Of a DNA stretch of 64,000 bases, positions 1-64,000 are shown one piece after another (position 1 is the stretch's first letter; every line of letters starts with the position of its first letter). Source of the stretch: Daphnia pulex (lineage: Eukaryota > Arthropoda > Branchiopoda > Diplostraca > Daphniidae); NCBI RefSeq assembly GCF_021134715.1, contig NC_060021.1, forward strand, positions 9,952,501 to 10,016,500, read 5' to 3'. A program made the translations under genes and the position numbers. The notes beneath the pieces are model-generated. The model was not told where the DNA came from. It saw nothing but the letters and a program-made list of their open reading frames with translations, and did no database searches.

Positions 1-1
1 G

Positions 2-190
2 AAATGTCAAACGGAGAACGATGCCGCGCTTCTACTCGAACGACCCGGTGAAGACATTTACATCGCTGTCGAAGTCAGCCCACCTGCTGGCCCAGAAGGT
101 TTAAAAGGGTTGAAAATCCGTCGTATATCGGGAGACTATGTCCGTTACGATCGTATATGTAATGAGCTGATTGCCTGTATCAGCATGTAA
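2..190 (+). CDS. C-terminal exon of a KA1-domain protein, probably a Ser/Thr kinase (partial)
   Basis: The window opens inside an exon whose second frame reads 62 residues to a TAA at 188-190. The tail has the form 'GLKIRRISGDYVRYDRICNE', which resembles the end of kinase-associated KA1 domains (MARK/PAR-1 proteins end GVRFKRISG..., MELK has a GDAW-Y-R stretch at the same place). A preceding 'YIAVEV' strand fits the KA1 beta-sheet. KA1 domains bind acidic phospholipids and restrain the kinase. The catalytic domain lies outside the window, so family membership (MELK, MARK or another CAMK-group kinase) cannot be decided. The first codon is incomplete and the upstream splice site is not visible. 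Confidence 0.55.
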   Translation, partial: KCQTENDAALLLERPGEDIYIAVEVSPPAGPEGLKGLKIRRISGDYVRYDRICNELIACISM

Positions 191-1294
191 AAACTAATCC
201 CATCCTATTCCTCTCGCGTGAGTATGTGGTCTCTATTTGTGTGATTGAATGACAAAACCTATCCATTTGAACGATAGCCTGGACGCGCTTGCTCTTGCAA
301 TCCATTCCGATCGTTAGCCGAAATTGAATGCGTTCAACGCGGTGTATATTTTGGTCAATTGTTTATGTGTGTGTGTGTGTCTGTGTGTGTGTATGCGAGT
401 GCGTGCGTGCCTGCGTTGTCAAATGTCGTCTCTGAAACCGTGCTAGTCGCAAGCAACCAGTTTGAGTGAGCCGTGTGTGTTACCTAATTTTGTTTTCTTA
501 TCATCATCATTGTTTTTTTGTTTTTTTAACATTTTTTCCAGTGATATGACAGGACATTCCCCGTCTTTACATTTCCCACCTTTCTGTTAAGTTTTTAACG
601 ATCGTCTATTTTAGTTGCTGAAAGGCAGGGCCTGCAATTTGCGACTTTATTTTGTTTTTTCCGTTGATTTTTTTTCTGTTGCACGATATTCATGAACGTC
701 TCTAATCAGAACGCATATTGAGACATGATTGCAGACATTTACGCAAAGCATTTATCTGTTATAAGCTAATAGGTCTGCGTCTGTCGATTTTGAGATATAT
801 TTTTCCCCTTCCATACGTATCGCTTGACAAATGGAGCTAGATTCTTGTCCCCTCTTTCCATAATATTCTTTCAAAATCAATACTTTATGCACTTTGAACG
901 TCGGGAAAATCGTTCACCTTCGCACACCGCATTCCGCTGTCTATGTGATTACTCAACAACAAACAGAATTCCGTTTGCAATGCCCCGAAGAGTCTAATGT
1001 TATTATTACGTCGTTATGATCGTTTCAAGGTAAAATTACTTTTCTGGAATGGGGGCGAAGGGGATGGAAAGAGGCAATTTATCGTATATAAATGTTGGGG
1101 GGAATTAAAAAAAAGAGATTTGATCCGGGAAGCTAAATATTCTCTCGTTTGGTGCCCGTCTAAAAATAAAACTTGTTTTTGTTTTTTTCCATGTATTTCT
1201 GATGGGAAATTTATGTAAAATGAAATATCACTGTACATCCACCACGAGAAAATTACAATTACATAGAACCGCCTGTACTGTGATGATTTACTTT
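191..1294. other. 3' untranslated and intergenic stretch between two convergent genes
   Basis: No coding exon is visible. The stretch is T-rich, with a GT microsatellite at about 365-393. A candidate AATAAA poly(A) signal on the plus strand lies at 1165-1170 and could end the KA1 gene, giving a 3' UTR of about 1 kb. NELF-E ends at 1295 on the opposite strand, so the two 3' ends face each other with little spacing. Confidence 0.5.
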
Positions 1295-2795
1295 TTAAAA
1301 CAATTCCTCTTCATATGTCACTAAATCGCGCTTATCTTTATAGGATCCTTTCTGAGAATTGCGAGCCGCTGAAATGGAGAAAACAAAAATAAATGACATT
1401 TCATCAAAACTAGAAAGCTCAATAAAATAAGGCTAACCTATTGTGGACCACGTAGCGGATGATGTTGCATCGTTTATAGGTTCGATGACAGGTTGACGCC
1501 TTGCGAGTGACACTTTTAGTTGAATACCGGATACCATGCTACCATTCATCTAGTATTCAGTCACAAAAGAAAAACAATGGCAGTGTATATCATTATTACA
1601 TTCGTCATAGGGGAAATTTTAGTGACGATAGAATCTGGTGCGCTTAACAACCTGGAACGCCTTTTTTAAATTTCGAAATAAATTTACTACGAGCCAAAAG
1701 TTCCCACTAGGTATATTGGGCAAGAAACTTGGTATAAAAATTCCCATTACGATTTGGTCAACTACTAAAGCATTTAAAACCCACAGGATTTTGTTTGTCT
1801 ATTTTAGTAAAATAGGCAAAAGTGAGGAGTAGATTTTTTAAGGGAATTCTCTATACATACTTCACTGATGGCTCTGTCTGCTGAAGTTGTTTTGTCGAAC
1901 GTAACGAACCCGCAACTGAGAACAAAAAGGTATTTAATATTTTGCTACTGTTTGCTTTAATAGAAGATATTACTTTTTCTCAATTTCCATTGAAATGTTT
2001 ACAACATTTCCAAAAGACTGGAAAGCTTTTTTGAGGATTTCTTCTGTAATGCTGTAGCCAAACACCTAAAAATGGCAAACAATGTGATTAATCAACACAT
2101 TTCATCAAAAATCTACAGCCAAGAAATGATTACATAAACTGTGTGCCCCACTGTAGGTTTCTGGTGCTTCACTGGAGAAATGGCAGGAGAGGTAGGTGTT
2201 TCTTTGGGGTTTGTTGGACTAATTGAAGCTGGTTCAGCATCTGATTCTCTTGAAGAAATGAAATTTTCATAGAGATTGGGAACCTAAGCAGAAAGGAGAA
2301 TGCTTGAACACAGTTATTTGGATTGGATAGTGTTGTTGTTACCTTGCTTTTGGTTCTAGCTTCATGTGTGACATGTTCTTCATTAGAAACCATACTTCCT
2401 TGACTTGAAGAAAACGGTTGGAATCCACTTGGTGCTCGATCAGAAGAGGAAAGTTTTCTTTCTAAGCCTCTTGATCTTTTGAATCCAGTAGTTTCTGTTT
2501 TCTCGCTAGGTTTTGGAATGGCTGAAATGGCTCCGGACTTCAAGAGCTTTTTAGCCACTTCTCTGGCGTCTCTTGCTTCTGCAGGTCTTTTGAGTGCAGG
2601 TGTTTTTTCTGGTTCTGGTTTGGGTGCTTTCAGTGCTTGCAAAGCTTTTTTCTATTTCCAGTATACTTCATTAGTAAAATAGTAAAAGGTATATACTATT
2701 TGCATGCAACCCACCTTCTTTTTAAGTTTTTGATATTTAGTTTGCAGCATTAATTCCTCTTCTGTCAAATTGGAGGGGAAATGAAGATAAACCAT
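1295..2795 (-). CDS. Nelf-E: Negative elongation factor E (NELF-E), complete, seven exons
   Basis: RNA-binding subunit of the NELF complex, which holds RNA polymerase II in promoter-proximal pausing in the nucleus. Coding exons, 5' to 3': 2795-2715, 2651-2343, 2283-2134, 2065-1974, 1915-1861, 1549-1438, 1368-1295. All junctions are GT-AG, phases agree, and the product is 290 residues. The N-terminus carries the family signature LTEEELMLQ...KLKKKKKALQAL and then VKSGAISAI-like and GFKRSRGLE motifs (residues about 60-85). One RRM covers about 177-255, with RNP2 at VYVFGY and RNP1 at NCGFVTFD. The long RD dipeptide tract of the human protein is absent, as expected for an arthropod. The start was chosen at MVYLHF because homologs begin there and the context AAAATGG is good. 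It lies head to head with cic. Confidence 0.95.
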
Positions 2796-5700
2796 TTTAT
2801 TAAGCGTTGACTTTGATTTTGTTCGTTCGTTTTGCAAATTTAACGTTAAATTTCGTTGTTGTTTACGCCGCCCAAGGACGAGTTGTAGATTTCGACGTTA
2901 GATGTCGCCTGTGGAATTCTTACGTAAATAACAATAGCAAGGGACCTGGTAACAGAACATTTTTTTTTCCCTCAAAAGGACCAATCCAATCACAAGTGTT
3001 TAGGTCACGTGTCTGAGCCTCGTAAACGGAAATTCCAGCCATTCACGATCCTTGGCCGCCGTAGCCGTCAGACGTGAGTATACCAAGGGGGAGAGAATAG
3101 ACAGATTCGAGTACGAGAAACTGGTGTAACGAGACTGTGTGTGTGTGTGTGTGTAGCTTGAATGAAAAATCGATCCATCTGCAGTTGCTGCTGTTCTCAT
3201 CATTCGTCGATACGAGCCTAGGTATAATTTACAGTGGTGATGTGTCAAGGTTACAAACATTTTTTCACACCTTTGTCTCCTACTTGATTCTTTTTATGGA
3301 TTGTGCAGGTGTGTAGTAGAGCCCGTCCGTTTGCCGGCCTCATGATAGTACAACACGATACACTACAGGCTAGGTGAGTAAAACTGTCAATAGTTGCGCA
3401 ATCTGTCTTTTATTTTCCAAAGTGCCGGCTAGCTAGAGAGTTTTTTCAACCCTCGAGTTATTCGAGAAACTTTCAAGGTTCTCTCCTTTCGAGTTAGGGA
3501 GAGACGACGATTCTTTTGTTCCATTTCGACTCGCATTTTCCCCCCTGGAAGTAGACACAGACACACAAAAAAGGGCAAAATAGTAGTAAAAATATAGTAG
3601 AGACACTTGCCCAGGAGAACCATCGAGTGGGCGGTGTAGTAGTAGTAGTATTATAGTAAGGTTCTTTCTCCCTCTTCTGGTTTGGGTTGGACACAACAAT
3701 GGGGACCCCCAGCCTCTTTTGAAAAGAAGTAAAAAGGGGAAAATGCTTTTTCCCCACCAACCCCTGTACAGGTTCTTTTTTCCCCTATTATTTTCGGTCA
3801 TGGTGGGAAAACAATTCAACTGAGAAAGACGACCAAAAAATGATGTGCCACAGTGCCAGTGTGTGTGTGTGATGAGGTCATAGTTGTTGATCAGAAGAAC
3901 ACAATTTCTGCCCTGTCATATTAATAAGAAATGGGCTGCTGCTGGCGTCTGAAAAATCAGTCGACTGGCGTGTAGTTCGGTCATTCTGTGAAAAAAAAAA
4001 AGTTTTTATTTTGGAAGATGTCGAGTGTAGTAGAATTGTAGGCGCGCGCCGACTCTGAATTTCTAGGACCCTCCCCATCCGCCATTCCGCCTGCAGCAGA
4101 GATAGGGCCCTGGTGAACCGGTATACACTCAGTCTTCATCTGGCCGTGTCGTCGTGCAGTGCAAGTGTTTGTGGCTCCCTCTTTCGCCGATAGTTTTGCC
4201 ATCGACCGTTTTACTTGGCCACATAATAATAATATCCACATGCTACCATGGAATGGAGGGTAAGGCTTACACAACTGCTGCCATTTTCTTGGTTTAACAC
4301 GACGAAAAAGCCCAACGAAAATTCTCCATTTTTTTCTCGTTGGCCGAGAGAGAATTGGGTGTGCTTTGTTGGCGTTTTGTGTGCGGTGGTGGCGCCATGG
4401 ACGGCCTTGACTCGATTGAGCTGCTCTTTCTTCGACTTGTCTAAACTTGGTGTGTTTGTGTGTGTGTGTGTGTGTGTGTTCAAACACGACAATCTCTTTA
4501 CCATTTCGCCGTGGTGGCCATCTTATATTTTATACATATGACGATCCAATCAGATTTGAATTTGTTTTTCTTGAAATGTCGTGAGCAATAGGAATGGGGT
4601 TATCAGCCGGGAGAAAGCTTAAGCAAACACATACACAGGTTGTGACGCCTACATCGGTGTGTGTGTGTGTGTAGGTGTACATTTTGGCGCATCCGGTTGT
4701 GGGGCCCACAACTTGATTATTTGCTTTAAACTCTGTTGTAGTACTCTCACATCAAAAGAGATACATAACTGGACCGCCCACTATTGTTATCCCCCCCCCC
4801 CTAACTTTCAGTTGGAAAATGTCACAGTCGGTCGAACGGATAGAAATTGAGGTTTTTCATTCGCCTTTATGATATGTTTTTGGAAGGCTAACGGGATGAA
4901 TTGCCAACTCACGGCCTTTCATCACAACCGCAGCAGCCCAAGCTTCTCTCTTTGTCCGGTCCCGTCACCTTTTTTTTCTTTTTCATATAAATTGTTTGTA
5001 TCTGGCAGCTATCCCATTGGCTCACGATGCCCATTTCCCCTCCTCTCTCAGTCTGTGTGTGTGCGTGTAGCGTAAGCAAACGACCTTGACAACCGGTACA
5101 CTCGAAGAACCATGTAGAGAGAAAGAGCTAGAGAAGCGAGTCCAAGGACCCGTGGAAGCCTCCTCCAGGGCGCGGAAGAAATTTTTCCCTTTTTATACTC
5201 TCCAAGATGGCCGAACTAAAAACAAAATCCATTGATGGATTCCTAGGTCGTGATGTTTTATGTATATAAAGAATCCACACGCGAGAACGTTAGTCTTTTT
5301 TGTTTTTTTCATTTCCTCCGGAATGCCACACGTCGCTCCTGAAACACACATTTTTTAACTATTTTTAGTGAGGGGGCTGTGTTTAACCTCTTTTCTCCCC
5401 TACTACTACTACTACGGTGCGCGCATTCATCACAGTGCAACAGCCTCTTCTCATTTACTACAAAGCCCGAAAGGCGCAGGGTCGAAAAGCCCTGTGGGAA
5501 GTTGAGCTTTGGCCTTGTGGCCGACCTTTGTCAAGACACACAGTGTCGACGACGACGACGTGCGTAACCCGACGAATACAGATGATGCGTGCTTTGGATA
5601 TGGATATTGTGTGGTCGCATGGCAACAACATTTTTTTTTCTATTTCTCGGTCTTTGATCGGCCACGTTACACCCGAGCCCCTTATCGCCCCTTTTTTTTT

Positions 5701-5868
5701 CTCTTATCTCAAATGTTTTTCCATGGCGTTGGATTTCTCTCTCTCTCCCCACCCAAAACGCTCAATATAAATGTGATGTCAATGTATATATTAACCACTC
5801 TAAAAAAACTTGTCTGTTTCTTATTTTTTAGGAGGTGAGAGCTTGCTGGCTACGTGAATGGCTAAACT
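2796..5868. other. Divergent promoter and 5' region between NELF-E and capicua
   Basis: About 3 kb with no convincing coding exon. It should hold the NELF-E promoter (near 2800-2900), the cic promoter and noncoding cic 5' exons. An acceptor (tttttttag) at about 5823-5830 precedes the cic start, so the start codon lies in a downstream exon and at least one 5' UTR exon is upstream. Microsatellites: GT at 3137-3154, 4449-4479 and 4658-4672; C-run at about 4791-4801. The region is rich in mixed low-complexity sequence. Short open frames here have no protein-like composition and were left out. Confidence 0.5.
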
Positions 5869-13504
<7,636 letters not shown>

Positions 13505-14802
13505 AAATTGTGTCAACTTCAAATAACCGCATAATGTCGATCTTGGGTGAACGAGACTGTTTTTTGGGTGACAATCACGCAACGTTATGGATATTAGTGT
13601 CTGATTTTTTTAATTGGGAAATTCAGCACGTAATACTCCCAGATACTCGCAAGGAGGATTTAAAAAAACAAAAAAAAAAGTTGTTGATTTCGTTTTTGAT
13701 TCTTTGATTTGTTAGGTTGATCATTTCACAATTTTTTAAATGGTATACAGCAAAAACCCTTTTGATGATTCTAGTGTTTCTTTTATGATTGAAAAATTCG
13801 TTTTTCCCTTGTTTCCTTGTTTTGGTGGTCATCACTGGAATAGGTCACATTTCTTTTTGGATAAAAATATTATCCTAATGTGCTCCCCCCAGGCTAGGAC
13901 AGTAAACAGGCAATTTTTTAAATTAATTTTTTTTTCCTCCCTCTTTAAAATGTATACACAGTTACTGTCATTGGTGGTGTTGTTCACGAGACGCGATTGC
14001 TGCACATTTCAAATTTTGATTTCCAGTTCTCTCTATTATACTATTTTTTTCTGTCACGTTGATGTTTGTCAGGATGGCACAAAAAGGTTTCTATGTGTTG
14101 TTGTTCCCTTGTGAGAACGCTCGATACCATAATATGTTGATGACAAATTAACTGAACGACTTAGAGTTCATTTCATGGTTTCTCTCCTGACGGCTTGGCT
14201 GCCGTTTTGACGGGAAAAATTTAGCTGGCGGTACGGTAAAGGGACTTCAAAAGCCACTATATACTTGACACTTGAGTGTGCGTCTGTGTATGTCATTTGT
14301 TCTTTTGTTTCCCACCTGGCCGTTACTTTTTTTTTCCCCCGTCTTGATGAAACCTTTCTTCTGTTTGTTTTTAATATTATATATTTAAACTGTGATAGCC
14401 CTTGTATGACTTCAACTTCGTCTGTGCGCTGTTAAGTGTTATAGAGATGCCGAGTACGTGCGCCATGGTATACAGTATTTGGATTTGGAATGTTGAACCA
14501 TAAACGCTGATTAACTTTGAGGAAAAAATAATACAGATTTTTTGGAAAAAATTCTCTTTTACCTTAGAGACAATTGTGGCTCGTCGATCAAACGTTTCAA
14601 ATAATTGGTAACTGTAGTTTGATTGTTGACAGTGAAAATCTAATCTACTAAGAAGAAAAGACATTGGCCGTTAAGACCCACCTTGGAATTTGGATCGAAA
14701 CATGTACGTAGGCTTTGGTGATTTATTTTTTATAACCCACACGTCTGAATCATTTAACGATCCACCTCCGCCCAGAACAAACGCATTTTTCAGTCTGATA
14801 CC
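13505..14802. other. cic 3' UTR and serpin upstream region
   Basis: AT-rich stretch without coding exons; it presumably holds the cic 3' UTR, but no single poly(A) signal stands out. Just before the serpin start, a pyrimidine-rich acceptor-like cag ends at about 14792, which suggests either a 5' UTR intron or a TCAGT-type initiator immediately upstream. I cannot separate the two from sequence alone. Confidence 0.4.
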
Positions 14803-16390
14803 ATGACAAAGTTATGTCTGCCCTTTATATTTCTCAGTTGGACCGTCCTCGTCAATGCTATCGAGGCTAGTAATTGCACCACTGACAGCAATTTCTCTAC
14901 TTCCTTGGCGAAATTCTCCGTATCTCTCTACCAGGTAAAAATATTTAATGTTATAATCAGATTAGAGAATAATTTTAAAACTTTAAACTCAATGCTTTTA
15001 GGCTACTTCTAACAGTATTGGAAAATATGACAATCTCGTATTATCGCCGTCCAGTATTTCTCTGGTTTTAGCCATGGCGTTGATTGGAGCGCGAGGTAAC
15101 ACTGCCAAGCAAATCAAAGAAGCGTTTCATGTGACTACCCAAGATGACGAGACGATTGCTTGCAATATTGGCGCCTTAAACAGACCAACTCAAGTACTAG
15201 CTATTTGCTATATTTATAAAATGAAACTCAATGAATATCAAATATTATGTACGGCGAATGCAATAAGGGAAGTGGCGTTACTCTGTCAACCGTGAATCGT
15301 GCCCTGGTTTCAGATGACTTTCGCTTGACGGAATTCTTCCGTTCAACGTTACAGAATCAATTTTCTGCTACGGTAGAAAACGTCAACTTTTCTCTTCCTT
15401 CCACTCTAGAAGCAATTAATAAACAAATCGAAAAGTTAACCAACGACAAAATAAGAAATTTAATTCCTAAAGGTATGAGTACTTACTTTCCACCACCTAT
15501 AAATCAAGCTAAATATTTATTTCTAATTCATTTTCCATTTCAGATTCTCTTGGGGCTTCCACCAAACTGATTCTGTTGAATGCCATCTATTTTAAGGGCA
15601 ACTGGCTCAAAGCTTTTGATTCCACTAAAACCAGAGTCAGACCTTTTTATGTCAGTCCCAACCACAAGCCAATACTAACAAAAATGATGGCCAGTCGAAA
15701 TTATTTTCGCACAGCGTTTATCAAAGAAGCAAATTTGCGAGCTCTCGAGTTACCTTATTCGGTAATATATTTAAAATATAGCTAGATAGTTTAATTGTGT
15801 ACCGTTATCATTTTCGCCGATGGCTATAATAATGAATCGACATTTTCACTTTTTAGGGCTCGCAATTCAGTATGGTTATTCTTCTACCAAACCAACTTAA
15901 TGGATTGACTCATCTGGAATCTTCATTATCTCCTAAACTCCTCAGCCTTATTGATAGCAAATTGAACAAAATTCAAATGGACGTCGTTATTCCGAAATTC
16001 AAACTCGAATTTTCCCCTGATCTTAAAAGTGTCTTGAGAAGTGTTGGTATAGTTGATTTATTCAATACCGATGCTGATCTCTCCAAAATTTCAGGCTCTA
16101 AAGAATTGTTCGTCTCCGATGCTTTCCACCGAACGATTATTGAAGTAAATGAAAAAGGAACTGAAGCTGCCGCTGCTACAGGTAATAATCGAGTGTAAAT
16201 TGGAAAAGTACAAGGTTTTGTTCTAATATTCATTATTATTGCAGCATTCAGGTTTATAGCACGGAGTTTCAGGCGAACTCCATTTATTCCAAAATTCGTT
16301 GCTGACCATCCATTCATTTTTCTTATCCGTGACAACAGGAAAAATACGATTCGATTCGTGGGGCGCTTCTGTAAACCGGAAAAAAATTAA
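14803..16390 (+). CDS. Secreted inhibitory-type serpin, complete, six exons
   Basis: Serine protease inhibitor of the serpin fold. Exons: 14803-14934, 15002-15193, 15268-15472, 15544-15761, 15857-16181, 16245-16390; 405 residues, the normal family length. A hydrophobic signal peptide occupies residues 1-19. Family motifs: LVLSPSSISLVLAMALIGARGNT; NAIYFKGNW; the hinge EVNEKGTEAAAAT (about 345-357); and FVADHPFIFLIRDN near the C-terminus. Counting from the hinge (Glu at P17, Gly at P15, Thr at P14, four Ala at P12-P9) puts Arg364 at P1 and Ser365 at P1', the same spacing and residues as antithrombin. This predicts trypsin-like targets, for example clotting or phenoloxidase-cascade proteases. 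The exon 3 acceptor at 15266-15267 is weak in pyrimidines and is the least certain junction. The closely spaced next gene lies downstream on the same strand. Confidence 0.92.
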
Positions 16391-16570
16391 AACATCAAAA
16401 ATCTCCGAAACATATTTTCTTGTTAATTCGATTTTGATCACAGCCTCCCATTTAAATCCTACCACTAGTTGCACTTATCGTACGCTAGATGGGTCTGATA
16501 AAAGAAAAACAATATAAACAAACACTGTGCGTTCATAGCGGTTTACTTCGTTGTGCGTGTGTTGATCAAA

Positions 16571-18129
16571 ATGTTTTTACTTCATCAATTGAATGGAAAA
16601 CGATTATTACTGGTTGGTGAAGGCAACTTTTCCTTTACAATATCATTACTTCTGAAAATCTCTGGAAAAAAATCAACAAGGTTGTCGACATCACCTAGTA
16701 TAATATCATCTTGCTTTCAAAAGTATAGAGATCTTTCTTGCTCTATCAAAGAGAATGCCAGATTTGCGTGTAACCTAGGTAAGATAATTAATGTATAGTA
16801 AGTTGATACAGCTTTTAATGTAAAATTTCGTACACAGGAGCTGAAATTTGGTTTGGCGTGGATGCAACAATTTTGCACCAACACGAGAAATTCAAGAATG
16901 AACTATTTGATTACATTGTATTTAATTTCCCTCATGTTGGAGGAAAAATGAAACTACATCTAAATCGCCTGTTGCTCAAAAATTTCTTCACAAGCGCCAA
17001 CTTATTGTTAAGTGAGGAAGGGAAAATATTAGTTACATTATGCAAAGGACAGAGTGGAACACCATATGACACAGAAAGAAAATATGGAGACACATGGCAA
17101 ATTATTGAAATGGCAACTTATGGAGAACTCATACTTAATGAAGTCCATCCTTTTCGCTCATCTGACTGGCCAGTGTACAATTCAAATGGTTACCGAAGTC
17201 TAGAAAAAGGATTTCAACTGGACGAAGCTCTTACTTTCATCTTTGTAAGGAGGCCCTTAAGTATTCAATGTCAAGCCACAATCAACAAGGAAGAATTCGA
17301 CCATCTACACTGCCCCTATGTTCAAAACCATTTGGACCAACTAGAAAATAATATTTTTGAAGAAATTCCTCTTTTTTATCCCTTCTTCAGAAGAAAAAAG
17401 GATGCATTTAATGTGTGCAGAACTCTGAAAACTGCTTGCCTTTGTCAACACAACGCAACCATCGATTGGTGGGAAATAGTTCTTAGTGAGAAAAAAGACT
17501 ATGATATAATGTGCTGCTTGTTGTGTTATTCATGTTGGCAAATGCACTCTAATGCAAGTGCAAATCCCGTTCAAAAAGTAATTGTAATGAATTGTACAAC
17601 AGAAGTTGATGATTCATTGCTTTCCTTCCTTCGTCGTCGGTGCGCTCAACAAGTAGAAGAAGATTCGTCAATTATTCACTTCGTAGAAACGGGAAATTCT
17701 CTGAAAATCGCCACAGTTTTCGCTAATGAGGACAAGACATTCACCGTAGCTATTTATGTCGATGCGTTTCTTCAGCTAGGAGCAAACTTTGTTGATCCTG
17801 GGCTTTCTTTCCCTTTAAAATCTGATTGGTTGACGTCAAACAAGTCTTTATATCCACCAGTATGTTTTCACGATCTCTGCTTTTGGATATCGGACGATTT
17901 TTCACCAAAACATTTTGCTTGTGCACTATTCTATGTTGCAGGAAAGATTGTTAAGAGTTTTAAACTCATTGATGAGTATTTTTGTTCAATCAAAAACAAA
18001 AAAAGTTTATGTTATCGAATTGAGTATCAATCGCTATTTCAAGCTTTAAGTCCACAAAAAGCCTTTCATGTCCAAACAAATTTAATAAAGCCCTTTTTGG
18101 AAGCCTGCCTTGGTGTAACAGTCCGTTAA
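16571..18129 (+). CDS. FDXACB1-like protein: BMT5-type methyltransferase domain plus FDX-ACB domain
   Basis: Two exons, 16571-16778 and 16838-18129, 499 residues. The start MFLLHQLNGKRLLLVGEGNFSF is the glycine-rich SAM-binding motif of the DUF2431/BMT5 rRNA uridine methyltransferase-like family (LLVGEGNFSF, residues about 12-22), followed by LGAEIWFGVDAT and DYIVFNFPHVGG, also typical of it. Residues about 407-499 (LYPPVCFHDLCFWISDDFSP... KSLCYRIEYQS...LGVTVR) form a ferredoxin-fold anticodon-binding domain like the C-terminus of phenylalanyl-tRNA synthetase. This is the layout of metazoan FDXACB1, whose biochemical role is not settled. The product is shorter than the human protein as I remember it. 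The ATG at 16571 was chosen because the six preceding in-frame codons begin with GTG rather than ATG. Confidence 0.88.
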
Positions 18130-18553
18130 CGCCTTATCCGTTAACATTTCATGTACGATGCAAATCACACCTTTCTTGTAGTGCTGTCCTATGCACGCAT
18201 TACACATACATTGTGTGTCTTTTTTATTTGTTGATAACTTTCAAATTGGTGTGCCCTTTACTGCCGGATCTTCTGTTCGTAATGCACTGTAAATATTTGA
18301 ATTTTGCGCCAGAGATGGCTCCATCCTGTGTTAAAAATTAGAACTGCGCTGCACGACTGGCCCGCTAGTTTCCCTCCGGGCATGGAATGTGTTTTGTTTC
18401 GTCTGCATTGGATTTTTCGTTAGATCTCTCCTGACTAAAAAAAAACAAGTACTTGTTTTCTCGTAGGATTGTTATTTTGGTTGTGTTAATTGTTTTTATA
18501 AACGATGTCGATCGAATTTGAAAAAAAGCAAGACGGTGTTGCATGGTGTGTGA

Positions 18554-19159
18554 CTTGGAAAACGTGAAAACGTGAAAGTTCCTAAGGTAAAAAAATATTG
18601 TAATTCAAGTGTGAATAGTGTTTGCTTCAATGCACTCGAGCAACTGTAGAAAGTGTTTGTCGAGCAAACGAACTGCGATGTCGAATTCTTGTTCTAGGAC
18701 GAGGAGAAAATCGGTGGCCATATTTCCATCTTGGCAGCCAGAAGTTTCGTTTTCTCTGTCATGTTTTACCACAACCTTCAGGAGTCCAAAAAAGTCTTCG
18801 TCCAAGACATCCGGCCACAGATTTTCAAGGAGATGCTACATTACATTTACTCCGGCCAGACTTTGGCTCCTTTGACGGACGCCATCGCTCAACCCCTGTT
18901 CGTAGTTTCAGACAAATACGATATCGAGGACCTGAAGGAGAAGTGCGTCCGTTATCTGCTGAGAAGCGTTCGGAAGAGTAATGCCGTTGACTTGTTGGTC
19001 TGGGCAAATCTTCATTCGGTGGAGAAAATCCAAGAAGCAGCTCTTGACTTTGTGGCTGGAAATTTCAAAACCATTTGTCAATCGAATGAATGGGAGAACC
19101 TGATGAAGAACTATCCGGAGCTTGGATTCCTGGTGACTCGACGTTATGCAGCTGTTTAA
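18554..19159 (+). pseudogene. SPOP/roadkill-like BTB-BACK gene interrupted by two in-frame TAG codons
   Basis: A continuous frame encodes most of a BTB/POZ domain and a BACK-like tail: KVFVEQTNCDVEFLF, stop, DEEKIGGHISILAARS, then SVMFYHNLQESKKVFVQDI, FKEMLHYIYSGQ, VVSDKYDIEDLKEKCVRYLL and WANLHSVEKIQEAALDF. These match arthropod speckle-type POZ proteins, substrate adaptors for cullin-3 ubiquitin ligases. TAG codons sit at 18647-18649 and 18695-18697, in frame with homology on both sides. No MATH domain is visible upstream. The second TAG sits in an acceptor-like context (cttgttctag), so a spliced gene starting at 18698 is possible, but the contiguous CDVEFLF argues against it. The frame after 18698 is intact to the stop at 19157-19159, so decay is recent or the gene still functions in an altered form. 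Confidence 0.7.
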
Positions 19160-19255
19160 GAAATACGCCAGCCGAAGAGTTTTGTATAACTTAAAATGGT
19201 CAGACATTTGGCGTTTATTTGTGTAATGTTAAATGTTTGAAGATATTTCATCGAT

Positions 19256-19261
19256 AATAAA
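19256..19261 (+). terminator. Candidate AATAAA poly(A) signal of the BTB gene
   Basis: AATAAA lies about 95 bp after the BTB stop codon, followed by a T-rich stretch. The signal is intact although the reading frame upstream is interrupted. Confidence 0.5.
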
Positions 19262-19286
19262 GACGATTTCTTTTTTTACTTAAATT

Positions 19287-19895
19287 ATGTGCGTTCCAGC
19301 GGTTCCAGCGTCACCGCCAAAATCCACATGTGTTCACGATCCTCGCAATAACAACACGTACAGCATGATACTGGACATAAGCAAGGTATTAGCCTGACTC
19401 TGAATTATTAGATTTCTAAGATAATTAGAAATCCGATTGAACGTTTATTCTTCAACGGTTGAATGCTTCGTGCAGATTTGCTTTTTATCAGCACGGTCAG
19501 CTAGAATGGCATCCCTGAATAGTGATTTTGACGAAATCTTTTCTTTTGGTGGTTCTTATTGCCAATCGATAATACGACGCGCTGTAAGTTAATCAAATTT
19601 TATTCTTGAGAAATTAACAGTATCTTTTGTAAGAAATGATGGCAACCAGTGACGTAGTTATCCATTTAGTCCAGTGTTACCATTTTTACAACTTTTGAGA
19701 ACTTATTGGCCTAGAAAAGAGGTTTCTAACAAGGCTCAACTGTGTGCACATCATGAAAAGAATAAGATTAATCATGTGTTTGAAATTTAGCTAAGGTTGC
19801 AGTCTTGCAGAGAAATATTAATTAACAATAGCCGACTGCTGTCCTTCAAACGGTTCGAAATGGAAAATGTATTCATTCACCGAAGAAACGAGTAA
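19287..19895 (+). CDS. Possible small three-exon gene, no recognised family
   Basis: Three segments join in one frame across good splice sites: 19287-19385 (ATG start, donor AAG|GTATT), 19476-19583 (acceptor TGCAG, donor GTAAGT), and 19803-19895 (acceptor GTTGCAG, TAA stop), giving 99 residues. The first exon reads MCVPAVPASPPK... and the second has MASLNSDFDEIFSFGGSYCQ, which looks protein-like. I recognise no domain. Two further exon-like blocks, at about 20029-20095 (acceptor GTTGTAG, containing an open stretch with MLEGHGDHY) and about 20159-20200, could belong to an alternative 3' end. It starts only about 25 bp after the BTB poly(A) signal. Chance open frames in spliced combinations are common, so confidence is low. 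Confidence 0.3.
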
Positions 19896-19949
19896 AATGA
19901 CTCAGATGTCAATTGGTATAAGGTGAGTTTTAAGCCCCGTAACCATTTG

Positions 19950-20005
19950 GTATTCATTTTGATGTATTCATTTTGATGTATTCATTTTGATGTATTCATT
20001 TTGAT
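19950..20005 (+). repeat. Four perfect copies of a 14-bp tandem repeat
   Basis: The unit gtattcattttgat is repeated four times without change at 19950, 19964, 19978 and 19992. It lies between two exon-like segments, so probably in an intron or spacer. Perfect identity suggests recent slippage. Confidence 0.9.
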
Positions 20006-20246
20006 ATTGGTTGTTGTAGACCCATCCCCAGCGACGTCAACCTGCAGAAGGAAAGGCCAGTTTCCTTCATGCTCGAAGGTCACGGAGATCATTACGTAAA
20101 ACTTTTGTTTAAAAACTTTTTTTGTTTTATGTTTTATCTATATTTTATGTGGTGTAGAGGTTGGGTGAGAACGACACGTGTTGCACCATTATCAAATAGG
20201 TACAATGCCCGCAAGGCTTAAGAGGTGAGGGTGATCAAAAAAATCG

Positions 20247-20283
20247 TATAAAAAGGAGAGAGAAAAGGCCAGAGACATCAGTC
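20247..20283 (+). promoter_or_regulatory. TATA box and arthropod initiator of the first YYT-repeat gene copy
   Basis: tataaaaagg begins at 20247, and a TCAGT arthropod initiator lies at 20278-20282, placing the predicted start site at A20280, 33 bp after the start of the TATA box. This is textbook spacing. It drives a short first exon ending in ATGG followed by a GTAAAT donor at 20367. Confidence 0.65.
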
Positions 20284-21295
20284 GAGGGAGCATCTCCGAC
20301 ACGGCAACAACTGCTGTGCCCTATCTGTCACCATCTGCTTTCTTCATTGCCAGTTCGCATTCATGGGTAAATATTCTGTCTTTACATGGAGTTGTCTATT
20401 AATGCAAATTATTATTGAATATTGATGTTTGAATTTGTTTACTGTCTAGTTAATAAGGCGTCGTATGCTGTTGGGTCTTGTATCGTTGATGGCTGGGTCG
20501 ACCACTGGTGTACCGATGTCTCCTGGGTATGGCGGATACCAAACCGCAACGCCGCCGCCTTACTACCCAAAAGCAACTTACGCAACGACCACTTAAACTG
20601 CACCGAGGTCTCCAAGTACTACACCCCTAAGGCACCGGAGTTTTGTACCACAACTTACGCTGCCCCGAGCCACTACACTGACGTCCTGAAGTATTACTCT
20701 GCCCCGAGTTACTACACCACCAAGGTGACGGAGCATGACTAAGCATGCTGCCCCATCCTACTACACAGAGGCTTTCAAGTATTACTCTGTTCTCAGCTAC
20801 TTGTTGCACCGATTTTCCTAAATATTTTTCTGTTCCCAGCTGCTACACCGAGGCTCCCGCTGATTACTCCACCAAAACGGTCGAATACTACACCGAAGCG
20901 GTAAAGTACTACTCTGCCCCGATCTACACAACCACAACTGAGGCGGCCAAGGATGACGCAGTTCCAACTTGCTACACCGAAGCTACTCTTTTGTTCTACG
21001 TTGAACAGAAATACTACACTGATGCTCCAGTTCACTACACCACGACCTACGCTACACCGCAGCCCCCAAGCACTACATCGAAGAAGCCGCCTATTACACA
21101 ACAACGTATGCTGCCTAGTTTACTACACCGAGGCTCCCAAGTACTACATCACTAAGGCACCGGAATTCTACACGTCTATGTATGCTGCCCCTTCCTACTA
21201 CACCGAGGCGCCGCATTACTACAACACTGAAGCTCTTAAGTACTGCTGCCCCGAGCTACTACACCTACGTCCCGAAGTATTACTGTGCGTAAAAG
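20280..21295 (+). pseudogene. Decayed YYT/EAPKYY-repeat protein gene, copy 1
   Basis: Exon 1 (20280-20366) contributes only ATG plus one base; exon 2 starts at 20449 after a ctgtctag acceptor. One frame encodes a secretion-signal-like MLLGLVSLMAGSTTGVP followed by YGGYQTATPPPYYPK and then stops. The repeat body continues in other frames as TYAAPSHYTDVLKYYSAPSYY, stops, then CYTEAPADYSTKTVEYYTEA and YAAPSYYTEAPHYYNTEA. At least three frame changes and several stops break the protein. I associate such Tyr/Thr-rich tandem-motif secreted proteins with Daphnia; their function is not established (extracellular matrix or cuticle is a guess). The promoter and first exon are intact. Confidence 0.7.
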
Positions 21296-21329
21296 GAGTC
21301 GTCAGAAAAAAAAGAAGTCGGTCCCCGAA

Positions 21330-22340
21330 CTGCAGTGCCCTATCTGTCATCAACTGCATTCCTCATCTTGTAAACGATTCGCCATTATGGGTAAATATTC
21401 TTAATTTTACATTGAGTTGTGTATCAATTCTGTTTTTTTTTTTTTTTCTATTTGTTAATATGCCTGTTAATATGTAGTATTAATGTTTAAATTTATTTAC
21501 TGTTTAGATATCTATGGCGTCGTGCTCCTATTGTGTCTATTGTTCGTTGATTGGTGGGTCGACCGCTGGTGTAGCGATGTATCCTTGGTAAGGCGGAAAC
21601 CAAACCGCAACGCCGCCGCCTTCCTACACAACTTACACAACGACCAGTTCTAGCTGCACCGAGGTCTTCAAGTACTACACCACTAAAGCAACGGAGTTTT
21701 ATACCACAACTTACGCTGCCCCGAGCCACTACACTGACGCCCTGAAGTATTACTCTGCCCTGAGTTACTACACCATCTAGGCGATGAAGTGCTACATGAC
21801 TACGTATGCTGCCCATTCTACTACACCGAGGCTCCCAAGTATTACTCTGTTCTCAGCTACTTATTGCACCTATTTTCCTAAGTACTACTCTGTTACCAGG
21901 TGCTACACCGAGGCTCCCGCTGATTACTCCACCGAAGCGGCGAAGTACTTCTCTGCCCTGATCTACACAACCACAACTGAGGCGGACAAGTATTACGCAG
22001 TCCCGAGTTGCTACCCAAAAGCTGCCCTTTCGTGCTACGTTGAACAGAAATACTACACTGATGGTCCAGTCTACTACACCACGACCTACGCTACACCTAG
22101 CTACAACACGGCAGCCCCCAAGTACTACACCGAAGAAGCCGCCTATTACACAACTACGTACGCTGCCTAGTTTACTACATCGAGGAATTTAAGTATTACC
22201 CTGCTCCAAACTACTACCAAACTGAGGTTCATATTTATTGCAATTCTCCCGATTATGTCACCACTACTCACGCTGCTCTGACCTTTACACCGAAGTTCTG
22301 AAGTATTTCTCTGGATTTGTTGAAAGATTGCTGGAATACA
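21330..22340 (+). pseudogene. Decayed YYT/EAPKYY-repeat protein gene, copy 2
   Basis: A second copy in direct orientation. It repeats the copy 1 landmarks: 5' leader with gccctatctgtcatcaactg, first exon ending ATGG|GTAAATATTC at 21387-21391, an intron of just over 100 bp with a matching tactgtttag acceptor ending at 21508, and the signal-peptide exon (GVVLLLCLLF). The frame breaks near the region homologous to VLMAGSTTGVP. The longest remaining repeat block, at about 21784-22170, reads CYTEAPADYSTEAAKYFSA and YYTEEAAYYTTTYAA before a stop. No TATA plus initiator as good as that of copy 1 is seen upstream. The two copies arose by tandem duplication; each carries its own lesions. Confidence 0.68.
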
Positions 22341-24861
22341 AAATTGATTGATAAATCACAAGTGCATGTCTCTATTTTCTCCTCAAGTACCTTTCCTGCT
22401 GCTGATAATTGCATGATGTGAGAAAATATATCTGAGTGTTATGTAAACTTACAAATAATTGATCTTGCAAATTACAACAATGAAAATTCAAACTCATGTT
22501 CTATTTCAATAATATTCAAACTTTCCTTTTATGAATAATTATTTTCTATCATTAAAATTCAAGTCCAACAACCAATATTTTTTTGAAAAAAAATCAAAGT
22601 CCACACACCTATTATTTCTAAGTCCAGACTTTTGTTTTTGAAAAAAAATTTAAAAAAATTCCCCTTACACAAAGTTTTTAAAAAAATTTTCGCGAAAAAT
22701 TTTATTCGAATATTTTATTGCAACAAAATTTATTTTATTTGAATATTTTATTTCATACAAAATTTTTTTAAATAATATTTACATTTATTTTTCCTGTGGC
22801 CCCCAGGGGGGGGGGCCTGTCGCTTTCTCTACCGCGATAATAACATGATGCAAGTTATATGCAAGTTATTATTTGTTTGGCGCAGAAAGCTTGTTTAATC
22901 TAGCAGTTCTCGACTGTGTCAAACCTGATATTGATCAGGTTGCCTCAGTCGTATACTGCATGATTGAATGAAAACTCGAAAGACAACACATCAAACTTTT
23001 AAGTCAGCACACAGTTAACACAGAGAAATTTCATGGCATGGATAAAAACGACAACACAAAAATTTTCAAGTCAGGAACCCAGATGGAACAGCTCAGCTAC
23101 AACAGCACAGCAACTTCTGGATTACACTGCAACCGCATGCTGCATACAAGGGTTCAATCTGTCTTCGTCACACCTTTCACCATTTGGCTGCAACAAGGTA
23201 ACCAACAGCATTGAAGAAGTTTTGTTATACCTGTTTAAGAAAAGAAAATTATTTTTGAGAAACACAACTGTGTACACATGCATACTCATTATAACAAAAG
23301 AATACAAAGAGTAACAGAAGACTACGCAGCCCAACAGAATGACTTTGATATCTGATTCAAATTTTCTATAGCAGCGGAGCAAATTTGTCTACTCTCTAGT
23401 CATGTTAACTAAATCTGTAGTACTTTTGCAAGACATTTGATCAAAATAATTACTTTTTTCTGTTGCATGGGATGAGACGTATACGCCTAAGAACAGGCAG
23501 CGAGACACACGAGGCACGCCATTTCGGAAATGTACAGGCACTTCCAAGTCTGAGTTGAATGATTTGGAAAATTGGTTTCTACGTGCTAAATCACCTGTAA
23601 ATTTTCACATCAACATTTTACATTCAATAACAATAGGAAATTAATAATAAATACCTTTTGATTTTCATCGTGAGAAACGTCACAACCAACAACCCGTTTC
23701 CGCTGCGTCTTGGATCAAAATGGCAGATTAGCGTCCCTGAAGACACTCGCGCCACCTGGTGGACATCATACAGCCACTTATTCACAGCCACCTATTGACA
23801 GTCATTAGACTTCTGTTCCAAATGACTGAATGCAACGGCAACGGCTTTGAGTTCTACTCTCGTTTGAGTTCTACTGTCGCATACAAAAAAATTTTAAAAA
23901 TTATTTAAAATATTGGGGTTCTATTGTCGATGGAGTTCTTCTGTCTTTAAGACCTTGCGGGTGCTATCTAGCGTCAAAAAACATAAATGTCTAAAACAAA
24001 AACGTTCCTGCTCTAGCTCATCGACACTCAACTGAATTTAAATAACATACAGTAACAAGAAAAAAACTCGATACTCACATCATCGTCGTCCTCAAGAAAC
24101 CGCCATAACAGATCACAAACACCCAAACGATCTAAAGGACAAAACCCCGTGCTGTGTTGAAAGATGAGAGCAAGGGTAGTAGGCTAGGAGTCAGCGAGGG
24201 CCGAGGGGTGAGTTGACAAGCGGTCGGTTGCGTAGTCGAATTACGCTTCGCTAGACGCGTAGCTGGAGCAGGCACAACTCCCCCATGCCTCGAGGCGACG
24301 GAAGGATGGCACGCATGTGAGCATTCAGCACGTCAGTCAGTCGTCACTGATCTCTAGTCAGTTTCCACCAATGGATTTCGTCCATGGAATAGCGGTGCAG
24401 GGTTAACCTGAAAGGAGAATGGAGGTCACTTTAAATTTAAAAATTGTTATGTAAGATTGTAACGACAGCAATCAATACCTCAAAATAAGAGTGGTCCCAT
24501 TCCAAGGATAAAGCAGCCCACGGGTTGACAGATTTAGAACTTTGTTTGACCCTGCTGGTGGTGTTGAGAACAAAGGCGTGGCAGACAACGGGTTAACTAA
24601 CACAAACGAACACATATTACCAACAACAAATGATGATCCGCGCTGACACTTTGGAGATACCGGCGACGTTATGGTGTCCATCTTCTCGAAATTTCCTCTG
24701 CATTACCTGAATAAAGAGAAATTCAATTCTTAATTACTGACAGGCCAATAAAAGTTACATAATACAGAAAGTAACAATAATCAGGTTTTTTAGCTCAAAG
24801 ATTTAAATATGCAATTTTTTAAAGTTCAAATAAAGCTTGCAATGTTGATAACTGTAATCAG
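22341..24861. other. AT-rich stretch without recognisable genes
   Basis: About 2.5 kb. 22560-22790 is very AT-rich with short inverted A/T tracts, followed by a run of ten G at about 22807-22816. A small hairpin cctgat-attg-atcagg lies near 22925-22940. A motif near 23166-23198 (cacctttcaccatttggc followed by tgcaacaa) recurs at 30803, marking a dispersed repeat. I see no supported coding exon. Confidence 0.45.
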
Positions 24862-26823
24862 AACAAAGCTCACTTGCTAGTCTTTAAAAAAAAATCCGGA
24901 AGTATACCGGAAGTAACAACAGCGCCTCAACCATTGAGCTGTCGTCAAATTAAACCACATATTCGTGATCTCCATGAAATTTGGGGTCGATTAGGTGGGA
25001 TTTAAACGAAATCCAAAATTTGGCCAAAATCGAGAATTTTCCTGATGCATAGAATTTATTTTCATGTGATCATGACAACGATCTATCGATAAAATGTGAA
25101 CGATATGATAATACATTTAAGAGAATTAAAACATGGAGAGTGAAAAAATGGAGAGATGGAGTAACTACAATACGCAATTACAGCACATGTCACATATCCA
25201 CTTCGATTACACTTACACGACACGATTTCATTAAGTTCATACAGTTTGAGTACTGGAGCTATCCTTTTGCGGGCCCCAGTAGGCCTTCATCCCCGTCAGC
25301 TGCGTGAAGGTGGTTCGATACCACTCTCATTGACCCTTGAATGGCTGCAAGTCGACTCTTCCGCCTGAAACGGCGCCACGCATTAGGCTGTATGTTGAGG
25401 GAGTTGGCCACCGCGTTGTTGGACGGCATCCAGGAGCCCAACGCGCCGATCACCACCGGAAGCGTCGGTCCAAGGTGACCATATTTGGCCACTTTCCGGT
25501 CGAATCCAGCTTGTAGGGATTCCGGAGCATCAAAAGGTATCGTCACGTCGATGATGAGCTGCGGTGTTGCGGAGGTGATGACGATATCTGGGCGGAGGGT
25601 AGTGTCCGGGAACACCTGGTTGACACGAATCGTGTGACCGGCCCTGCAGATGATTTTGGCCAGTTCCAGCAGAATTGCGTCATGTCGCCGTCCGATTTCC
25701 GGAAGGTTGACCCGGCAATGGCTGGTCACATGTGACGTGGTCTCGGCGTCCGTCCTGCACCTTCGGCACTTCTTGTCAGGAGCCGAAATTCCAGGTGTGC
25801 CGAAAAGAGGTAGGATGGATAGTCGGCTGCGATGGATCAGCTTCCATTCTTCGAAGTTGAGTTTGGTGCGTGATGATGTGAGCCTGGCGATGTCGCTCGA
25901 CGAGTCCAAAAGGAGACCCCTTGCCACTCTTCCCTGGTTTGAGGCGTTGGAGAGCTCGGTTGTCCATCGGCCCCTGATCACCGTCCTCAATCCGCGGACA
26001 GCCTTGCTCGACAGGCAGGAGACGTCATCAGCGATCACTTTTGAAAGGGAACTATCGCTGGATACGTCGATCCTTGCGTGAAGACGCCTGGCTGCTTTTC
26101 GCGTTCGAGTCCATGTGTTCGGACCGCACCCGTAGAACCGAGTGTCGTACAGGCCACCCTGTGTTGAGCCAGACAGGAAATCGGAGAGGGGGAGCGGCAC
26201 ATCCGTGGCTTGGTCAATACCCCTGGAGACGGTTTTCTCAAGTTGGGCTCTGGCAACGAGACGGACAACTTGATCTTTGCTGTCCAACAGCTGAACGGCC
26301 CTGGCAATCGTCCACACATCAGCGTCTTTTTTAAGCTGAGAGGCGCCAAGCCCCCCAGCCCTCCGGTCAGCAAACAAGAAAGCAGTGTGGGCTGTGTGTG
26401 GCACGTATGCCACTTGGCGGAGGAATTCCGCACATCGAGTGTCCAGCTCGTCAAGGAAGCCCCTCTGTACGCGGCCGGTCGCTAGGTGATGCGAGAGAGA
26501 CGGCAGGAGGTGCGCACGAAATACCTCCAGCTTCTGCCAAGGAGCCAGCAAGGAATCCGCAATCTTGACTAGCTTCTCACGGAGGTCTGTGGCTGGTCTG
26601 AAGGTGAGCTTAGTTCCCATAGGGACGCCAAGATAATTTTCAGAACCGGAAGTACGCGTACGTAAAAAACAGAACATGAACTTTAGCACAAATTTTACGA
26701 GGATCACGAATATGTGGTTCTTTTGTGCGTCAGATCAATATTTACTAAACTACTGACAGAAATGAGTAAACCGGAAGTAGAAAAAAAAATCAAATATCGA
26801 AAGTCTAACAAGTGAGCTTTGTT
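24862..26823. mobile_element. Inverted-repeat-bounded segment containing an R2-type retrotransposon end
   Basis: The ends 24862-24885 and 26800-26823 are imperfect inverted repeats of about 24 bp, sharing aacaaagctcacttg in opposite orientation. Just inside both lie ccggaagta motifs (about 24896-24914 and 26771-26779). A similar ccggaagtaagaaaaaaatc occurs alone at about 42310, so the terminal sequence belongs to a dispersed family. The interior holds the R2-like reading frame on the minus strand. The simplest reading is a non-autonomous terminal-inverted-repeat element into which a 5'-truncated retrotransposon inserted. No clear target-site duplication was identified. Confidence 0.5.
25259..26707 (-). 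pseudogene. 5'-truncated R2-clade non-LTR retrotransposon: zinc knuckle and restriction-like endonuclease
   Basis: An open frame of 482 codons. After about 23 residues of probable flanking sequence it reads ENYLGVPMGTKLTFRP..., the thumb region after the reverse transcriptase of R2-type elements. A CCHC knuckle follows, C-X2-C-X8-H-X4-C (CRRC...SHVTSHC, about residues 322-339), then a restriction-like endonuclease with RPDIVI, IDVTIPFD and the downstream FDRKVAKY. No reverse transcriptase catalytic domain is present, so the copy is a dead 5' truncation, as expected from incomplete target-primed reverse transcription. Base composition is more GC-rich than the flanks. The frame has no stop across the retained 1.4 kb, which points to recent insertion. 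The junction with flanking DNA is near 26640. Confidence 0.8.
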
Positions 26824-28552
26824 GGGGGAATAGTTATCGTTAGTTATCACTAAATATTTCAACAAAATAACTGCCAATAAATGTTTAAAAAGATGTGCAA
26901 AGTAACTGAAACTGATTGTTTTGACAGCTACAAATTTTCAAAAAGCCATCTAGTGTTAGAAAAAAGAAACGTCCAAGTAAAACTTTGTTTACGCGCAAGA
27001 AGGGCCTGATTTTGGAATTATTACACAGACAGAGTTTAACACAACTAGATTATTAGTAGATAATCTACGAAAGTAAGTCAATTATCGGGTACCTGAGCAT
27101 AATCCCGCGGCGAGGGACTGCAGGTATGTCACAGCGGACGGAAGTGACAAAGAGATTTTTGAAGAAGCGATTTTGGCGGATGTGGAAAAAAGGCAGCTTC
27201 CTAATTTATGCAGATAGCAAAGTGGCAAGTAGGCAATTGAGTAAGGCATATGACTTCCATCAAGAAGATCTGGTAAATGTACAAGCGCATGGCAAACTCT
27301 AAGTAGCAATGGTATAAGGAAAATGATCTACATTATTTACAAATTTACACAAAATTATCGATAAAAAAATAAAACTCAGAAAAAGAGTTACTTGTAACAG
27401 GAAATGAAATGCTCTTTTTTTTCCTTCTTTTCAGACCTGGAGTGCTACAATTCTGGCTCGGGCATCTCTCAATGTCAATGAGGGGGAAGAATTGAGGTAA
27501 TCACTAGTTGTGATTGTGATGGGTAAATGATTTTCAATCTTTTCATTGGCGTATTCAACTCTTTTGGCCACTCTGTGCAGAACTCTACAAACAAATAATG
27601 TGTAAAGAATCTAATAATAATGTGAAAATAATGAAAATATCTATTATGCTGCAGGGTTCTCACTTTTCAATGCTTGGCATTGTCTCTCAATAGTGGGTGG
27701 TGTCAAGTGAAGAAAGTTGGGGATCTTCATCAACTCTGCATTGGCAAATTTACCAGGTGGTGTTGCCCCCGGAACAACTCAGCTCTGCTGCAAGGGCAGT
27801 TGGACACAAGCTGGATGGAAAGACCTGGCAAATTGACCAAAACCGAGGGCCAGTCTTCATCAGTTGGCGTTTTGATGGAAGATGAACTGCTGCTCTCTTG
27901 TATACTTTGCGTCCGTATGACCTCATATTCAACGAGTTGTTTGGACTCAAATCCAGAGAACGTAATTCTCCTAATAAATTTTAACAGAAACCCGGGTACA
28001 ACACAAGAACACATGCCATTCACGTGTAAATAATCTATTCTAAGCGCCAGTTTAAAAATATGATAAATACCATCCACTTTTTGAATTTCCTAATTTTTGC
28101 GAAATGATGTGGGATAATTAGAAATGGGTCTAATTGACCCAAACTGCTGAAAATTACGGAAAACACGTAGGTAGACAATTGCAGACATTTTATTCGACTT
28201 TTTTTCACTCTGTTTTTAGCAGACTAAAATACAAGTTTCATCGCCATCTATGATTCACATTTACAACTATTGGTTTGGAACAATAAGTCTTCGTTACGCA
28301 AAACCGCCGCCATTTTTTTCGAGCACTGATTGAAAGGGTATCGTTAGATAATCCGTATACGGCGTATTTTCCTTCCTCAAATTTTTCTTCATAAAAAATG
28401 GTATTTCCCGTTTGGATTGTTAGATGTTACTGAATTTTAATTATTTGTGTGTGAATTTGTTATTTGTGTGGTAACCTAGCCTATAATTTCTAGGAAATTC
28501 CAGCTGATCATGTGGCCTGAGGAGAGCCTGAGCATATGTACATTTTGCCAAG
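26824..28552. other. Low-information stretch with a few exon-like fragments
   Basis: Segments near 27128-27215 and 27436-27498 are open and bounded by plausible splice sites on the plus strand. A further open stretch, 27697-27885, has a moderately protein-like composition, as does its complement. I recognise no family and could not build a consistent gene. A gccgccatttttttc motif at about 28310 resembles a YY1-type core promoter element and may belong to the next transcript. Confidence 0.3.
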
Positions 28553-29529
28553 ATGTCGTCTCTTTTTCCTGTACGAACCGGCTGTACGTTTTGTAAGAAA
28601 CACTGCAGAACAAATCAGGTAAATATGTTAAACTTTCTAACTGTGAGACTTAGTTAGTTGGTGACTATGTCTTAACTTGCCCGTTGAAGAACTTTAGTTG
28701 CCTACCTTGAAAAGGCTTGATAGCTGTAGGTTCCTTTGCAAAATTTAATCCGAAGGATTGTGTAGTAACTTCTGTCATTTTTGTTTTGTCATTTGAGACG
28801 CGGTGTCCTTGATAGTAATTAAGTTTTTTTTTTTTTATAAACAGTCTGGTAAAGTCTGAGCTTCGTCATTGCTGCCCAATGTACACATGGATTTTATACA
28901 GCCAGCTGGAAAAGGTTGTTCCTCTTGCTACCTGTACTGCTATGTGTTTCGTCAAATGAAGAAACATGAACAACTGAAGTAATTATTTCAATCAACTTTC
29001 CAATTGTCTGGCTGATTCAAAAAGCTTGCTAACTGACACTGAGAGATTTCATAGTTAAGCTATACTTGAGTCATTTTTGTTATCATTGCGTGATAATTCA
29101 CTGCTTGATAGTATTTGATTTTTTTAAAGCAGGATTAAAATCCAGTTAAAGTCTTAGCTTCTCTTTCTTCTCTGTTGTAGTTTAAATCACACATTTTGTT
29201 TTTGTTTCAACAATAGCCATCAGATATTGTTTTCAGAATATTTAGTTTAACTAAAACTACATAACAAGTCATTAATTTGTCTTTTCAGACAGCAGTTCCA
29301 TTGATTTGATGCTGAAGATAAATTAATTTCATTTCGGTTACAGGTTTATCGTGTATGTTCGCGAAGTTGCTGTCCACTGTGGTACGTTGTTGCAGCCTAT
29401 GCTGGTGATAGATCTTTCTGCATCAAATTCAACTGGCCGTTCCTTGGTGCTGGTGTCGTGTTACCGAATTTGCATTACTATTTTATTAAATTGACATTGT
29501 GTCGATCTAGTTTACCGTTAATATGTTAA
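28553..29529 (+). CDS. Possible small Cys-rich protein, two exons, unrecognised
   Basis: The ATG at 28553 opens a 22-codon exon to 28618 (CAG|GTAAAT) containing GCTFCKKHC. An acceptor at 29342-29343 (ttacag) opens 29344-29529 in the same phase, with CSRSCCPLWYVVAAYAG and a TAA stop, total 83 residues. A possible middle exon after the acceptor at about 28854 would break this frame, so the join may be wrong. A YY1-like element sits about 240 bp upstream. The alternative is a noncoding spliced RNA. Confidence 0.25.
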
Positions 29530-29639
29530 GAAGAAACAAAAAAGAAATATGGGATGTTTATTTCAAACAAATGATAAACATTTTTTCGGTATCGGGAAAG
29601 GAAAGTGGAGGATGTTGAAGGGGGGGATATTTCAAGTTA

Positions 29640-29790
29640 GGATACAAAAGTATTTCATTTATAACCCTATAAACATAACCCTACCAGTTAATCTCCAAAC
29701 CCCACAAACATACACCTACTAACCCTCAAATTTGTACCCTAAACCACATAAACCAATATTCAACCCTAACAATGTGATATCTGTAATAAA
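29640..29790 (+). repeat. Short tract enriched in ACCCTA-like words
   Basis: Several irregular aaccct/accctac words occur between about 29663 and 29770. The spacing is irregular and the motif is not the arthropod telomere unit (TTAGG/CCTAA), so this is only a composition feature. Confidence 0.4.
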
Positions 29791-29902
29791 TAAAAATTTT
29801 AATACATGAAATTGTTTTTTTATTATTATTTTTTTAACTGTACAAAAATTTCAATAAACAGAGCGTCCGGTTCAAGACGGTTTACTACTGCACGAATTTA
29901 AA

Positions 29903-30060
29903 CGCAACCCGCCACCACCGCTGCGGCAATGAGACAAAAAGCGATGGTTTAGTTTTGCGGAAATCTGCGTCAGTCTTTGTAACTTAACTGACGGAGATTT
30001 CCACAAAAATAAGCCATGGCTATTTGTTTCATTGGGTAGTGGATGCATTGTTTTAACTCG
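29903..30060. repeat. Long imperfect inverted repeat (hairpin)
   Basis: The core arms ggaaatctgcgtcagt (29959-29974) and actgacggagatttcc (29987-30002) are complementary with one mismatch around a 12-nt loop. Pairing continues outward with scattered mismatches: ttttg with caaaa, the gcgatggtttagttttg region with caaaaataagccatggc, and the gcaatgagacaaa region with ttgtttcattggg. Arms total about 70 bp each. This is the shape of a foldback element or a hairpin RNA precursor. Confidence 0.7.
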
Positions 30061-30062
30061 CA

Positions 30063-33000
30063 CATGCTGTTGTAGGTTTTGTCTACGGCCCCCAGAGATA
30101 GTATCTGGACCGAGAAGAAGAGAGAAGTACGAGGCAAGTTTTTCCGGGGAGATGTAGTCATACTAGGCTTCCGGGTTAGACTCATGACCCTCCAAAAGTT
30201 TTCATCGGATCATGCGCCTTCCAAGTCCCCGTTCGACCAGAGCCCTCCCCTCCTCCTGGTTTCACAGCGGGTGAGTGACCACCGGCGGGCGTTGGTTAGT
30301 GGTTAGTTAGGGAAACGGGGCCACAGAAAAGAAGGGAGCCCAGATTATGCACTTGTCTACTCTACATCACGAACTTCTTCAGTCGCGTCCAATCATCTCG
30401 ATACGTCCCACAGGCATTACACACATAGATATTGACAAACAACACATTTTCAGGATAACACCAGCACAACAGACAGCATGCAACAGCTTGAACTGGAAAT
30501 GGCTGCAAAAACCACTGCATATTGAACAGCATCATACAGTTGCAAAACACCTTGCGACAGACTCTTCAGAGAAAAAAAATAAAAATTTGTGTGAATGAAG
30601 AGATAGAACTTCAGATGTAAAAGAGATCAGATAAAGCAAGTCAAGAATCTCAATCAAATTACCATTACAATAAGTCTTTGTCCAATTGCAGTTGGGTTAT
30701 GCTTCCACACTTCAGGATAACACTATAGACTGATAGGTAGATGACTATGACACTATGAATGTAGGTAGATAACAAGATGCAGCAGCTGCAGCTCAACTTG
30801 ATCACACCTTTCACCAGTTGGTTGCAACAAAACCATTAGCACGAAAGACAGCAATGAAGTTCAGATTTTGCGTGTTCTCAAATTCTTCGATAGTAAAGCA
30901 AAGGGATCTCCTCCCTAAACAATGCGCATCATTATTGAAGGGAAATTGATCAAAAAAATTGCTTTAATTTAACATTCAGTAAATTTAGACATTCAAACTA
31001 GAATTACCTTTATAATCTCTTGACTGAAAATGAAGAACGACGCCCGTAAATCCGTAATGCATTTGGAATACATTTTCACTCAGTGTCTGAGAAACAAATG
31101 GCGGAATTTAGTCCCACTCACGAAGTGCCACCCGGGGTCTGGAGAATATGAGTTTAGATTTTTAGCAGTACGAGCATACGAACATTTGGCTTTTAAAATT
31201 TACTTGTCATACGAATACAAGCCCTAAAATACTACCCAACTGGTAAGTAAAATAAAATAGGTTTTGTTGAGCCCTTGCCCTTGATAATTGATATGATATT
31301 TAAATGAAAAAAAAAAGAAAGATAAAGCGAAAATTACACTTAGTTCATCGTTACATTTTCACACAAAAATAATACGGGATCTTAAGACTAAAAAGTGAAT
31401 GAAAAAGGCAGTCGGCTATGCAAGTGTTCAACGCAGGTGCGAATCACATACCAACCATTTTTAGTTAGCAATACAAACGGAACACAAGTTCCTCTTCTTG
31501 TTGTCCACTTTCATTAACCGACAGGGAAAGAGCAACTAGTCTATTCTTCTTTCTGGGGTTTGAGCTAGGATTTATCTTTAGACATGGGAACAAAGTTCAA
31601 AACAATCCACCTAATGATGATTGCTAAACCATATACCTTTCAGAAAGGTTTTTTAACTAATTATACCAAATACCATCTTACATTTCAGAGTAATAAAAAG
31701 AAACATTGGTCAAGAACTACCTTGCAAATAGAAATTCCATGGTTAAGAAATACACAGCTAGCATTATTGGACTGAGCCATCCATCGTTTTTGTCCAGAGC
31801 ACTCAGGGCACACAAACTTCAGCTGCAGTTATCTGAAAACATTTAGTCAAGAGTGCAAGATGAATCATTAGCCCAATGTTTTGTTATCTGTTGATTTAAA
31901 AAGTAAAGTCATTTAAAGTTTATCTAAGCCAACATTAAGAATCAAGACCAATAACATCTCTCATGAAGAACTCGTGCTTTACATCAGAGATAACTGGCAT
32001 TACATTACATTGAATCTAAAGATATTTTTCAAGGTAGTCAAAAGGTGTTATGGCAAAATGCTATAACCCGAAATACAGCTACTCTTATACTAATAGTGCT
32101 AAACACCATGACAAATAAAACAAATTACCAAAAAGCCGAGAATGGTAATTGTCATCATCATCACAGGAACCAATGCCAGACGGACACCATTTTGAATGAT
32201 TTGCACTAAAATTCAGGGGGAGTGGGCAGGGTTGCATGAATATGAACAAGGTCGATTTTAAAGAATTATTTTTAAAATCATTAATTTTCGGTTAATCAAT
32301 TGGAATAATTGTATCAAATTAACAAGAATTTGAGGCCACAACCACAGAAGTTCTGGATAACAAGAGAGGGGGAATTGACAACAAGCTGTTGAACACCCTG
32401 GAATAGAATGTTGAGAGTTTTTAATTAACCTTTTCTGTTTTAAGAAAGTGAAGCGCAGTTCATTACAAAAGAGAAGAGTCAGATAATTGAAAACGCATGG
32501 CTGGCCACAACGACAAAGTGCGTAGTCTCTCTTTAATGCCAAACAGACTATAGTTCCTCTGGTGTTTCTGCTTCAAATTTTGATAGATTTTGTTTGACCA
32601 TTCAAATCACGAAATAATAGGAAAGTCCTAGTCTATTATATCAAGATTCAAATTGTCAACTATACGAATGAAAGGTGTTGACAGTTGAGTGGAAGCGTAG
32701 TGAGGGAATCGGAATGAAGAGAGATAAACTAGAGTAGTAAAACAACGGATATTAAAACTTACGGTACAAGTTAGTAGCGCTTTTAGATATTAATATATCA
32801 AGACTGTTAAAATATAGGTACTTCATAAACCTATCATAGCATAACTTTATTATTCTCTGTGAAGCTGAGCGGCAATGAAATGATTCCGTATTCCTGTATA
32901 TACGCCATTGCCATTGCGTGTGAGACTTGGTGGGACTTGATGGCAGTGACAGAGCGTATGCATGTGTCAAACATGTGCATTCGTTTGTAAGATCACTGAG

Positions 33001-34934
33001 TAGTGGCATTCATAACCACCACATGCCACCGGGGCAAGTTCAAATCTTATACAGGGGAAAATATCAAAAAATATTCTGCTCCGAACGGGAAAGAAAGCCC
33101 TTCACTCCGCATCTTGTTATGGGTTATATCATTGGCTCAGATGAGAGTGGCGTTAAAATTCGATGGTAAAAGTAAGTACAAAAGGTAGTTGCAGTACCAA
33201 CCTGATTAATGCTTTGTTCTGTTTCTAATTTCAGATTAGGAAATGTGAGTGTGAATAATTTCGCACTTTGCTTATGATAAGTGGATCGGACAACCTTCAG
33301 TTTTTCTCCTGTAGTTCTAAAAATATAAATTCAGAAAAGAGAAACAAGCACGTAATTTTGAATTGTGACATACCAAGAAAATCGAACTGGATGACTTCTT
33401 GTAATTCGGGCGGAAGCGAAGATGGCTGCCAAACTATCGATTTTCGCGAAAGACTCGTCAAAGTCGGCCAGTTTTTTTTCGGGCGAGTTCTAGTGAAGGG
33501 CCATGGTATCCTATAACATGGTAGGGGCAATCGATCTGCAAATATTCTTCTAACGTAGGTCCAGAAGAAAGTTTCATCTTTCAGCAGGGATTAATGGAAG
33601 GCTTTTGACGGTCCAGCAATGTTATCAAATTCGAAATCAAGATTCGTCTGAATTAGCAGTCGGCATAAACCATTTTCAAAATTGTCTCTCACCTGAGGTC
33701 CGTTTGCGTTGTCGTCCATTTTTTGATAAAAAACGAGTCGTCAATCTAATCCAGCAATTAGTGTCGACTCGTGTGACGTGAAATCAATCGGGTGATGCGT
33801 GATGCCAATAAATAGAGGACCTGGATCTCTTGTTCTTCCGCCGTCAGGGGATGAGTGCAACATTATCAACGTCCCACATCAGCAGCATTTTTCTTCTACC
33901 GTCGTAGAGCTAGACCAATAAGTCACGGTAGGCACCAATGAATGAGATCTCTACTCCATTAATGACCCATTGGATTTTTCGTGTAACAGCTTTTTCTCAA
34001 ACGTTTTGAATTTTCTTTATTCAAATCTATTGAAATCCTTTTCATACTTGGTTACCGAAGTCCAACAGTTGCTTGAAATTACAAGTGTAAAGTTCTGTGT
34101 CATTTAGATCTTTGGACAACTTTTCTTCGACTATTGCCACTACATGAGAATGAGAAATTCTTTTTCTGATTTTACAACTTGGGTGGAGTCAACACAATGT
34201 CCATGAGCTGCAATTTGTGGAAGCTTGATTTGACTTTCAATGAAGACGAACTTGTCTAAAGCTGTCTAGTTAAAACTTTGGCTGCAAACAGAAATATTTC
34301 ATGAAATCAGTGGAAAATATTAAACTAAAATCATAATTTTATTACTTGGTTTGGATACATCATGTTACGATCAATTCTCTTGAATCACATTATATACTGC
34401 TGATTGCTTTGGTCAACACCAATCTTGTATTTCATCTTTAGCCTGTATCCCACAAGCTCTTTCTTCATCCCATGTGATCATTAAAGAAATGTTAATAAGC
34501 ATTGAGGACAATTTGAATGTGAAGGCTGGTAAATATTACCTAGTTATTAAATTTAAACTTGAGGATCTTCATGTGTCCATGTCTGCACCAGATTCAAACT
34601 GCAATTTTATCACTTTTTACTTTCTTGCTACATTACCTACAAACAAATGTTGATTTTATAAATGATTAATTGCCTTCTATAAGTTCTATTATCAACTCAG
34701 CGTGAATCACTCACTCTTCCCAGTTGTTGTTGTAAGAAACCATACTAACAGACCAGATCAGACCAAACCACGTCACAGCAGACGAAATGACGAATGATGC
34801 GAACATGCGAACATTGTATGATGTTGCGAAACAAAAATACTTCACAAATGTGAAATATTATGATAATCAGAATTCATATTCGAGATATGTGTCATTCAAG
34901 ATTTCGGAAAACAAAAAAAAACATAATAAAAAAC
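30063..34934. other. Gene-poor stretch, no supported gene
   Basis: About 4.9 kb of AT-rich DNA with scattered short open frames of no recognisable family. 30803-30838 carries a diverged copy of the motif at 23166. An open segment at 32927-33169 reads through IHNHHMPPGQVQILYRGKYQ and ends near a weak donor; it could be an exon but nothing supports it further. Near 33420 a gaagatggctgcc element resembles core-promoter sequence. The remainder shows nothing I can name. Confidence 0.35.
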
Positions 34935-35203
34935 GGGACCGTTCACATACTACGTGGTGGGATTTTGGCGGATTTTTACCCCCCTCCCTCCCCCTTGTAG
35001 TAGATTGAAGTGTTCGGGCTGACTCCCCCTTGAAATTACGTAGTAGTTCGCTCGACCCCCCGAGACCAGGAGTCTATAGCTCTGCTACTACGTATCAAAT
35101 CCCCGGGCTCCCCCCTCCCCCCGTAGTATTTTGAAGTAATTTGTCTGACCCCCTCCCCCCCCCCCCCACCCCAAAGCCCACTACGTATTATGTGAACGAC
35201 CCC
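34935..35203. mobile_element. MITE-like element with 27-bp terminal inverted repeats
   Basis: The left end 34935-34961 (gggaccgttcacatactacg...) and right end 35177-35203 (...tacgtattatgtgaacgacc) are inverted repeats identical at about 22 of 26 positions. The 269-bp interior has no coding capacity, is rich in C-runs and carries internal tactacgt/acgtagta sub-repeats. Elements with gtcgttcac...acgta ends look like those I remember as common in invertebrate genomes. No target-site duplication could be fixed. Confidence 0.65.
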
Positions 35204-35879
35204 ATAAGACTATCACAGCCCATCGAAAAAAGTAAGCGCAGTAGTCGGTATTGCCTCAATGTTCCCTCTGGTTAATCAAACAACGAACATAAACGCCGAT
35301 GAAACTTGAATGGCCTTGCCAGAATTTACACCAAGAGGAAAAAAGTGGAATGTTTACCAATTTCCACTTTTAATAACGGCTTTTATATTTATAATGATAA
35401 GGTAAAACCAAACTACAATAACAACTACCTAGATGGTAACCAATTATCCGATTATCTGTAATAAAACTAAACCAGACTAAAGTACTCAACAAACTAAACA
35501 AATCTTGAACTAAAACTAAACTAAAGCTAAATTAAAACTAAACTAAAACACTTATCCACCGTCTAGAACACTAAAAAACTAAACTAAAACTAAACTTATA
35601 TTAAACTAAACTATAACTAAACTAAAACTAGACCAGCAAAACTAAATTTTTACCTTGGCTAACCCAAAGAGTGATGCATATGGAAAATAGGATTATGGTA
35701 TTGGAGTGACTACTATTTCTAGACCATAATGATATACCATAATTGTGAAGGTAAGGGTATATTGGATAGGGAATAAACAACAAATCCATACTTACACACA
35801 CACATTTCACACGATAAAACACTCACACAACCTTAGGCAAGAAATAGTTATACCGTACCATTAAAAGATCTTCGAAGTC
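35204..35879. repeat. CTAAA-rich low-complexity tract and spacer
   Basis: About 35470-35640 consists largely of irregular ctaaa/actaaa repeats. The rest is AT-rich spacer leading to the GCC-rich array. At about 35840-35880, on the minus strand, the last array module runs into unique sequence with several open frames and a gtacgg donor-like site. Confidence 0.6.
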
Positions 35880-38800
35880 CTTTGCTGCGGCGGGGACGAT
35901 CTTGAAGTGGCGGCGGCGATCCTCCTTGGTCCTGGGTCCCATCTAGAGTACATAAAAAAAGTATGATTAGACACTTAGAATAAAACAATATACCTGAGAT
36001 CCATTGGCGAAGGTCCTAGCGTGCGACGATCTTGAAGCGGCTCCGGTGGTGGCGGCGGCGGTGGCGGCGATCCTCTCCAGTCTAAAGAAAATCCAAAAAC
36101 ATTAGTAAAAGAAGTCTAAGGCATTCAGAATCAAATGAAATGTACCTTCGACCCGTGGGCCAGGGTCCTATCTTGAAGCGACGATCTTGTAGTGGCGGCG
36201 GCGATCCTCCTTGGTCCTGGGTCCCATCTAGAGTACATAAAAAAAGTATGGTTAGACACTTAGAATTAAAAAATATACCTGAGATCCATTGGCGAAGGTC
36301 CTAGCGTGCGGCGATCTTGAAGCGGCTCCGGTGGTGGCGGCGGCGGCGGCGATCCTCTCCAGTCTAAAGAAAATCCAAAAACATTAGTAAAAGAAGTCTA
36401 AGGCATTCAGAATCAAATGAAATGTACCTTCGACCCGTGGGCCAGGGTCCTATCTTGAAGCGACGATCTTGTAGTGGCGGCGGCGATCCTCCTTGGTCCT
36501 GGGTCCCATCTAGAGTACATAAAAAAAGTATGGTTAGACACTTAGAATTAAAAAATATACCTGAGATCCATTGGCGAAGGTCCTAGCGTGCGGCGATCTT
36601 GAAGCGGCTCCGGTGGTGGCGGCGGCGGCGGCGATCCTCTCCAGTCTAAAGAAAATCCAAAAACATTAGTAAAAGAAGTCTAAGGCATTCAGAATCAAAT
36701 GAAATGTACCTTCGACCCGTGGGCCAGGGTCCTATCTTGAAGCGACGATCTTGTAGTGGCGGCGGCGATCCTCCTTGGTCCTGGGTCCCATCTAGAGTAC
36801 ATAAAAAAAGTATGATTAGACACTTAGAATAAAACAATATACCTGAGATCCATTGGCGAAGGTCCTAGCGTGCGACGATCTTGAAGCGGCTCCGGTGGTG
36901 GCGGCGGCGGTGGCGGCGGCGGTGGCGGCGATCCTCTCCAGTCTAAAGAAAATCCAAAAACATTAGTAAAAGAAGTCTAAGGCATTCAGAATCAAATGAA
37001 ATGTACCTTCGACCCGTGGGCCAGGGTCCTATCTTGAAGCGACGATCTTGTAGTGGCGACGGCGATCCTCCTTGGTCCTGGGTCCCATCTAGAGTACATA
37101 AAAAAAGTATGATTAGACACTTAGAATAAAACAATATACCTGAGATCCATTGGCGAAGGTCCTAGCGTGCGACGATCTTGAAGCGGCTCCGGTGGTGGCG
37201 GCGGCGGTGGCGGCGATCCTCTCCAGTCTAAAGAAAATCCAAAAACATTAGTAAAAGAAGTCTAAGGCATTCAGAATCAAATGAAATGTACCTTCGACCC
37301 GTGGGCCAGGGTCCTATCTTGAAGCGACGATCTTGTAGTGGCGGCGGCGATCCTCCTTGGTCCTGGGTCCCATCTAGAGTACATAAAAAAAGTATGATTA
37401 GACACTTAGAATTAAAAAATATACCTGAGATCCATTGGCGAAGGTCCTAGCGTGCGGCGATCTTGAAGCGGCTCCGGTGGTGGCGGCGGCGGCGGCGATC
37501 CTCTCCAGTCTAAAGAAAATCCAAAAACATTAGTAAAAGAAGTCTAAGGCATTCAGAATCAAATGAAATGTACCTTCGACCCGTGGGCCAGGGTCCTATC
37601 TTGAAGCGACGATCTTGTAGTGGCGGCGGCGATCCTCCTTGGTCCTGGGTCCCATCTAGAGTACATAAAAAAAGTATGATTAGACACTTAGAATAAAACA
37701 ATATACCTGAGATCCATTGGCGAAGGTCCTAGCGTGCGACGATCTTGAAGCGGCTCCGGTGGTGGCGGCGGCGGTGGCGGCGGCGATCCTCTCCAGTCTA
37801 AAGAAAATCCAAAAACATTAGTAAAAGAAGTCTAAGGCATTCAGAATCAAATGAAATGTACCTTCGACCCGTGGGCCAGGGTCCTATCTTGAAGCGACGA
37901 TCTTGTAGTGGCGGCGGCGATCCTCCTTGGTCCTGGGTCCCATCTAGAGTACATAAAAAAAGTATGATTAGACACTTAGAATTAAAAAATATACCTGAGA
38001 TCCATTGGCGAAGGTCCTAGCGTGCGGCGATCTTGAAGCGGCTCGGTGGTGGCGGCGGCGGCGGCGATCCTCTCCAGTCTAAAGAAAATCCAAAAACATT
38101 AGTAAAAGAAGTCTAAGGCATTCAGAATCAAATGAAATGTACCTTCGACCCGTGGGCCAGGGTCCTATCTTGAAGCGACGATCTTGTAGTGGCGGCGGCG
38201 ATCCTCCTTGGTCCTGGGTCTCATCTAGAGTACATAAAAAAAAGTATGGTTAGACACTTAGAATTAAAAAATATACCTGAGATCCATTGGCGAAGGTCCT
38301 AGCGTGCGGCGATCTTGAAGCGGCTCCGGTGGTGGCGGCGGCGGTGGCGGCGGCGATCCTCTCCAGTCTAAAGAAAATCCAAAAACATTAGTAAAAGAAG
38401 TCTAAGGCATTCAGAATCAAATGAAATGTACCTTCGACCCGTGGGCCAGGGTCCTATCTTGAAGCGACGATCTTGTAGTGGCGGCGGCGATCCTCCTTGG
38501 TCCTGGGTCCCATCTAGAGTACATAAAAAAAGTATGATTAGACACTTAGAATTAAAAAATATACCTGAGATCCATTGGCGAAGGTCCTAGCGTGCGGCGA
38601 TCTTGAAGCGGCTCCGGTGGTGGCGGCGGCGGTGGCGGCGGCGATCCTCTCCAGTCTAAAGAAAATCCAAAAACATTAGTAAAAGAAGTCTAAGGCATTC
38701 AGAATCAAATGAAATGTACCTTCGACCCGTGGGCCAGGGTCCTATCTTGAAGCGACGATCTTGTAGTGGCGGCGGCGATCCTCCTTGGTCCTGGGTCCCA

Positions 38801-38902
38801 TCTAGAGTACATAAAAAAAGTATGGTTAGACACTTAGAATCAAAAAATATACCTGAGATCCATTGGCGAAGGTCCTAGCGTGCGGCGATCTTGAAGCGGC
38901 TC

Positions 38903-38934
<32 letters not shown>

Positions 38935-39385
38935 ATCCTCTCCAGTCTAAAGAAAATCCAAAAACATTAGTAAAAGAAGTCTAAGGCATTCAGAATCAAA
39001 TGAAATGTACCTTCGACCCGTGGGCCAGGGTCCTATCTTGAAGCGACGATCTTGTAGTGGCGGCGGCGATCCTCCTTGGTCCTGGGTCCCATCTAGAGTA
39101 CATAAAAAAAGTATGGTTAGACACTTAGAATTAAAAAATATACCTGAGATCCATTGGCGAAGGTCCTAGCGTGCGGCGATCTTGAAGCGTCTCCGGTGGT
39201 GGCGGTGGCGGCTGCGGCGGCGGCGAGGGCTGCGACGAGGGCGACGGCGATCCTCTCCAGTCTAAAGAAAATCCAAAAACATTAATAAAAGAAGTTGAAG
39301 GCATTTAAAATCGAATGAAATGTACCTTTGACCCGTGGGCCAGGGTCCTATCTTGTAGTGGCGGCGGCGATCCTCTCCGGTCCAT
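35880..39385 (-). repeat. Tandem array of twelve ~285-bp units, each with two exon-like modules
   Basis: A landmark (plus-strand cctgagatccattgg) recurs at 35993, 36278, 36560, 36842, 37139, 37424, 37706, 37994, 38276, 38564, 38852 and 39143. Spacings are 282-297 bp and always a multiple of three, because only the GCC tract changes length. Read on the minus strand, each unit holds module a (for example 36081-35994, after ttttctttag and before GTATAT) and module b (for example 36227-36146, 82 bp, after gtactctag and before GTACAT). They are separated by 64- and 51-bp intron-like spacers. Modules a and b are homologous (both contain GGATCGCCGCCGCC and a TTCAAGAT core), so the unit is itself an old duplication. 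Each module is 1 mod 3 in length, so joining them rotates the frame. Confidence 0.85.
39144..39385 (-). CDS. Possible first coding exons leading into the module array
   Basis: At the 5' (minus-strand) end of the array a b-type module is altered to begin GATCATGGACCGG, giving an ATG at 39385. Its exon runs to 39326 and encodes MDRRGSPPPLQDRTLAHGSK. Joining to module a (39261-39144) in phase 0 continues TGEDRRRPRRSPRRRR..., an Arg-rich stretch, to a TAG after 51 residues in total. The stop lies well before the exon end, so the transcript would be a nonsense-decay target or noncoding unless another start sets a different phase. Evidence is splice-site quality and the unique ATG only. Confidence 0.3.
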
Positions 39386-42300
39386 GATCCTAATTACATC
39401 AACGACAAATGATGGATAAACTTTATAGTTTTTTTAAACCATAATCAATTAAGCAAAAATAGAATATATACAGCTAAAACATTGAATTTAGATTGCAATT
39501 TCCTGAAAGAAAAAAGGTTATTAGTTGACACGTTAGGGTTGGGGATTGCTAAAGACGAATTTTCTACACCACAGAGCTACCACAGTAAATTGGCAACTAA
39601 CTCTATCGTGAACTTAAACCTTAACTTAGCTTAACCTACAATAGCCTTAGCTTAGCTTAACGGCTTAACTTACAATATCGTTAACTTATGCTTAACTTTA
39701 ACCTTAATTAGATTGGCTTACTCTAATTATAAGTAGCTACTGGTGTGGACAACAAATAAGGTGAATCAATCTACGAACACTACAAAGTGCAGATGCAATT
39801 GTGCTGATATAGTGATGAGATAGTAAAACGAAATCTACGACACAAAACACTACAGATAAACCACGACAAATTGTGTAGGCAATGCATAAAACGAAATTAA
39901 TCCAAGTGCAAAGGTGTGATCCGTGAAGATGCAAAACTACAGCAGCAAACTAGAGACAAGTGCACACCGTGCGAATACGTGGACTACTGAGCATTTTTTG
40001 GTCTCTGGAATGCCCATCGGCACGCCGATTTACCCCAGCAAAACCCCTGGAGGTATTTTTCAGTATTCGAGGTCAGATGAAAATGGAGCAATTGAAGGGA
40101 GGAGTAACCTTTATTGACCCAATTTGAACTCAACATCGTTTGGTAGCGAACAGCCTTGATACAGTTATTTTGTCTCTCCCCCCTTTAATCCTTGTGATGA
40201 CGCGGGCTTGACAACATCATATCTATTTGAACTCAACATCGTTTGGTAGCGAATAGCCTTGATACAGTTATTTTGTCTCTCCTCCCCTTTAATCCTTGTG
40301 ATGACGCTGGCTTGACAACATCATCTCACATTTCTGCAAGTCAACTCATGTAACTAAGAGTAAGTGTTAATTTCAAATGTTTCAAATGTGCTTCATGCAT
40401 GCTGAGGGAGGGGGGGAATCTAATGCCAAAATGTTGACCTAATAAGTTATTTGAAGATAACGTAATTAATACTTAACTGGCTTATTCATTATCACAAAAG
40501 ATAAAGATAGTTTTATTAGCTTAAAAATTTGCACAAATAATATTACCTAGCTAGAATACAGTCAGTCATGCTCCAACAATTTCACGAATGGCGTCACGAA
40601 TGAAAGGCTTGACAATATTGACATCTGAATAAAGAGAAAAATGAAAGACATTTTTGTTTTGTTTTTGAAATGTGTCCACGGTTCCATGTGATTACTATTC
40701 TTTAAATGAGCCTCGCGGAATTTTTAATCTTGAACGAAGAATAACTTCGTAATCCAAGGACCATTCGGCAGCTGCTGTTGAATTGAAGATCACTTCTAAA
40801 GACCGGACCGAATATAATATAAAACAAGTTTGAAAGAAATTTTGAATGTGATGGCTGTTTCATCTTCTTCTTGGTTTACCTCAACTTCCAACTAATAATT
40901 TTAACTATAAACCCTAATACCAATGTGATTATTGGTACTTGGGCTGAAGTCGTTTTTTAACTTCGTAGAGTCCTAATCTCAAAGTGCTGCTTGTACTGGT
41001 CATCATGTTGGTCGTAGAAAGAGTGGCAGCTTTAAAAACAATGTAAATAAGAATTTAGGTCTAACAAATATTTCAAGCATTGCATAAATTGGCTTACTAA
41101 TTTCTTTTGAAAAAATTTGAAGATTTGAGTCAAAAGTTTCCTCTTGCAAGCTGAACTATCGTTGATAGTGTACACTTCTCCTGCATAAGATGGCACTCAG
41201 ACCTACAAGAAAGGTAGCTTAAAGTGAATTCATGAAAATTATGATAAGCAGTAAAATAGTGTGACCTCTTTTGTTAGAATAAAACGTATGCAGCATTCAG
41301 GACTTCCAATAGTTGGCCCAATTCAACATCCTGTTTTGAAATATTTCCATGCATGTGTCCATTTCATATTTAATGCCCCTTGCTATCTGTATCTGTTAAA
41401 ATAAGTGAAAAATTTAGTGAGAGTTAAGGGAAACAGAAAATTCGGCAATAATTATGATATAGCTCATTGCTAAACTTTGTACGAAGCATTGCATGTGCAC
41501 AGAAAAACATTGATTCTATCATGCAGATATTGGTGATTGAAAAGGGTAATAGTTGCAACAGGCCATCAGTTTCTAACACAGAAACTTTTTAAAAAAATTT
41601 GTTGATGCTTTATGCAGCTTTGCGCCCCAAAGGCCAAACCAACAGAATTTAGTCTTAAACAATAAAATTACTGTTTGCCTAGTTTCTTTCCATTTCACGT
41701 AGTCTTCAAAACAAAATTCTATAAGATAATGATGAGAAGATCAAAGTAATCTCAGTTATATTTAAATATATAATTTATTTTCTTCGGTGTTCGGTCTAAC
41801 ATCTCGCCACGTGGAAATAAGCCAGACGACAACAAGCAATCATGCATGATTCGATAGAGCAGTTCAAAATTCCTCTACTAGGTGGCCATAAAGAATAATT
41901 ATTGCGGATTTTTCAAAATGGTGTTAATTAATCGTTATTTCATAATGACAAAATCAGGCAACTTCATTTAAGTTTAAAATTTAGCCGTCAGCAAGTAAAA
42001 ATTCCCCCCAAAATAAATAAAATACACACTTGTTTATAAACTTGTTTATTTACAATTAACTAAGAAGAAGAGGGCTATTTTCTGGGCATTTCCACAGATT
42101 CAGAATTACTAGCAAATACCAACGGCCGGGCTGGTGAAAATCACAAATGTAACCAAATAAAGGAAAGTGTGTACTGTTTACTGTGTAGGGAAAGTACTGG
42201 CACTACCAGAGGCCCGGAGGGAACTGGGAACCTGGTGACGTAAGTCGCATAGCACAATGCACAATAACCTAGATCAATAGTTATCATGCTAGAGACTCAG

Positions 42301-42549
42301 TTCTAAACCGGAAGTAAGAAAAAAATCAATCGTTTGGCGAAAAGGAATCGAATTTCACAATTTTGAAAGATGAGCTCTGTTTCTAAAATTACAAGTTTTT
42401 GACTACAACATTATCCTTCCGTAAACCCGTAGTTTAAAATTGCTTTGGGAAGAAAAAATAGGCGTAGGCCGATACTGAAGTAGGCTATGTGGCGGACAAT
42501 TTTCTTAAAACCCATGCCCTTCGACCAGTCTGTTAGTTAGCTGTTAGTC
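39386..42549. other. AT-rich spacer between the module array and the satellite
   Basis: 39590-39720 is an irregular tract of ttaac/gcttaac words. Near 42310 there is a ccggaagtaagaaaaaaatc motif like the ends of the element at 24862-26823, followed at about 42370 by gagctctgtttct, reminiscent of the same terminal repeat. The rest of the 3.1 kb shows no coding exon I can support. Confidence 0.4.
40123..40323 (+). repeat. Two-copy direct tandem repeat, 103-bp period
   Basis: tttgaactcaacatcgtttg begins at 40123 and again at 40226. The copies are nearly identical over about 98 bp and both end in cttgacaacatcat. They differ by single substitutions and a short C/T indel, so the duplication is recent. 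Confidence 0.9.
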
Positions 42550-45500
42550 TTCCATTCCATTCCATTCCAGATTCCATTCCATTCCAGATTCCTTCCAGAT
42601 TCCATTCCATTCCACATTCCATTCCATTCCATTCCACATTCCATTCATTCCACATTCCATTCCAGATTCCATTCCATTCCAGATTCCATTCCTTTCCAGA
42701 TTCCATTCCATTCCAGATTCCATTCCAGATTCCATTCCAGATTCCATTCCAGATTCCATTCCATTCCAGATTCCATTCCATTCCAGATTCCTTCCAGATT
42801 CCATTCCATTCCAGATTCCATTCAATTCCAAATTCCATTCCATTCCAGATTCCATTCCAGATTCCATTGCATTCCAGATTCCATTGCATTCCAGATTCCA
42901 TTCCATTCCAGATTCCATTCCAGATTCCATTCCATTCCAGATTCCATTCCATTCCAGATTCCATTCCATTCCAGATTCCTTCCAGATTCCATTCCATTCC
43001 AGATTCCATTCCATTCCAGATTCCATTCAATTCCAAATTCCATTCCATTCCAGATTCCATTCCAGATTCCATTCCATTCCAGATTCCATTGCATTCCAGA
43101 TTCCATTCCATTCCACATTCCATTCCATTCCAGATTCCATTCCATTCCAGATTCCATTCCATTCCACATTCCATTCCACATTCCATTCCATTCCACATTC
43201 CATTCCAGATTCCATTCCATTCCAGATTCCATTCCATTCCAGATTCCATTCCATTCCAGAATCCCTTCCATTCCACATTCCATTCCATTCCAGATTCCAT
43301 TCCATTCCAGATTCCATTCCATTCCAGATTCCATTCCATTCCAGATTCCATTCCATTCCATTCCATTCCACATTACATTCCATTCCATTCCATTCCACAT
43401 TCCATTCCAGATTCCATTCCATTCCACATTCCATTCCAGATTCCATTCCATTCCAGATTCCATTCCATTCCAGATTCCATTCCATTCCACATTCCATTCC
43501 ATTCCACATTCCATTCCATTCCACATTCCATTCCATTCCACATTCCATTCCATTCCACATTCCATTCCATTCCACATTCCATTCCACATTCCATTCCACA
43601 TTCCACATTCCATTCCATTCCACATTCCATTCCATTCCAGATTCCATTCCATTCCAGATTCCATTCCATTCCAGATTCCATTCCAGATTCCATTCCATTC
43701 CAGATTCCATTCCATTCCAGATTCCATTCCATTCCAGATTCCATTCCATTCCAGATTCCATTCCAGATTCCATTCCATTCCAGATTCCATTCCAGATTCC
43801 ATTCCATTCCAGATTCCATTCCATTCCAGATTCCATTCCATTCCAGAATCCATTCCATTCCACATTCCATTCCATTCCAGATTCCATTCCATTCCAGATT
43901 CCATTCCGTTCCAGATTCCATTCCATTCCAGATTCCATTCCATTCCATTCCATTCCACATTCCATTCCATTCCATTCCATTCCACATTCCATTCCACATT
44001 CCATTCCATTCCAAATTCCATTCCATTCCAGATTCCATTCCATTTCAGATTCCATTCCATTCCAGATTCCATTCCATTCCAGATTCCATTCCATTCCATT
44101 CCAGATTCCATTCCATTCCAGATTCCATTCCATTCCACATTCCATTCCATTCTATTCCAGATTCCATTCCATTCCAGATTCCATTCCATTCCAGATTCCA
44201 TTCCATTCCAGATTCCATTCCAGATTCCATTCCATTCCAGATTCCATTCCATTCCAGATTCCATTCCATTCCAGATTCCATTCCATTCCAGATTCCATTC
44301 CATTCCAGATTCCATTCCATTCCAGATTCCATTCCATTCCAGATTCCATTCCATTCCAGATTCCATTCCAGATTCCATTCCATTCCAGATTCCATTCCAT
44401 TCCAGATTCCATTCCATTCCATTCCACATTCCATTCCATTCCATTCCACATTCCATTCCACATTCCATTCCATTCCATTCCATTCCACATTCCATTCCAT
44501 GCCAGATTCTATTCCATTCCAGATTCCATTCCATTCCAGATTCCATTCCATTCCAGATTCCATTCCATTCCAGATTCCATTCCATTCCAGATTCCATTCC
44601 ATTCCAGATTCCATTCCATTCCAGATTCCATTCCATTCCAGATTCCATTCCATTCCAGATTCCATTCCATTCCATTCCAGATTCCATTCCATTCCATTCC
44701 AGATTCCATTCCACATTGCATTCCATTCCAGATTCCATTCCATTCCAGATTCCATTCCAGATTCCATTCCATTCCAGATTCCATTCCATTCCAGATTCCA
44801 TTCCAGATTCCATTCCATTCCAGATTCCATTCCATTCCACATTCCATTCCAGATTCCATTCCATTCCAGATTCCATTCCATTCCACATTCCATTCCACAT
44901 TCCATTCCAGATTCCATTCCATTCCAGATTCCATTCCACATTCCATTCCATTCCAGATTCCATTCCATTCCACATTCCATTCCATTCCAGATTCCATTCC
45001 ATTCCACATTGCATTCCATTCCAGATTCCATTCCATTCCAGATTCCATTCCATTCCAGATTCATTCCGTTCCAGATTCCATTCCATTCCAGATTCCATTC
45101 CATTCCAGATTCCATTCCTTTCCAGATTCCATTCCATTCCAGATTCCATTCCAGATTCCATTCCAGATTCCATTCCAGATTCCATTCCATTCCAGATTCC
45201 ATTCCAGATTCCATTCCAGATTCCTTCCAGATTCCATTCCATTCCAGATTCCATTCCATTCCACATTCCATTCAATTCCAAATTCCATTCCATTCCAGAT
45301 TCCATTCCAGATTCCATTCCATTCCACATTCCATTCCATTCCAGATTCCATTCCATTCCAGATTCCATTCCATTCCAGATTCCATTCCATTCCAGATTCC
45401 ATTCCATTCCATTCCAGATTCCATTCCATTCCAGATTCCATTCCATTCCAGATTCCATTCCATTCCAGATTCCTTCCAGATTCCATTCCATTCCAGATTC

Positions 45501-46046
45501 CTTCCAGATTCCATTCCATTCCAGATTCCATTCCATTCCAGATTCCATTCCATTCCAGATTCCATTCCGTTCCAGATTCCATTCCATTCCAGATTCCATT
45601 CCATTCCATTCCACATTCCATTCCATTCCATTCCATTCCATTCCACATTCCATTCCACATTCCATTCCATTCCACATTCCATTCCACATTCCATTCCATG
45701 CCAGATTCCATTCCATGCCAGATTCCATTCCATGCCAGATTCCATTCCATTCCAGATTCCATTCCATTCCAGATTCCATTCCATTCCAGATTCCATTCCA
45801 TTCCAGATTCCATTCCATTCCAGATTCCATTCCATTCCAGATTCCATTCCATTCCAGATTCCATTCCATTCCAGATTCCATTCCATTCCACATTCCATTC
45901 CATTCCACATTCCATTCCATTCCACATTCCATTCCATTCCACATTCCATTCCATTCCACATTCCATTCCATTCCATTCCACATTCCATTCCATTCCACAT
46001 TCCATTCCATTCCACATTCCATTCCATTCCAGATTCTATTCCATTG
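42550..46046. repeat. 3.5-kb satellite of (ATTCC)n with AG/AC spacers
   Basis: The basic word is the pentamer ATTCC (GGAAT on the other strand). The commonest unit is 17 bp, three pentamers plus AG; variants have two pentamers (12 bp), four pentamers, or AC in place of AG. Stretches rich in AC variants cluster at about 43370-43620, 44410-44490, 45610-45700 and 45890-46030, hinting at higher-order organisation. Neither strand produces stop codons from these words, so frames of more than 1000 codons run across it on both strands; these are by-products of composition, not genes. The flanks are unrelated AT-rich DNA. Confidence 0.97.
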
Positions 46047-46566
46047 CTTATGTACAATAGACATACTACTTAATACACAGTATGCACGCTAAGAAAAAAA
46101 TATTTGTCGAAAACTTCTGAAGAGATTCCCTCATTGTTATATTTACCTATTCAGTCTTCTCTGCTCACGCATCCTATCTATACGAGATCTTTTAATTGGA
46201 TCCAACACAAACACTTTCTTATGACGACCCATTTTCCAAAACAAATGTAATTGCTCGTTCCAGAATTTGACACTAAAAAATCGAATGGACTGTACACCAA
46301 ACGACCAGACAATGGGCTGAAGGTCGTAATGATCGTTTACTCGTTTCGTTTCAAAATCGAAGTCAAAGTTGATGTCACTACGCGGTCATTCTATTCTATT
46401 TACATATTTACACTTTCATCATTCCAAAATAGAAGTGGCGCTTTTTACGTTTACACGCATCCTCCAACATTAAAACTATTTTTTGTATTTTGGCTTGATT
46501 AGCCATCTAGTGGGCAATCGAGTACTAAACCCACCCATACCAGCAAATAAAAAACGTGCTTAGAAA

Positions 46567-46617
46567 CCCTTCGGGTAACTGTAGGCAGCGTACGTACGCC
46601 GCAAGGTACCCGAAGGG
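46567..46617. repeat. Hairpin with cccttcgggta arms and a palindromic centre
   Basis: cccttcgggta (46567-46577) is followed by its exact complement tacccgaaggg (46607-46617). In between lies the perfect 12-bp palindrome gcgtacgtacgc (46588-46599). Confidence 0.8.
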
Positions 46618-47277
46618 AATGTTAAGGGTATTCTAGTTGGTATAGTAGTATTGGTATAGTTTTATAAAGACAGAGCTATAGAATAGTTATAGAATAATAA
46701 AAATATTCTGTTATAAAGGTAGGCCTATTATTAAGATGAATTAGTAACATTTAAAAAAAAATTATGCCCTTAGTTTCCGGAAGATTGTAATAAGCAGAAA
46801 TCGAGAAAGAGATTAAAAGAATATTTCCGCATGTTTCTATCCAAACATTAAATAAAAATTAAATTCCGAAAAAACCTAATATGATATGGCGCGGCGTAAG
46901 GGTAAGGCGTGACTTTGGTGCGGCGGAGGCTTCGCCCCGCTCACACGTCACACCGGATCTTGTTAAAATTAAATTTAAGTAACTACCTATCAGCACTTCT
47001 GTTACTGGAGATTGATAGCGTTCGGTGATAACATACAGTGACTTCTATTCTATCATACAATAGTAGTCGATTGTCACGTTACGTTTATATCCCTGTCACA
47101 TGTCTCTGTATTATCGTCTGCTGTAACAGCTATTGAAATTCTGTCAAAAAGTAACCAGAACTCCGTTTGATCAAATGCCTGAATCGATTGCAGCCAAATT
47201 TTCAGAATAGATGTAAAAAATTGTAAGCTACCGATTACTGCCATTGAACAATCAATAATTGCCAAAAACTAGTGCAT

Positions 47278-47336
47278 CCATCTATGTAGTGTTACGATAA
47301 CTGCAAAAAGCCATCTGTGTAGTGTTACGAGAACTG
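47278..47336 (+). repeat. Two-copy 26-bp direct repeat
   Basis: ccatctatgtagtgttacga... at 47278-47303 recurs at 47311-47336 with two substitutions. No function is evident. Confidence 0.8.
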
Positions 47337-47868
47337 AGGGTGCCCATGTAAACCATACTGCAAACGAAACTTTGACCAGTAACCCTTCGGGTAATTCTGG
47401 AAACAAAAACACAAGCCAGAAACTCAAATAACTTTCGTCTGCTATTTCTTTGGTTTTGAATCTTTACTTTGGCCTTTACTGTCTTTACATGTTTTTTTTT
47501 TTTATTTCCAAATCGGGAAAAAAACAACTTAAAAAAAAACAATCTGTCAAAGGCTTAAAGTGATTATCAGTAGTCGCTAATACCAAAGAAATATTCGCTT
47601 GGCAAATCTGGGAACTCGGCATCACCAGGAAGGCGGGGAAGCACTTTCAAGTTTCCAGCTTATATACCTGATAGCTATACCATGGTATAACCCACGAGGA
47701 TTAAGTACATCAAATATGCAAACATTTTACACAATTTATGTCTTGTGCTAGGTTTAGAATATCCCATCTACAATTGTTTCTATTTTTTCAACACAGAATT
47801 ATCTCAAGCTTTGTCTCCCCTTGTCCTGCAATGCATTTAGGATTACATTCACAATCAAACAATGGTCT

Positions 47869-49423
47869 ATGAAAAGGAGTATGTGCATGGTTTTGCCAGA
47901 TCTACCCAAGCCACTTCCAATCAGAAAAAACAAATCACAGTCCACAAAGGTATATACTTTAGTCTATTTTTACTGTAGTTAAATGGAAGCCTTTCTTTTA
48001 GCAAAGGAAACTTCAACCAGGAATTCTGAAAGAATGCAATAATCAGCAGTTATTGATTAACAATGAAACCGTTTTAGGTCAAACCAATAATAGACTTTCG
48101 TAGTATCAAAGTCAGAGGTGGTAAAGGTGGAGATGGCTGTATTTCTCTAAGGAGACTTTGTAAAAACCCTCTTGGTGGACCTGATGGAGGAGATGGAGGA
48201 AGTGGAGGCCATGTCACATTTAAAGTAAATCTTATTTTAAATTGGATTATTTAACATTGGACATGACCCATTCATTTTGGATAAGGTAGCTATATGGTAC
48301 CTAATTATCTGTTTTGTCAATTCAACAGGCCACAAACAACAAAACTTCTCTAGAACACATACCTTCAATAATAAAAGCTGATGATGGTGAAAAAGGAATC
48401 AACAGAGATTGCCATGGTAGGAATGCTGAACATCTTGTCTTAGAAGTAAGTTTTGTATTGAATAAAATGCTAAATTTGGTGCAGTTTAAATTCATTTTGT
48501 TTCTTTATTTTTTAACTAAATGTTTCACTTTCAGGTACCAGTAGGAACTATGTTTAAAAGTTCAAATGGTCAGATTTTGGCTGACTTGAATGAGGATGGA
48601 GCAGTGTTCATAGCTGCAAGAGGAGGGGCTGGAGGAAAAGGGAATCACTACTTTGCCACTGACGTAAACCAGGCACCCGAAATTGCCGAATACGGTGCAG
48701 ATGGTGAAGAATTGAGTTATACTGTAGAAATACGAACAATTGCTCATGTTGGGCTGGTAATAAACTATTATTATTTAAAGGATTAAAGCAAATTGTCGCA
48801 TTGATTTGAAATAATTATCCTTTGAAGATCGGACTTCCAAATGCTGGGAAATCTACTTTCCTACGGTCTATCTCTCGTGCTAGACCTAAGGTAGCTCCAT
48901 ATCCATTCACCACATTGCAGCCACACGTAGGAGTTGTAAAATACGACGACCTCCAACAAGTGACTGGTATCTGAGATCAACTTTTTTTTTATATTGATTT
49001 TTTACAATTTTATTTGTGTCTCAAATAGTTGCAGACATTCCGGGATTGATCGCCGGGGCGCACCGCAATCGAGGATTGGGAATTGCATTTCTGCGTCATA
49101 TTGAACGGTGCCTTTGTTTGCTATATGTCGTGGATGCCTCGTTGCCTGAACCATGGCAGCAACTTGAAGTCCTCCGATATGAACTGGAACAGTACGATCC
49201 ACATCTACTCGAAAGACCCTCTGGTGTTTTAGCCAACAAGATGGACTTGCCCCAATCAACCATAAACCTCAAAGAACTAAAGCAGTATGTTGAAAAAATT
49301 AATCTACCTCTCTTCCCTGTTTCAGCCATGAACAATGTAGGAGTTCTTCCTATTCTGCATTTTGTTCGACAGTTGTATGATAGTTCTACTACTAAAGAGA
49401 ATTTTGATGAAAAAGAACAATAA
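47869..49423 (+). CDS. mtg2: Mitochondrial ribosome-associated GTPase 2 (Obg family), six exons
   Basis: Obg-type GTPase that acts in assembly of the large mitochondrial ribosomal subunit. Exons: 47869-47949, 48078-48224, 48329-48445, 48535-48756, 48828-48966, 49029-49423; phases agree; 366 residues. A basic N-terminus ([17 protein letters not shown]...) fits a mitochondrial leader. The glycine-rich Obg fold ([15 protein letters not shown]... [14 protein letters not shown]) covers about 28-180. G domain: G1 GLPNAGKST (about 191-199), G2 in PYPFTTL, G3 DIPG (about 238-241) with [10 protein letters not shown]4 NKMD (about 305-308), G5 SAM (about 334-336). No C-terminal TGS domain is present, as in GTPBP5. 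The start is the first ATG in the frame used by exon 2; translation might start further upstream in a preceding exon. AATAAA overlaps the stop codon (49419-49424). Confidence 0.93.
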
Positions 49424-49469
49424 AATTTAACTTAGAAATTGCTAAGACCTAAAGTTATATTTCAAACTT

Positions 49470-51087
49470 TTAATATGGGCGAGGCGGAGGAGGAAGTGGT
49501 TGTGATGAAGTTGGCGTAGGAGGATACACTTGCCCAGGGAAAGAAGGATATGTTGGGTAAAAGGGAGCTGATTGCGTTGGCGGAAGCGGAGGAGGGTAAA
49601 CTTGTGGTGGAGTCGGAGGAACAGGGGGATTCGCTGTAGGAGGTATCATAGGATAACCTGGATATGGAAACGAATGTCCGACTGGTGGTGGTGGAAGTGG
49701 ATGAGGCACATTGATAGGCGGAGCCACGTTTATGTTGGGTGGAACGCCAACAGGTAAAGAATTAGTATTGGTGACCCCCATTGCGTAATTCACGTATCCC
49801 GCTGCCGCAGCTACTTCGACTTTAGGTTGCATAGCGTCTAATCGTTGATCGAATCCTCCAGCGCTACGCCCACTAACTGGCTTCGTGGGAGTCGTAATTG
49901 GTAAAACAGGCTGTACTTTCGTCGGAACGAGTCCCGCGTTCCCTTGAGGGGAATCTGATCGTGCAGGCTGTTGGGAATATAAATCTAATACTTGGTGACA
50001 GATATCTAGAAAAGAATAAAATTATTCCAGCGTTAGTAAGAAGAAAAAAATATAACGTCCGATAAGTGAGAGAATACCTTCCAGTATTTCTAAACTGATG
50101 TCCTCTACAAACATATCCCACCATCGTATATGCCGTGGCTGTCTACCGCTCCAATCCGTTATTTCAAATTTACTTAATTTCCCAGCCAAATACATGAGAG
50201 CGATGGCAATCACTTCTGGTTCCCATTGTAAACATAATGTGGTGCATAAGCTAAAATAACAAAATATAGTAAGTGTAGGTAAAATCAGATTAACACAGCA
50301 AAAACAATAATTGCTTATCAGAGCACGGCTTTTGCTCACCTATCATTAACAAATGTCCATGCCATCTGCACCATTTTTTGAAGTTTGGATTTATCTCCTT
50401 CAGAAATTAATCAATAGTATAATTTAAAATCAGTGATTTTGGAAGATAAAACTCTGCTTACCTTTAAGGGATTTGGCATACTTTATAAGGTAACCGTATG
50501 GATGTTCAACTTGAAGGTCAAATCTTATGGTCTGCAGTAAAATTCTTTCAAGTGTCATTACCTCTTCCTTTTATAAATAAGTGAAAGAAAACATTATGTT
50601 TGAGACCAAACTATAGAATACAAGAGATATAGTTAGAGAAAGATATAGCAATTCAAGATGTTACCTTGGCATCTTCACCAAATTGTTGAAACTGCGCTTC
50701 TGACAATGACGCTTTTGCAACTTTAATAATGTCTTTGCACTTTTTGGGTGTTTCTTCAACTTTGCCAGCAAGGAACAGACTGTAAAGAAATTTAAAGGAC
50801 ATTAGCATGAATCATTATGCAAATATGCTATTCAAGTATAAAAGGTACCAGCAGCATGCAGTGACATATCGAGGAAACTCTTTGAAAGAGTGAAACATGT
50901 AGAATCGATGGAAGTAAACCACTCCAGTTGCCATTGTGTCATAACGAAGTCCCATTTTTGTTCCAGTATCAATAATAAAACGTGCTCCTTCTTTCCGGTA
51001 GCGAGACTCCGTTTCAAAATCGATGCCATCGTGAATAGAAGGAGTCTCCCTTTTCAGATCTTTCTTTTCGTAGTACCAGCACGGCAT
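49470..51087 (-). CDS. CycK: Cyclin K, complete, six exons
   Basis: Regulatory partner of CDK12/13, which phosphorylate the RNA polymerase II C-terminal domain during elongation. Exons, 5' to 3': 51087-50849, 50779-50665, 50567-50462, 50397-50340, 50250-50078, 50005-49470; phases agree; 408 residues. The first cyclin box has [49 protein letters not shown] and [19 protein letters not shown]; the second has [20 protein letters not shown] and [10 protein letters not shown] (cyclin boxes about 15-260). The tail (about 265-408) is Pro-rich with PPPP runs and ends PPPPRPY, as in other Cyclin K proteins. An acceptor-like ctatttag upstream of the ATG leaves room for a 5' UTR or short N-terminal exon. 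It converges with mtg2; the stop codons are 46 bp apart. Confidence 0.95.
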
Positions 51088-54000
51088 GTCAGCGGAGGTG
51101 AAAAACCTAAATAGCTTTTATATGAATGATAACTAAAAAAATAACTAAAAATAAAGTGAATTGTAGTTAAATAACTGAAAATCAAGATTACAAGCTCTTT
51201 TGAGAAATTCTATGAGCTTGCTCGTTAAATCTCAGCTTGATGTTAAATGCCAACACTTGACAGCTGTAACTATTATAATGCTGTCTGCTTCGTTTCGTAG
51301 TTGGTAGCGACATCTGTACTTCGACTAATCTACTTCATTCCACATTTTATTTGCCACGCCCATTTGCAAATATATGGAACGCCATCTAGACGCCATCTCA
51401 GAATCCCCCGAAAAAACAAGACTGTTGACGAAATATGGCCTTTCGAAATACAAATCCTCCCAAGTTTTATGCAATAAAAAATAACTTCAACAGAATTATA
51501 CAACTCGTCAACTTTTATCTCCATGTTTAGTCCCCTATTTGAAAGGCTAGAGTTAATATAGAATCAGAGAAACTGTCCGCGAAATAAAATGAGAAATTAA
51601 AAACTGGCAGATCCTTCTAGTTAATCGCCTAGTAAACCAAATGCAACTACATGTTGGAGGACCAAGGGTTTAGGAATAGCAATACCATTCGAGACGGAAA
51701 TCGCCCTTGTTACGAAACATATGCGCAGTCTCACCTCTAATACAGTGTGTCTTTAAATTATGGCTCCTGCGGACACGGGTATATTAATAGTGCCAAGCGG
51801 GAAAAAAAGTACAGGTCAGGAGCTATATTCCACGCACCCGATGTCGGAAAAAGAGGACATACCCAATTAAAAAGCTATCACAACTAAGCAAATCAACAAC
51901 ATTGCTAGGTGTGATCCTTAATATTAATCATCGCAAGTTCACATGTGGGTTTAAATTTTCCAAATTTGAGTGCGGATTTCTGTCGAACAAACACACGCTA
52001 TGTGCAATGTCTATTGCGAATTGCTTTATTTTTTCGTGTGCATTGAAATGTTCGGGTGTACGGATATAAAAAGAATCAACCGCGAACTATATGGAAGAAG
52101 CACCATTTGCCACGTGAAAGTATCCGAAGACTATCCACTGAATTTCGATCTGTGGCGGTTTCATTATACTACTAGGTTCGTACCAGCCCAGGGGCTAGAG
52201 TTGGCCGGCAAACCTTATGCTTGAATTAAGCGCATTCCCAATTCGTCGTGTGCCAGATTGTCCGCAGGGATTGCGCGTCCAGTGACCTGGAAAAAGAAAA
52301 AAGAAAAAAAAATCTTCTTTTATTTTATTATTTATTTTTTTTTTCTGACTAGGTTGTGTTGTTGTGCCCACCTGGGCAAAGTACAAGCGAACGCTCTCAC
52401 GTTTTACTGTGCTATATATGATCAGACATGTGGATGCGTACGTGCTGTTTTACCCCCAAAACTATCGGCCAGCATTTAAGTATCAACACGCAATACGGAA
52501 GTTTGTCTGAAACATGGCAATCACAATGTGAAACTGTATACTATCCATCACCCAAATATAGATGGTCTACACAGTTTCAATCTGTTGGAATTGTGCGGCT
52601 TTTATACTGGACACCAATTCATATTGCATATACACACAGTGGTCAAGAAGAACCTACATGGTTGTCGTCCAGCAACACCAGACGGTTTTCTATATTCTTT
52701 TCAACCAAACAAAAAATTCGCTTTAGGCATCTTGCAAAACTGGTCACGTGGGCTGATCAAAAGGCCAGTGATGCGCGCAATCGGCCACTCACACGAACAC
52801 GGTAGACATCTCAGCAGCAGCAGCCGACCCACAGCACAAGAGAGTATAGCAATAAATATTTCGTCTGTGCTGTGCATGTGTATTTGTTTGGCTTTGAGTT
52901 CGAGTGGGTGGGTGGGTGCCTAGTTCCGCTTGCCTAACACGAGGAATGCGACATGTTATACACCGAGTGGCTGATATGTGCACACGTACAGCCGTCAGCG
53001 AGCAGAGAGACTTGTTGGCTGCTGCCCTCCGTTTCTCGCCATATTTAATTGGTTATCCGAAAAAATCTCTTTCACATAACCTTTTGCCTCTTATCACTCT
53101 TTTTTGTCTTTCATGATCTAACATTTTAACCCCTTTAAACATTTCGTTCGTTCTTTTTTCCCGTCCGCAGGAGCGCAGCGAGCTCGGCAGCCATTACTCA
53201 GCGCAGCACATACTATACAGCATTCACGTGAGTGTGTGTGTGTGTGCATACTGCATAGACAGCAGCAGCACAGCCGATTGCTAACCTTGAGAGTCAAGAA
53301 TATGATACGCGTTTGGTATGCAGCCGAGAACGAGAAAGCTGCAGGGTTGTTGCGGACTTGTAATTGATGCGTTGGCGTTTGCACGCTCCCACCGGCATAT
53401 ACAGCAACCGCTCGCTCGGAGAAAAAACAAATTAAAATAAACGAAAAACAATTTGGGGGGTTAAAATGCTTTTACGCCGTCGAGTCAAAATATTTTTCAG
53501 ATAATAATAATGGTTCAGAAATTTCGCAGCGGCGGAGTTTTCTCCTTTTTTTTTTGAAAATATTTTTTCGAAATCTTGTATAGCCTTCGTCTATTTTGCC
53601 TTGACATGATGCCGCAACTATAAATTTCATTTAGGCCATATTATTGTGCGACTCTTTGCGATGAGATCATGGAAAAACAACGTTACCGATGTTGTCGTCC
53701 CTCCGCCCCCAACCCTATTCACGCCAATTGATCTAATAACAACTATACACAGCAGGATGACGACAATAGTAAAAGTTGGGTAAAAGTTGGAAATCCCGCT
53801 AGCGAAATCCTATTGTCTAATTCTTTTTTTTTTTTAATATCTAGTAAAAGTTTATTTCTCGCACGAGTTTCGCACGAATTTCTCAGCGGTTGCTATTTTT
53901 AACAAATAAATTTCCGATGGCTTTAACTGTACATTCCATCATTTTCACAGGCTACACAACAATGGTTTAAATTGCTTCTATTTCACCCCAGCAGCAGCAC

Positions 54001-55640
54001 CTATTAGCTGTGAGTAAAAACAACAACCTGCTCGCGGGAATCCCTCGCTTTTAGAATCAACAATGACCCAATCCCGAATGTATTAACCCCCAGATTATAT
54101 CGAGTGCTGTCGTCGTCGTGTAACCAAATGTGTAGGCCTATACTATAAATAAGCTCCAGTGTGCTTATAGTATACGTAACATTCTTTCGACTCTTGTCTC
54201 TTACTCACGTACATATAAGCGACGCTGATTCTTCGGCTTCAGAATATTATCAGCGCCAAGTTGGGGGGAAAAACAAAAACAAAAAGAGGCTAACGTTGAG
54301 TTGTTGAGGCTTCTGGATAGATGTTCGAAAAACTGAATTTACAAGATAGTATAGTATATTTCAAAGACGAGAAAAGAAGAAGAAGAAGAAGACCATAACA
54401 AGAAGAGGAGCTAGAAGAGTTCAAGCGACAGCCACCACACAAGAAAGAAAAAAAAAAGAAAAACAGAGCCCTTGGCAACTTGGAATTTGGACTTGATTTG
54501 CATACGAAACGTAGAGCATAAGGGAGAGAGAGAGAAAAGGGCAGCAGCAGCAGCAACACACAACAAGCCGAATGTAATGCGTAGTAAATTTGAAAGTATA
54601 TGGCGGTTTCATAAGGGAGAGAGAGAGCTGTTGCAGCACATCGGTCGACTGCTGCTGCCATTCAATCCGTTTAATCCCATTTCATGCGCGCCAATATCTA
54701 TAATTGGCAATCAAAGAGAATCCGCGTCTTTTGAAATCAACAGCTGCACGGAAGAAACATGCGTTAATCCCTATTGAATTAAAAAAAATAAAAAACTTAC
54801 CGGATGACGAGTGATTAGCACTCAAGACTCACGCTCTTATAGACTTGCTGGCTGAGCTGGTCTCGGCCGTGTGTGCACGAAAAAGTATAGACACGAAGAA
54901 TATGAGTTTATTATATAGTTGGTTGATGGGCGCAATCAAAGGGAAAACAGTCGAGTCCTAATAGTACGACGCCAAACAAAAAACAAAACAAAACAAATAT
55001 ATTATAAATCCTAGCTCATCTTATTATTATGATAGGAATAAGATTCTCCGGTCCGTGATGGTCCGGTGGTGCCGGCCGTTTGCGTTGTATTGGACGCCAG
55101 AGGTCACTAGTCGGTGATCGATCTGGCATTCAAAAAAGACATAAAATAAAGAGAAATTCGAAGATAGTTGGCTCGATAGCTGAGAGCAAACATGCATGGC
55201 CTTTCATGGGACGAAAAGGAGTGTGTGTCTGCGCTGTGTGTGCGGAGCGTGAAGAGGAGAGAGATATGTAGAGAGAGAGAGAGGAGAGGCCCTTTTTCAT
55301 GGACAGGAATGAATGAGATGCTTGTGAATATTCATTTTTACTCCCCGCCGATATCCTACTGCGTGTGTGTCTGTGCCGTGTGTGTGTGTGTGTGTGGCGA
55401 CAGGATGCCAAGTCAAGGACCGCGTTCCCGATCGACGCTCGTTCAGTTTTCTCAATAGTCGGCGCGCGCGCGCGCCTTATTCTCCGCGGGAAAATACAAA
55501 ATATCCAATCAACCCGATTAAAACAAAACCCAAAAAACCATCGCATGCACATATACTCTATATACTGGTTTATTTAGACACCCGAGTTGGCCCAACAGAG
55601 AAGATAATCAGGTGTTTTGGTAGTATACACGTATAAACTC

Positions 55641-55667
55641 AAAGGAGAGAGAGAGAGAGAGAGAGAG
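55641..55667 (+). repeat. GA dinucleotide microsatellite
   Basis: About thirteen perfect ga units, followed some 150 bp later by a complementary CT run at about 55817-55832. GA repeats in arthropod upstream regions can bind GAGA-type factors; here that is only a possibility. Confidence 0.85.
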
Positions 55668-57530
55668 AAAAAGTCGGTCCCGGCGGCTCGCCTCTCGCCA
55701 CTTATTGCTCGCTCGTTTTCTTCACGAGGGCCTGCAGCAAGGTCGTTCATCAGATGTGGCTTCGTCCTTGGTCCCACACCCAGTACTCACACACACACCT
55801 CACATAAGCCCAGTCTCTCTCTCTCTCTCTCTCCGTAACTTCTCTTCGGCGGCAACACACACACACAATTTTTTTGTTCTCTCCTTTTATTTTTATTTTT
55901 ATTTAAAAAAAAGGGATACACATTTAGAAAAAAAAAAGGACAAGAAAAGAATAGAAAAGAGTTGCCTGTTTGCCTGCCGGTCGTGTTTTTCTCTCCGGCA
56001 TCGAAGAAAAAAAAAAGTTGGAGGCCAGTCGCGTTTGGAGCAGCTCCAAGAAACGCATCACTCAAGGACCTTTTCGTTCGGTTGTTGCGCTGCTGCTGGA
56101 AGAAAAAAGAAAAAAAGAGAGGCTTAGGACGCCTACTTTCCATCGGCAGGTCGCGGGACTGTCTGTGTTTTCTTCTTTTTTTAAAGGATGGCAACGTTGG
56201 AAATTCGGGATCGACACATTTGCTGGTTGAAAAAAAAAAATCCTGACCAAATAATCTGATGGCTAATTGGCTAATATGGTCAGAGTGTTTGGGTTGATTC
56301 TCTCCGGCCACTTGTTGAATGCGGTTATTATTATTTGCCGACAGAATAAATCCCTAGCAAACATCGTGAAAAAACCCCTCTTCACATATACACCAATTAC
56401 ATCCATCACGTCACGGATCATCCATTCACCATATACATCTTCATAGTGAGCTAGAGAGATGTTATTCAGCTCATCTCTGCACCTTTTGTTTTGATGAACA
56501 TGTGACGCTTATACATACAAGAATAAAAATTTTAAAAACAAGCCCGAAAGGCTTTTTATATAACTATTGCCGACATGGACAACGCGTCATGCTTACATGT
56601 CGCCTGGCTGATTTTTTTGGTTTTTCTGGCCCAGTTGTCATGGTCAATTAACTGGCAAAAGAAGAAAAGAAAAAGGAAAAAAAATGGTAAAATAACTGAC
56701 GTGTGATTTTCCGCCAGCGTGAATGAAAATTTGCCCGAAAGGTGTTGTCCAGCCAGTTGCTGGCCATCGGTGGGTCAGTCGCTGCTGCCGTCGCTCTAGA
56801 GTAAGAGAAAGTCCAGTCCACCACCGCCACTCAAATTTGGCCTCCAGTGAAAAAAGGGCAGCAGCAGCAGCAGCATAGTATAGCAATGCCCGATTCATGC
56901 ATTCCGTTGCCATGTCGGACGATTCTCGAAATCGTCGAGATGACCTGATTGTCCGGCTTTAATCTATCCCTTTCTATTTAATAATAATATTGAAAAAAAC
57001 AAAACAAAAAGGACAGTCTCTCAGCGCTAGCTAGAGACAATAAGTTGGCCAACGCCGTCGTTGGAAATTACCCTGGACCTGGGTGTAGCTGTCCGCCACT
57101 ATATGCGCGAAAGAGACTTTTTTAAAAAAACAAAATCTTTCAAGTTGGGAAAGAGAAAGAAAATCTACAAAATAAAATACCTACGCAGCCGCATACCTTT
57201 GGCACCTGTCGTGTAGCCGTGGGTGGCGCACAGGTAGCCCAGGTGAGTGCTTGGGGGCTCTAAAGGGAGGAGAGAAGGCGAGGAGGTGGGGGGATTCGAG
57301 ACGGCGCGGTTGTTGGGTCGGTGTGGTTAAGGGCACACGGTTCTCTTATAACTTCTCCAAAAAAAAACTTATAAAGGCCTCCACCTCCACAGGTATGCAC
57401 AGGAGAGAGAACCTGTTTTGGAAAAAGGGGGGGGGGGAGAGAGAGAACCTCCTTCTGTAGCCCAACCAACCGACGGTTAGAAGACGAAAGAAACAAAAAA
57501 CCCAAAAAGGAATCGACTCTCTCACATATC

Positions 57531-57551
57531 CACACACACACACACACACAC
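57531..57551 (+). repeat. CA dinucleotide microsatellite
   Basis: About ten ca units, followed by the imperfect extension ctcagacagacagacacaca. Confidence 0.85.
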
Positions 57552-58236
57552 TCAGACAGACAGACACACAGCACATAGCCGCCGAAGAAGAAGAAGAAGA
57601 AAAAAGGAGAAAATATTTTTGGTTGAGTTTTTTCCAGGTGAAAAAAGGTAGCCTGTGGAAACGGATTCTTCCTCGGTGTGGTGCTGCTGCTGCTGCTGGC
57701 TCTCGCCACCAACTCGTCGAGCTCGTCAGTCGCATACCTGCTGCAGTAGGCTACAGTACACGCACGTGTGTGTTGCACGAGTCCCGCAAAAAATAAAGAA
57801 AAAAGCCCGAACGTTGAAGAAGAAAACACACAACAGACTGTCGTGACTTGACTCAATTCGCTATGGATTAAAACCAAAAAATTGCAAAAAAAGGCCGACT
57901 CGTTTCTGGTCCAAATTTTTTGATTTGTTCGACCAGTGCGCAGCAGCAGCAGCAGCATCAGCACCTGCAGCAGGCTCGCCACCCAACTGCACAGAATGAT
58001 GCAGGTGACAGTGAAGTGTTTCTCGCATTGACTAGCCCTTTTTTGGTGCCTTCGAACCAGAGCTAGCCAAATTTTAAAAGAAAAAAAAACAAGTTGACAT
58101 CGAAATCATCGATTTGATTTGATCTATTCGGGCCTGCCGGGACGCTCATTTTCATTCACACGGGCGTATTTTGTGAGTGCATCGATTCAATTGACAGCAG
58201 ACGTCGACGGAGGGTTAGTAGTTTTGATATCGGAAG

Positions 58237-61200
58237 ATGTCGCTTGGCAGTCGGTTCACCTTGGTCGTGACCTGTTTGACCTTGGTACTACCTGGCCCAT
58301 GCCGAGCCCAGCAGAATGATTGTTTCACGTCCAGCAGCATAGTCGGCGCCGTGCTGGGCACCTTCTTCGCCACCGCCGTGGCACTAGCCCTGCTCGTCTT
58401 TTTCATCTGGTGGATCTATTATCGCCGCACGCCCAATGGTACATCTACTACTACTACTACTCATTTTTTCAAATTCTTTTCTATATATTAGCTATATAGG
58501 CCGGACCCATAGTGTAGTAGCTCACTCTTATGTAACATTCAATTTCGTTTTGCGACTGCCAGCACGCCTTATATAGCGTGCGACAATGTGTTTTTCCCTT
58601 TCTTCTTATTATTTTTTCTATTTTTTAAATACCGCGCGCAATTTGCGTGTGATGAGTGGTGTGGCTCGGCTCTACTAGATAAGAAGAAAAGACGTAGCGC
58701 TAGACACGCCATTTTCTATTATTATTTATTTTATTTTTATTTAACCGAAAAAAGGAAGAAAAAGTCTCGAAATTCATTTTCTTCGTGAATGTGTGCAGCA
58801 GGTGTGTGTGTCGTGTATACACACAGGATAAGAGAGTCGGATGAATTACATTTTGTGTGAGCGCTGCCGCCAGTTTGTGCGCGTTTGTTGTTGTGCTGGA
58901 ATGTGACGATGTGTAGACTCGGATTGCAGCAGCCCGTGAGCAATCAGGTGGACACAACTCGAGGTAGAGAGAGACGAACATTGAACCGAAAATGATCTGA
59001 TGGCCACCACCAGCACCACATGAAAAGTTGCACAGTCTGAGATGTTTACAAATCAGCTCGTAGCTGGCTCCGTCATGCCAACGTCGATTTCGACAAGAAA
59101 GAACCAGACATTCGAGTTTGGCTGGGTTACATGGGAGATTTTATTATAGGCAGGACAGGACACAGGACCCACACACACACACTTGTCCGTCCGTTTGCAC
59201 GTGCAAGAGCGGGAGCCGCTGCGGCGTCAGCAGAAAACAGCAGCGAACGACGTCAAATCCCAAGGCCAGCCGACCTTTTTTGGATTTTGCCCAGTTCAAA
59301 ATCCGGTTTCTCTCTTCTCTTGAGACTTTTCTCCATTCTTACGCATTTTTCGGATGCATTTTCTTAAGATGGATCAATGAGCTTTTTTCTCTCGACAAAC
59401 AATTTTCACGATTGTGTATATCCGATTCAGCGCGACTCTTTCCAGCCCTATGCGCGAGAAAGAGTCCAGGAGTCAGTCAGGAGCCTCCTTACGAAAAAAA
59501 CAGATTGTCGAGTTTAGTCGCGCGCACACATTCGGTTGAGCTGATTAATGAACACGACGAATTTGATTACGTATTCCAGCCAGATCCGCCAGCGCCCAGC
59601 GCCAGCAGTTGCTGCGTCAGAATTTTTTCCCAAACAACTTTACACGCACACAAAAACAACCGAAAATATTCAACAGCAATGCCAAATGGAAATCTTGTTG
59701 TTGTTGTTGTTTCTTTTCCAAGCTTTTCTCTTTTTTTTTCTTTTTTCCAGCTCTCGCGGACAGACAGGCCGACCATTAAGAGGCCACTAAACCATCGGTG
59801 TATGTTTCTTCGGCATTCCTTTCAAGCGAGTGTGTCAGCTGTGTGTGCATATGCCCGGTTAACGTTTTCGAATTTCCATTCGACGACGATGATTTGGCGG
59901 CCGAGCTATGTGCGCATGGGTTGATGTGTCTATCATTTACTCTGGCGACCACTGAGAGAATTGAGTACAGCAGCAGCAGCCGAATATATAAGCCTTATGT
60001 AATACATATGCCTATAAGATATACCAGCTAGGGCAACATGTCTATTGTAAATTCCTGGGCTGTCTGGAAATCTGTGTGTAGAAAAGATGTAGGCAGCAGC
60101 AGCAGCCCAGTGTATATAGAATCAGATGGGGATCCATATTAGTTAAGCTGAGGAATGCCGTTCTGGTGTATAGTAGTATATAGCCGTCTGCTGCTGCTGA
60201 CGTCAGTTGGGCTCCTTTCGAAATCTGCGCCTCGAGACTCCGTCAGCACCAAACCTTTTTGTTTGTTTGCTTATATATTTCTCTCCTTCTTCTTCTTCTT
60301 CTTCTTCTTTTTATTTGATTTTAACACATACACACACACACACACAAGACATCCTCCCAACCTTGAAGCCTTAAAGAGAATCTTCCCTTTCGGGTTGAAC
60401 CTCATGATGAGCCAAAAGAGCCTGCGGGCTGCTCCTAAAGAAGAAGAAGAAGGACTCCTTGCCAGCTAAGAAGAAGATGGCGATGGGTAGGTGGTGGAAA
60501 AAAAAAGAGTTGGAAGGTGGTGGTGGTGGGTGAACGAAGAAGAAGAAGAAGAAATGTGTTTTCTGTATACTACTCTGAATTCTTCAGGAAGAAAAAGACC
60601 GCACCTACACAAATCCCTCGAAGGCTGCCACCTCGACGCGGCGTCATTCACGCACCTTGCATATTATTATATTTAACTCTTGTGTATGAAAAACAGGAAA
60701 AAAAAACTCTCGTTGTTGTATAGAATAGAAGAGAGCCGGTGGATGGCACTTGGCGGCGTCAAAACTGTGTTACCTGCCGCCGTGAATCAGCAGGTTGGCG
60801 TTGGCCGGATCGATTCATTTTGCGCCGATTCTTTTGGACATTATTTACCTGATAGGTTAGGGGTGTGTGGCTACATCTTCTTTTGATATTAAAGAGAGGG
60901 GCTGATTGAGGACACACACACGAGCCTATAAGCAGCTCTCACGCGGCTGGCCAGGGCTGATGCAGAAAGCAGAGCCCGAGGTGGGCCAGGCTCTCTCTCT
61001 CTCTGGCCGTGCCGTGACTTAACACAAATAACTTTCGGGAGGCAACTTTTGTTTCGATCGAACTGCATGCGCATTTCTCTCTCTCTCTTGGCCCGTTAGA
61101 TTATTATTCGGTCGCCTCTCTGAGCTGTGTTACGAATAAATCCCTTTGATGGACCACAGTAGAAAGTTGTTCCTTTTTCTTCCCCCCATCGGATAGTAGA

Positions 61201-63643
61201 ACATAAAACTTGACGACGACGCTTCAGCTGCGTACAGACGCTCCGGGTTTATTGGCGTAGGAAAACGACGGGCCAGCCAAATGTGTTGGGAAGAAAAAAA
61301 AAGAGTCTCGGTCGCTCGTCCGATATGCCGAAACGACGACTCTCAATGGGTTTTCACCCGAGGCCATCGACTGGCCCTTTTGCTGAGCTGCCTCCCTTGG
61401 CATGCTTTCTTTTTCAAAGTGTCTTCTTATACACATTTTCGGTTCTTCTTCTTCTTCTTCTTCTTTCTCCCCTTTTTCATCATCATCTTTTTCTTCGTCT
61501 ATCATTATCACAATCGTTATTATATGCATTTTGAACTCTCTCTCTGGTTGGTTGGTTGGTTGGCTGGATGGTCCGTCCAGGGCTGCACGGGCGCACACGC
61601 TAACATTTATCTAAAGCCATTGAATCTTCATCTTTGAGAAGCTGACTCTCCTCCCGGCCGCGAATCATCTCCGGCTGAAGAAACATGGAAGCGCACGCGA
61701 TTGGCATCCTTTTTTCTCTCCCATCGTTGTAATCACTGGCCAACCCTCCGGCTCTCTCGCTCTTATAGCGTAATGGCAATCAATACTGAAAAAGAAAAAA
61801 AGAAAAAAGAAAAATGTTGTTTCTTTTTGAACGTGTGGATTTACTTGATTCATGTCCAATTCTTTTCCCTACCATCGATAAGACTTCCCAACAGGTTGCA
61901 CAAATATTCACGATGACCTGCCGAGCAAAAGTGTTGCGCAGCTGAAACGAAAAAAAAAAAATAAATAAATAAGAAGGCAACAAATAACTGCGTTTACATT
62001 ATTACAGCTATTTCTTTCTTTATTTTTTTTCGGAGGACAATGCAAAGTCGGTTTATTGCGACGTCGGCTTTTAGTTACATGTAAATTGTAGCGTTGCAAA
62101 CCTAGTTTTGGCAATATGATATCGTCATATCAGGTTTTATTCGATTTATTTAGTTTTATTTATTTTTATTTTATTTAGTGTATTACCCAATCATTTTTTT
62201 ATTTAATATTTGTTTTTTTTAAAGACAAATTTAATAAAATAATTACAAAAACTTTGAGTTAATTTTCGCAATTTGGCAAATGCAAAACCGAGATTGCAGA
62301 CTACAAATTCAGCCAACGACACATGGAAGATTTTATTTCTTTTTCAATTTTTGAGAGTGATAAAAAACTAGAAATCATAGATAAAAACTACAAGGAAATA
62401 GTTTGTGCACTTCACAACAGACATGTGCTATTCTGGCAGGTATGTTTGCCTTAATTTTGTGAACCTGAGTGTGAATCATTTTGTAGTGAACGAAGATGGC
62501 AGAGGCAGACACAGACCTAGCTTTTTTTCTTGTCAGAGGCCAGACTCAGGCCACGATGGCCGAATTAGAATAAAACTTGAAAGAAAGTGATGAAGGCATC
62601 TCAGAGTTTTCTTGTCCAACATCTTCCATGTGAACAAGTCACCTGGTGGTTATCGTTGGTGAAGAACTTCAACCCTCCAAGAGAGAACAGGTCTTCAGAA
62701 CTGCGTCTTCCTTTCTTTGAGGACTTGAAGTTTATTTATTTGTAAATCTAGATGAAACTGAATCGTCAACCAAATATTATCAAGTTTACTGTCTTGTTTA
62801 AGGCTAAAACCTTTTTTCGAAAAACCAGATGATTTAAATTCGTTAAATTTAGTTTTATTTTAAACTAAATTTGCAAGGCTAATAAATTGTAACTTGAAAG
62901 GCAGACCATTACCCTGGTTACGTGACCGACAAAACGATGGGAAGTAGATCATTAAAATAAAAGCCAACGCGCGTCCCATCGTCGATCATTGGCGCACATT
63001 CAATCGAGTCGCCGGAACAGAAAATTCCGTAAAAAAAGAAGAAAAAAAAAGACCAATAGTATCCCTTGAGCATTGTTTGTTGTTGTTGTTGTTATTATTT
63101 ATTTTCCCTTTTGATAACAAGTGCGGCAACAGGACGGGTGGCCTTTTTTTCCCTCGGTTTTCTTTGGTGGTTTAGCTCAAGGCATCCTTTGAAGCTGGTT
63201 TGTGCTGGAACTGGTTTACGCGACTCACTTTATCTAAATAGTATCTCATTTTCTCCCGAATGAATTCAAAGTAGGCGACTCTGCGTGTGTGTGTATATGT
63301 ATCTGTGTTTACAAAGTGGAATTTCGCGAAGATGGGTTTAAATGGCTCGTATGCGACACGTGCAGCACGACAGAGTATGTTACGAAAATGATAACAACAG
63401 AACATGAAGATCGAAATCTTAGATGCAAAATAAACAACCAGTAGAACATTCTTCGTCTTAAAAAAGAAAAAAACTGAAATCTAAGAAGAGAAATCACGGA
63501 CTGAAATAACAAATGATTTAATTACATTTCGTTGTTCTTCTTGTTTTACTTTACAGGTGCAGACCGGCAGACTAAAGGGCCGCGTATCGTGGAAAGCGGT
63601 TCGGGGTTTGACAATCCCTGCTTCGAGGCCAATCCTAATTCAG
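58237..63643 (+). CDS. Single-pass membrane protein with very short ectodomain, N-terminal exons (partial)
   Basis: Exon 1 (58237-58438) encodes a signal peptide (about 1-24, ending PGPCRA), a short extracellular QQNDCFTSSS, one transmembrane helix (about 36-60, IVGAVLGTFFATAVALALLVFFIWWI) and a stop-transfer YYRR. It ends in phase 1 at AATG|GTACAT. Exon 2 (63557-63643, acceptor tttacag, donor GTACGC, also phase 1) continues the cytoplasmic part GADRQTKGPRIVESGSGF then DNPCFEANPNS. The gene leaves the window. Symmetric phase-1 exons and a GFDNPCFE-type motif suggest an adaptor-like cytoplasmic tail. I do not recognise the family; it could be a scaffold with more domains downstream. The 5.1-kb first intron is far larger than any other intron here, often a sign of regulatory content. 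Confidence 0.65.
58439..63556 (+). other. Large first intron of the membrane-protein gene
   Basis: 5118 bp bounded by GTACAT and TTTACAG. It contains CTT-type runs at about 60285-60309 and 61447-61463, CA at about 60326-60346, GAA runs at about 60535-60551, and many ct/ag tracts. No convincing alternative exon was found; a long open frame at about 59118-59924 is rejected as compositional. Confidence 0.55.
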
Positions 63644-64000
63644 GTACGCCACACATTCTTCCATGTCCCTTTTAGCTTTCAAGCTGGATTTTCAACATGT
63701 ATCTAGTCTTTCATTTTGTCTTTCCCCCCTTTTCCTTTTTTCTGTTTTTACATAACCGCACAAGTAATGTGAGAGAGTCATACCATTTTCTTCGAAAAGG
63801 CAGCTAGTTTGTTTCGCGAATACGGCAATCAATATCTGTTCGGTTTTCTCCCCGCCATTTTTCATTGCCTAGTTTTTGCCATCTATCAACCTCAGCACAC
63901 ACAGCTGGGAAGATTTTTCATTTCGATGTGAATTGGGTGGCCAAAAAACCGACTCCGAAACAACTGCGCAATGACTTTTGCTCGGGGTTTTCTATAACTT
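63644..64000 (+). other. Start of the second intron of the membrane-protein gene
   Basis: Noncoding, T-rich, beginning with GTACGC; no acceptor or exon is recognised before the window ends. Confidence 0.5.

Follow-up and report, generated by a model that had tools for sequence, protein, structure and literature searches.

Tandem arrays of exons are familiar from protein genes such as nebulin, titin with its PEVK exons and Dscam, and long noncoding RNAs such as XIST and FIRRE are built from repeats. Further repeat-built long noncoding RNAs include PNCTR (PMC6224606) and Gomafu/MIAT (PMC3116199), which are reported to carry many copies of a short motif that would gather binding proteins. Introns can also multiply. 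Intron gain is described through tandem duplication (PMC4974935) and, as a recent process, in Daphnia (PMC4202315), and introners provide many near-identical introns in one genome (PMC9860276). D. pulex is known for active intron gain. Here we describe a locus in Daphnia pulex in which a short unit of two exon-like modules and two intron-like spacers is repeated in tandem. A preliminary description of the sequence knew of no described system that matches it, and our own search of the open-licence literature gave, among the matches listed, no description of such exon-intron arrays.

Results

The window analysed here is a 64,000-nucleotide stretch of chromosome C5 (9,952,501–10,016,500). Its minus strand carries, at 35,861–39,389, twelve tandem pairs in the order exon A, intron A, exon B, intron B, followed by a terminal A-type exon. 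The pairs themselves occupy 35,943–39,389 and all 24 of their introns have GT and AG. In the first pair exon A lies at 39,326–39,389, intron A at 39,262–39,325, exon B at 39,144–39,261 and intron B at 39,093–39,143. Exon A is 64 nt long in this first pair and 82 nt in the next 11; exon B has 118 nt at the start of the array and 84–100 nt in the remaining 11 pairs. All 12 copies of intron A measure 64 nt, and intron B is 51 nt in 11 copies and 52 nt in one. The twelve minus-strand units of two homologous modules noticed in the preliminary description, with their 64- and 51-bp spacers ending in a pyrimidine-tract AG, are confirmed. Homology of the modules is visible in GGATCGCCGCC and CTTCAAGAT, which are common to exons A and B. 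Both introns run from GT to AG and contain a pyrimidine tract and a branch-like CTAAC, CTAAT or TTAAT. Their donors are GTACAT and GTATAT, without the G at +5 of the usual donor consensus. Tandem Repeats Finder describes the window array as 11.6 copies of period 282 with a 96% match. When a simple intron detector was run on the repeat unit, on 20,000 dinucleotide shuffles of it and on the remaining 54.8 kb of the window, it called two introns on the sense strand of the real unit and none on the opposite strand. Taking the better strand of each shuffle, 2 of the 20,000 contained two introns. Elsewhere in the window the detector called eight, equivalent to 0.04 per 285 bp.

The preliminary description proposed a search for other arrays, and this was carried out over 133,188,837 bases comprising 12 chromosome-size contigs and one contig of 15,333 bases, the last of which contains an invertebrate mitochondrial COX1 frame. 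The query was the first 601 bases, and repeat counts per locus in this search are lower bounds. The window array proved to be one of 11, the others lying on C9 (two), C11 (two), C7 (three), C4, C6 and C12. C7:4.015 Mb and C9:8.091 Mb each hold a remnant. When the 11 arrays were scanned with a profile for each intron, 127 copies of intron A and 127 of intron B were counted, 127 pairs in all, with copy number differing by locus from 2 to 24: 12 pairs in the window, 14 and 18 in C9a and C9b, 13 and 9 in C11a and C11b, 10, 8 and 9 in C7a, C7b and C7c, 24 in C4, 8 in C6 and 2 in C12. Of these 254 introns, 253 retain both GT and AG. The single broken copy belongs to C7b, where intron A in the last pair has AC instead of AG.

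The relic at C7:4.015 Mb has a simpler organisation, with two tandem copies of an exon that has an A-like start and a B-like end, each accompanied by intron B. One of its introns has GG for AG and the similarity of the other stops before the acceptor, so the relic tells little in this respect. Its simpler form suggests an array that began as a single exon-intron unit, with A and B arising by later divergence among the copies. This decayed copy, with its tandem pair of one exon type and intron B, lends support to the earlier proposal that the array is a satellite derived from one exon-intron pair. All 11 arrays lie 0.94–2.32 Mb from a chromosome end, a range so narrow that P is 5e-6 under uniform placement. 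The test was chosen post hoc, and we give the finding little weight as matches of a neighbouring repeat are often near ends too. This repeat, at 27,100–30,357 of the window, has dozens of genome copies, many of them near chromosome ends.

All 11 loci have common flanks, upstream splice signals and a terminal exon, from which a transcription unit can be predicted. A 26-bp promoter-like element, GCTCAGTAGTCCACGTATTCGCACGG, lies on the minus strand at 39,967–39,992 and is identical at all 12 of its genome places, namely the 11 array loci and the C9:8.091 Mb relative, where the surrounding sequence is 88% identical; no other place in the genome lies within three mismatches. The element includes the arthropod initiator motif TCAGT, and the predicted transcription start is the A at 39,988. 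In the first 40 columns from this predicted start, 37 of 39 are invariant among the 11 loci. Predicted exon 1 (39,722–39,988) ends in a GTAAGC donor at 11/11 loci. Predicted intron 1 (39,503–39,721) has GT and AG at all 11, with a pyrimidine tract before the acceptor, and predicted intron 2 (39,390–39,471) has GTATAT and AG at all 11, with a weak pyrimidine tract that makes it the least certain among the introns. Placed between them is a predicted exon 2 of 31 nt (39,472–39,502), which may alternatively be continuous with the first array exon. At the other end the terminal A-type exon carries GACTTCGAAGATCTT in 11/11 loci and was followed from 35,942 as far as 35,861. This limit is the position at which a TAA stands in frame in the other arrays, 10 of the 11 loci; in the window it is replaced by TTA.

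Downstream of the array a flank shared by the family (35,206–35,860, minus strand) has matches in the ten other array loci, beginning at 35,206 in C9a, C11a, C11b, C7a, C7b, C7c and C12, at 35,215 in C9b, at 35,404 in C4 and at 35,508 in C6. The upstream flank (40,000–41,929, minus strand) has a recurrent boundary near 41,929, and its part at 40,743–41,929 recurs blockwise at older loci that have no array. Within it a block at 41,816–41,929 (CACCTAGTAGAGGAATTT...) is found at about 20 genome places and contains GCCACCTAGTAG, which looks similar to the CTCF motif. Farther upstream, 42,554–46,045 is a satellite of about 208 copies of 17-bp units (ATTCCATTCCATTCCAG) with long stop-free frames on both strands; close to the C7a array there is a related stretch with 89% identity. 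On the other side of the array, a 482-aa frame at 25,259–26,707 (minus strand) has no Pfam match and looks to us like the end of an R2-type reverse transcriptase. Frames at 5,869–9,315, 16,858–19,159 and 49,016–49,423 show Pfam matches to DUF4819, BMT5-like and FDX-ACB, BTB and BACK, and 50S-binding GTPase; the DUF4819 frame looks to us like capicua. Rfam gave no gathering match over the window, and a sub-threshold microRNA match at 29,951–30,010, scoring 24.8 bits where the cut-off is 100, was judged to be chance.

Constraint was assessed on 109 aligned units, taken between successive anchors less than 400 bp apart, with three longer intervals and the end units left out. Across these units every splice dinucleotide position is invariant, while 43 of the 107 other positions in the introns vary (p 0.024), although units within a locus are homogenised and so non-independent, and such counts overstate the evidence. 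When only locus consensuses are compared, 0 of 8 splice positions and 20 of 107 other intron positions vary, which is not significant (p 0.35). Divergence between loci, calculated as the mean difference with one random unit per locus, is 0.009 (0.9%) in exon A and 0.105 (10.5%) in intron A; it is 0.034 in exon B outside the GCC tract and 0.040 in intron B. In the single-copy flanks 295 windows, each of 82 columns, were compared; none is as low as exon A, the lowest being 0.023 (2.3%). Variable sites of the locus consensuses tell the same of exon A, at 2/82 against 15/64 for intron A (p 1e-4). Exon A is thus exceptionally conserved and is the best-conserved stretch of the family. Exon B has no such advantage over intron B (7/63 against 5/51 sites, p 1.0). 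Within the unit, exon A and the splice dinucleotides look constrained, but exon B shows no difference from intron B and the splice positions none on locus consensuses (p 0.35). Outside the array, divergence between loci is 0.044 for predicted exon 1, 0.047 for intron 1 and 0.075 for exon 2. As exon 1 is close to intron 1 and exon 2 does no better, no exon constraint is apparent beyond the array and the first 40 bases.

The coding capacity of the family was read from transcripts spliced in silico at 10 loci, all but C12. These transcripts are approximate, the patterns having missed some introns, so that exons of 224–237 are listed, one of them in the window. The modules had been described as all 1 mod 3 in length. 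In the family alignment this holds for 101 of 109 copies of exon A and 96 of 109 of exon B, and fails for 8 and 13 respectively, the B exceptions being the entire C11a array (12), in which exon B is 0 mod 3 throughout, and one copy in the window. The related claim that all unit spacings are multiples of three did not stand, being true of 9 of 11 spacings in the window and of only 4 of 12 in C11a. With most exons 1 mod 3, full splicing takes the frame through phases 0, 2, 1 and 0, and TAG is present in the phase-0 copies of both A and B, so that one frame of each has a stop. Since nearly all exons share this length class and one frame of each is stopped, a fully spliced RNA would have no room for a long protein at most loci. 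In the approximate transcripts the window has no frame longer than 56 aa, C11a reaches 255 aa and C4 143 aa, and two of the longest translations have no Pfam family match. No long frame is common to all 10 loci read, and the frame is not kept through the array.

The first array exon retains its ATG in 11/11 loci. Translation from this ATG yields Arg-rich peptides of 39–53 aa that resemble one another at 7 of the 10 loci read, with the pattern MDR(R/G)GSPPPLQDRTLAHGSKTGEDRR..FKI(A/V)AR, and C11a, C4 and C6 give different ones; the C6 value is unsafe because the intron pattern missed the first intron of that locus. These same three loci have a first array exon that exceeds that of the other 8 by 14 nt, and the difference shifts the frame.

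Spliced retrocopies, which would have been evidence of splicing, were searched as A-B, B-A and A-A junction patterns with up to three mismatches and were found at no place for any of the three, and viral contigs scanned with an exon 21-mer gave no match. Two related stretches at C9:8.085 and 8.091 Mb stand behind the same type of acceptor; one of them comes after a lone A-like exon in the old array relative. A 58-residue frame across the predicted intron at C9:8.091 Mb matches itself and, in part, C9:8.0855 Mb (75%, residues 15–50). By eye the two stretches differ by a two-base indel, and the idea of a coding parent gene was for this reason abandoned.

Discussion

The explanation that we favour, and consider on balance probable from the sequence comparisons, is a family of spliced RNA genes, dispersed over 11 loci, in which an internal exon pair has expanded while splicing was kept. 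RNA polymerase II would start near 39,988 and proceed leftward, and removal of the introns would leave an RNA of up to dozens of near-identical C-rich mini-exons. Splicing of the array is proposed on account of the conservation of its splice sites. The array would have enlarged by unequal exchange from a simpler exon-intron unit, of which the relic at C7:4.015 Mb may be a representative. Given the rotating frame, and a frame that is not kept at all loci, the family is probably non-coding; as no long protein can be encoded at most loci, the product would act as RNA. Of the three readings offered in the preliminary description, a spliced noncoding RNA and a satellite grown from an exon-intron pair both agree with these data and are compatible with each other, the former being supported by the 253 intact introns and by the 26-mer identical at 12/12 places. 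The third, variable peptides produced by exon skipping, has no direct support. The similar peptides at 7 of 10 loci leave it conceivable, and the 14-nt length difference that separates the first exon of 8 loci from that of the other 3, like the 0 mod 3 exon B of C11a, speaks against it. Against the favoured explanation itself stand the equal conservation of exon B and intron B, the non-significant comparison of splice positions on locus consensuses, the homogenisation of units within a locus, the similar divergence of exon 1, intron 1 and exon 2, the array donors that lack a G at +5, and the failure to find a spliced retrocopy.

How such an RNA might act is a matter for rather doubtful guesses. 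One is that it forms a repeated binding platform for an RNA-binding protein. In an RNA fold of one sequence, a spliced A+B unit was less structured than 200 of 200 shuffles (z 3.15), a result on which a structured-RNA reading was dropped. An unstructured unit would suit protein binding and may equally follow from the C-rich runs. A second possibility, held just as tentatively, is that the satellite unit is itself the exon-intron pair, that changes in copy number add or remove whole introns, and that dense repeated splicing is what is selected. Dense splicing of one transcript, with up to 48 array introns, might then load splicing or SR-type proteins on unstructured C-rich RNA.

A family of spliced RNA genes has to be weighed against a silent minisatellite, in which amplification and homogenisation of part of a gene that was once spliced would have left splice sites that look intact only through the youth and correction of the arrays. 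Near-identical tandem units of period 282 with a 96% match and variable copy number do describe the window array, and strong concerted evolution within loci of 2–24 copies, the similar evolution of exon B and intron B and the consensus comparison of splice sites (p 0.35) are all consistent with such an origin. We nevertheless regard it as unlikely. The introns have had time to diverge, with intron A at 0.105 and 43 of 115 intron positions variable, yet 253 of 254 are intact; exon A falls below all 295 flank windows in divergence; and the 26-mer accompanies every one of the 11 arrays. These same 11 loci are dispersed over 7 of the 12 chromosomes with several kb of flank in common, and other repeats lie nearby, which could point to a mobile element carrying the array. 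Such an element seems to us very improbable, as the copies compared pairwise have no common ends and the flank similarity stops at different places pair by pair. A search for an inverted partner to the boundary near 41,929 gave nothing consistent (five weak matches in 4 of 18 sequences), and outside the array and the satellite 27.0–42.5 kb contains three stop-to-stop frames of at least 100 aa (132, 119 and 104 aa).

A gene for a short peptide is a different kind of alternative, in which the first array ATG, with its good start context, gives the Arg-rich peptide, or chosen exons reach the terminal KDFEDL stop. Its appeal lies in the ATG kept at all 11 loci, the similar peptides of 39–53 aa at 7 of the 10 loci read and the terminal TAA that closes the frame in 10 of 11. 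Against this, the first exon is longer and the frame different in C11a, C4 and C6 (the C6 value being unsafe), every exon B of C11a is 0 mod 3, two to four ATGs lie upstream in predicted exons 1 and 2, conservation extends beyond the terminal stop, and the two long translations are without a Pfam family match. We consider a short-peptide gene distinctly unlikely.

If the favoured family of spliced RNA genes is transcribed, one RNA would contain up to 48 near-identical short array introns, and 11 natural variants of 2 to 24 pairs would be available within one genome. They would offer a system for studying how the spliceosome pairs identical neighbouring sites, how tandem duplication multiplies introns in a species with known intron gain, and whether selection on a noncoding gene can act on its splicing as such.

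Compared with known systems, the array has in common with nebulin, titin PEVK and Dscam a run of homologous exons with introns between them. Those genes keep the frame or choose one exon, whereas the array exons are mostly 1 mod 3 and rotate the frame, and unlike in those genes no long protein is kept between loci. Its predicted RNA is like the repeat-built long noncoding RNAs in carrying many copies of a short motif. Their repeats, however, lie inside exons or are simple, whereas each array unit comprises two exons and two introns and the array exists in 11 dispersed copies. The nearest known processes are intron gain by tandem duplication (PMC4974935), which likewise multiplies introns, and recent intron gain in Daphnia (PMC4202315). 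Those are single new introns in coding genes, whereas copying of whole pairs has given up to 48 array introns per locus here. With introners the array shares the presence of many near-identical introns within a genome; introners enter many genes (PMC9860276), whereas the array introns multiply in place along with their exons.
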